DNA of 64,000 nt from assembly GCA_012744475.1 (NCBI GenBank), contig JAAYBV010000051.1, forward strand, positions 62,001-126,000, in the 5' to 3' direction. Below the pieces are notes generated by a model. The model was not told the DNA's origin. It saw nothing but the letters and a program-made list of their open reading frames with translations, and ran no database searches. Positions 1 to 64,000 of this stretch are shown here, one piece after another (the stretch's first letter is position 1; every line of letters begins with the position of its first letter). Made by a program: the position numbers and the translations under genes. The stretch is from Phycisphaerae bacterium. Lineage in GTDB: Bacteria; Planctomycetota; Phycisphaerae; Sedimentisphaerales; Anaerobacaceae.

Positions 1-555
1 CCACCCCATTTCACTCCATTGAATAAGACGATTATACCTCGTTTAACACCCCCTTGCAAGACAAAAAACCACGATTTTCACATTTTCCTGCACGCACGCC
101 GGTATTTCGACATCGCGATAAGTCCCGATGCGACAATGTGTTGCGATCCTCGCTCGCAAGAGAGTCGATTCGGCGTGCATCCGTCGGGCCGGCCGGATGC
201 CGAACCGGTGTTGAATACGCCAGAACACCGCTGTCAGACGCCCGCCGATGGTCCGATCCGGGATTTCCCCGATGGGACCGCCCACCGAGCCGGCCGATCC
301 GACGCAAGCGACGCATCCGCCCGGCCCCCCCCCCCCGATTATAGCATTACTGTATCCAATATAACTGCAAAAGGATTCGTCGCGCCGGTCGCCCCGGCCC
401 GCACGGTGCGAGCCGGGCCGGGCTTGGCAAAATGCGCCCCATTTTTCGGTTGACGACTTGTCGGGCACGCGAGGAATCCATAAACTAACATGCTCAGTGA
501 ATGCCTTGTTCTGAACGAAGATGAAGATTTCTCCTTTCATCCGCAACTGCTGCAG

Positions 556-1281
556 ATGACGAAACTCGCAGAGAGAATTGAGCGTGTCAAAGAGACGATC
601 GCCTCGGCGTGCGCGCGGTCGCGCCGGGAGGTGGAGGACGTCCGACTGGTGATTGTGACCAAATCCGCCGGCATCGAGGAAATCGAAGAAGTCGTCCGGC
701 TTGGCTTCAATCACCTGGGGGAGAACCGCGTGCTCCAACTGAAGAAGGTAGCGGGCCAGGTGGCCGAATTCCTTCAGCAACACGCCGATGACAGCACGAT
801 GCCGAAGACCGTCCACTGGCACATGATCGGACACCTCCAGCGCAACAAAGTCCGGCAGGTGCTGCCCACAGCCTCCCTGATCCACTCGGTGGACACGCTG
901 CGCCTGGCCGAAGAGATCAATGGCGCTGCCAACAAGCTCGGCTTGCGTCCGCGGGTGCTGCTCCAGGTCAACACGTCCAATGAGCCGCAGAAGTACGGCG
1001 TGCCCGTCGGGGCCGCCACGCACCTGGCCGAGCAGATCGAGACCCTGCCCAACCTCCAGCTCATCGGCCTGATGACCATGGCCCCGCTGACCCGCGACCA
1101 GGACGTCATCCGAACCTGCTTTGCCCGGGCCCATGAGCTGTTCTGCGAGATGCGCGGAGAGAAGATCGTCGGCCCGCAGTTCACCGAGCTGAGCATGGGC
1201 ATGAGTTCCGACTACGAGATCGCCGTCGAAGAGGGCGCGACCATCCTGCGCATCGGCTCGGCGATCTTCGCCGGCTCGTAG
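556..1281 (+). CDS. YggS/PROSC family pyridoxal phosphate homeostasis protein
   Basis: VTKSAGIEEIEEVVRLGFNHLGENRVLQLKKV, HMIGHLQRNKVRQVLP, VNTSNEPQKYGV, LSMGMSSDYEIAVEEGATILRIGSAIF are YggS hallmarks; start chosen by family N-terminus (ORF opens at 490). Confidence 0.9.
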   Translation: MTKLAERIERVKETIASACARSRREVEDVRLVIVTKSAGIEEIEEVVRLGFNHLGENRVLQLKKVAGQVAEFLQQHADDSTMPKTVHWHMIGHLQRNKVRQVLPTASLIHSVDTLRLAEEINGAANKLGLRPRVLLQVNTSNEPQKYGVPVGAATHLAEQIETLPNLQLIGLMTMAPLTRDQDVIRTCFARAHELFCEMRGEKIVGPQFTELSMGMSSDYEIAVEEGATILRIGSAIFAGS

Positions 1282-1460
1282 CGTGCCCGTGAGGGCATAC
1301 AGGGGGGTGACGCCTTACGGCGTCGCTACAACCGGCCGCCTTCCCCGGAATCAAAAAAAGCGAGAAAATCCCCAAAGTCGCCCTCGCTTCGAGACGACAC
1401 TACGGTAGCGAACACAACCCGCACGGACGGGGTGTTGCGCTTTTCGCTGCATGACAGAAG

Positions 1461-2747
1461 GTGACCACTATGGGCAAAACACAAGCAGGAAGCGTTGTCG
1501 AAGCACCCATCAGCTTCACCGACGTCATTTTTCTGTCCGATAAACCTCAGCTCCCCCTCGAAGTCAGGCGGTTATTTCGGCAGAAGAAGCTGTCCTTTCG
1601 CCTGCTGCCTATGGAAGGCTACCGCCAGGTCCACCTTCGTCCCGATCTCGTCGGCACGGTGATCATCGACGCCGAGGGCATCGATGCCTCGCAGGACCAG
1701 CGACTGGGCCGAATCATGGAGACCCTCGAACGGGACAACCTCGGCATCATCCTGCTGACCCAGCGCATTAAACGAGCGGTCCGCAGCTTCTCGCTGATGC
1801 CATCCGACAGCAGCTTTTCCATGACCGGCAAATTCGCGTCCATCTCGCTCGACGCCCTGTGGGCGCGGATCAGCGTCAACCTCGCGGACCGCAAGAAGCA
1901 GGAATCGGGAATCGCGGTCAAACCGGCGCCGAGTCTCAGCGCCGCCCAGCGGTTCGCGACGAACACATCCGACGACGCCTCGAGCGAAACGGAGCCTCAT
2001 ACAGACAACCTCACCGAGCAGTTGCGGCTGGCCGGAATGGTCCAGCGCGATTTCCTGCCGGCCCATCTGCCCAACAGCGACGCGGCACAGTGGGCGGTCA
2101 CGTTCATCCCCGCCGAGTGGGTTTCCGGCGACATCTACGACGTGGCGCGAATCGATGAGCAGCACATCGGCTTCTACATCGCCGATGCGGTCGGGCACTC
2201 GATGCCCGCCGCCCTGCTGACAATCTTCATCAAGCAGGCGATGGTGTTGCGCGAGACCATCGACATGAGCTATCGCATCTTCTCGCCGACGGAGGTCATC
2301 ACCAACCTCAATCTTAAGATGCTCGGCCAGAAGCTGTCCGGCTATCAGTTCGCAACGTGCTGCTACGGCCTGCTCAACGTCAAGACGCGACAACTGAGCT
2401 TCGCGCGGGCGGGCCATCCCTATCCGGTCCTGTTCCGCAAAGGCCACGAGCCGCAGCAGTTGGAAACACGCGGCGCTCTGCTCGGCGTATTCGACAACGC
2501 CGAGTTCACGCAGAGTTCCGTCCAGCTCCAGTCCGGAGACCGCCTGCTGCTCTACTCCGACGGCGCCGAAGCCCTGGTCGGCCAGCTCATCGACAACGCC
2601 GGCTTCCAGTTCACCGAAGAGCTGCTTGCGCTGCGCGACGCCCCAATCCGCCAGATCGTCGACGCGCTGACGGAACTGCAAAGCCAGCGCCGGATCACGC
2701 CGGAAGAGGTCGACGACTTCACTCTCGTCGGCCTCCAAATCCCCTGA
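1461..2747 (+). CDS. PP2C/SpoIIE-type protein serine phosphatase with N-terminal receiver-like domain
   Basis: AGMVQRDFLPAHLP, VSGDIYDV, GFYIADAVGHSMPAALLT, FARAGHPYPVLF, LLLYSDGAEAL are SpoIIE/RsbU motifs; N-terminal ~130 aa has response-regulator-like alternation. Confidence 0.85.
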   Translation: MTTMGKTQAGSVVEAPISFTDVIFLSDKPQLPLEVRRLFRQKKLSFRLLPMEGYRQVHLRPDLVGTVIIDAEGIDASQDQRLGRIMETLERDNLGIILLTQRIKRAVRSFSLMPSDSSFSMTGKFASISLDALWARISVNLADRKKQESGIAVKPAPSLSAAQRFATNTSDDASSETEPHTDNLTEQLRLAGMVQRDFLPAHLPNSDAAQWAVTFIPAEWVSGDIYDVARIDEQHIGFYIADAVGHSMPAALLTIFIKQAMVLRETIDMSYRIFSPTEVITNLNLKMLGQKLSGYQFATCCYGLLNVKTRQLSFARAGHPYPVLFRKGHEPQQLETRGALLGVFDNAEFTQSSVQLQSGDRLLLYSDGAEALVGQLIDNAGFQFTEELLALRDAPIRQIVDALTELQSQRRITPEEVDDFTLVGLQIP

Positions 2748-3061
2748 CTGCAGGGGCGAATCATCATTCGCCTGTACCTGACCGAGCCAGCCGACGAAAA
2801 ACGCAGGGGCAAACCTCCTTCGCCTCCGCCGGCACACCGTGTCCCGCTGACGACTCACGGGAGGTAACGCCTCCCGGCGTCACTGCAAACGCCCCACTGT
2901 GAAACACGTCGGGCCCCACGGTAGAATCGCCCACCCGTTTCTGGTACAATATCACCGTGGCCTGCGCCGGGCAGCAGAAACTCCTTGTGCTTCCGTGGCT
3001 GCGGGCTGCCATTGCGCTGAGCCGCTGTTCACACCAGGCTCCCGAGACAGGAGGTGAGAAA

Positions 3062-5254
3062 ATGCAGGCTGAGTGCCGATTCCGAGCGTGTGCAGTACCC
3101 ATCGTCCTTTCCCTGATCCTCGTTTCAGCCGCCACAGCGACGGAGGCCGCAGAGCGGCAGGCCTACGAGCCGGCGGCGGAGATCGTGCTGCCGCCTAGCG
3201 ATGTCAACGTCCCCAGGGCAGTCGAAGAGAAGGACGGCTACGCCTACCTGCTGACGCGGGAAGGGACCCTGTACACGTACGACATCTCGGATCTGCCCCT
3301 GCGGACGTCGTTTGCCACCTACGATACGCCGGTGCGCAAGCAGACTGCATACAACGGGAACGGCGTCTTGAGATGTGGAGACTATCTCTACGCATTCGGC
3401 GGTAGTGGAATTCAGACCATAGACGTGCGTAACCCGAGCATGCCCGCACTGCTCGGATCCAGCAGCGAGCTGAACATCTACAACCTGGTCCGGCATGAGG
3501 ATTACCTGATTGCGGCTGGAGCGGAGAGACTGGTTGTCTACTCGATTGCCGAACCGTCGAATCCCGCGCTGCTTTCTGACTTCAATCTGGGCCAGGAAGT
3601 GTTGGTGTGGTCGGTCGCCGCGTACGGCCGCACGTTGTACGTCTGCCACTGGTGGTCGGATTGGCAGGACACCTGTGTGAACACGCTTAGCGTAATCGAC
3701 TTCTCCGATCCCGCGCATCTCGCGGTGCTCAAGGCCATCCGTCGCGATGATCAGGCGTATCACCTCAGAGTCATCGGGGATCGACTGCTGGAGTGCACGA
3801 GCAATCAAGTTGGACTATGGGACTTGACCGCGCCGGCGGACCCTGTCCTGCTGACTTCGCAACAGGGCGGCGGCCGGGTAGCCATTCTGGACGGCCCCAA
3901 CATCGTCACGAACGGCACCGTGTTTCGACCCGATGCGAACGATCTGCACGTCGTCGCGACCTTCGCCGCCGGGGGCAGCCAGCAGGATGGGTTTCCCCAC
4001 GGCAGTGGCGTCAGTGAGTCGTTCGTGTTCCTGGCCCAGACCCAGAGAATCCTCGTCCTGAACGCGATGCGGCCTGTGCTGACCGCCAACCATGCGAGCG
4101 GCAGCCGGGGCAGCTTCTTCTCGATTACAGGTGCCGACTTCGCGCCCTGCAGCACAGCGACCATCACGGTCAACGGTTCCACACTCGGCGAGGTTGCCAC
4201 GGATTCCGCCGGCAGGCTGCTCTTCCTGCTCCAAACCGAACAGGCCGACGAGGGCAGCTACGTCGTGACGGCCATCGCCGACCGCAGCGCATCGGCAGGC
4301 TTCACCATTGCGTCGGGCGAACCGGCACATGCACAGGAGGACGACGGCCCGGTATTTGAAGTTCCGCCACAAATCGCGTACGGCAAATACAGCGGAGGCA
4401 ACGGCATGGCCGCCGACCCGTACCAAATCGCCACGCCCGCCGATCTGATCGCCCTCGGCGAGACACCCGAAGACTACGACAAGCACTTTGTCCTCACCGC
4501 CGACATCGACCTCGACCCCAACCTCCCCGGAGGCAGGGTCTTCGACAAGAGCGTCATTGCACCGGACGCTGACGACGCCAATGGCGGGCACGATGGCATT
4601 CCATTCAGCGGCGTCTTCGATGGCGATGGTCATGCGATCTTGCATCTGACCGTTACGGGTGGCAGTTCCTTGGGCCTGTTCGGGCGCGTAGCCGGCCACT
4701 GGGCGGAGGTCAGAAACCTGGGGATGGCAGATGTCTACATCACTGGATCAAGTGATTTTGTCGGCGGCCTTGCGGGGCACAACGATGGGCGCATCGCTGC
4801 GAGCTACAGCAGCGGGTCCGTCAGCGGCACGTTCAGTGTCGGTGGTCTCGTGGGCCGGAACTCTGGCAGCATCGCCAACTGCTACAGCGCCGGTTCGGTC
4901 ACCGGCGATTGGGGTGTCGGCGGCCTCGTGGGCCAGAACGCATACAGTATCGCCACAAGCTACAGCAGCGTCACGGTCAGCGGCACGGAATGTGTCGGCG
5001 GTCTGGCGGGTTACCAGCGGTCGAGCAGAATCCTGTCGAGCTTCTGGGACACGCAGATCTCAGGTCAAGCCAGCAGTGCCGGAGGTGTGGGCAAGACGAC
5101 CGCCGAGATGCAGACGGCCAGCACGTTCAGCGACGCGGGCTGGGACTTCGTGGGCGAAACAGAAAACGGGACTGACGACATCTGGTGTATTCTCGAAGGC
5201 CAGGACTATCCCCGGCTGTGGTGGGAAGCCACAGAATTGACCATTGATGATTGA
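3062..5254 (+). CDS. secreted protein with LVIVD-like beta-propeller repeats and C-terminal GLUG repeats
   Basis: Signal peptide MQAECRFRACAVPIVLSLILVSAATATEA; repeated GGLVGRNSGSIANCYSAGSVTG type GLUG units; preceded by aggaggtgag. Confidence 0.75.
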   Translation: MQAECRFRACAVPIVLSLILVSAATATEAAERQAYEPAAEIVLPPSDVNVPRAVEEKDGYAYLLTREGTLYTYDISDLPLRTSFATYDTPVRKQTAYNGNGVLRCGDYLYAFGGSGIQTIDVRNPSMPALLGSSSELNIYNLVRHEDYLIAAGAERLVVYSIAEPSNPALLSDFNLGQEVLVWSVAAYGRTLYVCHWWSDWQDTCVNTLSVIDFSDPAHLAVLKAIRRDDQAYHLRVIGDRLLECTSNQVGLWDLTAPADPVLLTSQQGGGRVAILDGPNIVTNGTVFRPDANDLHVVATFAAGGSQQDGFPHGSGVSESFVFLAQTQRILVLNAMRPVLTANHASGSRGSFFSITGADFAPCSTATITVNGSTLGEVATDSAGRLLFLLQTEQADEGSYVVTAIADRSASAGFTIASGEPAHAQEDDGPVFEVPPQIAYGKYSGGNGMAADPYQIATPADLIALGETPEDYDKHFVLTADIDLDPNLPGGRVFDKSVIAPDADDANGGHDGIPFSGVFDGDGHAILHLTVTGGSSLGLFGRVAGHWAEVRNLGMADVYITGSSDFVGGLAGHNDGRIAASYSSGSVSGTFSVGGLVGRNSGSIANCYSAGSVTGDWGVGGLVGQNAYSIATSYSSVTVSGTECVGGLAGYQRSSRILSSFWDTQISGQASSAGGVGKTTAEMQTASTFSDAGWDFVGETENGTDDIWCILEGQDYPRLWWEATELTIDD

Positions 5255-5316
5255 AGTCGCAGACGCCGTCCTGAGGTGCGCCGAAGGATAGACGCTGCTG
5301 ATGGAGGATATGGGCC

Positions 5317-6315
5317 ATGAGACCGCTGCTGCTGTCGATGCTTGCGTGTGCCGTTCTGTGCCTTGTTGGTGTCCATCCGGCCAGGGGTGTGGACGGTGAC
5401 TTCAAGGAGGCCATGCGTGTCCGCCGTCTTCTGCACGCTGAGGAACTGTCTCTGGGCGCGATGCCGCGTGCGCGGCTCCAGGATCCGCCCGTCGCGGAGA
5501 CGGTCCTGCTGCCGGTCAGCCGGGGGTTTAGCCAGCGGAGCACGGGTCTGTGCTGGGCCTACGCGACGCTCAGCGCGCTGGAGACGATTCACCTGGTCCG
5601 CCATCCGGACGAGCCGGACGTGGAGCTTTCCCGCCGGGCCATGCAATACTACACGATGGAGGACCGCTACCGCCGCTCCATCAAGCAGGTGAACACGTAC
5701 ATCCGCGAAGGTGGGATTGTGCTCGACGCGCTCCGGCTGATTCAGTCCAACGGCATCGTGTCCTTCGACGACTACGCCGACGTCGCCGACGCCTACGGAT
5801 ATGCCAACATCTCGGGCATGATCGCCGGCGCACCGACCTTCACCGACAAGATCATCGCCTTGTACGAAGGACTGGACATCGTCTATGCAGCGCCGCCCAC
5901 GCAGACCCATGTTCCCGTCCTGGCCGCCGCCGAACCGAACGCCGCCTTCACGCCCGCCGACGTCGGCGAACTCGCGCGGTTCGTGCTGGGACGCGATGTG
6001 TGGCAGAGCTACACACCTTCATCGGCGAAAACCGGCTTCCACGCGCACCCCGACCCGGATGCCCGGTGGGAGAATGTGTCGTGGCACATGCCGCACGGCG
6101 AATTCCCCGGCCGGATCAGGCAGGCTCTGATGGCGGGGTTCCCCGTCGTGATCTCCATCCGCAATCACGCGCTGCTGGTCTACGGCGCGGACTACGACGC
6201 CGACGGTTCGCCGATCACCTACTACATCAAAGACAGCTACCCGTCCTATTACTACATCACGGACGCAGAGTATCTCCACGCGAACTTCTGGGAGATGACA
6301 ACGGTCAAGCTGTAG
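5317..6315 (+). CDS. secreted C1 (papain)-like cysteine peptidase
   Basis: Signal peptide; FSQRSTGLCWAYATLSALE catalytic-Cys block; HALLVYGADYDADGSPITYYIKDSY His block. Confidence 0.7.
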   Translation: MRPLLLSMLACAVLCLVGVHPARGVDGDFKEAMRVRRLLHAEELSLGAMPRARLQDPPVAETVLLPVSRGFSQRSTGLCWAYATLSALETIHLVRHPDEPDVELSRRAMQYYTMEDRYRRSIKQVNTYIREGGIVLDALRLIQSNGIVSFDDYADVADAYGYANISGMIAGAPTFTDKIIALYEGLDIVYAAPPTQTHVPVLAAAEPNAAFTPADVGELARFVLGRDVWQSYTPSSAKTGFHAHPDPDARWENVSWHMPHGEFPGRIRQALMAGFPVVISIRNHALLVYGADYDADGSPITYYIKDSYPSYYYITDAEYLHANFWEMTTVKL

Positions 6316-6335
6316 CATCCCCCCAATGCCGGTCC

Positions 6336-6962
6336 TCACGCTTCGTCGGGGGCGATGTCGGCAAAGCACGCGGGGGCGTGTTCGGCCAGGATGCTCAGCA
6401 TCGCCCGGCAGGCGTCGCGAATCTCCCATTGGGCCTTGGCGCTGGTGCGCAGCCTGAAGATGTGACGCCACTCGCGGAAATTCGCCGAGACAACGATCTC
6501 GCTGGTGCAGGCGTTGGGCAGCACGAATCGCGCATCCTCCTTGCGCAGGCCGCGATCGCGCCACTTGCGGTACATCTGCTGGATCGTCTTCATGTCCTTG
6601 TGGAAATCGTCGGCAAACTCGGGCGGCATGCTCTCGGGCATGACGTAGGCGAACTCCTCCTCGTTCACGTAGCGCTGCGACTGCTGCGAGACCGCCATGA
6701 GCCGATGCCGGACGAGCTGGTGCGTCATCGCGCGCGAGCAGTTGCGAATGCGAAACGTCGCGTAGGCATGTTCCAGAGGCGATTCGTGGCCCATCTTGAT
6801 GAGCCGCTGGATGAACCCCTCATGCGAATCGTCCTCGATGCGATCGAAGCTCAGATAGCACGTCCGGCCCGCCTGCTCGATGACCCGCTGCGGATCGGGC
6901 GTGATGGCAACCAGCTCCACCTCCAGGCGGCCCGCCGCCGGTGGGCAAATCTGTCGATCCAT
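6336..6962 (-). CDS. thyX: FAD-dependent thymidylate synthase ThyX
   Basis: HESPLEHAYATFRI, SRAMTHQLVRHRLMAVSQQSQRYV ThyX signature; ATG at 6962 with upstream gggag. Confidence 0.92.
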   Translation of the reverse strand: MDRQICPPAAGRLEVELVAITPDPQRVIEQAGRTCYLSFDRIEDDSHEGFIQRLIKMGHESPLEHAYATFRIRNCSRAMTHQLVRHRLMAVSQQSQRYVNEEEFAYVMPESMPPEFADDFHKDMKTIQQMYRKWRDRGLRKEDARFVLPNACTSEIVVSANFREWRHIFRLRTSAKAQWEIRDACRAMLSILAEHAPACFADIAPDEA

Positions 6963-7010
6963 GTTCACTCCCTGTCCTGATTTCGGATTGGTGACTTGTA
7001 GCGATGCATC

Positions 7011-7055
7011 AATCCGCAATCCGCGATCCGCAATCCGCAATCGCAAATCCCAATC
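7011..7055. repeat. imperfect heptamer tandem repeat (AATCCGC)n
   Basis: aatccgc aatccgc gatccgc aatccgc aatcgc aaatccc aatcc between metH/F-like and thyX. Confidence 0.8.
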
Positions 7056-7061
7056 CTGACT

Positions 7062-8915
7062 TCATCCGGCCTTGCCCAGGACCGCCAGCGCGGTCTGCAC
7101 GTTGCCGAACGGCGCGCTGACGGCGAAGCCGGCCACCCGGCCGCGAATCTTCGCCAGCAGCTCGCGCGCGATCTGGACACCCAGCGCCACGCCCTGCTCC
7201 TTGGTGGTCGCCGCGCTCATCCGATCGAGCAGCGCCTTGGGCACAACCACGCCGGGCACTTCGTTGGCCATGAACTCGGCATTCTTGAAACTCGTGAACG
7301 GCCAGATGCCCGCCACAACGGGAATCCGGAATCCGTCGGTCGCGTCGAGAAACCGAAACAGCGAGTCCGCGTCGAACACCGGCTGCGTGATCGCGTACTC
7401 GGCGCCTGCCTCCACCTTGCGCCGGAACCGCTCGACCTCCCGATCCCAGTCGGCGGCCACGGGATTGGCGCCCACGCCGATCGTCAGCGTCGTCGGCGGG
7501 TCGATGCGATTGCCTCCAATGTCCAGACCCTGGTTGAGGTTCCGCACGACGTTGGTCAGGGCAACGGAATCCATGTCGAAGACCGCGGTGGCGTTGGGAT
7601 AATCACCCAGCTTGGGCGGGTCCCCCGTGATGATCAACAGGTTCCGCAGCCCGATCGCCGAGGCCCCGAGGATGTCCGACTGCATCCCGATCAGGTTTCG
7701 GTCGCGGCAGCAGAAGTGCAGGATCGTCTCCATGCCGGCCTCCTGCTGAATCCTCACGGCGGTCACCATGGGCGAAAGACGCGAGCTGGCGCGGGGGCCA
7801 TCGGGTATGTTGATCGCGTCGACACCGGCCGCGACACACTGCCTGGCCTTCTCGATGATCTTCGTCATGTCCACGCCGCGAGGCGGGGTCACTTCAACGG
7901 TCGCGACTTCCTCTCCCGCGGCCAGCTTGGCGCCGAATCGCGACTTCTCTTTGAGCGGAGTTGCCTGCGCCGGCGCCGCCTCTGTCACCCGATCCGGACC
8001 GACCGCCACGGACACCATGGTTCGACCGACGGCCCTGTCGACCGAGCGAACCGCCCGCGCGATCTCCCGGATGTGGTCGGGCGTCGTGCCGCAACAGCCA
8101 CCGATGATGCGTGCCCCCTTCTCATAGAACCGCTTGGCGTACTCCGCCATGTATTCCGGCGTACACATGTAGAGCTGGCGGCCCTCGACCGAGCGAGGCA
8201 TCCCGGCGTTCGGCTGCACGGAGATGGGCTTGTGCGTGATCGTTCGAACCAGTTCGAGACTGCTGAGCATCCCCGACGGCCCGACCGCGCAGTTCAACCC
8301 GACCGCTGTGGCCGCCTCGTGCTGCGCGATCCGACCCAGCGCCTGATCGACCCGTTCCCCGTACACGGTCTCGTTGCGGTCGTTGACGGTCATCTGGGCC
8401 ACGACGGCAACATCCGCCAGCGTCCCGACCGCCTCCAGAGCGACCAGCAGCTCATCGGTGTTGGAGAAGGTCTCGAGAATCAGGAAATCCACGCCGGCTT
8501 CGACAAGGGCCGAAGCCTGCTGGCGAAAGACCTGCCCGGCCTGCTCGCGAGTGATCGGGCCGTACCCAGTCAGCTCGCACCCAAGCGGGCCTATGGCCCC
8601 GGCCACGAGAACTCCCTGGCCCGCCGCGGCTCTGGCCACCCGGACCCCGGCGAGATTGATCCTCTCCACCTCGTCGGCCAGCCCGTACTGCGAGAGCTTC
8701 ACCCGGTTGGCGCCGAAGGTGTTGGTCTCGACAAAGTCTGCTCCCGCCTCCACATAGCCGGCATGGACCTGCTGAACGATCCGCGGCTCCGCCACGTTCA
8801 ACTCGTCGAAGCAGCGATTGAGGAAGACCCCATGCTGATAGAGCATGGTCCCCATGGCCCCATCGCCCAGCAATACCCCCTGCGATACTCGCTCGCCAAG
8901 AGCCCTACGATCCAC
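7062..8915 (-). CDS. bifunctional homocysteine S-methyltransferase / methylenetetrahydrofolate reductase (YitJ-like)
   Basis: N-term LLGDGAMGTMLYQHG, RIIGGCCGTTPDHIREIA (Zn Cys pair); C-term MetF-like VTPPRGVDMTKI, LLIITGDPPKLGDYPNA, AEYAITQPVFD. Confidence 0.92.
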   Translation of the reverse strand: MDRRALGERVSQGVLLGDGAMGTMLYQHGVFLNRCFDELNVAEPRIVQQVHAGYVEAGADFVETNTFGANRVKLSQYGLADEVERINLAGVRVARAAAGQGVLVAGAIGPLGCELTGYGPITREQAGQVFRQQASALVEAGVDFLILETFSNTDELLVALEAVGTLADVAVVAQMTVNDRNETVYGERVDQALGRIAQHEAATAVGLNCAVGPSGMLSSLELVRTITHKPISVQPNAGMPRSVEGRQLYMCTPEYMAEYAKRFYEKGARIIGGCCGTTPDHIREIARAVRSVDRAVGRTMVSVAVGPDRVTEAAPAQATPLKEKSRFGAKLAAGEEVATVEVTPPRGVDMTKIIEKARQCVAAGVDAINIPDGPRASSRLSPMVTAVRIQQEAGMETILHFCCRDRNLIGMQSDILGASAIGLRNLLIITGDPPKLGDYPNATAVFDMDSVALTNVVRNLNQGLDIGGNRIDPPTTLTIGVGANPVAADWDREVERFRRKVEAGAEYAITQPVFDADSLFRFLDATDGFRIPVVAGIWPFTSFKNAEFMANEVPGVVVPKALLDRMSAATTKEQGVALGVQIARELLAKIRGRVAGFAVSAPFGNVQTALAVLGKAG

Positions 8916-9370
8916 TTCTTCCGTGCCCCATCGCTTTCCGTTTCCACCGCGCCGGCCGATGCCACATCATGCCCGCAGCCAGGTCTGCGCAAGCCTTCGC
9001 CAACGTCCTATAGATCGCCGGCCACGGCGCCAGACGCTAGTCGCCCATATGCTCCACGACCGCCGAAGCTCTCCCCCAAACGGTTTGCGGTCATCCATGC
9101 CGCAATATCGGGCAAAATAACGGCAGGATTCTGCCAACGCAAGCCTTTTTGCGCCGCTGTCCGCCCGGGGCCGGCACCCCGCAGTATAATGCCCAATCCA
9201 TGCCTCCGGACCCCTCCGCACGACTGTGAGAACCGCTTTTATGGGACACCGGCTCAGCCCGACCCTCTGTTGCCCTCAGACGCATGCGTTGAGCCACGCC
9301 CGCACCACCCCGCTTGATACATACCCAGCCGCCACGCACATGCATTACCCATATTAACTCCATATATCCA

Positions 9371-9400
9371 TTGACTTTAACTTGCACAAAATGGTATAAT
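9371..9400 (+). promoter_or_regulatory. predicted sigma70-type promoter TTGACT-18 bp-TATAAT
   Basis: ttgact 9371-9376, tataat 9395-9400 in a locally AT-rich stretch ~300 nt upstream of the DUF11 gene. Confidence 0.7.
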
Positions 9401-9705
9401 ACGGCAATAATTCGCGATCCGTACTCGATGTTCAGTGGGGCTTCTATCTTATACTATAGTTGGAAGAGTTCCGTGTCAGCAGCAGGTGACGCCTCTTGTC
9501 GCCACCGGTCAAGGCCGCAAAGCGATGGCCGAGGGTCATCTACTGCACGGGGGAAGGGGTAGTGGCCCATCCGGCGTCAGGCCGGCAACGTCGGCCATTT
9601 CGCAGGATCCACCTCCTCTACCGACCGCGGGCTTTCCACCGAGATTCTAATCCGGGCGGCTCCGGTTGCTACCGGCAAGCTTGAGGGTTTGAAAGGAGCG
9701 GTGTG

Positions 9706-11508
9706 ATGAAGAAGGTGTTGACGATATCGTTTCTTGTCTGTGCCATGCTTTTGTCCGGATGTGAGGTTTCGGACAGCGCACAGAGCAGCGGTCAGACCCG
9801 ACCCGCCGTGGCCCGATCGGGCCGCAGCTACTTCTGGGACAAAGACCTCAGACCCACGCTGGCCGTGCCGCCCAGAAGAGAGGCCCAGCCGATCGAAGTC
9901 CAGGAGGTTGACGCGCAGCTTGCCTCGCAGCAGGAAGCAACGGGTGGCCTCTACATCGAACCGGAAACCCCGGCAGAAACGCCCGAACCCGAGGCCAAAG
10001 TCGTCACCGCCTCCGTGGAAGACCTCAAGCCGGTAACCACGCCGGTTGCCGCCCCGGCAACGTCCTACAGCGAAAAAGTCGCGATCGGACCCGACCTCGT
10101 GGCTGTCGATGAGAACGGCGCCAACGCGCTGTCGATGACCTACCCGCGAGTGGACTACGGCATCATCCAGGTCGACAAGACCATGCCGCAGGAGGTACGT
10201 CTGAACGCACCATTCGCCTACCTCATCAAAGTCACGAACCTCACGGACATGATGCTGACCGATGTGGCCATCACGGAGACGCTTTCCAAGGAATTCGAAT
10301 TCAAGGGTTCCGAACCTACCGCTCAGAGTGAGAACAACAAGCTGGTCTGGGAGATCGATTCGCTCGGTCCCAAAGCCAGCAAGAGCATCCGCATCACCGG
10401 CATGGCCACCGGGCCGAATCCGCTGGAACACTGCACCGCCATCACTCATACGATTCGCGACTGCGCCATGGTCAAGGTGGTGGAGCCGACGCTGGAACTC
10501 CAACGATCCGCTCCGAGCGAGGCGGTCCTGTGTGAGCCGATTCCGGTCGATTACGTCGTGACCAACACGGGAACCGGCGCCGCCCAGAACGTGCAGATCG
10601 TCGACACGCTGCCCGTCGGGCTGCAAACCACCGACGGCAAGGGCAAGGTGGTCCTGGACGCCGGGACTCTCATCGCCGGTGAATCGCGACGGTTCTCGAT
10701 CAAGCTGCGCGCCACCAAGACGGGCGCCTACGTCAGTAGGGCCATTGCCACCTCCGCTTCGGGCCTGAGGGCCGAGTCGGAATCGACGATGACCAGCGTT
10801 CGCCAGCCGATCCTGAGCATCACAAAGTCCGGGCCGCAGCGCCAGTACCTCGGCCGCGCGGTGACCTACGAGATCACGGTCCTGAACAAGGGCGATGGCC
10901 CGGCTCGCGATACGATGGTCGAAGACCTGATTCCGCCGGGAGTCAGTTCCATCGAGGCGACCGCCGGCGCACAGACGGCCGGCTCCAAGCTGGTCTGGGA
11001 ACTCGGCACGCTCGAGCCGAACGCCTCCAAGTCGGTTCGCGTCTCGTACACCCCGATGAAAGAAGGCGAAGTGATGGCAACCGCCACCGCGACCGCTTAC
11101 TGCACCGAGACGGTCACCGACTCGGCCAAGACGTCGATCACCGGCATCCCGGCCTCGCGTCTGCAGGTCATCGATCTGGAAGACCCGGTGGAAGTCTCGC
11201 ACACCACGACGTACCTGATTACGGTCGTCAACGAGGGCTCGGCCGCCGATTCGAACGTCCGCATCGTCTGCACGCTGGACGACAAGGTCCAGTACGTCTC
11301 CTCGGCTGGCGCAACCGCCGGATCGCTCATGGGCAAGACGGTCAACTTCGCACCGTTGCGAACCCTCGAACCCAAGGCCAAGGCCACCTGGCGCGTCGTC
11401 GTCCGCGGCGCCCGCGCCGGCGATGTGCGGTTCAAGGTGAGCATGCACACGGATCAGTTGGCCCTGCCGATCGAGCACACGGAGGCCACGCACATCTACG
11501 AGCAGTAA
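9706..11508 (+). CDS. DUF11/CARDB-like repeat lipoprotein
   Basis: Lipobox MKKVLTISFLVCAMLLSGC; repeated VTNTGTGAAQNVQIVDTLPVGLQ type DUF11 units; aaaggag SD. Confidence 0.85.
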   Translation: MKKVLTISFLVCAMLLSGCEVSDSAQSSGQTRPAVARSGRSYFWDKDLRPTLAVPPRREAQPIEVQEVDAQLASQQEATGGLYIEPETPAETPEPEAKVVTASVEDLKPVTTPVAAPATSYSEKVAIGPDLVAVDENGANALSMTYPRVDYGIIQVDKTMPQEVRLNAPFAYLIKVTNLTDMMLTDVAITETLSKEFEFKGSEPTAQSENNKLVWEIDSLGPKASKSIRITGMATGPNPLEHCTAITHTIRDCAMVKVVEPTLELQRSAPSEAVLCEPIPVDYVVTNTGTGAAQNVQIVDTLPVGLQTTDGKGKVVLDAGTLIAGESRRFSIKLRATKTGAYVSRAIATSASGLRAESESTMTSVRQPILSITKSGPQRQYLGRAVTYEITVLNKGDGPARDTMVEDLIPPGVSSIEATAGAQTAGSKLVWELGTLEPNASKSVRVSYTPMKEGEVMATATATAYCTETVTDSAKTSITGIPASRLQVIDLEDPVEVSHTTTYLITVVNEGSAADSNVRIVCTLDDKVQYVSSAGATAGSLMGKTVNFAPLRTLEPKAKATWRVVVRGARAGDVRFKVSMHTDQLALPIEHTEATHIYEQ

Positions 11509-11541
11509 GTTCGAGCAGAATGCTCCATCCAGGTGATTCAG

Positions 11542-11577
11542 GCCGCGGCGTCGATCAGGCGCCGCGGCTTTCTTTTT
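11542..11577 (+). terminator. Rho-independent terminator
   Basis: gccgcggcg-tcgatcagg-cgccgcggc stem followed by tttcttttt, directly after the DUF11 gene. Confidence 0.85.
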
Positions 11578-11822
11578 GGGGGCGTCGAGGCCCAATTCCC
11601 CTCTCGACGACACCCCGTTGCGACCCAGGCGAAAGCAGCAGAGGCCGCAAGGCGGAACCTGCCGACTGCTTCCCCCTGCCCAGGCCGGGAAATTGTGTTG
11701 CACGGGGCCGACAAACCGCTATACTGGCGCAGAAATCCAGGGTGCTATCCAGATCCCCGTCAGGGGACTTTTTGTAGGGGCCTTCCGGGGAATCATCGCG
11801 GGTTTCCAGAAAGGACAAGGTC

Positions 11823-12296
11823 ATGGCCGAGAAAGACGCCGATGTGCAGAAGATACGAGATCTGATCAAGATAATGAAGGAGAACGATCTTGTGAAGATC
11901 GATATCCAGCACGGCGACGACCGGATCTCCCTGCGGCGAGCCGAACCGCCGCACCCCGGGCCGGTAGGCAATCCCATCATCGCCTCGCTTCCCGGCCTCA
12001 TGGCCCCCGTCGGGGCGCCCGACGCGGCGCCGGCCGCAACGGCGGTTCGAGACGACCTGCTCGAAATCAAGTCCCCCATCGTCGGCACCTTCTACGAGGC
12101 CCCCAGTCCGGATTCCGATCCGTACGTCGAGATCGGCGCTCACGTCGACGCCCAGACGGTGGTCTGTATCGTCGAAGCGATGAAAGTGATGAACGAGATC
12201 AAGGCCGAGATCAGCGGCACGATTGTGGAAAAGCGAGTGGCCAACGGACAGGCCGTGGAGTATGGGCAGGTCCTCTTCAAGGTCAAGCCGGAATAA
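11823..12296 (+). CDS. accB: acetyl-CoA carboxylase biotin carboxyl carrier protein
   Basis: [42 protein letters not shown] biotinylation motif. Confidence 0.95.
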
Positions 12297-12369
12297 CGCG
12301 TGAGCCGGCGCGGCGTGGTGTCCCGCCGGACCACCACGAGGACGCCGTTGAGGAAGAGAGTAGCCGCCA

Positions 12370-13707
12370 ATGCTGTCACGAGTCCTTATCGCCAACCGAG
12401 GTGAAATCGCGCTTCGCGTCATCCGGGCCTGCCACGAGATGGGCATCGAAACCGTCGCCGTCTATTCCGAGGCCGACCGAAACGCCTCGTACCTGCGGCT
12501 GGCGAATGAATCGGTGTGTATCGGACCGCCCGACTGCAACCAGAGCTATCTGAACATTCCGCGCATCATCAGCGCCGCCGAGATCACCAACGTCGACGCG
12601 ATCCATCCCGGATACGGGTTCCTCGCCGAGAACGCCAACTTCGCTCAGATTTGCAGCGATTGCGGCATCACCTTCATCGGGCCTCCGGTCGAGGCGATGC
12701 GGCTGTTGGGCGACAAAGTCGAAGCCCGCAAGCTCGCACGCCGGGCCAAGGTCCCGGTCGTTCCCGGCTCCGAGGGCGTCATCGAGGACGAGAAAGAGGC
12801 GCTGCGACTGGCCAACGAGATCGGCTATCCGATCATCATCAAGGCCGTGGCCGGCGGCGGTGGCCGCGGCATGCGCGTCGTCCACAACGACATCAGTCTG
12901 CGCGCCGCGATGGCCTCCGCCAAGGCCGAAGCGGAGGCCGCCTTCGGTGAGGGCAGCGTCTACATGGAGAAGTTCATCGTCGAGCCGCGACACGTGGAGG
13001 TCCAGGTCATGGCCGACCGGGAGGGCAACGCCGTTCACTTTTTCGAGCGGGACTGCTCCATCCAGCGGCGCCACCAGAAGATGATCGAGGAATCGCCCTG
13101 CCCGGTGCTGGAAGAGCGACAGCGCGAGCGTCTGGCGGAGGCTGCCATCCGTCTGATCAAGGAAGCCCGTTACGTCAACGCCGCCACCGTCGAGTTCCTC
13201 CTGGACAAAGAGGGGAACTTCTACTTCATCGAGGTCAACACCCGCATCCAGGTCGAGCACCCGGTCAGCGAGATGGTCACCGGCCAGGACCTGATCAAAT
13301 GGCAGCTCCGCATCGCCGGAGGCGAACCGATCACGCTGCGTCAGACCGACATCAAGCACCACGGCGTGGCCCTCGAATGCCGGATCAACGCCGAAGACCC
13401 GTCCAACAACTTCTCGCCTTCACCGGGAACGATCTCCAGATACATCGCTCCCGGCGGGCTGGGCATCCGCATCGATACGCACGTCCACCAGGGCTGGACG
13501 ATCACGCCGAACTACGACTCGCTCATCGCCAAGATCATCGTCCATCAGGAAACGCGAGCCGAGGCGATTGCGACGATGCGACGCGCCTTGCAGGAATTCG
13601 TCATCGAGCCTGTCAAGACCACGATTCCCGCCTGCCTGGCGATCCTGTCGCACAACCTGTTCGTCAAAGGCAAGACCGATACGGGATTCGTCGAGCGCAC
13701 CTTCTAA
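12370..13707 (+). CDS. accC: acetyl-CoA carboxylase biotin carboxylase subunit
   Basis: [74 protein letters not shown]. Confidence 0.96.
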
Positions 13708-13743
13708 CCGAACGGCGACCGATCGCCACTTCCGCCTCATGGC

Positions 13744-15033
13744 CTATCGTTCGAGGGCCACCAGGTCTTCGTAGCTCTCCCGCCTGCGGATCACCCGGAA
13801 GGCATCCGCGTCGACAAGGACCTCGGCGGCGCGACGCCGCGCGTTGTAGTTGCTGCTCATGGTGAACCCATAGGCGCCGGCGGTGAAGACCGCCATCAGG
13901 TCGCCACGCTCGACGTGCGGGATCGGCCGGTCCTTTGCCAGGAAGTCGGCCCCCTCGCAGATGGGCCCGACGACGTCCACCGTCTCGCTGCCTTCGATGT
14001 GCAGCTCCTTGCTTCGAACCGCCGGCTCGAACCGCGGCTCCACGCGGACCGGCCAGATGAAATGGAACGCGTCGTACAGGGACGGGCGGATGAGGTCGTT
14101 CATCGCCGCATCGATGATGACGAACCGCTTGCTTCCGCCCTGCTTGGTGTAGAGCACGCGCGTCACGAGAATCCCCGTGTTGGCGCAGATGCTCTTGCCC
14201 GGTTCCAGGATCAGCTTGAGGTCCCGGCCCCGGAGTAGCGGCACAATTCCGGCGGCATATTCCGCCGCCGAGGGCACCGTATCCGTCTCATAATCGGCGC
14301 CGTAGCCTCCGCCGAGGTCCAGCGCCTCGACGCGGTGCCCCTTCTCGCGAAGTCGATCGACCAGAACGAGCGCCTTCTCGACCGCCTCCACATAGGGATC
14401 GATGGTCTTGCCGCCCGTGCCCAGATGGACGTGCAACGCGCACAGATCGACGGAGGGGTTGTCCGCGTACGCATCGAAGACGGCAACCGCCCGTTCGATA
14501 TCGACGCCGAATTTCGTCTCTTTCTTGCCCGTCGTCAGGAAGACATGGGTCTTGTAGTCCACGTCGGGATTCACGCGCAGGGCCGCCTTGGGTTTGGCGC
14601 GGCCGGACGCGACATGCGCCTTAGCCAGGCGAATCAGGTTCGTCAGCTCCTCTTCCGACTCGATGTTGAAGTATCCGATCCCGGCGTCGAGAGCTTCAAC
14701 GATCTCGCGATCCGTCTTGCCGACGCCCGCATAGACCACCTTCGAAGGGTCCGCCCCCGCCTGGAGCACCCGATATAGCTCACCGCCGCTGACGATGTCG
14801 AAGCCGCTGCCCTCGGCAGCCATCAGCTTCAGGATGCTCACGTTGCCGCACGCCTTGACCGAAAAGCACACCGTGGTCTCCAGCGTCTGGTAAGCGGCGT
14901 GCACCTTGCGCAGATGGTCCTGCAACGTGGCCTTGCTGTACACGTATACGGGCGTGCCCACCTCCGACGCGATGCGTTCGACCTCCACCTCTTCGGCGAG
15001 CAACCGGCCCGCTCGGTAATTGAAAAAGTCCAT
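13744..15033 (-). CDS. lysA: diaminopimelate decarboxylase
   Basis: CFSVKACGNVSILK, HVHLGTGGKTIDPY, EPGKSICANTGILVTRV, GPICEGADFLAKDR, AYGFTMSSNYNARRRAAEVLV. Confidence 0.93.
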   Translation of the reverse strand: MDFFNYRAGRLLAEEVEVERIASEVGTPVYVYSKATLQDHLRKVHAAYQTLETTVCFSVKACGNVSILKLMAAEGSGFDIVSGGELYRVLQAGADPSKVVYAGVGKTDREIVEALDAGIGYFNIESEEELTNLIRLAKAHVASGRAKPKAALRVNPDVDYKTHVFLTTGKKETKFGVDIERAVAVFDAYADNPSVDLCALHVHLGTGGKTIDPYVEAVEKALVLVDRLREKGHRVEALDLGGGYGADYETDTVPSAAEYAAGIVPLLRGRDLKLILEPGKSICANTGILVTRVLYTKQGGSKRFVIIDAAMNDLIRPSLYDAFHFIWPVRVEPRFEPAVRSKELHIEGSETVDVVGPICEGADFLAKDRPIPHVERGDLMAVFTAGAYGFTMSSNYNARRRAAEVLVDADAFRVIRRRESYEDLVALER

Positions 15034-15202
15034 CGACCGGGTTTCTCCTCAAGCAGTTTCCATATCCGACGGCACTCGCGTTGACGGCCGTGCCGCGATG
15101 ACAGTATAGGAGAAACCGGCCGAATTGCAAGGAAGCGAAGAGCGACGCATCGCCACGACCCACGTCGCCGGCGCCTTCCGCATGCGGACACCCCCAAAAA
15201 GA

Positions 15203-15240
15203 ATGGAAGACTCCCCTGATCCAGGAGAGTCTTCCATTTT
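15203..15240 (-). terminator. hairpin terminator, best read on the minus strand
   Basis: atggaagactcccctg...ccaggagagtcttccat near-perfect inverted repeat; minus strand continues ttcttttt. Confidence 0.7.
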
Positions 15241-15361
15241 CCAAAAGCCTGCCACGTTCCAAACGAATCTTGTTGGTCTCACCCTTTCAGGTGCCGCCCA
15301 GATGGAACCGCCCGAGACCAAAAAGCGGTCGGGCCGACAGGCTCCAGGCGAAGTGCTGGTG

Positions 15362-15475
15362 TTACTTTTTCTTCTTGGCCACTTTCTTCTTGGTGGCCTT
15401 CTTCTTCGTCGCCTTCTTCGCGGCCTTCTTGGTCTTCTTGGCGACTTTCTTCTTTGCTGCTTTCTTCTTGGCCAT
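15362..15475 (-). CDS. 37-aa lysine/alanine-rich histone H1-tail-like peptide (absent from ORF track)
   Basis: Manual translation: MAKKKAAKKKVAKKTKKAAKKATKKKATKKKVAKKKK*; SD aaggagaaaag upstream; terminator downstream at 15203-15240. Confidence 0.8.
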   Translation of the reverse strand: MAKKKAAKKKVAKKTKKAAKKATKKKATKKKVAKKKK

Positions 15476-15972
15476 TACTTTTCTCCTTCAAGCTGACCAC
15501 AAACAATGCTTTCTGTATTCACTTTACTCGATAACACGATGTTCGCATCATCACGGAAAATAATAATAGCATCTGTTACGCTTTGTATCGTCCATTTATT
15601 CCGAAATACTTCATAAAAATTTTTCACGCACGCGATTCCGTTCGACGCGCGACGCGCGACGCACGCCCCATGCGAACTCGTTCACGACGCCCCAAGACGC
15701 ATGCGCGCGACGTCACGACGTGGGATCGGTCTATGCGTGACACACGTGGTGCAAACCGCCTGTTCGCACGCATCCAATCGCATCTATCGTCCTTCTGCGT
15801 ACGTCACTGCCTTGCGCAGAAGACGCTGTCGCACGGCAACACCGTGTCAGGACATACCCCTTGACTTTCACGCTCGAACCGTGTCTTCTACATCGATGTT
15901 GAGATCAGATTTTTCTTGCGCGTCGCCGTCTGATTCGATGGAAAGATCGCACAACTTCATTGTTAATTGTTC

Positions 15973-16596
15973 ATGGCAAGACAGAAGATCGCATTGTTTG
16001 GTGGCACATTCGATCCGATTCATCTCGGTCACACACAGGTGGCCGAGGCGGCGGCCGAGCAGATCGAAGCGGAGGAAGTTGTCTTCATTCCTGCGAAGTG
16101 TTCGCCGTTGAAAGGGTTTTTTCCTCGCGCGTCCGACGACGATCGACTGCGCATGATCGAGCTGGCCATTCAGGGCGGCAAGGGGTTCTCGGCAAGCGAC
16201 TGCGAGCTGCGCCGAGCGGCCCCGAGCTACACCATCGACACCGTCAAGCGATTTCAGCAGGAGTACGGCGAGGAAACGTCGATCTACTGGCTGCTCGGCG
16301 CCGACAGCGTGAACGACCTAGTCTTGTGGCATCGCATCGACGAGCTGATCGACGCATGCCATCTGGCGGTCATGGTGCGAGGGGGCTATGAGGCGCCGTC
16401 GTTTGGAAAGCATCTGGCGGCGCTGGGGCCGGATCGCGTCGAAAAGCTCCGCCGCGATGTGATCCGGACGCCGTCCATTCCCATCAGCAGCACAGAGATC
16501 CGCGAGCGTCTGGCCGCCGGCAGAGACGTCCGCCGCATGCTTTGCCCCGAGGTTTGGCGCTACATCTGCGAACGCGGGCTCTACAAACGCGACTGA
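15973..16596 (+). CDS. nadD: nicotinate-nucleotide adenylyltransferase
   Basis: IALFGGTFDPIHLGHTQVAE, DTVKRFQQEYGEETSIYWLLGADSVNDLVLWHRIDELI, ISSTEIRERLAAGRDVRRMLCPEVWRYI. Confidence 0.93.
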   Translation: MARQKIALFGGTFDPIHLGHTQVAEAAAEQIEAEEVVFIPAKCSPLKGFFPRASDDDRLRMIELAIQGGKGFSASDCELRRAAPSYTIDTVKRFQQEYGEETSIYWLLGADSVNDLVLWHRIDELIDACHLAVMVRGGYEAPSFGKHLAALGPDRVEKLRRDVIRTPSIPISSTEIRERLAAGRDVRRMLCPEVWRYICERGLYKRD

Positions 16597-17246
16597 CGCA
16601 CCTGCGCGCCGAGCCAGTCGTACCAGTTCTGCATCCCCTCGCCGCTCTTGGCGCAGACGGGGAAGATTTCGATGCTCTTGTTGAGCCGCCGCGCATCGGC
16701 CTTCACCCGGTCGAGGTCAAACTCGACAAGCGCGCCGCGCAGCAGATCGATCTTGTTGACGAGAAGCGCCCTGCTCTTGGCGAAGATGCCGGGATATTTT
16801 ACGGGTTTGTCGTCGCCTTCGGCCACGGAGAGCACGACAATTTTCCCAGTTTCACCCAACTCGAACGCCGCCGGGCAAACCAGATTGCCGACATTCTCAA
16901 TGACGATCGCATCGAGAGCGTCGAGAGGCAGCCTGCCAAGCGCCTCATACACCTGCCGGGCCGAAAGGTGACAGGCGCCTTCCGTGTTGATCTGAATCGC
17001 CGGCGCCTGCGTCGCGCGGATGCGCTGGGCATCGATGTCGGTCTGAAGGTCGCCCTCGATCACGCCGATCCGGAGCTGTCCCTTCAGATCGCTGATCGTG
17101 CGTACGAGGATCGTCGTCTTGCCCGAGCCTGGAGAAGAGATCATGTTCAGGCACAACTGCTTGCGCTGCGCCAGGAGCTCAATGTTCTTCATCGCGTATT
17201 GCTCGTTGGCGCCGAGGATGCGTGAGCCGACATTGACCTTTTCCAT
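16581..17246 (-). CDS. hypB: hydrogenase nickel incorporation GTPase HypB
   Basis: MISSPGSGKTTIL P-loop, GVIEGDLQTDIDAQRI, CHLSA, VIENVGNLVCPAAF, LLVNKIDLL. Confidence 0.93.
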   Translation of the reverse strand: MEKVNVGSRILGANEQYAMKNIELLAQRKQLCLNMISSPGSGKTTILVRTISDLKGQLRIGVIEGDLQTDIDAQRIRATQAPAIQINTEGACHLSARQVYEALGRLPLDALDAIVIENVGNLVCPAAFELGETGKIVVLSVAEGDDKPVKYPGIFAKSRALLVNKIDLLRGALVEFDLDRVKADARRLNKSIEIFPVCAKSGEGMQNWYDWLGAQVRQSRL

Positions 17247-17249
17247 CGC

Positions 17250-17594
17250 TTACTCCTTCTCGAATTCGATCTCATCCAACACCAGAGGGGCGTCGGGAAG
17301 CAATTCAAAATCGGTGCCGGCGCATCGCGGACACCGCGCGTCCGACAGCGTTACGATATATGTTCCACCGCACGTTCTGCACTTGGCCTGCAATGGTTTG
17401 TGCTCGATCTCCAGGGTCATCCCTTCGCAGACGGTGCCCTCAGCGATGGCCTCGAATGCGAAGCGAACAACCTCGTCGTTGACCGCATTGAGCGTGCCGC
17501 AGCTCATCCTGGCGCGAATCGGTCTGCCGCCCTGCTTCTCCGCTTCGCAGAGGATCGCCTCGATCAATCCCTGGGCCACTGCCGCCTCGTGCAT
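17250..17594 (-). CDS. hypA: hydrogenase maturation nickel metallochaperone HypA
   Basis: MHEAAVAQGLIEAI N-terminus, two zinc Cys pairs (CRTCGG and CPRCAG). Confidence 0.9.
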   Translation of the reverse strand: MHEAAVAQGLIEAILCEAEKQGGRPIRARMSCGTLNAVNDEVVRFAFEAIAEGTVCEGMTLEIEHKPLQAKCRTCGGTYIVTLSDARCPRCAGTDFELLPDAPLVLDEIEFEKE

Positions 17595-18613
17595 CAGCAG
17601 ATCCTCGGCAATTCGCGTCCGTAGGGCATCTGCACGATCCGCCGGCCGCCGATCTTCGTGCGCAGCTCGACGAGCGGCACACCCTGCGAGGCGACTACCT
17701 CGCCGATCAGAGCAGCGTCGCGACCCAACGGATGGCTTCGACACAGCTCCAGGCACGCATCCGCCGTCTCGGGCGATACGACCGCGACGAACTTGCCCTC
17801 GTTGGCGATGTTCAGGACGTCAAAGCCAAGCATGTCGGCGGCCGCCTGCACCGACGGTCTGACGGGAATGTTCGCATCGCGAATCTCGATGGCCAGGCCG
17901 GCGCCTTCGACGATCTCGTTCAGCACCGCCGCCAGCCCACCGCGCGTCGCATCCCGCATGAACTTGACGCCGGTCCTCTCGAACAACATACATGTCAGGT
18001 CCGCCAGCGCGGCGCAGTCGCTGACGAGCCGGGACTCGAACTCAATCCCCTCTCTCTGCGAGATGATCGTCATGCCGTGATCGCCGATCGTACCGTTGAG
18101 CAGGACCTTGTCGCCGACCTTGATGCGATCCAAGCCGGGATTGACGCCGGGCAATCGGACGCCCACGCCGGCGGTGTTGATGAACAGCCCATCGGCCGAA
18201 CCGCGCTCGACGGTCTTGGTGTCGCCGGTGACGACGGAAACGTTGTTCTCTCGAGCCGTCCGGCCGATGCTCTGGAGGATTCTCTCCAAGAGCGGCTTCT
18301 CGAAACCCTCTTCGATGATCAGCGACAGCGTCAGTGCCACCGGCCTCGACCCGGCCACCGCCAGATCATTGATCGTGCCGCAGACCGCCAGCTTGCCGAT
18401 GTCTCCACCGTGGAAGAACAGCGGCTTGACCACATAGCTGTCGGTCGTCAGGCAGATGGAGGTCGATCCCAACTCCAGGCGAGCGGAATCACCGAGCGGC
18501 GAGAGCGCCTCGTTCCTAAGGTGCGGCAGAACAAGCTCGCGAATGAGTTGACTGGTCAGTTGCCCCCCGCCGCCGTGGGCGAGCAGGATGCGCTCCGGTT
18601 CATGCTGTGCCAT
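17594..18613 (-). CDS. hypE: hydrogenase expression/formation protein HypE
   Basis: LLAHGGGGQLTSQLI, TTDSYVVKPLFFHGGDIGKLAVCGTINDLAVAGSRP, C-terminal YGRELPRIC. Confidence 0.95.
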   Translation of the reverse strand: MAQHEPERILLAHGGGGQLTSQLIRELVLPHLRNEALSPLGDSARLELGSTSICLTTDSYVVKPLFFHGGDIGKLAVCGTINDLAVAGSRPVALTLSLIIEEGFEKPLLERILQSIGRTARENNVSVVTGDTKTVERGSADGLFINTAGVGVRLPGVNPGLDRIKVGDKVLLNGTIGDHGMTIISQREGIEFESRLVSDCAALADLTCMLFERTGVKFMRDATRGGLAAVLNEIVEGAGLAIEIRDANIPVRPSVQAAADMLGFDVLNIANEGKFVAVVSPETADACLELCRSHPLGRDAALIGEVVASQGVPLVELRTKIGGRRIVQMPYGRELPRIC

Positions 18614-18621
18614 CGCTCACC

Positions 18622-19692
18622 CTAACTCCTTCGTCCGTATTTGTACCACGCGGCGCAGGTGCCTTCGGAACTGACCATGCACGGTCCGATCGGCTTGGCC
18701 GGCGTGCAGCGCGTGGCGAACAGCGCGCACTGCGGCGGCTCGATGAGTCCGCAGAGGACTTCGCCGCATCGACATCCGCTCAGGTCCTCGCCGGGCTCAT
18801 CACTCAGGCCGAATCGTGCGAAGGCATCGAACCGCCTGTATTGCTCTTTCAGCACGAGCGTGCTCTTCTCTATTTTCCCAAGACCGCGCCAGTAACCGTC
18901 GGCCGCCTCGAAACACTCTGCGATGATTCGCTGCGCGGCGACGTTGCCCTGCTCGGTGACGACTGCGTTGTAGATCGACTTGAGTTCCGCCTTCTCATTG
19001 GAGAGCTGCCGGCAGATCTCCGCAAGGGCTTCGATAATTTGCAGCGGCTCGAAACCGGCAACGACGCAAGGCCGGCCGAAATCGCTGACGATCTCCGCGA
19101 ACGCGCTGGCTCCGATGATGACGCTGACGTGCCCCGGACAAAGAAACGCGTCGACGCGGTCGTTCATCCCGCCCAGCAGCGCACGCATCGCCGGCAAGAT
19201 CAGCTTGTGACCGCTGAGGATGCAGAAGTTCTTGATCCCCTCCCGGGCCGCTTCCTTGACGACCACCGCAGAAGCGGGCGCAGTCGTCTCGAACCCGACC
19301 GCGATGAACACCACGGTCTTGTCGGCGTTGTCGCGGGCCAGTTGCAGCGCGTCTTCGCTGCTGAGCACGACCCGGACGTCGGCCTTCGCGGCGCAGGTCT
19401 CCAGCGATCCGTCCTTGCCCGGCACGCGGATCATGTCGCCATAGGTGGCGATGATGCAGTCGTCGCGTTGGGCCAACTCAAGGACCGCGTCGATGTAGCC
19501 CTGGTCGGTCACGCAGACAGGGCACCCCGGCCCCGACAGGAGCTTGAGCCCCTCCGGCAGCGTGGACCGGATGCCGCTGCGGAAGATCGCGACCGTGTGG
19601 GTCCCGCAGACTTCCATGACGGTGATCGGCCGGCCCAGCGTCCGACACGCGTGGTCGATCTGCTGTTGCGCTTTGGCGATCCTGTCGAGCAT
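18622..19692 (-). CDS. hypD: hydrogenase formation protein HypD
   Basis: VMEVCGTHTVAIFRSGIRSTLPEGLKLLSGPGCPVCVT, VAVGFETTAPASAV, CPGHVSVIIG. Confidence 0.95.
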   Translation of the reverse strand: MLDRIAKAQQQIDHACRTLGRPITVMEVCGTHTVAIFRSGIRSTLPEGLKLLSGPGCPVCVTDQGYIDAVLELAQRDDCIIATYGDMIRVPGKDGSLETCAAKADVRVVLSSEDALQLARDNADKTVVFIAVGFETTAPASAVVVKEAAREGIKNFCILSGHKLILPAMRALLGGMNDRVDAFLCPGHVSVIIGASAFAEIVSDFGRPCVVAGFEPLQIIEALAEICRQLSNEKAELKSIYNAVVTEQGNVAAQRIIAECFEAADGYWRGLGKIEKSTLVLKEQYRRFDAFARFGLSDEPGEDLSGCRCGEVLCGLIEPPQCALFATRCTPAKPIGPCMVSSEGTCAAWYKYGRRS

Positions 19693-19698
19693 ATGGCC

Positions 19699-19941
19699 TT
19701 ATCCCGAGATCCGGTTCTGCGTCTTCTCGAAGTCCTCGATCTCGGCGAACAGCTCCCACGTCTTCCTGGCTTCTTCCTCATCGACCCGCGCGATGGCAAA
19801 GCCCGCGTGAACCAGCACGACGTCGCCGAGCTTCGCGCCGGGCAGGAGCGTTGTCTTGGCCTTGAAGCGATTGCCCATCGCATCGACCATCGCACGATCG
19901 TTTTCTAATTCCACAATTCTCGCCGGTATGGCTAAGCACAT
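19699..19941 (-). CDS. hypC: HypC/HybG/HupF family hydrogenase chaperone
   Basis: MCLAIPARIVELE start and LGDVVLVHAGFAIARVDEEEA. Confidence 0.93.
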   Translation of the reverse strand: MCLAIPARIVELENDRAMVDAMGNRFKAKTTLLPGAKLGDVVLVHAGFAIARVDEEEARKTWELFAEIEDFEKTQNRISG

Positions 19942-19957
19942 ACTGATCTGTACCTTC

Positions 19958-22267
19958 TCACGAACTCTCATCCAGGATGCGGGCGGCGATAGCGGCCTGG
20001 CCGAGGGCGATGCCGCCGTCGTTGGCGGGGACATCCCGGTTGCATAATACCGCAAAACCCGCCTGCTTGAAACGCGCAATCAGACGGTTGGCCAGATAGC
20101 GGTTGCAGAAGACGCCGCCACTGAACGCGACGACTTCCAGGTCCGTCTTCCGTCGGGCGGCCTGAGCCACCGCCAGGAGGGCTTCGGCGACGGTGTTGTG
20201 GAACTTCGCAGAGACGCGGCCTGCATCGCTGCCTTGCTGCGTCTCTTCCGCGATCTGCCGGATCATCGCACGCGGATCGATCTTCACCGGCTCGCCTTCG
20301 CGCTCGATCAGGTCGAACGGATAGTCGGCATCGACGCGCGGATCGACAATCGATTCGAGCGCCATCGGCAATTGTGCATCGAAGTGATTGTATCCGCCAA
20401 GCGAGAGAATCGCCGCAACGGCGTCGAAGACCCGCCCCAGGCTCGACGTGTTGACCGTGTTGACGCGTTTGTCGATCTGTTCAAGAAGTGTATTCAGCTT
20501 GGTTCCGTCGGGCTCGATGCGCTCCAGCAGCCAGGCGAAATCGCTGGCGCGAAGATCGTCACCATGCGCCTGTCGCAACAGACTCAGCAGCGGCCGAATC
20601 GCCTCTTTGCTCGCGCGATCTGCGCCGGCCAGCGGATAGTAGTCGAGATGTCCGAACCGCTTGAACTGCGTCAGCGAAGCGATCAGGCACTCGCAACCCC
20701 AGATGGCGCCGTCGGGGCCGTAGCCGGTTCCGTCGCACACGATGCCGATGACCGGGCCGGCGTGGCCGTGCTCGCCGAGCACGGACGCGATGTGGGCCCA
20801 GTGGTGCTGGACGGGAATGACTCTTACACCGGAAAGGGATCGAGCGTAGCGAGTGGAGAGATATCCAGGGTGCAGATCGCAGGCAACCACCTCGGGTTCC
20901 ACCTCGAACAGCCTGCGCAGATGCTGGATGGAGCCGACGTAATGCCGATAGACCTCGGCGTCCTCCAGGTCGCCGATGTGCTCGCTGAGGATGAGCTGGT
21001 TCTGCTTGACCAGACAGAACGTGTTCTTCAGATCGGCGCCGGCGGCGAGGATATCGGGTCCCGCGCTTCGCTCGATCAGGATCGGTGCCGGCACGTATCC
21101 CCGCGCGCGGCGCAGCGGGACCGGCTCGCCGTCGATCAGGTGGATGATCGAGTCGTCCACCTGCCGATGGATCTGGCGGTCGTGCATGATGAACGCATCG
21201 GCCACTTCGCCCAGCCGTTGCAGCGCCACGTTGTTCTTGCAGATCAGCGGCTCGTCCGAGAGGTTGGCACTCGTCATCACGAGCACGTCGAGCCCTTCCG
21301 CGAAAAGCAGCACGTGCAGCGGCGCGTAGCAGAGCATGAAGCCAAACGTATTGACCCCGTCAGCCACCGACGGCGCAATCCGCATGCCCTGCTTCTTGGG
21401 CAACAACACGATCGGTGCCAGCGGGCTTGTGAGAATCTGCCTGGCCAAATCGTCAACAACAGCGTACTTGCGAATCGCGTCGACCGAACCGGCCATCATC
21501 GCAAACGGCTTATGATCGCGACGCTTGCGCTGCCTGAGCCTGCGCACGGCCTCGTCGTTCAGCGCATCGACCGCCAGGTGGAAGCCGCCGACGCCCTTGA
21601 TCGCCAGAATCCTGCCTTCGCGCAGCAGGCGAGCGGCTTCGGAAAGCACCAGATCGGTCCCGGTTTGCAGGACCGCGCCGGCCGGGTCGACCAGTTGGAT
21701 GCTCGGTCCGCACGCCGGACACGCCACCGGCTGGGCGTGGAATCGCCTGTCGGCCACGTCCGCATACTGACTCGCACAGCGCTGGCACATCGGGAAAACC
21801 GCCATCGTCGTGTTGGGCCGGTCGTACGGGATGACCCTGACGATGGAGTATCGAGGCCCGCAGTTGGTGCAATTGATGAAGGGGTAGCGATAACGGAAGT
21901 CGTTGGGGTCGCCCAGCTCGGCCAAGCAGTCCCGGCATGTAGCGATATCGACGGTCACCTGGGACAGGGCGGTCCCGGCCGGATCGCTTCGGCCGATAGT
22001 GAAAGCCTCCTGCCCCTCGACCGGCTCGATATCTATTCTTATACACGACCGAATCCGGGCCAAGGGCAGCTTGTCCGCGCCGGCCTGCAAACGGTGTACA
22101 AACTCGTCGATCCGGGCCTTGGACCCTTGAAGCTCGACCGTGACCCCAGTGGTGTCGTTGTAGACCGTGCCCGCCAGACCCAGCTCGCAGGCCAGCCTGT
22201 ACACGGCCGGCCGGAAGCCCACTCCCTGAACCTGGCCGGCTATTTCTATGCGCTCTCGTTTGACCAA
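19958..22267 (-). CDS. hypF: carbamoyltransferase HypF
   Basis: Acylphosphatase block GQVQGVGFRPAVYRLA, zinc-finger CRDCLAEL...CTNCGPRYSI, CACGPS-type repeats, YrdC and Kae1-like regions (VQHHWAHIASVLGEHG, AFSGGVFCNRYLANRL). Start ambiguous: ORF opens at 22327 (GTG), TTG at 22267 has an SD-like ggaaag. Confidence 0.93.
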   Translation of the reverse strand: MVKRERIEIAGQVQGVGFRPAVYRLACELGLAGTVYNDTTGVTVELQGSKARIDEFVHRLQAGADKLPLARIRSCIRIDIEPVEGQEAFTIGRSDPAGTALSQVTVDIATCRDCLAELGDPNDFRYRYPFINCTNCGPRYSIVRVIPYDRPNTTMAVFPMCQRCASQYADVADRRFHAQPVACPACGPSIQLVDPAGAVLQTGTDLVLSEAARLLREGRILAIKGVGGFHLAVDALNDEAVRRLRQRKRRDHKPFAMMAGSVDAIRKYAVVDDLARQILTSPLAPIVLLPKKQGMRIAPSVADGVNTFGFMLCYAPLHVLLFAEGLDVLVMTSANLSDEPLICKNNVALQRLGEVADAFIMHDRQIHRQVDDSIIHLIDGEPVPLRRARGYVPAPILIERSAGPDILAAGADLKNTFCLVKQNQLILSEHIGDLEDAEVYRHYVGSIQHLRRLFEVEPEVVACDLHPGYLSTRYARSLSGVRVIPVQHHWAHIASVLGEHGHAGPVIGIVCDGTGYGPDGAIWGCECLIASLTQFKRFGHLDYYPLAGADRASKEAIRPLLSLLRQAHGDDLRASDFAWLLERIEPDGTKLNTLLEQIDKRVNTVNTSSLGRVFDAVAAILSLGGYNHFDAQLPMALESIVDPRVDADYPFDLIEREGEPVKIDPRAMIRQIAEETQQGSDAGRVSAKFHNTVAEALLAVAQAARRKTDLEVVAFSGGVFCNRYLANRLIARFKQAGFAVLCNRDVPANDGGIALGQAAIAARILDESS

Positions 22268-22406
22268 AACGAGCTTTCCTTTCCCAATCTTCCGAGGGCC
22301 ACCGGGCGAAGGTCCGAAAATCCCCACGGTCGCGGAGGACTATGGCCCCCCAGAGTCTATTGGCCCATCGCCCCTCTGCAAGAGCAAAATACCCGTGAAA
22401 AATTGC

Positions 22407-22435
22407 TTGCCCCCCGCCAGGGGGTGTGCTAACAT
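22407..22435 (+). promoter_or_regulatory. predicted tRNA promoter TTGCCC-17 bp-TAACAT with extended -10 TGC
   Basis: Motif spacing and location ~10 bp upstream of tRNA 5' end. Confidence 0.4.
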
Positions 22436-22445
22436 ACGGGTCCAC

Positions 22446-22518
<73 letters not shown>

Positions 22519-22644
22519 TTACCCCTTTTGTGTCTACGTTTTCGAACGATCCGAGGTTGACGATTCCACGCCGGTCCGCTACCGTCGAATCCCAGGAAAT
22601 CGCTATTGGCCTGCCCGCGTGGGCCGCAACTCTGGAGGTGCTGC

Positions 22645-24159
22645 ATGGGACACATCGGCAGACGGTTGTCGCCCTTCGTTGACCTATCCGTTCTTCTGCT
22701 TCTACTGAGCACGCCGGTGGCGCCGGCCCAGCCTGTCGCACGCAAACTGCCGCCTCTGGTCCGGACTGTCGACCTGGATGTCGGCCAGTCCCAGACCGTG
22801 CAACTCCACGACGGCTCCCAGGCAACCGTCAGGCTGCTCGCTCTGGAGGAAATCCGCGACAGCGTGTGCAGGGCCGTTCGCCGGGCAACGGTGGATGTCG
22901 AAATCAACGGCCAGGCGATATCGCTGGTTTCCTCGACGTATCACCTGCCGGTTACGGCGGGCGGAGTGCGAATCGACTGCCCCGTGACCCGAGGCTACAC
23001 CCAGGACAACAGCAAGGACAATCCCTGGGGGCTGGTCAAGGACGCGAGAATCCGTCTCTGGCCTGCGGACTCGCCTCTGATCCGGCCGGAAACGTTCGTC
23101 TACCCGGCTAAGCAGCGATGGTTCGCCTCCGACACGCAAATGGCCAACGTCCCGGTCTTCGTGGACGGCGGAGAGGTTCCCGCGAAGAAGAGCATTTACT
23201 ATCACTATGGCCTGGATTTCGGGGGGGCCGAGGGCTTGGTCGAGGTGGTCGCCGCCACCGACGCCCTGGTGGTCTCGGCGGGCACTGAGACGCTGGGCGG
23301 CTATGAAGACACTCCCGTAAGCCCGCGATACGACGTGATTTACACGCTGGACGACCGTGGCTGGTTCTACCGATACAGCCACCTGTGCCAGATAGACGCC
23401 TCCGTCAAGCCAGGTCAGCGTGTCCGGATGGGCCAGAAGATCGGGGTGCTCGGGAAGGAAGGCGCCAGCGGCGGCTGGTCCCACCTGCACTTCGACATCA
23501 CCTGCCGGCAGCCTTCGGGCCAGTGGGGCATTCAGAACGCCTACGCGTTTGCCTGGGAGGCTTGTCAGCGCCAGTATCGTCCCGAGATCATCGCGGTGGC
23601 GCGACCGCACTGCGTGGGCTGGGCCGGCGAATCGGTCGAACTGGACGCCGGCCGGTCCTGGAGCCGCTGCGGGACGATCGAGAAGTTCGAGTGGACGTTT
23701 TGCGACGGCGGATCGGCCCTCGGCGCGAAGGTGCGGCGCACCTACGACGAGCCGGGCGAGTACAACGAGATTCTGAGGATCACCGACGCTCGCGGGAACA
23801 TCGACTACGACTTCGCGGTGGTCCAGGTTTTCGACAAGGCCCACCCCGATCTGTTGCCGCCCACCATCCACGCGGCGTACTACCCTACGTCGGACATCAA
23901 AGCGGGTGACGAGCTGACCTTCAAAGTCCGCACCTTCCGCACCACGCACGGTCGCGAGGTCTGGGATTTCGGAGACGGCAGTCCCGAAGTGACCGTGCAG
24001 TCCGACGGCAATGTGGACGCCCACAATCCCGAGGGCTACGCGGTGACGAAGCACGCCTACCGCAAACCCGGCTGCTACATCGCCACGGTCCGGCGCAGCG
24101 ACGAACGCGGCCGGCAGGCGATCACGCATCTGTTCATCCGCGTCGGCGATGGAGCATGA
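22645..24159 (+). CDS. secreted M23 (LytM)-family protein with PKD-type domains
   Basis: Signal peptide; VRMGQKIGVLGKEGASGGWSHLHFDI; PKD-like SWSRCGTIEKFEWTFCDGGSALGAKVRRTYDEPGEY. Confidence 0.75.
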   Translation: MGHIGRRLSPFVDLSVLLLLLSTPVAPAQPVARKLPPLVRTVDLDVGQSQTVQLHDGSQATVRLLALEEIRDSVCRAVRRATVDVEINGQAISLVSSTYHLPVTAGGVRIDCPVTRGYTQDNSKDNPWGLVKDARIRLWPADSPLIRPETFVYPAKQRWFASDTQMANVPVFVDGGEVPAKKSIYYHYGLDFGGAEGLVEVVAATDALVVSAGTETLGGYEDTPVSPRYDVIYTLDDRGWFYRYSHLCQIDASVKPGQRVRMGQKIGVLGKEGASGGWSHLHFDITCRQPSGQWGIQNAYAFAWEACQRQYRPEIIAVARPHCVGWAGESVELDAGRSWSRCGTIEKFEWTFCDGGSALGAKVRRTYDEPGEYNEILRITDARGNIDYDFAVVQVFDKAHPDLLPPTIHAAYYPTSDIKAGDELTFKVRTFRTTHGREVWDFGDGSPEVTVQSDGNVDAHNPEGYAVTKHAYRKPGCYIATVRRSDERGRQAITHLFIRVGDGA

Positions 24160-24217
24160 GGCATGCCTTCTTCATCGTCCCCCAACAGGCTCAGGTCAAC
24201 ACGCAAGGAGTGAAATC

Positions 24218-25054
24218 ATGACAAACGATACGATGTCCTCATTGTCCCCCACCAATCGCCGACGGAGTCTGTTCGCGATCGCGTGCTTCGCTCTGGTGGG
24301 CATGATGTGCTCGGCCGGATGCGCGTCGCAGGCGAGCGGATCGAACGAGCCTCGATGGATCAGCCTCTTCAACGGCAAGAACCTCAAAGGCTGGCACCCC
24401 AAGATCACCGGTTACGAGCTGGACGACAATTTCGGGAACACGTTCCGCGTCGAGGACGGCGTCCTGAGAGTCTGCTACGACCAGTATGAGAAGTTCGACG
24501 GCAAATTCGGCCACCTGTTTTACGAGACGCCCTTCTCCCATTATCGTATGCGCGTAGAATACCGCTTCGTGGGCGAGCAGACCCCCGGCGGTCCGGGCTG
24601 GGCCTTCCGCAACAGCGGCATCATGTTCCACTGCCAGTCGCCCAAGACCATGCGCAAAGACCAGGACTTCCCCGTCTCCATCGAGGCCCAGATGCTCGGC
24701 GGCAACGGCACGGACGAGCGCTCGACCGCCAACGTCTGCACGCCGGGAACGCACATCGTGATGAACGACAAGCTGATCACCCAGCACTGCAACAACTCCA
24801 AATCGCAGACATATCACGGCGACCAGTGGGTGACGATGGAGATCGAAGTCCACGGCAATGGGAAGATCAGGCACCTCGTCAACGGCCAGGTCGTGCTCGA
24901 ATACGAGCAACCCCAACTCGACGACAGTGACGCAGACGCCAAGAAGCTGATCAAAGACGAGAACACCATGCTCCGCGAAGGTTATGTTGCCCTGCAAGCC
25001 GAGAGCCATCCGCTGGAGTTCCGCAAGGTGGAACTGATGCCGCTGGAGCAGTGA
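24218..25054 (+). CDS. DUF1080 (3-keto-disaccharide hydrolase-type) lipoprotein
   Basis: Lipobox MMCSAGC; RWISLFNGKNLKGWHPK, GGPGWAFRNSGIMFHCQSP, HPLEFRKVELMPL. Confidence 0.88.
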   Translation: MTNDTMSSLSPTNRRRSLFAIACFALVGMMCSAGCASQASGSNEPRWISLFNGKNLKGWHPKITGYELDDNFGNTFRVEDGVLRVCYDQYEKFDGKFGHLFYETPFSHYRMRVEYRFVGEQTPGGPGWAFRNSGIMFHCQSPKTMRKDQDFPVSIEAQMLGGNGTDERSTANVCTPGTHIVMNDKLITQHCNNSKSQTYHGDQWVTMEIEVHGNGKIRHLVNGQVVLEYEQPQLDDSDADAKKLIKDENTMLREGYVALQAESHPLEFRKVELMPLEQ

Positions 25055-25120
25055 GGCCGGGTCCGTGTTCTGCCCATCGGGCTTGTACGATGCACGTCGT
25101 CGGGATATGCCGCGCATCCG

Positions 25121-25597
25121 CTACGGATCGAAATCACCCATGGATCGGAACGCGTCCACGATCCTCAGCTCGGCCAGCGCCCCCTGGTCCTGCTTACCGA
25201 AGGAGTGGGTGAAGGGCCAGATCTCGCCGGGGATGATGTTGTTTCCGGCCGCGGGGCAGAAATGCCCCACCGAGACCAGGCGCCCGCCGGTGTCGCGCAA
25301 GGCCACCTGTAACTCCACGCCGCGCGTCGCCGTCCCTACGTTCTCGATTTCTCCGATGGCGTGGACCCGCCCGTACTCGTCGCGAATCGCGCGAAAATCC
25401 CGGATAGCAAATCCGCATCGCACCAATTGCGGATGCCCACCGGATGAACCCGCCATCGGCGCTACGGCCGTGGTGACCACTGTCACATCCGGGACTCCGA
25501 GCCGCTCGGGCCTCGATTTCTCAGACGCGGCAGAACAGCCCAACGCCAGACTCGCCAAACCGACGAGCAACAACCGCACGCAATACCCCTTCATCAC
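25121..25597 (-). CDS. small lipoprotein with FxLYD-like domain
   Basis: Lipobox SLALGC; VHAIGEIENVGTATRGVELQVALRDTGGRLVSVG and IIPGEIWPFTHSF. Confidence 0.6.
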   Translation of the reverse strand: MMKGYCVRLLLVGLASLALGCSAASEKSRPERLGVPDVTVVTTAVAPMAGSSGGHPQLVRCGFAIRDFRAIRDEYGRVHAIGEIENVGTATRGVELQVALRDTGGRLVSVGHFCPAAGNNIIPGEIWPFTHSFGKQDQGALAELRIVDAFRSMGDFDP

Positions 25598-25751
25598 CGG
25601 GTCCTTTCATCGGCCCAGACCTCAGGTCATCTCCGTCGGCCCGCTCCGGGGCTCAACAACGCAACCATCTCCCACTCCTGTCCGGCAACGGTCCCACGGT
25701 CGGCTGCCGGACGACATGTTATGTACTTGATACATATGGGATTATCGCATT

Positions 25752-25822
25752 TATCGGACGTCGTGTCAAGGAATTCCGTCTCTGGCGAGCAGCGTCCATT
25801 GGAGACGGCAAATCCCCGATAA
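25752..25822. other. nested inverted repeats (possible RNA structure or cruciform)
   Basis: Outer ttatcgg (25752-25758)/ccgataa (25816-25822); inner ccgtctc (25776-25782)/gagacgg (25802-25808). Confidence 0.5.
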
Positions 25823-25858
25823 TCCGATAGACATCCAGTCGTATTGAACAAGAAAGGA

Positions 25859-25930
25859 GGAGCACCGCCGATGCAGACTCCGAAGTGGTAGGCGCCCCTT
25901 TGGAGCCGAGTGGGATTCAGGCGGTGCTCC
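25859..25930. ncRNA. putative 72-nt structured RNA element with two nested stems
   Basis: Perfect 11-bp stem ggagcaccgcc (25859-25869)/ggcggtgctcc (25920-25930) enclosing 8-bp stem ctccgaag/ctttggag. Confidence 0.5.
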
Positions 25931-26412
25931 CGGTGATTGGGTCCATCTCCCTCGACCCATGTAGAGGCGTACATGTGGCGTAAATGTGGATGCCTATTTC
26001 TTCGCACGCGCTCTTTTTTTTGAGGCCGCGGCGTACCGTCCCAATGACGCTGCACCGGTCAAACCACAAACGCTGAGGCAAACTGGTCAAGGCTCTCGTT
26101 CGCCGCAAGGTGGCATTCTGCGCAGCTCGCGACAGCAAGGAAATCCGCGCGGGAAGGGCCCGGTGTCTCCGTGTTCCTCTGCCGCCGGCACAATCGAATT
26201 CTTCTCGAAAATGCACTCAAGAAAACTCCTGCGTCTGGCCGATGCGAAAGAATGAAAAAGTTCAGAACGGTGGCTCGAAGCTGAAGACCAGCAAGGTCCT
26301 CTTAGCCAAAACCGGCATCGTCAATCTACTCTTGCATGCCTGTTGCATCCAACGCCAGACCATGCACGGGGCGGTTAGGAACAAAAGGAGAGAGCCACGA
26401 ATAACTCAGTTG

Positions 26413-26499
26413 GGCCCCTGTGAGAGCAGCAGGCGGGTATTTCGTGTAACTGGACACAAGCACTGGCAAATACCTTCGTGTCCTGCTGCGACAGGGGCC
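26413..26499. ncRNA. putative long hairpin RNA or terminator/attenuator
   Basis: ggcccctgt/acaggggcc (9 bp), gcagcagg/cctgctgc (8 bp), ggtattt/aaatacc (7 bp), co-axially ordered, 48 nt downstream of the GT4 stop codon. Confidence 0.5.
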
Positions 26500-26546
26500 T
26501 TCTTCTTGCGCCCTTCGGACCCCTCGGATCATCTGACCACAGACTT

Positions 26547-27665
26547 CTACAGCGTCCGCTTCCGCAGTATCCGATCGTAGAATGCTGTCGTCTGCGCTGC
26601 GATCCTGGTGTGCGAAAGCTCCCGCACGGCCCAGGTTCGCGCGGCGTCGCCCAGCCGACGCCGTGTGTCCGGGTGTTCGATGAGATCGCCAAGGATCGCG
26701 GCCAGCACGCGGGGGTCAGCCGTCGGGGTGACAATGCCCGTTTCGCCGTCGCGAAGATGGATCGACTCGCGCGGCTTGGTGAAGCCGGCAGAGACAACGC
26801 ACAGACCGCAACTCATCGCCTCGTACATGACCGATCCGCCCGACAGACTCACGAGCACATCGAGGCAGTTCAGCACATCAGGCATATCCTCTCTCCGCCC
26901 GATGAGGGCCAGTTGCCCGTTCAAGCCGCCGGCCTGTGCCAGACGACTCACCTCGGCGCCGTAGGCGCGGTTGCGGACCTCCCCGATGAGCACGAAGCGC
27001 ACCTGCCGGCCCCAGTGGCGTTGCACTTCGAGTGCGGCCCGGATGAACTCCAGTTGCCGCTTGGCCGGCTCGATGCGACCGACCAGACCGATCTGGAGCA
27101 CGGGACCATCTCCGGTGTGGCCGGACACATCCGCCAGGCGGTTCTTCGAGGGCCTGAACGAATCGACGTCCACGGCATCCTCAATCTGAACGATCCGGTC
27201 GGCACGGATGTACGCACTCCGCAGGACGCGCGTGATCTTCGGCGAAATAGAGATCAGGCCGGTTGCGGCATACAGCCGGTGTTTCCATATCCCCCGCCAC
27301 GTCACCGGCCCTCGCACATGCACAATCGAAGGGATCCTCAACCGCCAACGCAGCCAGTTCACGTAATTGCCCAGCCACATGTCTGATGCGTGGATGCAGG
27401 CAGGTTCCATCGATCGGGCGAGCGCAACGAGCCTCTCGGCGTCCTGATACCGGTGAATGGCGTGACGCGGTTTCCGCCAGGGGCGCAGCGACAGCACTTC
27501 AGCGCGAATGCCGGCAGACCGCAACTGCCCGACGATCTGACCTTCCGTCGTGCAGACCACGGTCGGCTCATAAGACGCGTCCAGGCCTTTCAGAAGCAGC
27601 AGGAGCTGGCGATGACTGCCGTCGATATTGCCACCTTTGGATACGTATAGAATTCGACGCAACAT
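26547..27665 (-). CDS. glycosyltransferase family 4 (GT-B)
   Basis: MLRRILYVSKGGNIDGSHRQLL; IGLVGRIEPAKRQLEFIRAA; LVSLSGGSVMYEAMSCGLCVV. Confidence 0.85.
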   Translation of the reverse strand: MLRRILYVSKGGNIDGSHRQLLLLLKGLDASYEPTVVCTTEGQIVGQLRSAGIRAEVLSLRPWRKPRHAIHRYQDAERLVALARSMEPACIHASDMWLGNYVNWLRWRLRIPSIVHVRGPVTWRGIWKHRLYAATGLISISPKITRVLRSAYIRADRIVQIEDAVDVDSFRPSKNRLADVSGHTGDGPVLQIGLVGRIEPAKRQLEFIRAALEVQRHWGRQVRFVLIGEVRNRAYGAEVSRLAQAGGLNGQLALIGRREDMPDVLNCLDVLVSLSGGSVMYEAMSCGLCVVSAGFTKPRESIHLRDGETGIVTPTADPRVLAAILGDLIEHPDTRRRLGDAARTWAVRELSHTRIAAQTTAFYDRILRKRTL

Positions 27666-27840
27666 GACGCTTGTCCTTGCTTGCCCGTCGTGGGAAGTCA
27701 TACCTGTGCATTATAGGCTGTAAAGGGAGGCACTTCTACGTTCCTTCCTGGAGATTCTCACATGGCCAACGGCTGGGCCCGACGTTACAATGCCGGATAC
27801 GTAAACGACCTTTCGGCAGCGATTTCGGATCGTCAATGCG

Positions 27841-28788
27841 ATGCGCACTGGCAGAAAGCAAGGCCATATCGGTGAGATTCCGTTGCGCAACAGACTCATC
27901 CTGGGGGCAATGGGGGGCATGCTGCGTCCCTCGATCCGTCTGACGTATCGTCACCTGGGCGCGGCGATGACCTGCGTTGGCGTTATCGACGCCCGGGCGG
28001 TAGCCGCCGCCGATAATGACGAGTTGATCAACATCCTCGGCCGACGCGAGGTCACGACCGAAGAGGAGCGGCCGGTCAGCGTCCAGCTCATCGGCGGCGA
28101 TATCAAAGAGCTTGCCGTTGCCGCCGGTCGGATTCAGCGATTCGCCAGCGTGATTGATCTGAACTGCAGCAGCCCGATCCAGCGTCTGATCGACCAGGGC
28201 TACGGAGCGTCGAGCCTGCTGCGCGACCCGGCTTTCATCCGGGAGATGGTTCGCGCGGTTGTGGAGACGACCCGCATTCCTGTCACGGTGAAGATCCGGA
28301 TCGGTATCGAGGGTCCGGATGTAGACGTGGTACGAATCGCACAGAACTGCCAGGAGGCCGGCGCCGCCGCCATAACCGTACATGCCCGTTTTGTCCGGCA
28401 GATGTACTGTGGACCGCCGCACTGGGACGCGATCAAGCTGGTCAAAGAGAACGTGGACCTGCCGGTCATTGGCAACGGCGCCGTACATTCGGCCTTCGAC
28501 GCGCAAGCCATGCTTGAACGGACGGGCTGCGACTTCGTCATGATCGGCACGGCGGCGTTCATCAACCCGCTGATCTTCCTTCAGACGAACGAGCTTCTGG
28601 AGACGGGCCATTGCCGGACCATTAGCAGTGCCCAGGCGTTGGTCCGGTTCTTCCGGGAGTACTCGATCGTCGCGCGGAAGCTGGAGTCCCGAGGGCCCGT
28701 GAGCTTCCTGCGTCGTTCCTGCAAGAACTTCCTCAAGGTCCGGTCATTCATGCAGAGGATTCAGCGCGGCGAGGTCACACTGGAGTGA
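27841..28788 (+). CDS. tRNA-dihydrouridine synthase (Dus)-like flavoprotein with altered active-site Cys
   Basis: LRNRLILGAMGGM, VSVQLIGGDIKELAVAA, SVIDLNCSSPIQRLIDQGYGASSLL, PVTVKIRIG, AITVHARFVRQMYCGPPHWDAI, VIGNGAVHS, MIGTAAFINPLIF. Confidence 0.8.
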   Translation: MRTGRKQGHIGEIPLRNRLILGAMGGMLRPSIRLTYRHLGAAMTCVGVIDARAVAAADNDELINILGRREVTTEEERPVSVQLIGGDIKELAVAAGRIQRFASVIDLNCSSPIQRLIDQGYGASSLLRDPAFIREMVRAVVETTRIPVTVKIRIGIEGPDVDVVRIAQNCQEAGAAAITVHARFVRQMYCGPPHWDAIKLVKENVDLPVIGNGAVHSAFDAQAMLERTGCDFVMIGTAAFINPLIFLQTNELLETGHCRTISSAQALVRFFREYSIVARKLESRGPVSFLRRSCKNFLKVRSFMQRIQRGEVTLE

Positions 28789-28795
28789 ACCATAC

Positions 28796-29851
28796 ATGAA
28801 CGACTGTAAAGGGGAATGGATCGTCCGGCTGCTGGAGACCCTGCGCGACATGCCGTACCGAGTCCGGTTTCTTCTCGGCAAGCGTCCCCGGGTGCGCATG
28901 CTGTACCTTGAAGTGACACATCGCTGCAACGCCCGCTGCATAAGCTGCTACACAGGCGCTGGAAGAGAGAAAGACGACGTGCTCACGCCCGATGAGAAAA
29001 AATCGGTCGTCCGACAGGCCAAACAGATGGGCGCCCGTACGGTGTCCCTGAGCGGTAGCGGTGAGCCGCTGTTGTATCCCCATATCTTTGAGCTGGTCGA
29101 TTTCATCCGTCTGCAAGACATGCAGGTGGTCATGTTCACCAACGGCACCACGATTGACCGAGCCTGTGCGGACCGCCTGATTGCCAGGAATGTGATCACC
29201 TACTTCAAGTTGTTCAGTCTCGATCCGGACACGTTCGACCGCATGATGGGCAAGACAAACGCCTATGAGTGGGTCTCGCACACGTACTCCTGCGGCGACG
29301 CCAGCAAAACGGTTTGCCTTCCCAGCGGCCTGAAGCACCTGCTCGACGCCCAGGGAGCGGCCGGCGTCGCGGGCCTGGTCAGGGCCGAGTCACTGATCAC
29401 CAAGCTGAACCGCCGCACGCTGCCGGACGTGGCACAGCTATGCAAAGACCTGAATCTGGTCCTGCATCTGGAAACGCCTGTCTGTGCGGGACGCGCGATC
29501 GAGAACTACGCGGACATCGCTCTTGACTCTGCGGAGTACGAGAGCCTCTACCACGAACTGGTCGCCATCCTTGGAGAGGAGTATTTCCGCGAACTTCGAG
29601 CTCATCCGTGCCCCGTGGAACGCAATCCGGCGGTCTGGACCAACGGGGATATCGCGCTTTGCAGCAGCCGGCCGGCCCACGTCGGCAATGTGAGGCAGGC
29701 ATCCCTTGAGAGCTTGTTTCACAAGGCCCAGATGCGAAAACGCCAGGAAGATCGCCGTCTGCCCCGATCCGATGGCGAGGGTCGCCACTTCCGCACATGC
29801 CCGGCGAGGCAGTACTACCGGATGCGACACGGAATTCGCGGCGATGATTGA
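28796..29851 (+). CDS. radical SAM protein with SPASM/twitch-like C-terminus
   Basis: LEVTHRCNARCISCYTG (CX3CX2C), SLSGSGEPLLYPHIFELVDFI, VVMFTNGTTI; C-terminal CPVERNPAVWTNGDIALCSS...GNVRQASLESLF...FRTCP. Confidence 0.87.
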   Translation: MNDCKGEWIVRLLETLRDMPYRVRFLLGKRPRVRMLYLEVTHRCNARCISCYTGAGREKDDVLTPDEKKSVVRQAKQMGARTVSLSGSGEPLLYPHIFELVDFIRLQDMQVVMFTNGTTIDRACADRLIARNVITYFKLFSLDPDTFDRMMGKTNAYEWVSHTYSCGDASKTVCLPSGLKHLLDAQGAAGVAGLVRAESLITKLNRRTLPDVAQLCKDLNLVLHLETPVCAGRAIENYADIALDSAEYESLYHELVAILGEEYFRELRAHPCPVERNPAVWTNGDIALCSSRPAHVGNVRQASLESLFHKAQMRKRQEDRRLPRSDGEGRHFRTCPARQYYRMRHGIRGDD

Positions 29852-30980
29852 ATGCTGGGGAGCGGCCGTGCCCAAGCCACGACGCAGGCTCTATCGAAAA
29901 GCACAACGGCTGGGTCAGATTGTCCTTCTCTGGCGCCGGGTCAACCGACTGTGGCGTTGGCCGTCCATTGTGGCCTTCCGGCGGGCCTTGCGCGTCTGCC
30001 GGAGAGACCGATTCGAGCCCGCCGAGGCATTCCGCCTGGGCCTGTTCCACCCGGCCTCGGCCCACGATAGGCCGTCGTGCTATGTGAGTCGCAAACGATT
30101 GACGAAGGTCCAGGAGGCCTTGAATCCTGCCGGCTGGGCGCCGCTCCTCAAGAACAAGGACCTTTTCTACCGATACAGCGCTGCTCTGGGCATACCCGTC
30201 CCGCGATTGTACGCGGTCGTTCAGGCCACCGCGCCGGGTTGGTCCTGCGCAGGTGGTGCGATCAGAACACCAAAGGAATGGACGACCTTCTTCGAACGCT
30301 ACCTGCCGGCGGAATTTGCCGTCAAACCCGCCGTAGGGGCCTATGGGAACGGGTTCAATATCTACCGGAGGGTCAGCGGCGGGTACGTGGATGCTCTCGA
30401 AAACCGCATCGAGTCCAGCGTCTTGTACGATGCGCTCGTTTCTTCAGGCCATGACCGATATGTGATCCAGGAGCGGGTTCACAGCCATTCGGACCTCGTG
30501 CGTCTCAGCGGGACGCAGGCGCTGCAAACCGTCCGAATGATCACCCTGGTGGAGCCCGCCGGCGATGTGCGCATTCTGCATGCCCACCTGAAGGTCATCG
30601 AGGCCGAGGAGATCGTCGACACCTTCCTTGACGGTCTGACCGGCAATATTGAGGCGCCCGTTGACCTGGAGTCCGGCTGTTTGGAGTCCGCCAATCGAAT
30701 CCCCGACACAGGCTGTGGCGTTGTCACAATTGACGTCCACCCCAAGACGAGAATTCCGTTCGCGCGATTCTTGCTCCCGTTCTGGCCGCAGGCATGCGAT
30801 CTGGTGCGGCAGACCTCGCCTCACTTTCTGCCCGTGCGGACCATCGGGTGGGACGTCGCCCTGACGCCCACCGGGCCGCTGATCGTCGAGGGGAACGTCT
30901 GGTGGGATCCGCCCAACCAACACGGGAACCTGCACACCGTCCTGCAGACCATCCGTGACCTCTGTCCGTCCGTAACGTGA
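29844..30980 (+). CDS. sugar-transfer-associated ATP-grasp family protein
   Basis: LNPAGWAPLLKNKDLFYRYSAALGIPVP, AEFAVKPAVGAYGNGFNIYR, VIQERVHSHSDL, TVRMITLVE, GWDVALTPTGPLIVEGNVWWDPPNQ; ATG overlaps the upstream stop codon (ATGATTGA). Confidence 0.75.
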   Translation: MIECWGAAVPKPRRRLYRKAQRLGQIVLLWRRVNRLWRWPSIVAFRRALRVCRRDRFEPAEAFRLGLFHPASAHDRPSCYVSRKRLTKVQEALNPAGWAPLLKNKDLFYRYSAALGIPVPRLYAVVQATAPGWSCAGGAIRTPKEWTTFFERYLPAEFAVKPAVGAYGNGFNIYRRVSGGYVDALENRIESSVLYDALVSSGHDRYVIQERVHSHSDLVRLSGTQALQTVRMITLVEPAGDVRILHAHLKVIEAEEIVDTFLDGLTGNIEAPVDLESGCLESANRIPDTGCGVVTIDVHPKTRIPFARFLLPFWPQACDLVRQTSPHFLPVRTIGWDVALTPTGPLIVEGNVWWDPPNQHGNLHTVLQTIRDLCPSVT

Positions 30981-31033
30981 CCGACGCGCCAGCCGAGCGT
31001 CCAACGGCGCGTGGAAAAACACCCGGCCGGCCT

Positions 31034-31062
31034 TTGCAGGCTGCTGCGACAGTTGGTACAAT
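31034..31062 (+). promoter_or_regulatory. predicted promoter TTGCAG-17 bp-TACAAT
   Basis: Motif and spacing, ~75 nt upstream of the Gfo/Idh/MocA gene. Confidence 0.5.
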
Positions 31063-31135
31063 CTCGTTTGGGCCCGGGGCGGTTCCATCTGATTTCCCTA
31101 CGGACGGGAAACGTCAGCTCTAAGGGAGGCATGCC

Positions 31136-32506
31136 ATGAACGGAAAACGCATCGATCGACGAATGTTTCTCAAGACAACCGCGGCCGGCGCGCTGGCCTT
31201 CCCGATGATTGTGCGGTCTTCTGCCTTGGGCAAGGCCGGAACCGTCGCGCCCAGCGAGCGCGTCACGATGGGATTCATCGGCGTCGGCGGCATGGGAACC
31301 AACAACATGCGGGCCTTCCTCGCGCAACCCGATGTGCAGGTGCTCGCGGTTTGCGACCCCGTCCGGGCCAGCGAAGAATACGGCCACTGGTACAAGAAAG
31401 GCTGGAATGGCGCCTGGTTTGGGCGCGAGCCGGCGGCCAGAATCGTCGAGGACGACTACGCCCACAAGGCCGGCTCGGGGCAGTACAAGGGGTGCGCCGC
31501 GTACGTGGATTTCCGCGACCTGATCGCGCGGGACGACATCGACGCGGTGTGCATTGCGACGCCCGACCACTGGCACGCCATCTGCGCGATCCAGGCGGCC
31601 GCGGCGGGCAAGGACATCTACTGCGAGAAGCCCATGACTCTGACCATCGCCGAGGGCCGGGCGGTGGCCGAGGCCGTTCGACAATACCACGTCGTCTTTC
31701 AGACCGGCACCCAGCGCCGATCGAGCCAGTTGTACCGTTTCATCTGCGAGGTGGTCCGCAACGGCCGGATCGGCAAGCTTCAAAGAGCACTGGTTGCAAT
31801 CGGGCCGAACAACAAGCAGGCGCCGCCGAGCGACTGGAAGCCGATGCCGGTGCCCGAGTGGCTGGATTACGAGATGTGGCTCGGGCCGGCGCCGTGGGCA
31901 CCTTATCACAAGGACCGCTGCCTTTACACGTTCCGGTTCGGCGCCGATTATTCCGGCGGTCAGACGACCAACCTGGGCGCGCACGGCATCGACATCGTCC
32001 AGTGGGCCAACGGCACCGACGACACGGGACCGGTCGAGATCGAGGACTTGGGAGGCGAATTTCCCACGGACGGCCTGTTCACCACCGCCACCAAGGTCCA
32101 CTTCCGCGCCCGCTACGCCAACGGCGCCGAGTTGGTTTGCAGGACGCAGGAGGACGAGATCTACCGCTTCGAAGGAACCGAGGGCTGGATTCAGGTTCCG
32201 ACCTACTCGGACGAGATCACCTGCCAACCCGAATCGCTGAAGACCACCGTGATCGGTCCGGACGAGATCCATCTCTACGAGAGCAACGATCACCACCGCA
32301 ACTTCGTCGACTGCATCAAGACGCGCGGACAGACCGCCGCTCCGGTCGAGGTCGGTCATCGCTCAGTGACGATCTGCCACCTGGGCAACATCGCCATGCA
32401 GCTCAAGAGCAAGCTCCGCTGGGACCCGGTTGCCGAACTCTTCACCGACAGCCACGAGGCCAACACACTGCTCTCCAGAGCCATGCGAAGCCCCTGGCAC
32501 CTGTAG
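31136..32506 (+). CDS. Gfo/Idh/MocA family oxidoreductase, TAT signal
   Basis: DRRMFLKTTAAGALAFP; VTMGFIGVGGMGTNNM; IDAVCIATPDHWHAICAIQAAAAGKDIYCEKPMTLTIAEGRAV. Confidence 0.92.
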   Translation: MNGKRIDRRMFLKTTAAGALAFPMIVRSSALGKAGTVAPSERVTMGFIGVGGMGTNNMRAFLAQPDVQVLAVCDPVRASEEYGHWYKKGWNGAWFGREPAARIVEDDYAHKAGSGQYKGCAAYVDFRDLIARDDIDAVCIATPDHWHAICAIQAAAAGKDIYCEKPMTLTIAEGRAVAEAVRQYHVVFQTGTQRRSSQLYRFICEVVRNGRIGKLQRALVAIGPNNKQAPPSDWKPMPVPEWLDYEMWLGPAPWAPYHKDRCLYTFRFGADYSGGQTTNLGAHGIDIVQWANGTDDTGPVEIEDLGGEFPTDGLFTTATKVHFRARYANGAELVCRTQEDEIYRFEGTEGWIQVPTYSDEITCQPESLKTTVIGPDEIHLYESNDHHRNFVDCIKTRGQTAAPVEVGHRSVTICHLGNIAMQLKSKLRWDPVAELFTDSHEANTLLSRAMRSPWHL

Positions 32507-32531
32507 CGGAAACGAGGTCGGGAGGAAACCC

Positions 32532-33293
32532 ATGGATCGCAAGCGTATGCGTATGTGTTCCACCCTGTTACTGGGCATCTTCCTCGTGTGGATTGCCCCA
32601 TCCGCTCGATCCGATGACCCGATCACCCTTGATACGGACCCCAATCTTGCGGCGTGGTGGAAGTTTGACGAGACCGGTGGAAAGACGGTTGCCGATGCGT
32701 CGAAACACCAGCATACTGCCGTGTTCGGAGCAGAGTTGTCGTTCGACGGACATTCCGCCGCTGGCCGAATCGGCAAGGCAGTCCGTCTTGATGGAGAGGA
32801 AGACTATCTCGTGGTGCCCAAGTACAAGGGCATTGGCGGGACCCGGCCTCGGACGCTGGCGGCCTGGATCAAGACGACGACAGCATCCGGGGAGATCGTC
32901 TCCTGGGGCACCCCCGACTTCGGCAAGATGTGGACGTTGGGCTTCATCCGCGGTCGTGTCGGCGTCACGCCCCACGGCGGCTACCTGTACATGAACGCCG
33001 AGACCCATGACGACCGATGGCATCACGTCGCGGTCGTGGTCCAGCAGGCGGAAGCGCCCAACCTGTACGACGATGTCACGCTCTATCTGGACGGCCAGGT
33101 CGCCGTCATCCACGACATCGGGCTTCTGGACCTCTGGCCCATCGATACGGGCAACGAGCTCGACGTCCGGATCGGGCGGAACTTCAAGGGTCTCATCGAC
33201 GATCTGCGGATCTACAGCCGCGTTCTTTCGGAAGACGAGATTCACGCTCTTTTCACGCTGGACACCAACCGCCCATTGACTCAGTCTCGATAG
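32532..33293 (+). CDS. secreted LamG/concanavalin-like domain protein
   Basis: Signal peptide; LAAWWKFDETGGKTVADAS, GKAVRLDGEEDYLVVP, WHHVAVVV, VTLYLDGQVA, GLIDDLRIYSRVLSEDEI. Confidence 0.88.
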   Translation: MDRKRMRMCSTLLLGIFLVWIAPSARSDDPITLDTDPNLAAWWKFDETGGKTVADASKHQHTAVFGAELSFDGHSAAGRIGKAVRLDGEEDYLVVPKYKGIGGTRPRTLAAWIKTTTASGEIVSWGTPDFGKMWTLGFIRGRVGVTPHGGYLYMNAETHDDRWHHVAVVVQQAEAPNLYDDVTLYLDGQVAVIHDIGLLDLWPIDTGNELDVRIGRNFKGLIDDLRIYSRVLSEDEIHALFTLDTNRPLTQSR

Positions 33294-33307
33294 CAGAGGG
33301 GGCAAAC

Positions 33308-34318
33308 ATGGAAAACGCACGACGGACACGACGCCAGTTCATGCGCGACACAGCCACCACCGTAGCGGGCCTTGCGGTCGGCCTCGGCGCCGCCGGCCAA
33401 GCGGCGAAAGCGGCCGAAGACGCCGCCGGCACGTCCAGGATTCTCAGCTATCATCCCGACATGGAGTACCGCCGGCTCGGCAAGACCAACATCATGGTCT
33501 CCGCCGTCGGTCTCGGAGGACACTCGCGCAGCAACGACCGGGAGCGTGCGGACATCATCAGCCGCTGCATGGACATGGGCGTCAATTACATCGACGCCTG
33601 CTGGGACAACGAGGTCAAACGGGACGCCAAGGCGCTGAAGGGACGGCGCGACAAGGTGTACCTGGCGCTGTCGCACGGCGCCAAGGAGGTGCGCAACGAG
33701 GACTTCCGTACGTCGAAGAAGCTGCTCGAATCGCTGGACGAGCTGCTGCGAGACTCGGACCAGGACTACACCGATCTATGGCGGATCACCTGCCTGGAGC
33801 CGGGGGGCCGGCACACGTTCGACACCGCCTGCGAAATCGTCGACGCCCTCGAGAAGGCCAAGAAGCAGGGCAAGGCCCGCTTCATCGGGTTCTCCTCGCA
33901 CGACCGGCGCTGGATTCAGTTCATGATCGAGTACTTCCCGCAGATCGAAGTGGTCTGCTTTCCTTTCACCACGATGACGAAGAAGGCCCCGCAGGATAGT
34001 CTCTTCGATGCGCTCAAGCAGCGGGACGTCGGCGCGTTCGGGATCAAACCGTTCGCCGCGGCGTCGCTGTTCACCGGCGATGCGGAACAGGACAACCGCC
34101 GGGGTCGCCTGGCGCTGCGCTACATCCTCCACAGCAACACGGTCGTCCCCATCCCGGGGATCAACCGCATGGAGGAGGTGGACAACGTCATCAAGGCCGT
34201 GTCGGAACGGCGACAGTTGGACGTGCAGGAGAACGCGGAGTTGGAAACCGTCGGCAGGGAGACTTTTGCCAGGCTGCCCAATCACTATCAGTGGCTCAAG
34301 AACTGGCAGTACGTCTGA
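33308..34318 (+). CDS. aldo/keto reductase, TAT signal
   Basis: RRTRRQFMRDTATTVAG; MEYRRLGKTNIMVSAVGLGG, YIDACWDNEVKRD, RFIGFSSHDRRWIQFM, VVPIPGINRMEEVDNVIKA. Confidence 0.9.
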   Translation: MENARRTRRQFMRDTATTVAGLAVGLGAAGQAAKAAEDAAGTSRILSYHPDMEYRRLGKTNIMVSAVGLGGHSRSNDRERADIISRCMDMGVNYIDACWDNEVKRDAKALKGRRDKVYLALSHGAKEVRNEDFRTSKKLLESLDELLRDSDQDYTDLWRITCLEPGGRHTFDTACEIVDALEKAKKQGKARFIGFSSHDRRWIQFMIEYFPQIEVVCFPFTTMTKKAPQDSLFDALKQRDVGAFGIKPFAAASLFTGDAEQDNRRGRLALRYILHSNTVVPIPGINRMEEVDNVIKAVSERRQLDVQENAELETVGRETFARLPNHYQWLKNWQYV

Positions 34319-34364
34319 CGGCCACCCGCCGTCGACACTACATCGGCGGTCGCCGGAGACACGG

Positions 34365-34952
34365 ATGCCCCAGATCATCACGTCAAGACGCCTCGGACCG
34401 ATAGTCCACCTGGCCATCGTCGCCTTGGCTGCCATTCTCGTGGCTGCCCAGGGTTGTGAACGGACTGCCCGCAGATCGCGTCCTCAGACGGACGTCGCGG
34501 CCCCAACACCGGCCGAACAGTCATCAGCGCCCTCTCAGGAAGCTCTGTTGCTGGATGACGAGCCGCTGCTGTTGCTCGATGAGGAGCCGACGACGACCCC
34601 GCCGGACCAGCCGGCAGCCGACAACAGTCGCTGCTTCGTCTGCCACGCCAACTACCTGGACGAGAAGATCGCGGTCACTCATGCCCGCGCCGGGATCGGC
34701 TGCGCCACGTGCCACGGCGCCAGCGATGCGCACATTGCCGACGAATCGTGGGCTTCCGGCGGCAACGGCACCGCCCCCGACATCATGTTCCCGAAGGAGC
34801 GGGTCAATCCGTCGTGCATGGTCTGCCATCCCAAGGACAAGATCGACACAGCCGAGCACAAGCCGCTCTTCGCCGACGATGCGCAGCAGAGGCTCTGCAC
34901 GGACTGCCACGGCAGCCACCGCCTGCCCGTACGCCGGAGCAGGTGGAAGTGA
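34365..34952 (+). CDS. tetraheme c-type cytochrome lipoprotein
   Basis: Four CXXCH motifs (CFVCH, CATCH, CMVCH, CTDCH); lipobox-like LVAAQGC. Confidence 0.85.
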   Translation: MPQIITSRRLGPIVHLAIVALAAILVAAQGCERTARRSRPQTDVAAPTPAEQSSAPSQEALLLDDEPLLLLDEEPTTTPPDQPAADNSRCFVCHANYLDEKIAVTHARAGIGCATCHGASDAHIADESWASGGNGTAPDIMFPKERVNPSCMVCHPKDKIDTAEHKPLFADDAQQRLCTDCHGSHRLPVRRSRWK

Positions 34953-35112
34953 GAGGCCGCAACCCCGTCGTACCATGACTTCCCATCTTGGTCTACGAAG
35001 AGACCTGTCTATAAGGGTGTTTTCCAGAACCATCGCATCCGCCAAAGCGTAAAGCTTCCGCTGGTGGGAACTTGCGCGGACACAAAAATCCCTCCACAAG
35101 GTGAGAAAGTGC

Positions 35113-35141
35113 TTGGCGACGAGGAGTCCCTACGATATAGT
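35113..35141 (+). promoter_or_regulatory. predicted promoter TTGGCG-17 bp-TATAGT
   Basis: Motif and spacing, ~85 nt upstream of the Fur-family gene. Confidence 0.55.
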
Positions 35142-35224
35142 AGCTGATCCTAATATGCTTGGAAAGAGCCTATGGGGCACCAGTCACCGTGCCAGGAACA
35201 GGCAAGCATTCGCAGGGACCCTGC

Positions 35225-35692
35225 ATGAGTGGAACCCCGGAAACGACCGATGGCAAGGAGATTACACAGAAGATGGATGCATTTCGGGCCAGATGTCACG
35301 AGGCGGGACTGAAAGTGACGCCTCAGCGAATGGCGGTCTACAGGGCCCTCATGGAGACGGACGAGCATCCTTCGGCGGAGATGGTCTTTCGGCAGGTGCG
35401 CCGGGTCCACCCCAGTATCTCGCTGGACACGGTCAACCGGACACTCCTGACGCTCAGCGAGATCGGCGCGGCGTTCATCGTCGAAGGCTCCGGCGACGCC
35501 AAGCGATTTGACGCCAATCTGGGCAACCACCAGCACTTCAGGTGTGTCCGGTGCAGGAGAATTGTGGACTTTCACTACGAACCGTTCGACCGAATCGCCG
35601 TACCGGAGAATCTGACGGGCGGATTTACCGTGCTGAGAACGACCGTGTGCGTCGAAGGCTTGTGCGACCGATGTCGCCTCCAGGAATCGTGA
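35225..35692 (+). CDS. Fur family transcriptional regulator (PerR-like by context)
   Basis: [74 protein letters not shown]. Confidence 0.88.
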
Positions 35693-35751
35693 CGACGGAC
35701 ATTCGTCGTAAACCCAGATGCATCAGCGTTATATGTCAAGGGAGGTTACGA

Positions 35752-36324
35752 ATGAGTTTGAAGGGCACCCAGACGGAAAAGAACCTGCTGACCGCCTTTG
35801 CCGGCGAGTCGCAGGCGAGGAATCGTTACACCTACTACGCCGGTCAGGCCAAGAAGGAGGGCTACGAGCAGATCGCGGCCATCTTCGAAGAGACCGCCAA
35901 CCAGGAAAAGGAGCATGCCAAACGCCTGTTCAAATTCCTCGAAGGTGGCGAAGCCCAGATTCAGGCCAGCTTCCCGGCCGGTGTCATCGGAAAGACGGTG
36001 GAGAACCTCAAGGAGGCCGCCGCCGGTGAGCACTACGAGACCACCGAGATGTACCCCGGCTTCGCCAAGACCGCCCAGAAGGAAGGGTTCGTCGAGATCG
36101 CCGCGGTGTTCAAGATGATCGCCATAGCGGAGAAGCGGCATGAAGACCGATACGTCAAACTGGCCGAGAACATCACCGACGGCGCTGTGTTCAAACGCCC
36201 GGCTCCCGTGCGCTGGGTGTGTCGAAACTGCGGCTACGTCCACGAGGGCCCCGATGCACCGAAGGTCTGTCCGGCCTGTGCTCACCCCCAGGCCCACTTC
36301 GAGATCGAAGCGGTCAACTACTGA
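35752..36324 (+). CDS. rubrerythrin
   Basis: [46 protein letters not shown]-terminal rubredoxin [32 protein letters not shown] ggaggt. Confidence 0.95.
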
Positions 36325-36412
36325 GACCAAGGCCCGCGTGTGCGTGCTGATCTGCGCGGCTATGATCGCGGCAACCGGATGCGATGGCCCCGACGAGGAC
36401 AAGGAGACACCC

Positions 36413-36928
36413 ATGAAAGAGCGAACAGGTTTGGTGACGCTGAAAGGCAATCCGGTCGCGCTGCTGGGCCCGGAAATCAAAGTCGGCCAGGCGGCGCCGG
36501 ACGTGGAACTGACCGCGAATGATCTGTCGACGGTCAAACTGTCGAGTTTCCAGGGCAAGGCGCGGATCATCACTTCGGTCCCCTCGCTGGACACGCCGGT
36601 CTGCGACACAGAGACCCGCCGCTTCAACGAGGCCGCGGCCAAGATGGGCGAGGACGTCGTCGTGCTGGCGATCAGCATGGACCTGCCGTTTGCCCAGGCC
36701 CGCTGGTGCGGCGCGGCGGGAGTCAAGAACGTCAAGACGCTGTCGGACCATCGTGACGCGGCGTTCGGCACGGCGTACGGCGTGCTCATCAAGGGGCCGC
36801 GTCTGCTCGCCAGAGCGGTGTTCGTGGTGGACAAGCAAGGCATCGTCCGCTACACGGAACTGGTCAAGGAAGTCGCCAGCGAGCCGGACTACGAGGCGGC
36901 GCTCGCTGCCGCACGCAAGCTGCTCTGA
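36413..36928 (+). CDS. tpx: thiol peroxidase (Tpx, atypical 2-Cys peroxiredoxin)
   Basis: VTLKGNPVALLG, SVPSLDTPVCDTETRRFNEAAA, DLPFAQARWCGAAGVKNVKTLSDHRD; SD aaggag. Confidence 0.92.
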   Translation: MKERTGLVTLKGNPVALLGPEIKVGQAAPDVELTANDLSTVKLSSFQGKARIITSVPSLDTPVCDTETRRFNEAAAKMGEDVVVLAISMDLPFAQARWCGAAGVKNVKTLSDHRDAAFGTAYGVLIKGPRLLARAVFVVDKQGIVRYTELVKEVASEPDYEAALAAARKLL

Positions 36929-36972
36929 CCTGAGCCCTTCCCGAGAGCCAATTGCTGAAGAGGAACGCAGAG

Positions 36973-38154
36973 ATGAGACAGATCAAACCCAACGTGTTTT
37001 CCATCGGAGCCATCGACTGGGACCGCCGGCTTTTCGACGAGCTGATCCCTCTGCCCGAGGGAACGACGTACAACGCCTATGTGGTCAAGGGCAGCGACAA
37101 GGTCGCTCTGTTGGACACAGTCGATCCGGCCAAGAACCAGACGCTGATGGGCAACCTGGTCTCCCTGGGCATCGATAAGATCGACTACATCGTCGCGCAC
37201 CACGCCGAACAGGACCATTCCGGATCGATCCCGGATGTCCTGATGCTCTATCCGGGCGCCAAGGTCGTCACCAACGCCAAGTGCCGCTCGATGCTCATCG
37301 ATCTGCTGCACATTGAAGAGGATCGTTTCCTCGTCGTCGAGGACAACGCGACGCTGCCCCTGGGCGGCAAGACACTTCGATTTCTCAACACGCCCTGGGT
37401 CCACTGGCCCGAGACGATGTGCACCTACCTGGAGGAGGACAAAATCCTGTTCTCATGCGATTTCTTCGGCGCGCACCTGGCGGAGAGCAATCTGTTCGTG
37501 GCCGAGGAGCCGCTCGTGCTGGAGGCCGCCAAGCGATACTACGCCGAGATCATGATGCCTTTCCGGCCGGCCATCCGCAAGAATCTCGAAAAGGTCGACG
37601 CGCTCGACATCGAGATCATCGCTCCCAGCCACGGACCGGTCTACGACAATCCTCGATTGATCGTGGACGCCTACAAGGACTGGGTCAGCGACAACGTCAA
37701 GAACGAGGTGGTCCTCGCCTATGTGTCGATGCACGAGAGCACGCAGAAGATGGCCGAGCACCTGACCGCCGCGCTGATCGAACGAGGCATCACGGTCCAG
37801 CTGTTCAATCTGACGGTGACGGATTTGGGTAAGCTGGCCATCGCGCTGGTCGACGCCGCGACCGTCGTGCTCGGCTCGCCCACCGTCCTGACGGGCGCGC
37901 ATCCGAAGACCGCCTACGCCGCGCTCGTCGCCAACGCGCTGCGTCCCAAGACGCGGTTCGCCTCGATCATCGGGTCGTTCGGCTGGGCCGGAAAAATGGC
38001 CGAACAGCTCGCGGGGCTGATCGGAAACCTCAAGGTCGAGGTGATCCCGCCCGTCGTCGCGAAGGGCCATCCAAAGGACGAGGACTTCCTCGCACTGGAC
38101 AAGCTGGCCGACGAGATTCTCAATCGGCACAAAGCGATCGGCATAGTCACGTGA
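36973..38154 (+). CDS. flavodiiron protein (FprA-like; rubredoxin:oxygen oxidoreductase type)
   Basis: N-terminal diiron beta-lactamase-like domain HHAEQDHSGSIP, LRFLNTPWVHWPETMCTYLEEDKILFSCDFFGAH, PSHGPVYDNP; C-terminal flavodoxin domain. Confidence 0.92.
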   Translation: MRQIKPNVFSIGAIDWDRRLFDELIPLPEGTTYNAYVVKGSDKVALLDTVDPAKNQTLMGNLVSLGIDKIDYIVAHHAEQDHSGSIPDVLMLYPGAKVVTNAKCRSMLIDLLHIEEDRFLVVEDNATLPLGGKTLRFLNTPWVHWPETMCTYLEEDKILFSCDFFGAHLAESNLFVAEEPLVLEAAKRYYAEIMMPFRPAIRKNLEKVDALDIEIIAPSHGPVYDNPRLIVDAYKDWVSDNVKNEVVLAYVSMHESTQKMAEHLTAALIERGITVQLFNLTVTDLGKLAIALVDAATVVLGSPTVLTGAHPKTAYAALVANALRPKTRFASIIGSFGWAGKMAEQLAGLIGNLKVEVIPPVVAKGHPKDEDFLALDKLADEILNRHKAIGIVT

Positions 38155-38342
38155 CGCCGCCTCGGCTCGCATAGCAGAAAATGGAAAAGAGAACCGACGA
38201 TCCGATCGAGTGGGTTAGCGCGGTTGACAGGATCGTCCGGAGGTGTAAGATGGCCGAAAAGGCCCCCGGTGCGATGTTCCCGGTCGGCCGCGAGCCGGGC
38301 CAGTGAACGTTCACATCACCGCCAGGATAAGGAGAGCACCGC

Positions 38343-38843
38343 ATGAGCGTGACATTCAACGCCAACGAAATCTTCGAGATGGCCGAGCAGATCGAACGGA
38401 ACGGCGCCAAGTTCTATCGGGAAGCGGCGACCAAGACCGCCGGCCGGGACATGAAGGACATGTTCCTGAACATGGCCGCAATGGAGGACCGGCACCTCAA
38501 GATCTTCGAGGCCATGAGGAAGGAACTGACAGCGCAGGAGAAATCGTCGAATGTCTTCGATCCCGACAACGAGGCGACTCTGTATCTCCAGACCATGGCA
38601 GACGGCAAGGGCAGCGAAGGAATGCGGAACCCCGCGGAGAAACTGACGGGCAAGGAAACCGCTCAGGAGTTGCTGGAGATCGCCATCGGCGCCGAGAAAA
38701 ATTCGGTGCTGTTCTACGTGGGATTGAAGGACCTGGTCAGCGCCAAGGCCGGGCGGGACAAGGTCGAGGGCATCATCCGAGAAGAGGTGCGGCATGTGGC
38801 CGATCTGAGAAAACAACTGATCGCGTTGAGTGAAAGGAAGTAG
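38343..38843 (+). CDS. ferritin-like / rubrerythrin-related diiron protein
   Basis: [63 protein letters not shown]: four-helix ExxE/H pattern. Confidence 0.85.
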
Positions 38844-38845
38844 TG

Positions 38846-39007
38846 ATGAAGTACCGGTGCCTTCTCTGCGGCTACATCTACGATCCGGCCGTCGGTGATC
38901 CCGACAACGGGGTCCGGCCGGGAACCGCCTTCGCCGACCTGCCGGACGACTGGGTCTGTCCGGAATGTGGAGCCGGCAAAGACCAGTTCGAGCCCGCCGA
39001 CGACTGA
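38846..39007 (+). CDS. rubredoxin (53 aa; absent from ORF track)
   Basis: Manual translation [53 protein letters not shown]; two CXXCG knuckles. Confidence 0.96.
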
Positions 39008-39136
39008 GGTCGGCTTCTCCCTGGACCCGCAACGATGGACTGCCGAGCCTCTGGCTCCCAGAGGCTCGGGGCCGCCGCTCGCATCGATGTCATGGGCAAG
39101 CATCGGGCCGCTTCCGACCCGCAGGAGAACACGACA

Positions 39137-40684
39137 ATGACTGTCCAGGACATTCACCCTTCCCTCGCCGCGATGGAAATCGTGTGTGCCGAGACCGCTG
39201 CCGCTCCGACGGCGATGGTCGTCTTCGGCGCCTCCGGCGATCTGGCGCATCGCAAGCTCCTGCCCGGTCTGGCCCAGATCCGGCAGCGCGGCCTGCTGAG
39301 CGAGCATTTCTGTCTTCTGGGTTGCGGACGCACGGAGTATTCTGACGAACAGTTCCGTCAGATGGCCCGCGAAGCCCTTCGCAAGAATGCCAAGGGCATC
39401 TCCGACGACACGGCGAGATCGTTCATCGAGGGACTCTATTACGTCAGCGGCGATTACGACGATCCCGCTTTGTACCAGCGCCTCAAGGACCGGCTCGCCG
39501 AATTGAAGGCCCGCCACCGCATCTCGGGCTGTGACATCTTCTATCTGGCAGTCCCGCCGGCCCTGTACGGGCGCATCACCGAGCATCTCGGCGCCGCCGG
39601 CCTTTCGTGCAAGGGCGAGCCTGAGTGCCAACAGTGCGCCCGACTGGTCGTCGAGAAGCCGTTCGGCCGGGACCTTCAAACCGCCACGGAACTGAACCAG
39701 ATCCTGTACCGCTGGTTCAGCGAAGAGCAAGTCTACCGGATCGACCACTATCTGGGCAAGGAAACCGTCCAGAACCTCATGATCTTCCGCTTCGCCAACG
39801 GCATCTTCGAGCCGGTCTGGAACCGCAGTCACATCGACAATGTCCAGATCACCATCGCCGAGACCCTGGGCGTCGAGCACCGCGCCAGCTACTACGACCA
39901 GTCCGGCGCGCTGCGCGACATGTTCCAGAACCACATGCTCCAGATGCTGGCGCTGGTGGCGATGGAACCGCCCAGCTCGTTCGACGCCGACCGCATCCGC
40001 GACGAGAAGGCCAAGCTGCTTCGCTCGATTCGCCCGTTCGAGTTCGACGAATGGAACAGCTCGTTCGTGCGAGGCCGGTACGGCCCGGGCATCGTGAACG
40101 GCCAGCACGTGCCGGCCTACCGCGAGGAGCGCGGCGTCGCGGCGGATTCGACCACGGAGACCTTCGTCGCCGCACGCCTCTTCGTGGACAACTGGCGATG
40201 GAAAGATGTCCCCTTCTATCTGCGGACGGGCAAGCGGCTGGCCCGCAAGGACACGGAGATCGCCATCACGTTCAAGCAGGTGCCGCACTCGCTGTTCGGC
40301 TCGGTCGGCCTCGACGAGTTGCCGCCCAACGTCCTGGTGTTCCGCATCCAGCCGGAAGAGGGAATGTCGCTGCACTTCCAGGCCAAGCGGCCGGGCTCGA
40401 AGATCTGCATGGGCACGCTCAACATGAGCTTCGCCTACAAAGACGTCTTCCATGCGGAGATGCCCGAAGCCTACGAGCGGCTCCTGCTCGATTGCATGAC
40501 CGGCGATCAGACGCTGTTCACGCGGTTCGACTCCGTGGACCTCGCCTGGCGGCTCCTGATGCCCGTCCTCGACGCCTGGCAGGCCGGCAGGACTCCCCTG
40601 CCGGAATATCCCGCCGGCAGCGAGAGCTTCCCGCAGGCCGACGCTCTACCCGCCGCCGACGGCCGACGCTGGCGCCGCCTCTGA
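39137..40684 (+). CDS. zwf: glucose-6-phosphate 1-dehydrogenase
   Basis: VVFGASGDLAHRKLLPGL, RLVVEKPFGRDL, YRIDHYLGKETVQNLMIFRFAN, PFYLRTGKRLARKDTEIAITFK. Confidence 0.96.
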   Translation: MTVQDIHPSLAAMEIVCAETAAAPTAMVVFGASGDLAHRKLLPGLAQIRQRGLLSEHFCLLGCGRTEYSDEQFRQMAREALRKNAKGISDDTARSFIEGLYYVSGDYDDPALYQRLKDRLAELKARHRISGCDIFYLAVPPALYGRITEHLGAAGLSCKGEPECQQCARLVVEKPFGRDLQTATELNQILYRWFSEEQVYRIDHYLGKETVQNLMIFRFANGIFEPVWNRSHIDNVQITIAETLGVEHRASYYDQSGALRDMFQNHMLQMLALVAMEPPSSFDADRIRDEKAKLLRSIRPFEFDEWNSSFVRGRYGPGIVNGQHVPAYREERGVAADSTTETFVAARLFVDNWRWKDVPFYLRTGKRLARKDTEIAITFKQVPHSLFGSVGLDELPPNVLVFRIQPEEGMSLHFQAKRPGSKICMGTLNMSFAYKDVFHAEMPEAYERLLLDCMTGDQTLFTRFDSVDLAWRLLMPVLDAWQAGRTPLPEYPAGSESFPQADALPAADGRRWRRL

Positions 40685-40724
40685 GCCGGGCAATCGTTAT
40701 ACCCGATACAGGAAGTCGTGTTTT

Positions 40725-41750
40725 CTATCGGGCGGCGAGGAGGAAGGCCCGGATGTTTTCGGTGGGCACGTCGGGGGGCATGCCGCCGCCGCAGGAGAGG
40801 ATGATTCGCCGTCTGTCGTTCAATGATTCAAGAGCCGCCTCTACGCTCGTCGCAACATCTTCCGGCGTACCTTGCGCCAGCACGTCTCGGGGTGGGATGT
40901 TGCCCAGCAAGGTCACGCTGTCGCCGGCCCGCTGACGCATCTCGCCCAGCGAGTGCTCGAACGCGAAGTTGAAGAGATTGACGCCAATCTCGGCCAGGTA
41001 CGGCGCACAGACCAGACCCTGCGCGTCGTTGTGGAAGAACCGCACGGGAACGTCGAGACAGCCGAACACCCGCTTCAGATAAGGCAGCGCCGACTGCCGA
41101 AAGTCCGCGTCGCCGAGAAAGCCGACGATGTCGTCGAGGATGAAGACGCCCTCGATGGACGGGAAGCACTCCTTCTGGAGTTGCAGCCACTCGACGGAGA
41201 AATCCGCGATCCGCGTCAGAAGCTTCGCGACAGGCTCGGGGTCGGTGCGCAGCGCCATGAGGAACTCGGTCGTCCCCATCAGGAAGGTTGCGACATTCAG
41301 CGGGCCGCGTGCGACCGCGAACCGGACGCGGTGCCCCGCTTCTTCTATTGCGGCCTGATGCAGCATGAGCCGACGAAGAACAAACGGCAGCAGGCCATCC
41401 GTCCTCGGGTTTGGCTTCTCGATGTTGGCGATATCACCGATGGAACGGATGATCTTGTCCGCGTAGGGCAGCGCGTTCTCCTCCCACCGGCACTTGGTTC
41501 CGAACGCCGACGGCTCAGTGCACATGCCGTATTCCGACCAGAAGCCGGGAAGGAACATCACATCGGGAAAGGTCCGGATCGCCTTGAGGTTCGCATCGAG
41601 CCACTTGCGATCGCTGCTGTAATAGTTCAGGACGGTCTGTCCCGCCCAACCCGGCAGCCAGGGGCTGTCGATGATGAAACCAACCGCAAGCGGATCGACT
41701 ACATCGCCATCGAGGACCGCCAACAGCTTCTCCCACTGCTCGTTCGTCAT
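40725..41750 (-). CDS. uroporphyrinogen decarboxylase (URO-D) family protein
   Basis: Overall URO-D/MtaA-like pattern: FARGPLNVATFLMGTTEFLMAL, GVFILDDIVGFLGDADFRQSALPYLKRVF, FHNDAQGLV, NFAFEHSLGEMRQRAGDSVTLLGNIPPRDVL. Confidence 0.75.
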   Translation of the reverse strand: MTNEQWEKLLAVLDGDVVDPLAVGFIIDSPWLPGWAGQTVLNYYSSDRKWLDANLKAIRTFPDVMFLPGFWSEYGMCTEPSAFGTKCRWEENALPYADKIIRSIGDIANIEKPNPRTDGLLPFVLRRLMLHQAAIEEAGHRVRFAVARGPLNVATFLMGTTEFLMALRTDPEPVAKLLTRIADFSVEWLQLQKECFPSIEGVFILDDIVGFLGDADFRQSALPYLKRVFGCLDVPVRFFHNDAQGLVCAPYLAEIGVNLFNFAFEHSLGEMRQRAGDSVTLLGNIPPRDVLAQGTPEDVATSVEAALESLNDRRRIILSCGGGMPPDVPTENIRAFLLAAR

Positions 41751-41774
41751 TGTGTCACGTGTCCCCAAGGAGTC

Positions 41775-42950
41775 TCAGAACCTCTTGACCTCGACCTCCG
41801 CGCCCGACTGCTCAGCGGAGACGTAGGCACTGTAGATCGTCGCGATGCAGTCGGCCGCCAGAGAGCTGTCGGTCTCCACGGGCTCGCCGTATGCGGCGGT
41901 GCGGTAGAACGCCTCGATTTCCTGCGGATAGCCCGTGAACCAGTCCTCGTCCGGCGATGGATTCGACCAGCCCTGCTTAGTGCCGATCTTCTCGACGACG
42001 TAGACATCCTTGAAGTTCGTCTCCAGCGGGTTGTAGGTTTGCATCGCCGTGTTCGGGTTGATGTTGCAGACCGACCGGTGATTGTTGGCCGCGACCTCCA
42101 GCCAGTTGTGGATGCCGCCCAGGACGATGTCGGAGGCGAAGATCGTCGCGAGCGTGCCGTCCTCGAAGACCACGTGCATCACCGAAAAATCGTCGATGTC
42201 GAAGTAATCGCAGCGAATGTGCCCTTCGTCGCGGAAGTTCGGCATGCGGGTCAACGCGTGGATCCGCGCGGTGACGGACTTCGGACGGATCGGCACGCCG
42301 TCGCGAGCCTTGCCTTCCACACGCTTGAGATACAGCGCCGCCGTCAGAGGGTGGCAGCCCTTGCCGATCATGACGCCGCCGCCGGAGTATTTCCAGTACG
42401 CGTAGGTGCGGGCGTGCGAGCCTGAATGGGCCTCCTCGCCGTGAATCCACAGAATCTGGGCGCCGGTCTTCTCGATGATCTCCCGCTCCTTCTGGATCGA
42501 AGGGGCATAGATCCAGTTCTCTGCGTAGAGGATCTTCCCTTTGCTTTTGGCCTCCGCCTTGAGCATGCGTTCGACGCTGGCCAGCGCGCTCTTCCTCGCG
42601 GCCTTCTTGGAGAAATTCTCGCCGTTGAAATCCTCCGAGCCGTCGCCGAAGAAGCCGGTCAGCGGCTTCTCCACGATCACGTACTTGTCGCGCTGCAGCG
42701 CCGCAATCGCCACCGGCTCGTGGGCCGAGGCGGTCGTGCAGCAGTGGACGACGTCCACGTCGTCCAGAAGAGCCTCCAGGCTGTCGTACGCCCTGATTCC
42801 CCGCTTGTCCGCGTAGGCTTGGGCGCCTTCCAGCGCGTAGACCCCTTTGATCTCGACATTCGTGCCGTAGACTTTTCGGATCGCCTCGAAATGAAACGAA
42901 GCCGAGAATCCGGCGCCGACGATCCCGGCGCGAACGGTCTTCTTGTTCAT
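41775..42950 (-). CDS. Gfo/Idh/MocA family oxidoreductase
   Basis: VRAGIVGAGFSASFHFEAIRKVYG; DVVHCCTTASAHEPVAIAALQRDKYVIVEKPLTG. Confidence 0.9.
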   Translation of the reverse strand: MNKKTVRAGIVGAGFSASFHFEAIRKVYGTNVEIKGVYALEGAQAYADKRGIRAYDSLEALLDDVDVVHCCTTASAHEPVAIAALQRDKYVIVEKPLTGFFGDGSEDFNGENFSKKAARKSALASVERMLKAEAKSKGKILYAENWIYAPSIQKEREIIEKTGAQILWIHGEEAHSGSHARTYAYWKYSGGGVMIGKGCHPLTAALYLKRVEGKARDGVPIRPKSVTARIHALTRMPNFRDEGHIRCDYFDIDDFSVMHVVFEDGTLATIFASDIVLGGIHNWLEVAANNHRSVCNINPNTAMQTYNPLETNFKDVYVVEKIGTKQGWSNPSPDEDWFTGYPQEIEAFYRTAAYGEPVETDSSLAADCIATIYSAYVSAEQSGAEVEVKRF

Positions 42951-42996
42951 GCAGTTCTCCTTGTTCGGCGGCGCCGCGACCGGCGGTCGCCGTCTG

Positions 42997-43962
42997 TCAA
43001 CGATTCGCAGTCCCCTGGCCGGACGCCTTTGCCGTCGCCTCGTACTCGGCAAACAGCTTCGCGACGCCCGCCTGCCGGGCATCGCCGTCATGGACTATGA
43101 CGCGATAGCGCAGCGTCAGCGGCTGGCCCCTGGGAATCTCGGTAAACTCGCCTTCAGGCCAGTACATCGGCGTGGGCGAGAAGAATCCGTAGTTCCGCGT
43201 GAACCATTTCGACGGATACCAGCGGTTGTTCAGGTTCTGGAAGATGGCCATGCCTTCGGCCATGCCCTCGTAAGCGCCGCTGTAGTCGCACCAGGGCGAA
43301 GCGACGCCGAATGTGCCCTTCTCCCCGAAGCCGCCGTGAGCATTGATCAGCGTCCCGCCGGAATCGACGCTCAGCTCGGGCACCACGCGCCCGGAAAAGA
43401 ACGAATGGTTCGTCTTGCCGATGCGGATGTCCGTCAGCGGATCGAGCGTGACTTCGAAGTCGATCACGCGCAGGTCCGCGCGCGGGACCGAGATCACAAT
43501 CGTCCGCCGGTCGCGGATGACCGGCTCGGCGCCGGGCCGCCGCCAGAGACATTCATCGACAAACGTCACCGATGGTCCCTCGGCGACTGCGATCTTCGGA
43601 CCCTGCGAGACGATCTGGCCCCGTTCGTTCGAGTCCTGCCAGTAGTTGCCGCCGTTGACCTGATCGCACCCGAAGAACAGCGAGTGATGGTGCGGCCAGG
43701 GCCACGACGTCTCGGTCGTCACCGACCGGCCCGAGGCCGGACCGTTGACCGGCCAGAAATACGGGTACTTCTGGAGCGAGCCATACTTATAGCAGGTGAA
43801 GCGTCTGCCGTCGACGTCGACGACGATGCGCATGCGGTCGGCTTCGAGCCGCGCGGTAACGTGCGGCGTATTCGATTCGCCCGCCGCCGCACAACGGGCC
43901 GCGACAGGAAGCAGACAAGCCGCGAACAGCGCCGCCGCCACGAATCCCTGCGATCGTTTCAT
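42997..43962 (-). CDS. DUF6807 (PmoA-like) secreted protein
   Basis: Signal peptide; YPYFWPVNGPASGRSVT, WPWPHHHSLFFGCDQVNGGNYW, GVASPWCDYSG. Confidence 0.75.
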   Translation of the reverse strand: MKRSQGFVAAALFAACLLPVAARCAAAGESNTPHVTARLEADRMRIVVDVDGRRFTCYKYGSLQKYPYFWPVNGPASGRSVTTETSWPWPHHHSLFFGCDQVNGGNYWQDSNERGQIVSQGPKIAVAEGPSVTFVDECLWRRPGAEPVIRDRRTIVISVPRADLRVIDFEVTLDPLTDIRIGKTNHSFFSGRVVPELSVDSGGTLINAHGGFGEKGTFGVASPWCDYSGAYEGMAEGMAIFQNLNNRWYPSKWFTRNYGFFSPTPMYWPEGEFTEIPRGQPLTLRYRVIVHDGDARQAGVAKLFAEYEATAKASGQGTANR

Positions 43963-44000
43963 AGCGTTTTCTCTTCCTCTGGGACGATCCACTCAATGCA

Positions 44001-45368
44001 TCACAGATGCCACGGACTGCGCATCGTGCGAGCCATCATCCGAGTCGCCTGCTCGTCGCCGATGAACTGTTCTTTGTCCGGGTCCCATCGCAGCTTGCGT
44101 CCCAGACGCATCGCAATATCCCCCAGCAGACAGACCGAACACGAGCGGTGCGCCACCTCAACCGGGGCGATGGTTTCCGCCCGCGACTTGACGCACTCGT
44201 AGAAGTTGGCCTTGTGGTTGTTGCTCACATAGAGCTTCGTCTCGTCCGGGCCGATCGTCTCTTCCAGCAGCGACTTGGGCTGGGCGTCGATGGACCCTCG
44301 GGTGACGTGGACCCAGCCGGCGTCGCCCTCGAAGACCACGCCCGACTTGTTCTCCTGCTCGTCGGTGCAGATGACCTTGACGCCGTTGGCGTAGGTGTAC
44401 TCGATGTGGAACCGCCCGTGCACGTCCCAGAGACCGTCCTTGGGGAACTCTGCCCGGCCTTCGATCTCGACCGGTCCGGTGAGCTCGGCGCCCATGCCCC
44501 AATGGGCGATGTCGTTGTGGTGGCTGCCCCATCCGGTGATCATGCCGGCGCTGTAGTCGCTGATGCGCAGCCAGCCCGGGCGATCGTCGATCTTCTCGGG
44601 ATGGACCCGCTTCTCGGTGTACGGCGCCCACGGGGCCGGGCCGAGCCACATGTCGTAGTCGAGCCACTCGGGCACGGGCATCACCGGCTGCGGGTCGCAA
44701 CCTGGGTCGATTCCGAAACCGACCTTGACGGTATGCAGCTTGCCGACGCGGCCGTTGCGGACCAGCTCGCACGCCCTGCGGAACCGGCTCTCGGACCGCT
44801 GCTGGCTCCCGATCTGGAAGACACGGCCGCATTGGCGAACCGTATCGCTGACGATGCGCCCTTCCTCCAGCGTCAGGGACAGGGGTTTTTGCAGGAAGAT
44901 GTCCTTTCCCGCCCGGGCCGCTTCAACCGTCGGGATGGCGTGCCAGTGGTCCGGCGTGACGATCTGCACCGCGTCAATGTCCGCACGGGCCAACAACTCG
45001 CGGAAGTCTCCATACGTCGCGCAGCCCTGATACGACGCGGCTCCGCTTCGCTCCCGATAGCGCGCCTCGACCAGCTTCTTGGCCGCTTCGACCCGGTGGG
45101 AATCCACGTCACAGACTGCGACGACCTGCACCTGGGGGAATCCCAGAGCCTCTCTCAGGTCGCCCGTGCCCATGCGTCCGACGCCGATGCAACCGACCGC
45201 AATCCGCTCGCTCGGGGCCGACGCTCCGAAGACACTGCTCGGCACGATGGTCGGCAGCGCCAGGCCGGCGCCCAAAACGGCGGAGTTTCTCAGAAACCTC
45301 CGCCTCGACAGATTCCGAACGCTGGACGGGGCACGATTCTCGGCGTGCTCGGGCGTTTCACTTCTCAT
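44001..45368 (-). CDS. Gfo/Idh/MocA family oxidoreductase, TAT signal
   Basis: LSRRRFLRNSAVLGAGLALP; VGCIGVGRMGTGDL; IVTPDHWHAIPTVEAARAGKDIFLQKPLSLTLEEGRIV. Confidence 0.92.
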   Translation of the reverse strand: MRSETPEHAENRAPSSVRNLSRRRFLRNSAVLGAGLALPTIVPSSVFGASAPSERIAVGCIGVGRMGTGDLREALGFPQVQVVAVCDVDSHRVEAAKKLVEARYRERSGAASYQGCATYGDFRELLARADIDAVQIVTPDHWHAIPTVEAARAGKDIFLQKPLSLTLEEGRIVSDTVRQCGRVFQIGSQQRSESRFRRACELVRNGRVGKLHTVKVGFGIDPGCDPQPVMPVPEWLDYDMWLGPAPWAPYTEKRVHPEKIDDRPGWLRISDYSAGMITGWGSHHNDIAHWGMGAELTGPVEIEGRAEFPKDGLWDVHGRFHIEYTYANGVKVICTDEQENKSGVVFEGDAGWVHVTRGSIDAQPKSLLEETIGPDETKLYVSNNHKANFYECVKSRAETIAPVEVAHRSCSVCLLGDIAMRLGRKLRWDPDKEQFIGDEQATRMMARTMRSPWHL

Positions 45369-45422
45369 GATCAGCTCCTCGAAATGGGCCAGGCCGCATC
45401 GGTCAAATGACACCCGAGCATA

Positions 45423-45442
45423 ACAGGGGGACAGCCCCCTGT
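45423..45442. repeat. short perfect hairpin ACAGGGGG-ACAG-CCCCCTGT
   Basis: 8-bp perfect stem with 4-nt loop ~55 bp upstream of the minus-strand Gfo/Idh gene. Confidence 0.6.
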
Positions 45443-45516
45443 CAACGCTGCGAAAAAGACGCGAAACCCCGTGTGTGTGCCCCTTCGCACAGTGTTCATT
45501 CCAAGCGCAGAGAGCT

Positions 45517-45637
45517 GTGTGTGGCAGCCTCAAGTCCGCAGGACTTGGGGATGGTCCCCTGCATTGGCCACTTCCTGCCACCAACACGCCGGTCAAGACT
45601 ACCATCCCCAAACGCTACGCGTTTGAGGCTGCCACAC
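45517..45637. repeat. REPIN-like palindromic element, copy 1
   Basis: gtgtgtggcagcctcaagtccgcaggacttggggatggt ... accatccccaaacgctacgcgtttgaggctgccacac. Confidence 0.8.
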
Positions 45638-45761
45638 GACGATACCCTCGTCTTTTTGCCGTGAATCCCCGTCGGCATCTGTGGTATGATACCGGCTGCT
45701 GGCGCGGGGTCAGGCCCTGCTCGAATCGGTGGAAATGTCGCCTTTTTTGGAGAAGATACCG

Positions 45762-46613
45762 ATGAAGTCCACTCAGAATCGACGAGAATTCCTTCAGATC
45801 GCCTCGCTGGGCGCGGCCGCCTCTCTGGCGGGTCTGGGCTGTTCGCAGGCCAGCCTCCAAGCCAAGGATCGCGGCAGCCGCAAGCCCAAATTCCACCTGG
45901 GTATGGCCTCGTACACGCTGCGCAAATTCGACCTGGACCAGACCCTGAAGATGACCAGGCGGGTCGGCCTGGACTACATCGCGTTCAAGAGCTTCCATTT
46001 GGCGCTCGACAGCAGTCCCGAGCGGATCAAAGAGGCCGTCGCAAAGGTCGAAGACGCCGGGCTGAAGCTCTACGGCGGCGGCGTGATCTACATGAACAAC
46101 GAAGCCGAAGTCCGGCAGGCCTTCGCCTATGCCCAAGCCGCGGGCATGAAGGTCATCATCGGCGTGCCGCAGTACGACCTGCTGCCGCTGGTCAACGACC
46201 TCGTCAAGGAATATGACATCCAGGTCGCGATCCACAACCACGGCCCCGGCGACAAGGTGTACCCGCTGCCGGAGACGGCCTACGAGAAGGTCAAGGACCT
46301 CGACAAGCGAATTGGTCTGTGCAACGACATCGGCCATACGATGCGCTCGGGTGTGGACCCGTCGGAGTCGGCTCGCAAGTACGCTGACCGGCTGCTCGAT
46401 GTCCACATCAAGGACGTGACTGCCGCCACGGCCAAAGGCAGCACGTGCGAGGTCGGTCGCGGCGTGATCGACATCCCGAAGTTCGTCCGGACACTGGTCG
46501 ATATCGACTACGCCGGGATCGTCGCCTTCGAATACGAGAAGGACGAGAACGATCCGATGCCGGGCCTGGCCGAGTCAGTCGGTCACGTTCGCGGGGTCAT
46601 GGCCTCGCTCTGA
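45762..46613 (+). CDS. sugar phosphate isomerase/epimerase (TIM barrel), TAT/lipoprotein signal
   Basis: NRREFLQIASLGAAASLAGLGC; FHLGMASYTLRKFDLDQTLKMTRRVGLDYIAFK; HNHGPGD; GLCNDIGHTMRSGVDP; DVHIKDV. Confidence 0.88.
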   Translation: MKSTQNRREFLQIASLGAAASLAGLGCSQASLQAKDRGSRKPKFHLGMASYTLRKFDLDQTLKMTRRVGLDYIAFKSFHLALDSSPERIKEAVAKVEDAGLKLYGGGVIYMNNEAEVRQAFAYAQAAGMKVIIGVPQYDLLPLVNDLVKEYDIQVAIHNHGPGDKVYPLPETAYEKVKDLDKRIGLCNDIGHTMRSGVDPSESARKYADRLLDVHIKDVTAATAKGSTCEVGRGVIDIPKFVRTLVDIDYAGIVAFEYEKDENDPMPGLAESVGHVRGVMASL

Positions 46614-46649
46614 CGGCGTGCCTATGCCGGCCACAGGAGGTGGTCCCTC

Positions 46650-48092
46650 ATGCCGTACAACATCCGAATCGTCAGCACGTATCCGCCCCGCCGGTGCGGG
46701 ATCGGGACGTTCTCGCGCGATCTGGCGACGGCGCTGGCGCATTTCACGTCCGAGGTCGGCCACATCCGCATCGCGGCCATCGACAACGGACACAGGCCTT
46801 ACGACATCCCGGTTGATCTCGTCATCGACCAGTACAACCCCCGCTCGTGGCATGACACGGTCGTCCATATCTGCACGCGGGCGGCCGAAGCCAGGAACCC
46901 GACCGTGGTGGTGCTGCAGCACGAGTTCGGGCTCGATCCCGATGCGCAGGGCAACGACGGCCAGGGCGCCAATTTCGTCCAGATGGCGCACGCCTTCGGC
47001 GATCGCGGGCTCGACACGCTGGTCTACCTTCACACCGTGCTCGACGAGCCCGACGCCCACCAGCGGCAGATCATCCGGGACCTGGCCGAGTACAGTGACG
47101 GCCTGATCGTCACCACCGAAAGCGCGATCCAGATTCTCGAATCCGAGACCTATGGGATCCCCCACATCAAGCTCAAGCACATCGACCACGGCATCCGGAT
47201 GCAGAATCCGTCGCAGTTCAACCGCCTGACCATCAAGCAGGAGTACGGGCTGGAGAACCGCTTTCTGATCACCACGCTGGGCCTTCTGTCGCCGGACAAG
47301 GGCGTGCCATACGGAATCCGCGCCTACGGCCGGTTCCTTCAGGAATCCTGCACGGAGACGCAGCGAAAGCAGATCGTCTACCTCATTGCGGGCCAGGCCC
47401 ATCCGGAATTCGTCAAGGCCGACGGCGGCCTGCCGTACCGCCATTTCATGGACACGATCCAACAGGCCCTCGATGAGGCGAAGGTGACCTGGTGCAGAGT
47501 CAAGGAGTTGAGCTCCGCCAACTTCGGGGACTACGACGTCGTCTTTCTCGACACCTTTCTGGACGAGCACACGCTGCTGGAGCTCTACGGTGCTACGAAC
47601 GCGATGCTCCTGCCGTATCTAAACATGCAGCAGATTTCCAGCGGGATACTGGCCGACACGCTGGGCTCGGGCCGCATCGCCGTCACGACGAAGTTCCGCT
47701 ACGCCCGCGAGTTGATCCACTCGAACAAGAAGTGCCCCGAGGGCCTGATCATCGGCCGATTCGCGCGGGGCATTCTCGTCGATTCGGGCGAGCCGGCCGT
47801 CGAGCAGATCGCCCAGGCCCTCGACTATCTGGTCTTCAACGAGCCCAAGCGATTCATGATGGAGCGGCAGGCCCACCAGAGAGGCTATCAGATGAGATGG
47901 AACAACAGCGCCTGGGCCCTGCTGCAATACATCGACTTCATCCGGGACCAGAAGGAGATCGTCACCGGCCGAGGGCTCAGGTTCACGCGTGAGAAGCCTT
48001 CGAAGCTGGACGTCCACAAGTACCGTCAGGTCCCGGTAACCGGCACCATCGAGGCCGTCACGCAGGAACTCAAGACCGGCACTCCAAAGTGA
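46650..48092 (+). CDS. glycosyltransferase family 4-like protein
   Basis: IRIVSTYPPRRCGIGTFSRDLATAL; VVLQHEFGLD; ITTLGLLSPDKGVPYGIRAY; LLPYLNMQQISSGILADTLGSGRIAVTTKFRYA. Confidence 0.85.
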   Translation: MPYNIRIVSTYPPRRCGIGTFSRDLATALAHFTSEVGHIRIAAIDNGHRPYDIPVDLVIDQYNPRSWHDTVVHICTRAAEARNPTVVVLQHEFGLDPDAQGNDGQGANFVQMAHAFGDRGLDTLVYLHTVLDEPDAHQRQIIRDLAEYSDGLIVTTESAIQILESETYGIPHIKLKHIDHGIRMQNPSQFNRLTIKQEYGLENRFLITTLGLLSPDKGVPYGIRAYGRFLQESCTETQRKQIVYLIAGQAHPEFVKADGGLPYRHFMDTIQQALDEAKVTWCRVKELSSANFGDYDVVFLDTFLDEHTLLELYGATNAMLLPYLNMQQISSGILADTLGSGRIAVTTKFRYARELIHSNKKCPEGLIIGRFARGILVDSGEPAVEQIAQALDYLVFNEPKRFMMERQAHQRGYQMRWNNSAWALLQYIDFIRDQKEIVTGRGLRFTREKPSKLDVHKYRQVPVTGTIEAVTQELKTGTPK

Positions 48093-48108
48093 GCATCGCC
48101 ATCGGCGC

Positions 48109-48223
48109 GCGTGGCAGCCTCAAACGCGCAGCGTTTGGGGATGGCAGATTCATCCGCAGCAAGGATGCCGAAACGGGCCCAATGGCAAGAGCCATCCCCA
48201 AGCTTCGCTTGAGGCTGCCACAC
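48109..48223. repeat. REPIN-like palindromic element, copy 2
   Basis: gcgtggcagcctcaaacgcgcagcgtttggggatggc ... gccatccccaagcttcgcttgaggctgccacac. Confidence 0.8.
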
Positions 48224-48252
48224 GAGCGATGGGATGGTTTGGCGAACTTACC

Positions 48253-49287
48253 TTACAGCCTCACGAGCTTTCCAGTGCGGGCGGACTCGTAGATCGCCAG
48301 AATCACCTGGACGGCCTTGCGGGCCTCGGGGCCGTCGATCCAAAAGTGCTCGCCGCTTTCGAGCGCTTCGAGGAACGCCTTGAAGTTCCGGCGGTGGTTC
48401 TCGTAGCTGATGGCCGCCGGATCGGCAACGCCGCCGCCCCCTTCGATCTTCATGAACTGCTTGCGGACCTCAATGTCGTCGGGGTGCTTGTCCGCAAACT
48501 CCCACAACGTGATGCTGTTCTCGACGTTGACCGCGGTGCCTCGGGTCCCGGTGATCTCGAAACGCCGGTACTGGCCGGGAAACGAGGACGTGGTTCCGTA
48601 GATGATGCCCAGCGCGCCGCTGGCGTAGCGAAGGACCGCCGCCGCGGTGTCCTCGGCCTCCATCTTGTGGCCGAGCGTCGCGGTGTACGCCTGCACCGAT
48701 TCGATGGGCGGCATCAGGTCGCACAGCATGTCGATCATGTGGATCGACTGGTTCATCAAGGCCCCGCCGCCGTCGAGCTTCCAGGTCCCGTGCCAGGAAT
48801 CCTTGTAGTACTCATCGGTCCGCCACCAGGGGACGTAGACGCCGGCGTAGGTGATGGTGCCGAACCGCCCCGACTGGATCGCGTCGCGCAGCGGCAGCAT
48901 CAGATTGTTGAAGCGATAAGGGAAGATGCCGCCGAGGCGCGTTCCGGCCTTCTCATGGGCGTCGATCATCGCGTCGATCCGCTCCAGCGTGATCTCCAGC
49001 GGCTTCTCGCAGAGAACGTGCTTGCCCGCCCGGGCCGCCGCGATCGTCGGCTCCATGTGCAGGCCGCTCGGCGTCGCAATCGTCACGATGTCCACGTCCT
49101 TGCACTCGACCATCGCCTCGTAGCTGTCAAAGGCCTGGGCGCCGTACTTGTCCGCCAGCTTCCTGGCCCGGTCGACAATCTTGTCACAGCAGGCGGTGAA
49201 CTTCGCGTTCGGGATGTCGCCGATGGCCCTGGCGTGAAAGTCCGCGATCAGGCCCGATCCCACGATGCCAAAATTCCACGTCTTCAT
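48253..49287 (-). CDS. Gfo/Idh/MocA family oxidoreductase
   Basis: WNFGIVGSGLIADFHARAIGDIPNAKF; DIVTIATPSGLHMEPTIAAARAGKHVLCEKPLEITLERID. Confidence 0.92.
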   Translation of the reverse strand: MKTWNFGIVGSGLIADFHARAIGDIPNAKFTACCDKIVDRARKLADKYGAQAFDSYEAMVECKDVDIVTIATPSGLHMEPTIAAARAGKHVLCEKPLEITLERIDAMIDAHEKAGTRLGGIFPYRFNNLMLPLRDAIQSGRFGTITYAGVYVPWWRTDEYYKDSWHGTWKLDGGGALMNQSIHMIDMLCDLMPPIESVQAYTATLGHKMEAEDTAAAVLRYASGALGIIYGTTSSFPGQYRRFEITGTRGTAVNVENSITLWEFADKHPDDIEVRKQFMKIEGGGGVADPAAISYENHRRNFKAFLEALESGEHFWIDGPEARKAVQVILAIYESARTGKLVRL

Positions 49288-49311
49288 CGCAATCTCCGTC
49301 TGTGCAAGGAA

Positions 49312-50148
49312 TCAGTCACAAGCCAGACCGACCTCGTCGGCCAGTTCGCGAACGGCCGCAATGGCCTTGGAGAACAGCTCGGGTCCGGTCGAGCCGCCGA
49401 ACTGCCCGCCCGTCTTGAGGTGCGGCTCCATCGTCATGCAGCCATCGTAGTTCACCGCCGCCAGCGCCGCCAGCAGCTCCTTGATCTGCCCATCGCCCTG
49501 CCCCGGGAGGCTGCCGATGTCCGCCGAACCGAGCTTCCAGTCCTTGATGTGGACGTGCACCACGTAGGACTTCATCACCGGCCAGCAGACCTCGACGTTG
49601 TTGGTGATCTTCTCACTCCAGACGAAATTGGCGGGGTCGTAGGCCAGCCGCAGCCGCTCCGAGCCAATGGTCTCGACCAGGTCCGCGCAATTCTCCGCCG
49701 TGTGCCCGTAGATGTGCGCCTCGTTCTCGTGGACCATCGTCACGTCGGTGCCCTCGACCACCTGCACCTTGGCGGCCATGCGCTCCATCACCTGATCGCG
49801 ATAGTCGTCGATGTCCTTGCCTTGCGGCGCGTAGTAGCTGAACATCCGGATGAACGGCGTCTCGAAGAACTGCGCCAGATCGACTGCGTGTTTGAACTTG
49901 TCGAGGTGCGGCTCGAACGGCTCGTCCAGACGGACCTTGCCGATCGGAGAGCCGATCGCGCTGACCTTCAGCCCGTGATCACGGATCATCGTCCGCGCTT
50001 CCTTCAGCTCCGATGGGTTCAGGTCCATGATGTTCTTGCGATTGATGAACCGCGGCTCGATGTACCCGACCTTCTCTTTCGCCAGGAACTCCACCTGGCA
50101 GCGAAGGTCCTCCGTCACTTCGTCGGCAAAAGCGCTCAGTTTGGCCAT
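49312..50148 (-). CDS. sugar phosphate isomerase/epimerase (TIM barrel)
   Basis: KLSAFADEVTEDLRCQVEFLAKEKVGYIEPRFINRKNIMDL; VHENEAHIYGHT; LRLAYDPANFVW; YVVHVHIKDWKLGS; GQGDGQIKELLAAL. Confidence 0.87.
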   Translation of the reverse strand: MAKLSAFADEVTEDLRCQVEFLAKEKVGYIEPRFINRKNIMDLNPSELKEARTMIRDHGLKVSAIGSPIGKVRLDEPFEPHLDKFKHAVDLAQFFETPFIRMFSYYAPQGKDIDDYRDQVMERMAAKVQVVEGTDVTMVHENEAHIYGHTAENCADLVETIGSERLRLAYDPANFVWSEKITNNVEVCWPVMKSYVVHVHIKDWKLGSADIGSLPGQGDGQIKELLAALAAVNYDGCMTMEPHLKTGGQFGGSTGPELFSKAIAAVRELADEVGLACD

Positions 50149-50183
50149 GTTCAGCTTCTCCCATATCTATTTCAAGGACGGCA

Positions 50184-51629
50184 TCATTTTGAAGAACTCG
50201 CGGCTTTCGCGGGCAGTTGGCGCTCGATCTCGTCGAGCCGGTAGCCGAACCCCGGGCCGCTCAGCGTGGACAAGTCCACGTGTCCATCGCGCCGGCGGTA
50301 GAGCCCCGGATGGACGGCCTCTTCCGGCGCCGAAGCAGCCGGATAGAATTGCATCGCGTTGGTCTCGACCCCCATGATCGTGCCGGCGTGAGCCGCCAGC
50401 CGGCAGTGCGGAATCTGCGCCAGCATCGGGTTGGTCAGGTCCTGGACCATGAGCGTCATACCGTGGGCCTTTGCCCAGCACAGGCTCAACAGCGCGCCGG
50501 TCTGCGTCTTGCACGTCTTGAGCGCCACCCCCGTCCAGCCCAGCTCGCGTCCCAGCCGGATCTGTCGCCAGTCGTGGGCGCTCTCGTCCATGAACAGGGG
50601 CTTGCGGGCCGAGACGCTGTGCACGTCGATCCGGTTCGCCTCCAGGTCGTACGGGAACGGCTGTTCGACGTAGAGGATCATCTGGTAGATGTGCGGCTGC
50701 TCCCACATCAGTTTGTCCAGGATCGCGTTGACGTAGTCCGGCTCGGTCACCGTGCAGTTGAAATCGCTCGTCAGCCAGATCGCGCCGTTCTCGATGGCGA
50801 TCTCTCCGACGCTCACCAGCCGCTCGAAATCCCACTCGGCGGCGTCGCCCCGCAGCTTGACCTTCAGGCAGCTCAAGCCGTCGCGCCCGATCCAGTCGCT
50901 CAGCAGAACCGGATAGCCGTCGTCAGGCTCGGCGCCCGTCAGCTCCGAGCTGTCGAGCAGATCCTTGCCCCCGACCAAGTGCCAGGCGGGCAGGACCAAT
51001 GGCGCCGGGCAGATCAAGAAATCGGCCGGATACTTGCCCGCAAACGATACATTGCTGCCCGCCGCCGGCTCCAGGAAATGCGACAGATCAACGTTCATGA
51101 ACTCGGCATTATAGGTCGTGTAGACGTCACGCCCGAGGAGCTTGCCGTAGGCGTCGTGCAGCGCGATGTCGAAGGCCGAGCAGCAGACCAGCGCCGCCAG
51201 CCAGGGCATCGGCTCGGCGCCGGCGCCCCGCTCGGCGTTGAACCGCTCCAGCAGCCCGCCCAGGACGGATTCGCTGAACCGATGGCCCAGTTCGAGCGGA
51301 TGTCCCTCCTCGGAGAAATCGGCCCAGGCCTTTGCCAGGACCAGGCAGAACCGCTGCATGGCATCACAGCGTTCCTGATAGCTCCGCCGGCTGGGCCAGA
51401 CCCATTGCACGCTCAGCGGCGTCTCGCCCCAGCCCTCGGCGCGCTGTCCCCGTCGGTCGGTTGCGCCCATGCAGACCCGCGCGCAGATCACCGAGGTCAG
51501 CGTTTCCGGGCCGAACTTCAGCGGCACCCGCGTCTGGACCGGGAGGAAGTACACATCCGTCGATACCGTGCGGAGATCCGCCTCCATACCACCTCGTTCA
51601 CCTGACAGAACCGTCGTCGAAGTCGCCAT
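50184..51629 (-). CDS. enolase superfamily (mandelate racemase/muconate lactonizing-like) protein
   Basis: CLKVKLRGDAAEWDFERLVSVGEIA (KxK-like), WLTSDFNCTVTEPDYVNAIL, YVEQPFPYDLEAN, PLFMDESAHDW, GVALKTCKTQTGAL barrel-end motifs. Confidence 0.75.
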   Translation of the reverse strand: MATSTTVLSGERGGMEADLRTVSTDVYFLPVQTRVPLKFGPETLTSVICARVCMGATDRRGQRAEGWGETPLSVQWVWPSRRSYQERCDAMQRFCLVLAKAWADFSEEGHPLELGHRFSESVLGGLLERFNAERGAGAEPMPWLAALVCCSAFDIALHDAYGKLLGRDVYTTYNAEFMNVDLSHFLEPAAGSNVSFAGKYPADFLICPAPLVLPAWHLVGGKDLLDSSELTGAEPDDGYPVLLSDWIGRDGLSCLKVKLRGDAAEWDFERLVSVGEIAIENGAIWLTSDFNCTVTEPDYVNAILDKLMWEQPHIYQMILYVEQPFPYDLEANRIDVHSVSARKPLFMDESAHDWRQIRLGRELGWTGVALKTCKTQTGALLSLCWAKAHGMTLMVQDLTNPMLAQIPHCRLAAHAGTIMGVETNAMQFYPAASAPEEAVHPGLYRRRDGHVDLSTLSGPGFGYRLDEIERQLPAKAASSSK

Positions 51630-51714
51630 AGCGGCGCCAGTGAAGGTTTATAGGCCCAGCCGCACCCTGTCAACCTTTAGTTCGGCCCGTTTCCCGTGTC
51701 GCGTGCCCGCCCGG

Positions 51715-51807
51715 GTGGCAGCGGCAAACGCAGGGAACCGGAGTTTGCCGATGGCCTCCAGGCCGCCAGTGCCTCCATCGGCAAGCTCCCGCTTGCCGCT
51801 GCCACAC
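51715..51807. repeat. REPIN-like palindromic element, copy 3 (sequence variant)
   Basis: gtggcagcggcaaacgcagggaaccggagtttgccgatggc ... catcggcaagctcccgcttgccgctgccac. Confidence 0.75.
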
Positions 51808-51980
51808 AGCGCAAACGCCCGCCCGGACCGCTGTTTTTGGCGCTTGCGTTGCGATTCGGAACCCCTATAATCGCAGGAGGTTTGTCTATGGGAGGCACCG
51901 CTTGTCAGGCACATAAAGCTGGCAGAAGTATTCACCCAACGGACTTCGTCCACAGCAGAGTCGAATGGAAAGGAGCAGGT

Positions 51981-53153
51981 ATGGCAATCAACCGCAAGTT
52001 GAGAATGGGTTTGGTTGGCGGAGGCCCTGGGGCTTTCATCGGTGAGGTGCATCGCAAAGCCTCCCGTCTGGATGGGGAAATTGAGCTGGTGGCCGGAGCG
52101 TTCGACATCGATCCCAAGAAGTCACAGCAGATGGGCAAGCAGCTCTACCTGGACCCCAAGCGCGTCTACAACACTTACCAGGACATGCTCAAGGCCGAGT
52201 CGGCTCGGCCCGAAGGCGACCGGATCGACTTCGTCGCGGTGACCACGCCGAACAATTGGCACTTCCCCATCGCGCGCGACGCACTCAAGGCGGGATTCCA
52301 CGTCATGTGCGAAAAGCCCATGACCCTGACCAGCAAAGAGGCCAAGGAACTCCAGAAGCTGGTCGCCAAGAAGGGCCTGGTCTTCGGCCTGATGCACAAC
52401 TATACCGGCTATCCCATGGTCAAGCTCGCTCGGGACATGGTCAAGAAGAACGACGTCGGCAGGATCCGCAAGGTCGTCGTGCAATATCCGCAGGGCTGGC
52501 TGGCCACGGCGCTGGAGAAGACCGGCAACCTGCAGGCGAGCTGGCGGACCGATCCGAAGCAGAGCGGCGCCGGCGGCTGCGTCGGTGACATCGGGACACA
52601 TGCGGCCAATCTGGCCGAGTACATCACCGGCCTGAAGATCACGGACATCTGCGCCGAGCTGACGACGTTCGTGCCGGGCCGGGCGCTCGACGACGACTGC
52701 AACTGCCTGCTCAAGCTCGAAGGCGGCGCCAAGGGTGTGCTGCACGCCAGCCAGATCGCGCACGGTGAAGAGAACAACCTCGCCATCTGGGTCCACGGCG
52801 AGAAGGCGAGCCTCGAATGGCACCAGGAGCATCCGAATCATCTGTACGTCCGCCGTCCGAGTAAGCCGGAAGAGGTCTGGAAACGCGGCAACGACTATGT
52901 CGCGGGCTACAGCGCCGCGGCCGCCCGCAACAGCCGCATTCCCTCCGGCCATCCCGAAGCCTTCCTCGAAGCCTTCGCCAACAACTATCGCAACTTCGCC
53001 GAGACCGTCAAGAGCGCCATCGAAGGCAAGAAGCCCGATCCGCTGGCCACCGATTTCCCGGGCGTCAACGAAGGCGTGCGCGGCATGCTCTTCATTGAGA
53101 CCGTTGTCGCCAGCAGCAAGAGCAAACAGAAATGGACCCCCATGAAGAAATGA
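51981..53153 (+). CDS. Gfo/Idh/MocA family oxidoreductase
   Basis: LRMGLVGGGPGAFIGEVHRKASRLDGEIELVAGAF; VTTPNNWHFPIARDALKAGFHVMCEKPMTLTSKEAKEL; SD aaggagcagg. Confidence 0.92.
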   Translation: MAINRKLRMGLVGGGPGAFIGEVHRKASRLDGEIELVAGAFDIDPKKSQQMGKQLYLDPKRVYNTYQDMLKAESARPEGDRIDFVAVTTPNNWHFPIARDALKAGFHVMCEKPMTLTSKEAKELQKLVAKKGLVFGLMHNYTGYPMVKLARDMVKKNDVGRIRKVVVQYPQGWLATALEKTGNLQASWRTDPKQSGAGGCVGDIGTHAANLAEYITGLKITDICAELTTFVPGRALDDDCNCLLKLEGGAKGVLHASQIAHGEENNLAIWVHGEKASLEWHQEHPNHLYVRRPSKPEEVWKRGNDYVAGYSAAAARNSRIPSGHPEAFLEAFANNYRNFAETVKSAIEGKKPDPLATDFPGVNEGVRGMLFIETVVASSKSKQKWTPMKK

Positions 53154-53313
53154 CACATCAGGCAATCTGCCCTGAGCCGATACCATCGTTCGACGCACCC
53201 GACTCCGGGTGCGTCGGGCGATGATCGCTCCGAGCCAAATCATACCACCGCGATTCGTGTTCGAGTTCGCGGAGGAGGGGTGTATTCCAATCGCAGCCAT
53301 TAGGAGCATCACC

Positions 53314-54243
53314 ATGGAGAATCAGCATCCCGTGTCGCGCCGGCACTTCCTGGGGACCGCCGCGGTGGCGGCCATGACCGCCTCCGCCGTGTCTTCCGGG
53401 GCCGGGGCCGCCCAGACAAACAAGAAGTTCAAACTCAAGTATGCCCCGAGCCTCGGCGCGTTCCAGGCCCACGCGGGCAAGGACCCGATCGACCAGCTCA
53501 AGTTCATGGCCGATGAGGGCTTCACCGCCATGTTCGACAACGGCCTGATGGGCCGCCCGCCGGAACTCCAGGAGCAGATCGCCAAAGAAATGGACCGGCT
53601 CGGCATGACTATGGGGCCGTACGTGATGTACGCCGAATTCGGCAAGCCCACCTTCGTCACCAACGACAAGGAGTTCCAGACCTCCATCGTCAGCCGCACG
53701 AAAGAGGCGGTCGAGGTCGCCAAGCGAACCGGGGCCAGGTGGACCCTGATCGCTCCCGGCTGCATCAGCCAGCGCATGGAGACGGACTACCAGACCGCCA
53801 ACCTGATCGACAACGTCCGGCGATGCGTCGAGATCGCCGAGCCGGCGGGCCTGGTGATCGTGCTGGAGCCCCTGAACTGGTGGGCCAACCACCCGGGCCT
53901 GTTCCTCCAGAAGGTCCCGCAAGCCTACATGGTCTGCCGGGCGGTCAACAGCCCGTCGTGCAAGATCGTCAACGATCTGTACCATCAGCAAATCAGCGAA
54001 GGCAATCTGATTCCGAACATCGACATGGCCTGGAGCGAGATCGGCGCCTTCCACCTCGGCGACAATCCCGGCCGCAACGAGCCCGGCACCGGCGAGATCA
54101 ACTACAAGAGCATCTTCCGACACATCTACCGCAAGGGCTATCAAGGCGTGCTGTGCATGGAGCACGGCAAGAGCAAAGGCGGCAAGGAAGGCGAACGAGC
54201 CGTGATCGACGCCTATCGAGCCTGCGACGACTTCGAGGTCTGA
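53314..54243 (+). CDS. TIM-barrel isomerase (hydroxypyruvate isomerase-like), TAT signal
   Basis: SRRHFLGTAAVAAMTASAVSSGAGAAQ; LEPLNWWANHPGLFL; SCKIVNDLYHQQISEGNLI; GAFHLGDNPGRNEPGTGEINYKSIFRHIY. Confidence 0.88.
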   Translation: MENQHPVSRRHFLGTAAVAAMTASAVSSGAGAAQTNKKFKLKYAPSLGAFQAHAGKDPIDQLKFMADEGFTAMFDNGLMGRPPELQEQIAKEMDRLGMTMGPYVMYAEFGKPTFVTNDKEFQTSIVSRTKEAVEVAKRTGARWTLIAPGCISQRMETDYQTANLIDNVRRCVEIAEPAGLVIVLEPLNWWANHPGLFLQKVPQAYMVCRAVNSPSCKIVNDLYHQQISEGNLIPNIDMAWSEIGAFHLGDNPGRNEPGTGEINYKSIFRHIYRKGYQGVLCMEHGKSKGGKEGERAVIDAYRACDDFEV

Positions 54244-54299
54244 TCCCTCGGTCGACGGCGGCCGATACGCCGATATCCGTTGTACGAAAGGAACAGTGT

Positions 54300-55583
54300 A
54301 TGAACCACAATCTCACCGACAATCTGAAAAATCTCTCGCGTCGGCACTTCCTGAAAAGCTCGGCCGCCGGCATGGCCGCCGCCCTGGCGAGCAAGAACGT
54401 GCTGTTCGCAGCCCAGGCGAAGAAGAAATTCCGCGTGGGTCTGATCGGCTGCGGCGGCCGTGGCACCGGGGCCCTGGAAAACTGCTTCGAGGCTGCCGGA
54501 ATCCTCGACATCGATCTGGAGGTCGTCGCCACCGCCGACTGGTTCAAGGACCGGGCCGTTGCCGCGGGCAAGAAGCACAACGTGCCGGAATCGCGATGCT
54601 TCGCCGGCGCCGACGGCTACAAGAAGCTGCTCGACACCAACGTCGAGGTCGTCCTGATGGCGACCTCGCCCAACTTCCGCCCGGTGCACTTCGACGCGGC
54701 GATCCGCGCAGGCAAGCACGTGTTCATGGAAAAGCCGGTGGCGGTGGACCCGCCGGGCGGTCGCAAGATCATCGCAGCCGGCGAGATGGCCAAGCAGAAG
54801 GGCCTGGCCGTCGTGGCCGGAACTCAGCGGCGGCATCAGGCCGGCTATCAGCGCATCAAGTACGCGCTGGAGCGCGGCGCCATCGGCGAGATCGCCGGCG
54901 GCGCGGTCTGGTGGTGCGGCGGCGCGCTGTGGTACCAGACCAAGAAAGCCGACGAGAGCGACGCCGACTACATGGTGCGCAACTGGGTCAGCTTCACGGA
55001 GATGTCGGGTGACCACATCGTCGAGCAGCACGTCCACAACCTTGACGTCGCCAACTGGTACATCGGCCGCACGCCGACGTCCGCTCTGGGCTTTGGCGGC
55101 CGCGCCCGTCGCAAGACCGGCAATCAGTTCGATTTCTTCAGCGTCGACCTCGATTACGGCAACGGCCTCCGCATCCACAGCATGTGCCGCCAGATCAACG
55201 GCACCGACGGCAGCGTCCGCGAGTTCTTCCGCGGCACCCAGGGCGAGACCTGGGGCGGCGGCGGACTGAAGGCGGCCAAGGAGATCGTCGTCCCCGAGTT
55301 TCCCGACCGCAATCCGTACGTGCAGGAGCACGTCGACATGCTTCAGAGCATCATGAGCGGCAAGCCCATCAACGAGGCGCACGACGTCGCGACCTCGACG
55401 CTGACCGCCATCATGAGCCGCATCTCCACCTATACCGGCAAGCTCGTTCGCTGGAAAGACGTTGTGGAGAATGAGAGTTCACCCTACTACAACCTCACTC
55501 TCAAGCCGACTCCGGAGGACTTCGAGAAGGGTGAAGTGGTCGCGCCTCCGGACGATATCACGGCGGTGCCCGGCCAGGATTGA
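54300..55583 (+). CDS. Gfo/Idh/MocA family oxidoreductase, TAT signal
   Basis: LSRRHFLKSSAAGMAAALAS; FRVGLIGCGGRGTGALENC; VLMATSPNFRPVHFDAAIRAGKHVFMEKPVAVDPPGGRKI. Confidence 0.93.
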   Translation: MNHNLTDNLKNLSRRHFLKSSAAGMAAALASKNVLFAAQAKKKFRVGLIGCGGRGTGALENCFEAAGILDIDLEVVATADWFKDRAVAAGKKHNVPESRCFAGADGYKKLLDTNVEVVLMATSPNFRPVHFDAAIRAGKHVFMEKPVAVDPPGGRKIIAAGEMAKQKGLAVVAGTQRRHQAGYQRIKYALERGAIGEIAGGAVWWCGGALWYQTKKADESDADYMVRNWVSFTEMSGDHIVEQHVHNLDVANWYIGRTPTSALGFGGRARRKTGNQFDFFSVDLDYGNGLRIHSMCRQINGTDGSVREFFRGTQGETWGGGGLKAAKEIVVPEFPDRNPYVQEHVDMLQSIMSGKPINEAHDVATSTLTAIMSRISTYTGKLVRWKDVVENESSPYYNLTLKPTPEDFEKGEVVAPPDDITAVPGQD

Positions 55584-55636
55584 TCGCACCTGCGATGACG
55601 CAGGCAGCCCGCTCTGTCTGCCAACGCCCAAACGAA

Positions 55637-55674
55637 AAGAAGTCGCGTCCCTGAAAGACGCGACTTCTTCTTTT
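55637..55674. terminator. bidirectional Rho-independent terminator
   Basis: aagaagtcgcgtc-cctgaaa-gacgcgacttctt followed by ctttta on plus and ttcgttt on minus; lies between convergent genes. Confidence 0.85.
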
Positions 55675-55728
55675 ATCCTGACATCAATGCGAATCCCGGC
55701 GGCATGAAGGGATTCGCATCCGCCGTCT

Positions 55729-56949
55729 CTAATCGAGAGGAACGATCTCGGAGAATTCCACGAACGCCCTGCCGGTCGGCTGGTGCGGCTGAATCTCTCC
55801 GACCAGACCCACCTTGTGCCCGACGAAATTCTCCAGATCGAGCCCCGCCGCAGCGCCCGTCGGCGAGACATAGCACACCGTTTTGCCCGAATCGTCGAGC
55901 ACACGGTATCGCCTGGCCTGCCCGGCCGCCGGGGCATAGATGCTCGTGCTCTCCAGCTTGCCGATGACCGCGAAGCGGCCCAGGTCCTCGATCTGCGCCA
56001 GCCGCACCTGGCGCGCTTCGCCGATCTTCTCGTTGAGCTTCTCCCGCTCTTTGCTCTGCAACTCCACTTCTCTGGCGACGGTGCAAGCCAGCTCGAACCG
56101 CTCGACCTGCTTGAGGGTGAAGTCCGCATAGCGAGCCGCACGGCCGCCCTCCTTGTTCTCCGCGATGACCTTGAGCTTCTCCTTGATCTCGGTGTACTTC
56201 TGCTGTGCCATCGGCTTGTCGCGTTCTTCTTTGACCAGCTTGGTCAGAGCGTAGTACGTATCGAGCAGATCGGACTCCGTGCGAATCTCCTGCGGCGTGG
56301 GCGGCGTCTCGACGGGTGTATTGGGTCCGGTGACGATATCCATGGGCGTCGCCCCCAACGGCGAGCTGGCCGGCTGGAGGAACTGCGTGCTGACCCACAG
56401 ATACGCCCCTTCCGGCGGCGCGATCTTGTAGTAGTCGTCCTTCTCCTCGCTCAGGAGCTTGACGTTCTGACCGCGATTGAGAACGATCTGCTTGCTCGTC
56501 GAATGGATAGGCTCGACGTAGTCGCTGCCGGCGTACACGCCCACGTTGTCACCGGTGACGATGCCTTCCGTCGGGTTCTCCATGTTGATGCTGACGTACT
56601 GCATTGCCACCCAGGAGAAACACCCCGGCGGCGGAACGATGCACGACCAGCCCTGCTGGCTCTTGAGGACCTGGACGCGGTCGCCCCGGTAGAGCTTGCC
56701 GCAATGGTAGAAATTCGTCCCGGGACCGGAGCGAACGTGCACGTCGTTGCCGATCACCTCGGCCACAGACGGCCCGTCCGGCAGGGCGGCGGCCCTGGCC
56801 ACCTCCGTGGTCACCGCCAGATTCGCATCCTGCTGGGCCCACGCCGCACCCGGCAGACTCACAGCCGCGATCGACAACAGGGTAAGCGAGAAACGCCCCC
56901 AAAAAGCTATGCGCACCACACGCCTTTGTGATTTCACGCGAGCTTGCAT
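55729..56949 (-). CDS. secreted SH3-domain (SH3b-type) protein
   Basis: Signal peptide; VIGNDVHVRSGPGTNFYHCGKLYRGDRVQVLKSQQGWSCI and further SH3-like repeats. Confidence 0.8.
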   Translation of the reverse strand: MQARVKSQRRVVRIAFWGRFSLTLLSIAAVSLPGAAWAQQDANLAVTTEVARAAALPDGPSVAEVIGNDVHVRSGPGTNFYHCGKLYRGDRVQVLKSQQGWSCIVPPPGCFSWVAMQYVSINMENPTEGIVTGDNVGVYAGSDYVEPIHSTSKQIVLNRGQNVKLLSEEKDDYYKIAPPEGAYLWVSTQFLQPASSPLGATPMDIVTGPNTPVETPPTPQEIRTESDLLDTYYALTKLVKEERDKPMAQQKYTEIKEKLKVIAENKEGGRAARYADFTLKQVERFELACTVAREVELQSKEREKLNEKIGEARQVRLAQIEDLGRFAVIGKLESTSIYAPAAGQARRYRVLDDSGKTVCYVSPTGAAAGLDLENFVGHKVGLVGEIQPHQPTGRAFVEFSEIVPLD

Positions 56950-57106
56950 CCTACTTGCCTCCTTTTCAGAATTCCCTTCGATGCATCAGAAACGGCCCGC
57001 TGGCAGGTCGATCCTTCATCCTAAGCGTGTAAAGCTACCGCCTCTGGGCGATTTTGTCAAGCCTCAAGTCCGGACACCGGCGCACGGACCGAAAAAGTCC
57101 CGGCCG

Positions 57107-58282
57107 TCAGCTCTGGAGCTTCGCCAGCTCGTCCCGGCACATTCGGAGCTGGGCCGGGTCCGAGAGCCGCTCGGCGGCACGTTGCAGGTGTTCGATCGCC
57201 TCCTTCGGCCGGCTCAGGTACCGGCTGAACAGCAGGCCCAGCATCAGCTCCACCTGCTCGGCGTGCTGATAGTTGCCGTAGTGGGCCAGAAACTGGCTGT
57301 AGGCCCAGGCCGCCTCGGAGGCCCGCTGGCTGCTGGCTAACTGGTTGGCGATGTCCAGCAGATGCTGGCGCGGCAACACCTGATCGCTGTCGACGTTCAT
57401 CAACTGGACGTAGAGGTCGGCCGCCCCCGCCAGATTGTGCTCGTCCAGCCGCTTGACGATGGCGCCGCGAAGGTCGCGCACATCCTCCTCTTTTTGCATC
57501 TGGGCGACGGTTTTCTTCTCGACCGCCTCGACGGGCCTGCGAGCCTCGGTCCCGGAGAACGGGTCGTAACCCCCCGCAACGACGTCGCGGTACCGGCGGC
57601 GCCGATTCCATCGTTTGATCATGGTCCACAGGTCCAGTCCATCCGTGCTCACCAGACGGACCGCCAGCAGAAGCAGTGTCATCAAGATGCCGAAGGCGTA
57701 CCCCGCCAGATGCGCATCGTACGCGATGTTGCCCTGCCCCCGCGCCAGGATGTTGTCCAGGAAGATCATCTTCAGCACGATGAAGTACAGTGCAGGCACC
57801 TCAATCGTCCCGATGAAGAAGAACCAGTAAACGATGGTCAGAAGCGACTGCGGGAACAGAACGAGGTAAGCCCCTGTCACCGCCGCGACGGCGCCGCTGG
57901 CCCCCAGCGTCGGCACCGGCACCGCCGCATGGAAAAGGGCCTGGCCGAACCCGCTGACGACCGCGCCGCAGATGTAGAACGCGATGTAGGCCAGATTGCC
58001 GAGCTTGTCGTTGACGTTCTTGCCAAACATATAGAGGAAGAACATGTTGGCCAGGATGTGCCAGAAATCGGCGTGGAGGAAGGCGTACGTCACGAAGGTC
58101 CACCAGGGCGAGAATCCGGGCACGAGCATGAGGTCTTCGACCCAGAGCCGGTAGACGAACTGCCCATTGAGGGGATGGACCGTGAACTCCACCGTGAAGA
58201 TAACGACGTTCAGCACGATCAGCGCGTAGTTGGCATACGGCGTGCGTCGCGGCTGGATGTTCACCCGAATCGGCAACAGCAT
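57107..58282 (-). CDS. rhomboid family intramembrane serine protease with C-terminal TPR-like region
   Basis: FVTYAFLHADFWHILANMFFLYMFG, VPTLGASGAVAAVTGAYLVLFP (GxSG), AYDAHLAGYAFGILMTLLL. Confidence 0.9.
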   Translation of the reverse strand: MLLPIRVNIQPRRTPYANYALIVLNVVIFTVEFTVHPLNGQFVYRLWVEDLMLVPGFSPWWTFVTYAFLHADFWHILANMFFLYMFGKNVNDKLGNLAYIAFYICGAVVSGFGQALFHAAVPVPTLGASGAVAAVTGAYLVLFPQSLLTIVYWFFFIGTIEVPALYFIVLKMIFLDNILARGQGNIAYDAHLAGYAFGILMTLLLLAVRLVSTDGLDLWTMIKRWNRRRRYRDVVAGGYDPFSGTEARRPVEAVEKKTVAQMQKEEDVRDLRGAIVKRLDEHNLAGAADLYVQLMNVDSDQVLPRQHLLDIANQLASSQRASEAAWAYSQFLAHYGNYQHAEQVELMLGLLFSRYLSRPKEAIEHLQRAAERLSDPAQLRMCRDELAKLQS

Positions 58283-58629
58283 AGTAGAGACTATTCTATA
58301 GAGGATTAGAGAGTCTTATCGGAACAGGCAGACAGTCTAATGCCCCGGCAGGGTTCGGGCAAGGCAGAAAGAAAGGACGGCCGGCGCCGTCCTCCTCGTG
58401 GAAATGAATCTTGAAGAAAAGTCGTTTTCCCCTCACGGAAAACATGCGGCCCGACCGTATCAGGCCACCCTCCTTCCGCATCCATCTCGCTTCTAAACAA
58501 AGTATAGGAATCCGAACCGGACAAGCCAAACGAGCGGTCGAAAAAGCTTCCCCCGGGATTGGTTTCCTGCTAATTATGTCTGCCGATCCGCAGCGTCGCG
58601 ACAAAGACCGAGAATCTGCCGGAGAACCC

Positions 58630-59697
58630 ATGAAGACCCAACCGATTCCGCAACGCGTAAAGGACATCCGCCGCCGGCTCCGTGAAAAGGGCATCGACTG
58701 CCTGATCCTGACCAAGGCCGTCGACGTCACCTACGTGACCGCCTTCCGGGGCGAGGACAGTTGGGCCGCGATCACCCCGAACGCGGTCTACCTCATCACC
58801 GACAGCCGCTACATTGAGCAGGCCCGGAAAGAATGCGTGCGCACGAGCTTCGTGCAGCGGACAGGACCGATAACCCTGGCGACCGCCCAGTTCGTCAAAA
58901 GGCTCAAGAGCGACGCGGTCGCGATCGACAAGGCCGTATCGCTGGCAGCCTATCAGGCCCTGAGAAAGGGTCTGCGCGCCCCGCTCAAGGGCGTCAGCGG
59001 CATCACCGAGGAGCTCCGCAACGTCAAGGATGCCACGGAGCTCGCCAGGATCAAGAAGGCCGCTGAGCTGTCCGCCAAGGCGCTGGCGAGGGCGACGGCG
59101 TTCTTCAAGCCGGGAATCTGCGAAAGCGAGCTGGCGGGAATCGTCGACCTGGAGATCCGCCGGCTGGGCTGCAAGCCGGGATTCGAGACCATCGTCGCCT
59201 TCGGGCCCAACGCTTCCCGCCCGCACCACCAGCCCGGCGCCAGGAAGCTGAGGAAGACGGACACCATTCTGATCGACTTCGGCGCCCGGTACGACGGATA
59301 CACCGCGGACATCACGCGGTGCTTCGTGGTGGGCAAGCCCAGCGCTGCGTACCGGCGCGCCTGCGAGGTGACCGCCCGGTCGCAGGCCGCCGCCATTGCC
59401 GCCGCCAGGGCGGGAGCGAAACTCCGCGACGTGGACGAAGCGGCCCGCAAGGTTGTGCGCGACAGCGGGTTTCCCGTCTATGGCTACGGCACGGGCCACG
59501 GCATCGGACTGGAGATCCACGAGGACCCGTTCCTGCGGCCGGAGTCCAAAGGGACGTTGCAGGCCGGACAGATCCTCACTATCGAGCCGGGCGTCTACAT
59601 CCCGGGCAAGCTCGGCGTCCGCATCGAGGACGACATCCTGATCACCGAGAACGGCTGCCAGATCCTCACCGGCGCCTGCCCGCACCTTCGCTTCTGA
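58630..59697 (+). CDS. M24 family Xaa-Pro peptidase
   Basis: FETIVAFGPNASRPHHQPGARKLRKTDTILIDFGARYDGYTADITRCFVVG, GTGHGIGLEIHEDPFLRPESKGTLQAGQILTIEPGVYIPGKLGVRIEDDILITE. Confidence 0.94.
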   Translation: MKTQPIPQRVKDIRRRLREKGIDCLILTKAVDVTYVTAFRGEDSWAAITPNAVYLITDSRYIEQARKECVRTSFVQRTGPITLATAQFVKRLKSDAVAIDKAVSLAAYQALRKGLRAPLKGVSGITEELRNVKDATELARIKKAAELSAKALARATAFFKPGICESELAGIVDLEIRRLGCKPGFETIVAFGPNASRPHHQPGARKLRKTDTILIDFGARYDGYTADITRCFVVGKPSAAYRRACEVTARSQAAAIAAARAGAKLRDVDEAARKVVRDSGFPVYGYGTGHGIGLEIHEDPFLRPESKGTLQAGQILTIEPGVYIPGKLGVRIEDDILITENGCQILTGACPHLRF

Positions 59698-59715
59698 CCG
59701 AGCGTCGGCGGAACA

Positions 59716-61086
59716 CTACTTCGGCAGGCCCTTCCTCTGGATGGGCTTGCGGCCGTCGGGTTTGGGCACGAACATGTCACTGGCGGTCAGGCCGCACCGA
59801 CGCGCGATCATGAGGCTGTATGCCAGATCGCCCAAGTCGTCGCGTCCGCCGTTGTTGGTCCCGAAGGAGAACTTGGCGCCCGCCGCCTTGGCCTTGCGGA
59901 CGAATCGCTCGCTCGGCAGCCGGTACCGCGCGTTGATCTCGATGGCCACGCCGTTCCTGACCGCCGCGTCGATCACCTTCGCCATCCGCTCGTCCGTCCA
60001 GAGCGTGTCGTACTCGTCCGCGATCTCCGCGGGCAGAAACGTCGGATTGGCGTAAATGTCGATCGGCTCGTTCGTCAGAATCCCCACCGTCCGCTCGACC
60101 AGCATGTCCATGAACGCCTGCTTATCGTCGATCTCGACCTCGCTCGGAATCCACAAACGCATTCGCTTGCCCGCGTCGTTCGTCCATGTCATCGAGTCCG
60201 TGAAAACGTAGTCGAACTTCGCGATCGTCTCGGGCGAGAACATCGTCACCCACTCGCGTCCCTCCGCCTGCATGGCGCGGTACGCCGGCGCACCTTCGAG
60301 CCTCTTGAGGAACGGCTGCAACGCCGCATCGTTGGTCGTGGAGAATCCGACGCCGCAGTTCTCCGCGATGCCGAACTTGACGCCCCGCTGCTGCGACATC
60401 GCGACCGCCTCGTCGAGCGTCAGGCCGCCCTTGAGGTGGACGTGATAGTCCACGATGGGGAAATCGAGAACGGGCAGTGGCTTGACGTAGATGTTCCGAT
60501 AGCGGACCGTGCTGCCCGGGTCGTGACCCTGCAGAGCGAACGTGCCGCCTCGGAGCCCCCGCCCCTCCGACGTCCAGTCGACCACCTTCTTGTCATCGAC
60601 GAAGACCGTGACATGGTTGCCCTGCACGACGATGTGCTCGGTGAACCAGACTTCGTCTTTGGCCGAGTCGGTCCGCACGTCCTGCATGCCGTACAGGCTG
60701 CCGGTCTTGCGCGGGTCGGCGGCGAAGCTGTTGTTCACCTGGACCTCGAACCCCCGCCGGGGCCAGTCGGTTTCCTGATACCGCGTGTGGAAGTAGATGC
60801 CGCCGTTGGAGCCCGGCTCGGTCATCACCTCGACCTTCAGCTCGAAGTCCGTGAACTGCGTGTCTTCGACCGGCCCTGTGTAGAACAGATGGCTCCGCGC
60901 CCCGCGCGCGACGATCGCCCCATCCTGGACGGTGAAGGTCCCCGTATTCTCGCTGGCCTTCCAGCCGTCGAGCGTCTTGCCGTCGAACAGCCGCAACCAC
61001 GCCGCATCCTCCACCTGCCCCCCCGCCGGCCCCGCCAGGGCGGCGAACGAAATCATCATCAATACAACCGAGACCATCCTGCTCAT
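59716..61086 (-). CDS. DUF1080 domain fused to a PHP-like C-terminal domain, secreted
   Basis: Signal peptide; LFDGKTLDGWKASE, GSNGGIYFHTRYQ; then FPIVDYHVHLKGGLTLDEAVAMSQQRG ... VAIEINARYRLPSERFVRKAKAAGAKFSFGTNN. Confidence 0.8.
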   Translation of the reverse strand: MSRMVSVVLMMISFAALAGPAGGQVEDAAWLRLFDGKTLDGWKASENTGTFTVQDGAIVARGARSHLFYTGPVEDTQFTDFELKVEVMTEPGSNGGIYFHTRYQETDWPRRGFEVQVNNSFAADPRKTGSLYGMQDVRTDSAKDEVWFTEHIVVQGNHVTVFVDDKKVVDWTSEGRGLRGGTFALQGHDPGSTVRYRNIYVKPLPVLDFPIVDYHVHLKGGLTLDEAVAMSQQRGVKFGIAENCGVGFSTTNDAALQPFLKRLEGAPAYRAMQAEGREWVTMFSPETIAKFDYVFTDSMTWTNDAGKRMRLWIPSEVEIDDKQAFMDMLVERTVGILTNEPIDIYANPTFLPAEIADEYDTLWTDERMAKVIDAAVRNGVAIEINARYRLPSERFVRKAKAAGAKFSFGTNNGGRDDLGDLAYSLMIARRCGLTASDMFVPKPDGRKPIQRKGLPK

Positions 61087-61357
61087 GGGAAACCTCCTGC
61101 AATCGGGTGTCAGTACTTCCAAGCGAACAAAAAACCGGCGTCGCCCCACAAGGCCCAACGCCACACCCCCATCAGACCCGATCCTCCGCCCGACTGCAAC
61201 CCCATGACCCAAACCGCAAGAGCCAAGCTATCAGATGCGCGGCCACCTCACCATCGACCTCCTTGGCGGTCCGCCGGACGGACGTCACCCGCCCCCGTTC
61301 ACGATGTTGGTCCTCTTTCCGTGCTATTCCCACCATCAGACTCCACCATTCGGCTGC

Positions 61358-61885
61358 TTAGTCGGCCACCTCGTCCTCCGACGTGCCCAAGTGTCCTTCT
61401 GTCTCCCATGGGAGCAGGACCAGATTCTTTCCCAGGCGGCTCTCCAGGTGGCTCAACTCGATCATATCTCCGGCCTGGAGTACGGTCAGGGTCTCTGACA
61501 AAACGGCGGAGCGCTCCGCATCCGGCACTTCGAAGCGATCCAGAAACCACATAATCAAGTTGCATTCGTTGATCAGGTTGCCGTAAGGACCGTGAGCGGT
61601 TTCGCTACTCAACGCCGTTTTGGTGGTGACAGTTCTCCAATGGCGCCCCTTCGGGCCGGCGATGCCGAGCCGGCGCACCTCTCGCGAGAACGCCGACTCG
61701 TGAATATCCTCGCTGATCTGCCGACCGCAGAGATAGCTCTGCCGGGCGATGTCTCCGCTATTGACGTCGATCGCCGTACACACGCGGTACAACCACCACG
61801 GTCGGGTCCAAGAGAGCAGGGCCATCAACAACAGCAGCACAACGCCAGCGGCGCCTAACGCTCGCAAGCCTTTCTTCTTCGTCAT
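61358..61885 (-). CDS. hypothetical single-TM protein
   Basis: MTKKKGLRALGAAGVVLLLLMALLSW membrane anchor; ggaggg SD 6 nt upstream; no family recognised. Confidence 0.55.
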   Translation of the reverse strand: MTKKKGLRALGAAGVVLLLLMALLSWTRPWWLYRVCTAIDVNSGDIARQSYLCGRQISEDIHESAFSREVRRLGIAGPKGRHWRTVTTKTALSSETAHGPYGNLINECNLIMWFLDRFEVPDAERSAVLSETLTVLQAGDMIELSHLESRLGKNLVLLPWETEGHLGTSEDEVAD

Positions 61886-62005
61886 GCACATCCCTCCAGT
61901 GGGACACCAAGGACAATCAACGTCTTCTTGCTCCTGGCTCCCTCGCACAACAGCAGGCGTGGGTCCACTCATGCTTGCCGGCTCAACCTCGATCGGAGCA
62001 TGTGC

Positions 62006-63079
62006 CTATTTGTCGGTCACCTCCGTGCCAAGTATGGGGATGTCACGGAGTACGAAGGGGATCTTCGCTTCCACTGGATGGACGGCGATGACATGGCGGA
62101 TGGTGTCATAGGCATCATATTTGCCCTTCTCCATTTGCCCCCGACACCAGGTCCCGCGAACGTCCGAGACGCCGCTCTTGATTTCCTGGGTTGGAACGAT
62201 GACTGACGTCTGCTCCACGGAATCGTACAACTCCGTTCTCAGAATCGCGTAGTCGCCGAGAGGATAGTCATCTCGAAGGTAAAGCCCCATCCTGTCCCGC
62301 AAGGCCATCACCGGTGCACCGCTCTTCGACCTGATCCACGTCGTGTAACTGTAGAGCGGAACGGGTGTCGTGGGCCGGTAAGGGAAGGCCCAAAGACCCT
62401 TTGGAGTGCCGGCCAGAACCTCGACGGGTATGTACTCGAGCGGCCCGGGGCATGGTGGTGTCGTTGGATCTATGCAAATCTGAAGGTCCGGGGCGGGCTC
62501 CGGCTCATGCCAGCCCCCGTCGGGATCGAAGGGGATATCCAGAAACAGTATCTCGTCGGCGAGAAGGACATAGACGTACCCCACGATCTGCCCCAGTGAT
62601 GAGGGCACTGGTTCGTCGGGGTTGGCCGGGAAGCGCAGCGCCAAACTGGACGGGCCGAACCAGGAAGTGCGCATTCCGGAGTCCGGCAGCCAGACGTTGC
62701 TCTCGTACCAACGACCCGACCATTGTCCGAACTCGCACGGCACGGCATTTCCGTGCGCATCCAAGACACGGAGAATCCACGGCCGATCCCGTTCAATGGT
62801 TACGAATCCCTCGAGCTCAAGGATATGTAACGTGCCGGAGATGGTAAGCTCCCGCTCGAATACATCGACACCTTGGTCCCGAATCACCTTGGCCGACAGA
62901 TCCGTGGTGGTCCACCGGAACTCGAGATTCTCGGCCAAGTCCCATCGCAGGTCATTCGGCTCAACGTTGGGCTGATCTTCGGATGCGTCAACCGCAGCGA
63001 TACAGCAAAGCAACATCATCCCCAATATCGTGCTCGACGCAGCCACCAAGAACCGCTTGAATTCTGCTCGCCATGACAT
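62006..63079 (-). CDS. hypothetical secreted protein
   Basis: FKRFLVAASSTILGMMLLCCIAAVDAS signal peptide, 357 aa, GAGGA SD; no family recognised. Confidence 0.6.
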   Translation of the reverse strand: MSWRAEFKRFLVAASSTILGMMLLCCIAAVDASEDQPNVEPNDLRWDLAENLEFRWTTTDLSAKVIRDQGVDVFERELTISGTLHILELEGFVTIERDRPWILRVLDAHGNAVPCEFGQWSGRWYESNVWLPDSGMRTSWFGPSSLALRFPANPDEPVPSSLGQIVGYVYVLLADEILFLDIPFDPDGGWHEPEPAPDLQICIDPTTPPCPGPLEYIPVEVLAGTPKGLWAFPYRPTTPVPLYSYTTWIRSKSGAPVMALRDRMGLYLRDDYPLGDYAILRTELYDSVEQTSVIVPTQEIKSGVSDVRGTWCRGQMEKGKYDAYDTIRHVIAVHPVEAKIPFVLRDIPILGTEVTDK

Positions 63080-63532
63080 GGACTCGTCCTCCTTCCGCTA
63101 CGCCTAAAAGCAATCAAAGAGGCATGCAACCGTCTCGGCGAACCATTCCGCACCCCCTCCCGGCTTCGGGTCGGTCGACTGGATTGTGGGTGCCTCTCGG
63201 CGCATAGCTACCCCTCGCATGTTCAGGATGTAGTTTACAGAGATACCGCCCCGGCGTCAACTTCTGCGATGCAGTCACCCGTCCGGAGGTGGCGCAAGGA
63301 AGCCGCTTGTAGTGGGCCCGTGAGGGCCTATCGCAGGCCGCGTCCAGCGAAGGTAACGCCTCATCCCGATGGCCATCGGGATCACTACGAACAGCGCTGG
63401 CGGTGGGGTGGGGCTTGCCGCCGACATTCGCTTAGGATTGGCCGTTGGAAGCCACGCAGAAGGCCCCTGCCGCCGCGTGGCAGGTCAACCTCGGGGAAAC
63501 GCATGCGAGGGCAATGTCGTGTACTACGGTAA

Positions 63533-63548
63533 ATCTACTGTAGTAGAT
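63533..63548. promoter_or_regulatory. candidate BlaI/MecI-type operator 1
   Basis: ATCTACTGTAGTAGAT dyad (ATCTAC/GTAGAT arms). Confidence 0.6.
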
Positions 63549-63575
63549 ATTTTTCCTCATGAGGACAGGTCCGGC

Positions 63576-63603
63576 TTGACGATAGTGTTTATTGTGGTAG
63601 ATT
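63576..63603 (+). promoter_or_regulatory. candidate promoter TTGACG-16 bp-TAGATT
   Basis: -10 overlaps candidate operator 2; upstream of the BlaI-family gene. Confidence 0.45.
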
Positions 63604-63616
63604 TACTGTAATAGAT
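63601..63616. promoter_or_regulatory. candidate BlaI/MecI-type operator 2
   Basis: ATTTACTGTAATAGAT, 14 of 16 identical to operator 1. Confidence 0.55.
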
Positions 63617-63667
63617 GACAGGCCGTTGCGGCTGGATCGGTCCAGACAAGCGAAGGAGATATCCGGC

Positions 63668-64000
63668 ATGAAGGGTCCCAAACTCGGTAGAGTGCAGTTG
63701 CGGATCATGGAGGTGTTGTGGGAGAAGGGCCCGGCCAGCGCCCGCGAGATCAGCGACGTCCTGAATCGCGGCGAACGGATTGCTCACAGCACGGTTCAAA
63801 CGCTGCTGCGCCAACTGGAGGCCAAGGGGGCCGTTTCGCACCGGCGGCAGGAGCGCACCTTCGTCTTCTATCCGCTGGTCCATCGAGCCAACGTGGCCCG
63901 GACGGAGATTCGCGGGCTGGTGGAGCGTCTCTTCGGCGGCTCGACGAGCGGCTTGATGGCGTATCTGCTCAAAGAGGAGAGCATCTCTCGCGACGAGCTC
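63668..64000 (+). CDS. BlaI/MecI/CopY family transcriptional regulator, truncated by window edge
   Basis: Manual translation MKGPKLGRVQLRIMEVLWEKGPASAREISDVLNRGERIAHSTVQTLLRQLEAKGAVSHRRQERTFVFYPLV...; no stop before 64000. Confidence 0.88.
   Translation, partial: MKGPKLGRVQLRIMEVLWEKGPASAREISDVLNRGERIAHSTVQTLLRQLEAKGAVSHRRQERTFVFYPLVHRANVARTEIRGLVERLFGGSTSGLMAYLLKEESISRDEL

Follow-up and report, generated by a model that had tools for sequence, protein, structure and literature searches.

The window analyzed here, a 64,000-nucleotide stretch of planctomycete DNA, contains a 4.4-kb block of four genes encoding a GT4 glycosyltransferase, a Dus-family flavoprotein, a radical SAM enzyme and a PF14397 ATP-grasp ligase. 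This gene combination is new and narrowly distributed. The block sits in an island with empty sites in related genomes, and we consider it about an even call, if slightly short of one, that it represents an accessory, mobile island that decorates a cell-surface glycan, probably of the lipopolysaccharide (LPS) or exopolysaccharide type.

Organization of the Four-Gene Block

A previous sequence-only reading of this DNA had proposed four genes with their coordinates, strands and families, all of which were borne out, with the GT4, Dus, Radical_SAM and ATPgrasp_ST calls each matching Pfam. The gene for the GT4 glycosyltransferase (384 aa; 26547–27701, minus strand) is divergent from the other three, as that reading had said, and is separated from them by an intergenic region (27702–27840) which in the congener G005 holds an extra ATP-grasp gene. 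The plus-strand genes encode the Dus-family flavoprotein without a catalytic Cys (27841–28788), a twitch-type radical SAM enzyme (28796–29851) and a B-type ATP-grasp carboxylate-amine ligase (29844–30980). Their tight coupling was evident again: a gap, measured as 7 nt (28789–28795) and not the 8 nt given before, separates the first two, and the radical SAM stop and ATP-grasp start overlap by ATGATTGA (29844–29851), as described. In G005 the first of these gaps is similarly short, and the radical SAM and ATP-grasp genes lie close together without overlapping; the start codon there is probably TTG, and a Shine-Dalgarno-like motif accompanies it.

The four proteins are 73–81% identical to those of G005, and the dN/dS values between the two genomes (NG86) were 0.14–0.21 for all four genes, with the highest value for the GT4 gene, which is evidence of purifying selection. 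The selection on all four indicated that they are real genes and ruled out chance open reading frames. A simple hydropathy scan revealed no clear membrane segment in any of the four proteins, which fits cytoplasmic enzymes.

The Dus-Like Flavoprotein Lacks the Catalytic Cysteine

The flavoprotein matched the FMN-binding barrel family PF01207 with 176 bits (cut-off 20.4) and also clearly matched TIGR00737. DusB was the nearest Dus type, with the best genome matches being 33–41% identical. The sequence-only reading had the family of this barrel right but overlooked that its catalytic Cys is missing: the motif NxGCP reads NCSSP in the window protein and NCSGP in that of G005, with Ser or Gly in place of the Cys. 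In alignments, Cys was present at the catalytic site in all 12 comparison Dus from the phylum, and in the six ordinary Dus of the window genome and its relatives that cover the site (6/6). The motif Cys is indispensable in Escherichia coli DusA and is conserved in all Dus subfamilies (PMC3674756).

Residues of the FMN site were kept (KxR as K151-I-R153, H181, R183 and N212), the IGRxxxGNPWIF motif was altered to IGTxAFINPLIF, and the C-terminus, which in Dus is a helical tRNA-binding domain, was shorter and weakly alignable. The window genome encodes a separate, ordinary full Dus elsewhere. The omega value of the Dus-like gene was 0.14, compared to 0.13 for the ordinary Dus pair from the same two genomes, and as selection on the two is equal, the Dus-like gene is no dying copy in these two species. 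Judged on these sequence features, the Dus-like protein is probably not a tRNA enzyme. Dus matches from across the phylum proved to be of the ordinary kind that has the Cys.

The Radical SAM Enzyme

The radical SAM protein matched PF04055 with 60 bits (cut-off 29.5), and its CxxxCxxC motif (C44, C48 and C51) was invariant in three orthologues. The extra C-terminal Cys residues reported for it were confirmed, as an auxiliary cluster motif, C272-x11-G284-x4-C289, together with C335, was likewise invariant in the three. Auxiliary motifs of the twitch and SPASM types are defined by C-x(9–15)-G-x4-C and further Cys residues. The protein has no fourth Cys in a CxxC, which points to a twitch-like cluster with three Cys and not to a full SPASM; its score against Pfam SPASM (PF13186) was 19.3 bits, below the cut-off of 21.5. 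By analogy with MoaA, the fourth site of the cluster may be open to substrate.

The best-scoring models for this protein included NirJ2, the mycofactocin maturase and MoaA, with scores below the family equivalog cut-offs (mycofact_rSAM, 61.6 against 265; PqqE, 39.7 against 381). A profile of the protein and its distant relatives had SkfB and PqqE as top PDB matches. The structure model was poor (pLDDT 57, built from two sequences), and the best PDB fold match of this weak model was to the common radical SAM core (viperin).

Among 397 genomes of the class, orthologues were found only in G005 and in L069 (= G446/G586), a locus from another family of the same order whose protein is 53% identical to that of the window. 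The enzyme was present in 3 of the 397 genomes, and in 3/3 it adjoined GT4 and ATP-grasp genes. In 392 genomes of the phylum, the search detected distant relatives only. A genome-collection scan with the radical SAM protein alone gave zero relatives, and the scan with the ATP-grasp was the sole one to yield any. Matches of 25–29% identity in an Anammox-like family (a label guessed from a gene cluster) were rejected as orthologues and taken as distant relatives; Dus and ATP-grasp genes are absent beside them, and their cluster holds genes that by eye resemble those for ketoacyl synthases, SDRs and methyltransferases. The nearest non-orthologous relatives were at four loci of the planctomycete family f53 (L036, L037, L040 and L041). 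By eye, the neighbors of the L036 gene looked like genes for ketoacyl synthases, an SDR, a methyltransferase and a desaturase-like protein, a set resembling proposed ladderane lipid clusters (PMC2649909).

The ATP-Grasp Ligase and the GT4 Glycosyltransferase

The ATP-grasp matched ATPgrasp_ST (PF14397) with 134.6 bits (cut-off 31.4), and across 32 homologues six residues (K105, K161, R231, D337, E349 and N351) were invariant or nearly so. In this fold, such residues are expected to lie at the ATP/Mg site. Its structure model had a pLDDT of 91, and the nearest solved folds, all of low identity, were RimK, Ddl (D-Ala-D-Ala ligase), LysX, DcsG and PylC. These fold neighbors are carboxylate-amine ligases and hint at a ligase activity of that kind, which may involve a sugar substrate. 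Sequence searches of the PDB returned zero matches, both for the single ATP-grasp protein and for a profile of 32 rows.

In a phylogenetic tree, the L069 ATP-grasp and the B copies formed one group (support 89/86), and the copies of G004 and G005-A formed another (100/100). L069 is a long branch, and its placement is therefore moderate evidence. On this placement, the Dus-like, radical SAM and ATP-grasp B genes appear to make up a single cassette.

The closest ATP-grasp relative (L066) had phenylacetate-CoA-ligase-like and ACT-domain genes as neighbors, and glycan genes were absent. Close relatives in an Acidobacteria MAG and Arsukibacterium, and related ATP-grasps at L074 and L075, were in Wzx/Wzy/GT4/deacetylase clusters, with genes for an O-antigen polymerase/ligase, a flippase, GT4 and a polysaccharide deacetylase. 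Another close PF14397 relative, of 36% identity, occurs in Legionella parisiensis (L070:9887–11020) with a Polysacc_synt/MurJ-like flippase gene nearby. At two loci (L068:7973–12553 and L071:1631–4470), three or four PF14397 genes are in tandem, and such arrays suggest the stepwise addition of several residues.

The GT4 protein matched Glycos_transf_1 (PF00534) with an E-value of 3.6e-18 and also matched the GT4-like N-terminal domain (PF13692/PF13579). Inspection of its EX7E motif by eye showed that the second Glu (E294) is invariant and that the first position is Leu286 in six aligned homologues; the protein and five homologues share the motif LSGGSxMxEA, with Leu where the first Glu is expected.

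The Block Occupies a Variable Island

The sequence-only reading described a gene block that stood up to analysis, but it missed that this block is an island whose site is vacant in some relatives. The island spans 4.6 kb (26521–31135) between an RNA-like element (26205–26520, plus strand) and a Gfo/Idh gene (31136). In a congener (G002) and in an outgroup genus of the same family (G036), the site is empty, with the flanks ~0.2–0.4 kb apart in collinear surroundings, and neither genome had relatives of the ATP-grasp at E ≤ 1e-5. The same site in the congener G004 holds a GT4 gene and one ATP-grasp only, and in G005 it holds genes for GT4, ATP-grasp A, the Dus-like protein, the radical SAM enzyme and ATP-grasp B. 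The similarity shared by the G005 ATP-grasp pair extends ~85 nt beyond the stop codon. This extended similarity suggests that the cassette was gained or lost by recombination through the 3′ end of the ATP-grasp gene.

The ~300-nt element has a terminator-like hairpin (GGGCCCCTGTG...CACAGGGGCC) that is followed by a T-rich stretch, and it is probably a structured, unannotated RNA. Its identity was 80–82% in G001, G004 and G005, 70% in G002 and 68%, over a partial match, in G036. Rfam gave no match for it with E-values up to 5, and its fold z-score was −1.7. In island-less genomes, the element lies upstream of a Gfo/Idh gene. No precursor peptide was found in the conserved intergenic DNA, the conserved feature there being the RNA-like element rather than a small ORF. 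The island lies amid unrelated genes, with no polysaccharide polymerase or flippase gene adjoining it. Elsewhere in the window (16581–22327, minus strand), genes resembling those of the hydrogenase maturation factors HypB, HypE, HypD and HypF were noted by eye.

Distribution of the Gene Set

Conservation of the gene order past close relatives, which had been proposed as the check on the pathway, was found in part. Among the genomes searched, the full four-gene set occurred in two species of one genus only. In L069, the GT4 gene, a Dus remnant and an intact radical SAM gene are on one strand and the ATP-grasp gene is divergent. The remnant retains the start and end of the Dus gene but lacks its middle part and carries a frameshift, although this may be an assembly fault in that single MAG. 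If it is genuine, the decay of this gene beside intact partners would mean that Dus is dispensable there.

As a pair, GT4 and PF14397 ATP-grasp genes were adjacent in six planctomycete genomes, the ATP-grasp being A-type, B-type or a tandem array. The pair was found in G004/L067 and G005 of the same genus, and in L069 and G042/L060 (= L073) in family f7, and at L068 a GT4 gene is beside four tandem ATP-grasps. The G042 pair occurs with another glycosyltransferase, methyltransferases and a Kdo/WaaP-family kinase. Neighbor genes that had not been scanned were judged by eye. Within open-licence texts, we found no literature on PF14397, ATPgrasp_ST or the four-family combination, and a description elsewhere is possible.

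A Proposed Pathway and Its Alternatives

The pathway we propose draws on the gene content, motifs, selection, island with empty sites, modular swapping and partial conservation in another family that were observed. The cytoplasmic GT4 would transfer a sugar, and the ATP-grasp would spend ATP to activate a carboxylate, of either a glycan or an amino acid, and join it to an amine; both steps are proposed because of family precedents (Cj1438, PMC11800379). The radical SAM enzyme, the Cys-less flavoprotein and ATP-grasp B would act as a cassette, adding a redox or rearrangement step on the attached group or the sugar. The flavoprotein would no longer act on tRNA uracil, because the general acid for that reaction is absent. 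The glycan target and the formation of an amide are inferred, as are what the radical SAM enzyme and flavoprotein act on and which reactions they carry out. A link to surface glycans, one of the options previously suggested for the set, was supported by ATP-grasp relatives in Wzx/Wzy, Kdo-kinase and deacetylase clusters, and the accompanying idea of an undescribed pathway stays conjectural. Counting against a glycan role are the unrelated genes around the window island, the non-glycan neighbors of L066, the decayed Dus gene in L069 and the weak radical SAM model.

The main rival to a glycan-decorating island is that the cassette of flavoprotein, radical SAM enzyme and ATP-grasp B yields a separate small molecule or a modified peptide, such as a mycofactocin- or PQQ-like cofactor or a peptide natural product, which the GT4 glycosylates without any surface glycan. 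We consider this unlikely, although it would account for the top-ranking radical SAM models and the SkfB and PqqE matches, for the co-occurrence of a flavoenzyme, radical SAM enzyme and glycosyltransferase that recalls mycofactocin, and for the closest ATP-grasp relative being outside a glycan locus. However, neither a precursor-peptide ORF nor a gene for an RRE or a peptidase was detected among the genes or next to them, the NCBIfam scores were far under every equivalog cut-off, and the GT4 and ATP-grasp of G004 occur without the cassette. That the genes are instead unrelated cargo at a variable insertion hot spot next to the RNA element, with the three plus-strand genes co-transcribed but sharing no pathway, would suit the empty, two-gene, four-gene and five-gene states of the site within the genus. 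We find it improbable, as genes of these four families also lie together, differently arranged, in a second family of the same taxonomic order, the radical SAM gene never occurs without GT4 and ATP-grasp genes, and all the genes are under purifying selection.

There is very little likelihood, in our assessment, that the Dus-like protein still forms dihydrouridine in tRNA or another RNA. In that case the acid would be the shifted Cys109, which lies two residues N-terminal to the usual position, or some other group, and the operon location would be incidental. Its clear PF01207 and TIGR00737 matches and retained K151, H181, R183 and N212 are what such an enzyme would have, but the catalytic position is Ser or Gly (window and G005, respectively) where the 12 comparison Dus and the ordinary Dus of these genomes have Cys. 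A Cys equivalent to Cys109 also occurs in ordinary Dus beside the true Cys (N-C-G-C-P; L051 and L053), and thus no replacement was gained here. The altered IGRxxxGNPWIF motif, the shortened C-terminal part and the full Dus elsewhere in the genome also argue against an RNA substrate.

Returning to the glycan-decorating island, we speculate, with more reserve than for the island as a whole, that a former Dus lacking its catalytic Cys has been co-opted as a flavin oxidoreductase that tailors a surface glycan or glycopeptide together with the twitch radical SAM enzyme and a dedicated second ATP-grasp, in a modification not yet described. If this speculation is correct, the Dus fold, so far bound to RNA, would have shifted to a new substrate, and glycan decoration would include a radical SAM and flavoprotein step. 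One genus offers states for comparison (GT4 with ATP-grasp A, both ATP-grasps with the cassette, the cassette only, and the empty site), and the species would be expected to have glycans that differ in precisely those steps. The general weight of the proposal is limited by the set being carried by few, mostly uncultured genomes.

Comparison with Known Systems

The mycofactocin and PQQ pathways also combine a twitch/SPASM-type radical SAM enzyme with an oxidoreductase, and that of mycofactocin has a glycosyltransferase. The window differs from them in having no detected precursor peptide or RRE, an ATP-grasp instead, and a radical SAM protein far under the family cut-offs. With the tRNA-dihydrouridine synthase DusB, the window flavoprotein shares the FMN barrel, KxR and other flavin-site residues and 33–41% identity, whereas it has lost the catalytic Cys, has a changed GNPWIF and a shortened C-terminus, and is in an operon with radical SAM and ATP-grasp genes.

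The PF14397 genes in O-antigen or exopolysaccharide clusters (L074, L075 and G042) are of the same ATP-grasp family and have GT4, Wzx, Wzy, deacetylase or Kdo/WaaP kinase genes as neighbors. Those clusters do not have the radical SAM/Dus cassette, and the window island does not have a polymerase or flippase of its own.

In Campylobacter jejuni Cj1438, a GT2 is fused to a TupA-like ATP-grasp domain, Cj1438C, that amidates capsule glucuronic acid, and the next sugar can be added only after this amidation (PMC11800379). The window ATP-grasp, unlike the TupA-like domain, matches only PF14397, its genes are separate with GT4 in place of GT2, and the radical SAM enzyme and flavoprotein are absent from the Cj1438 system. 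The likeness lies in the joint action of a glycosyltransferase and an ATP-grasp ligase on a surface glycan, described for Cj1438 (PMC11800379) and proposed for the window proteins.
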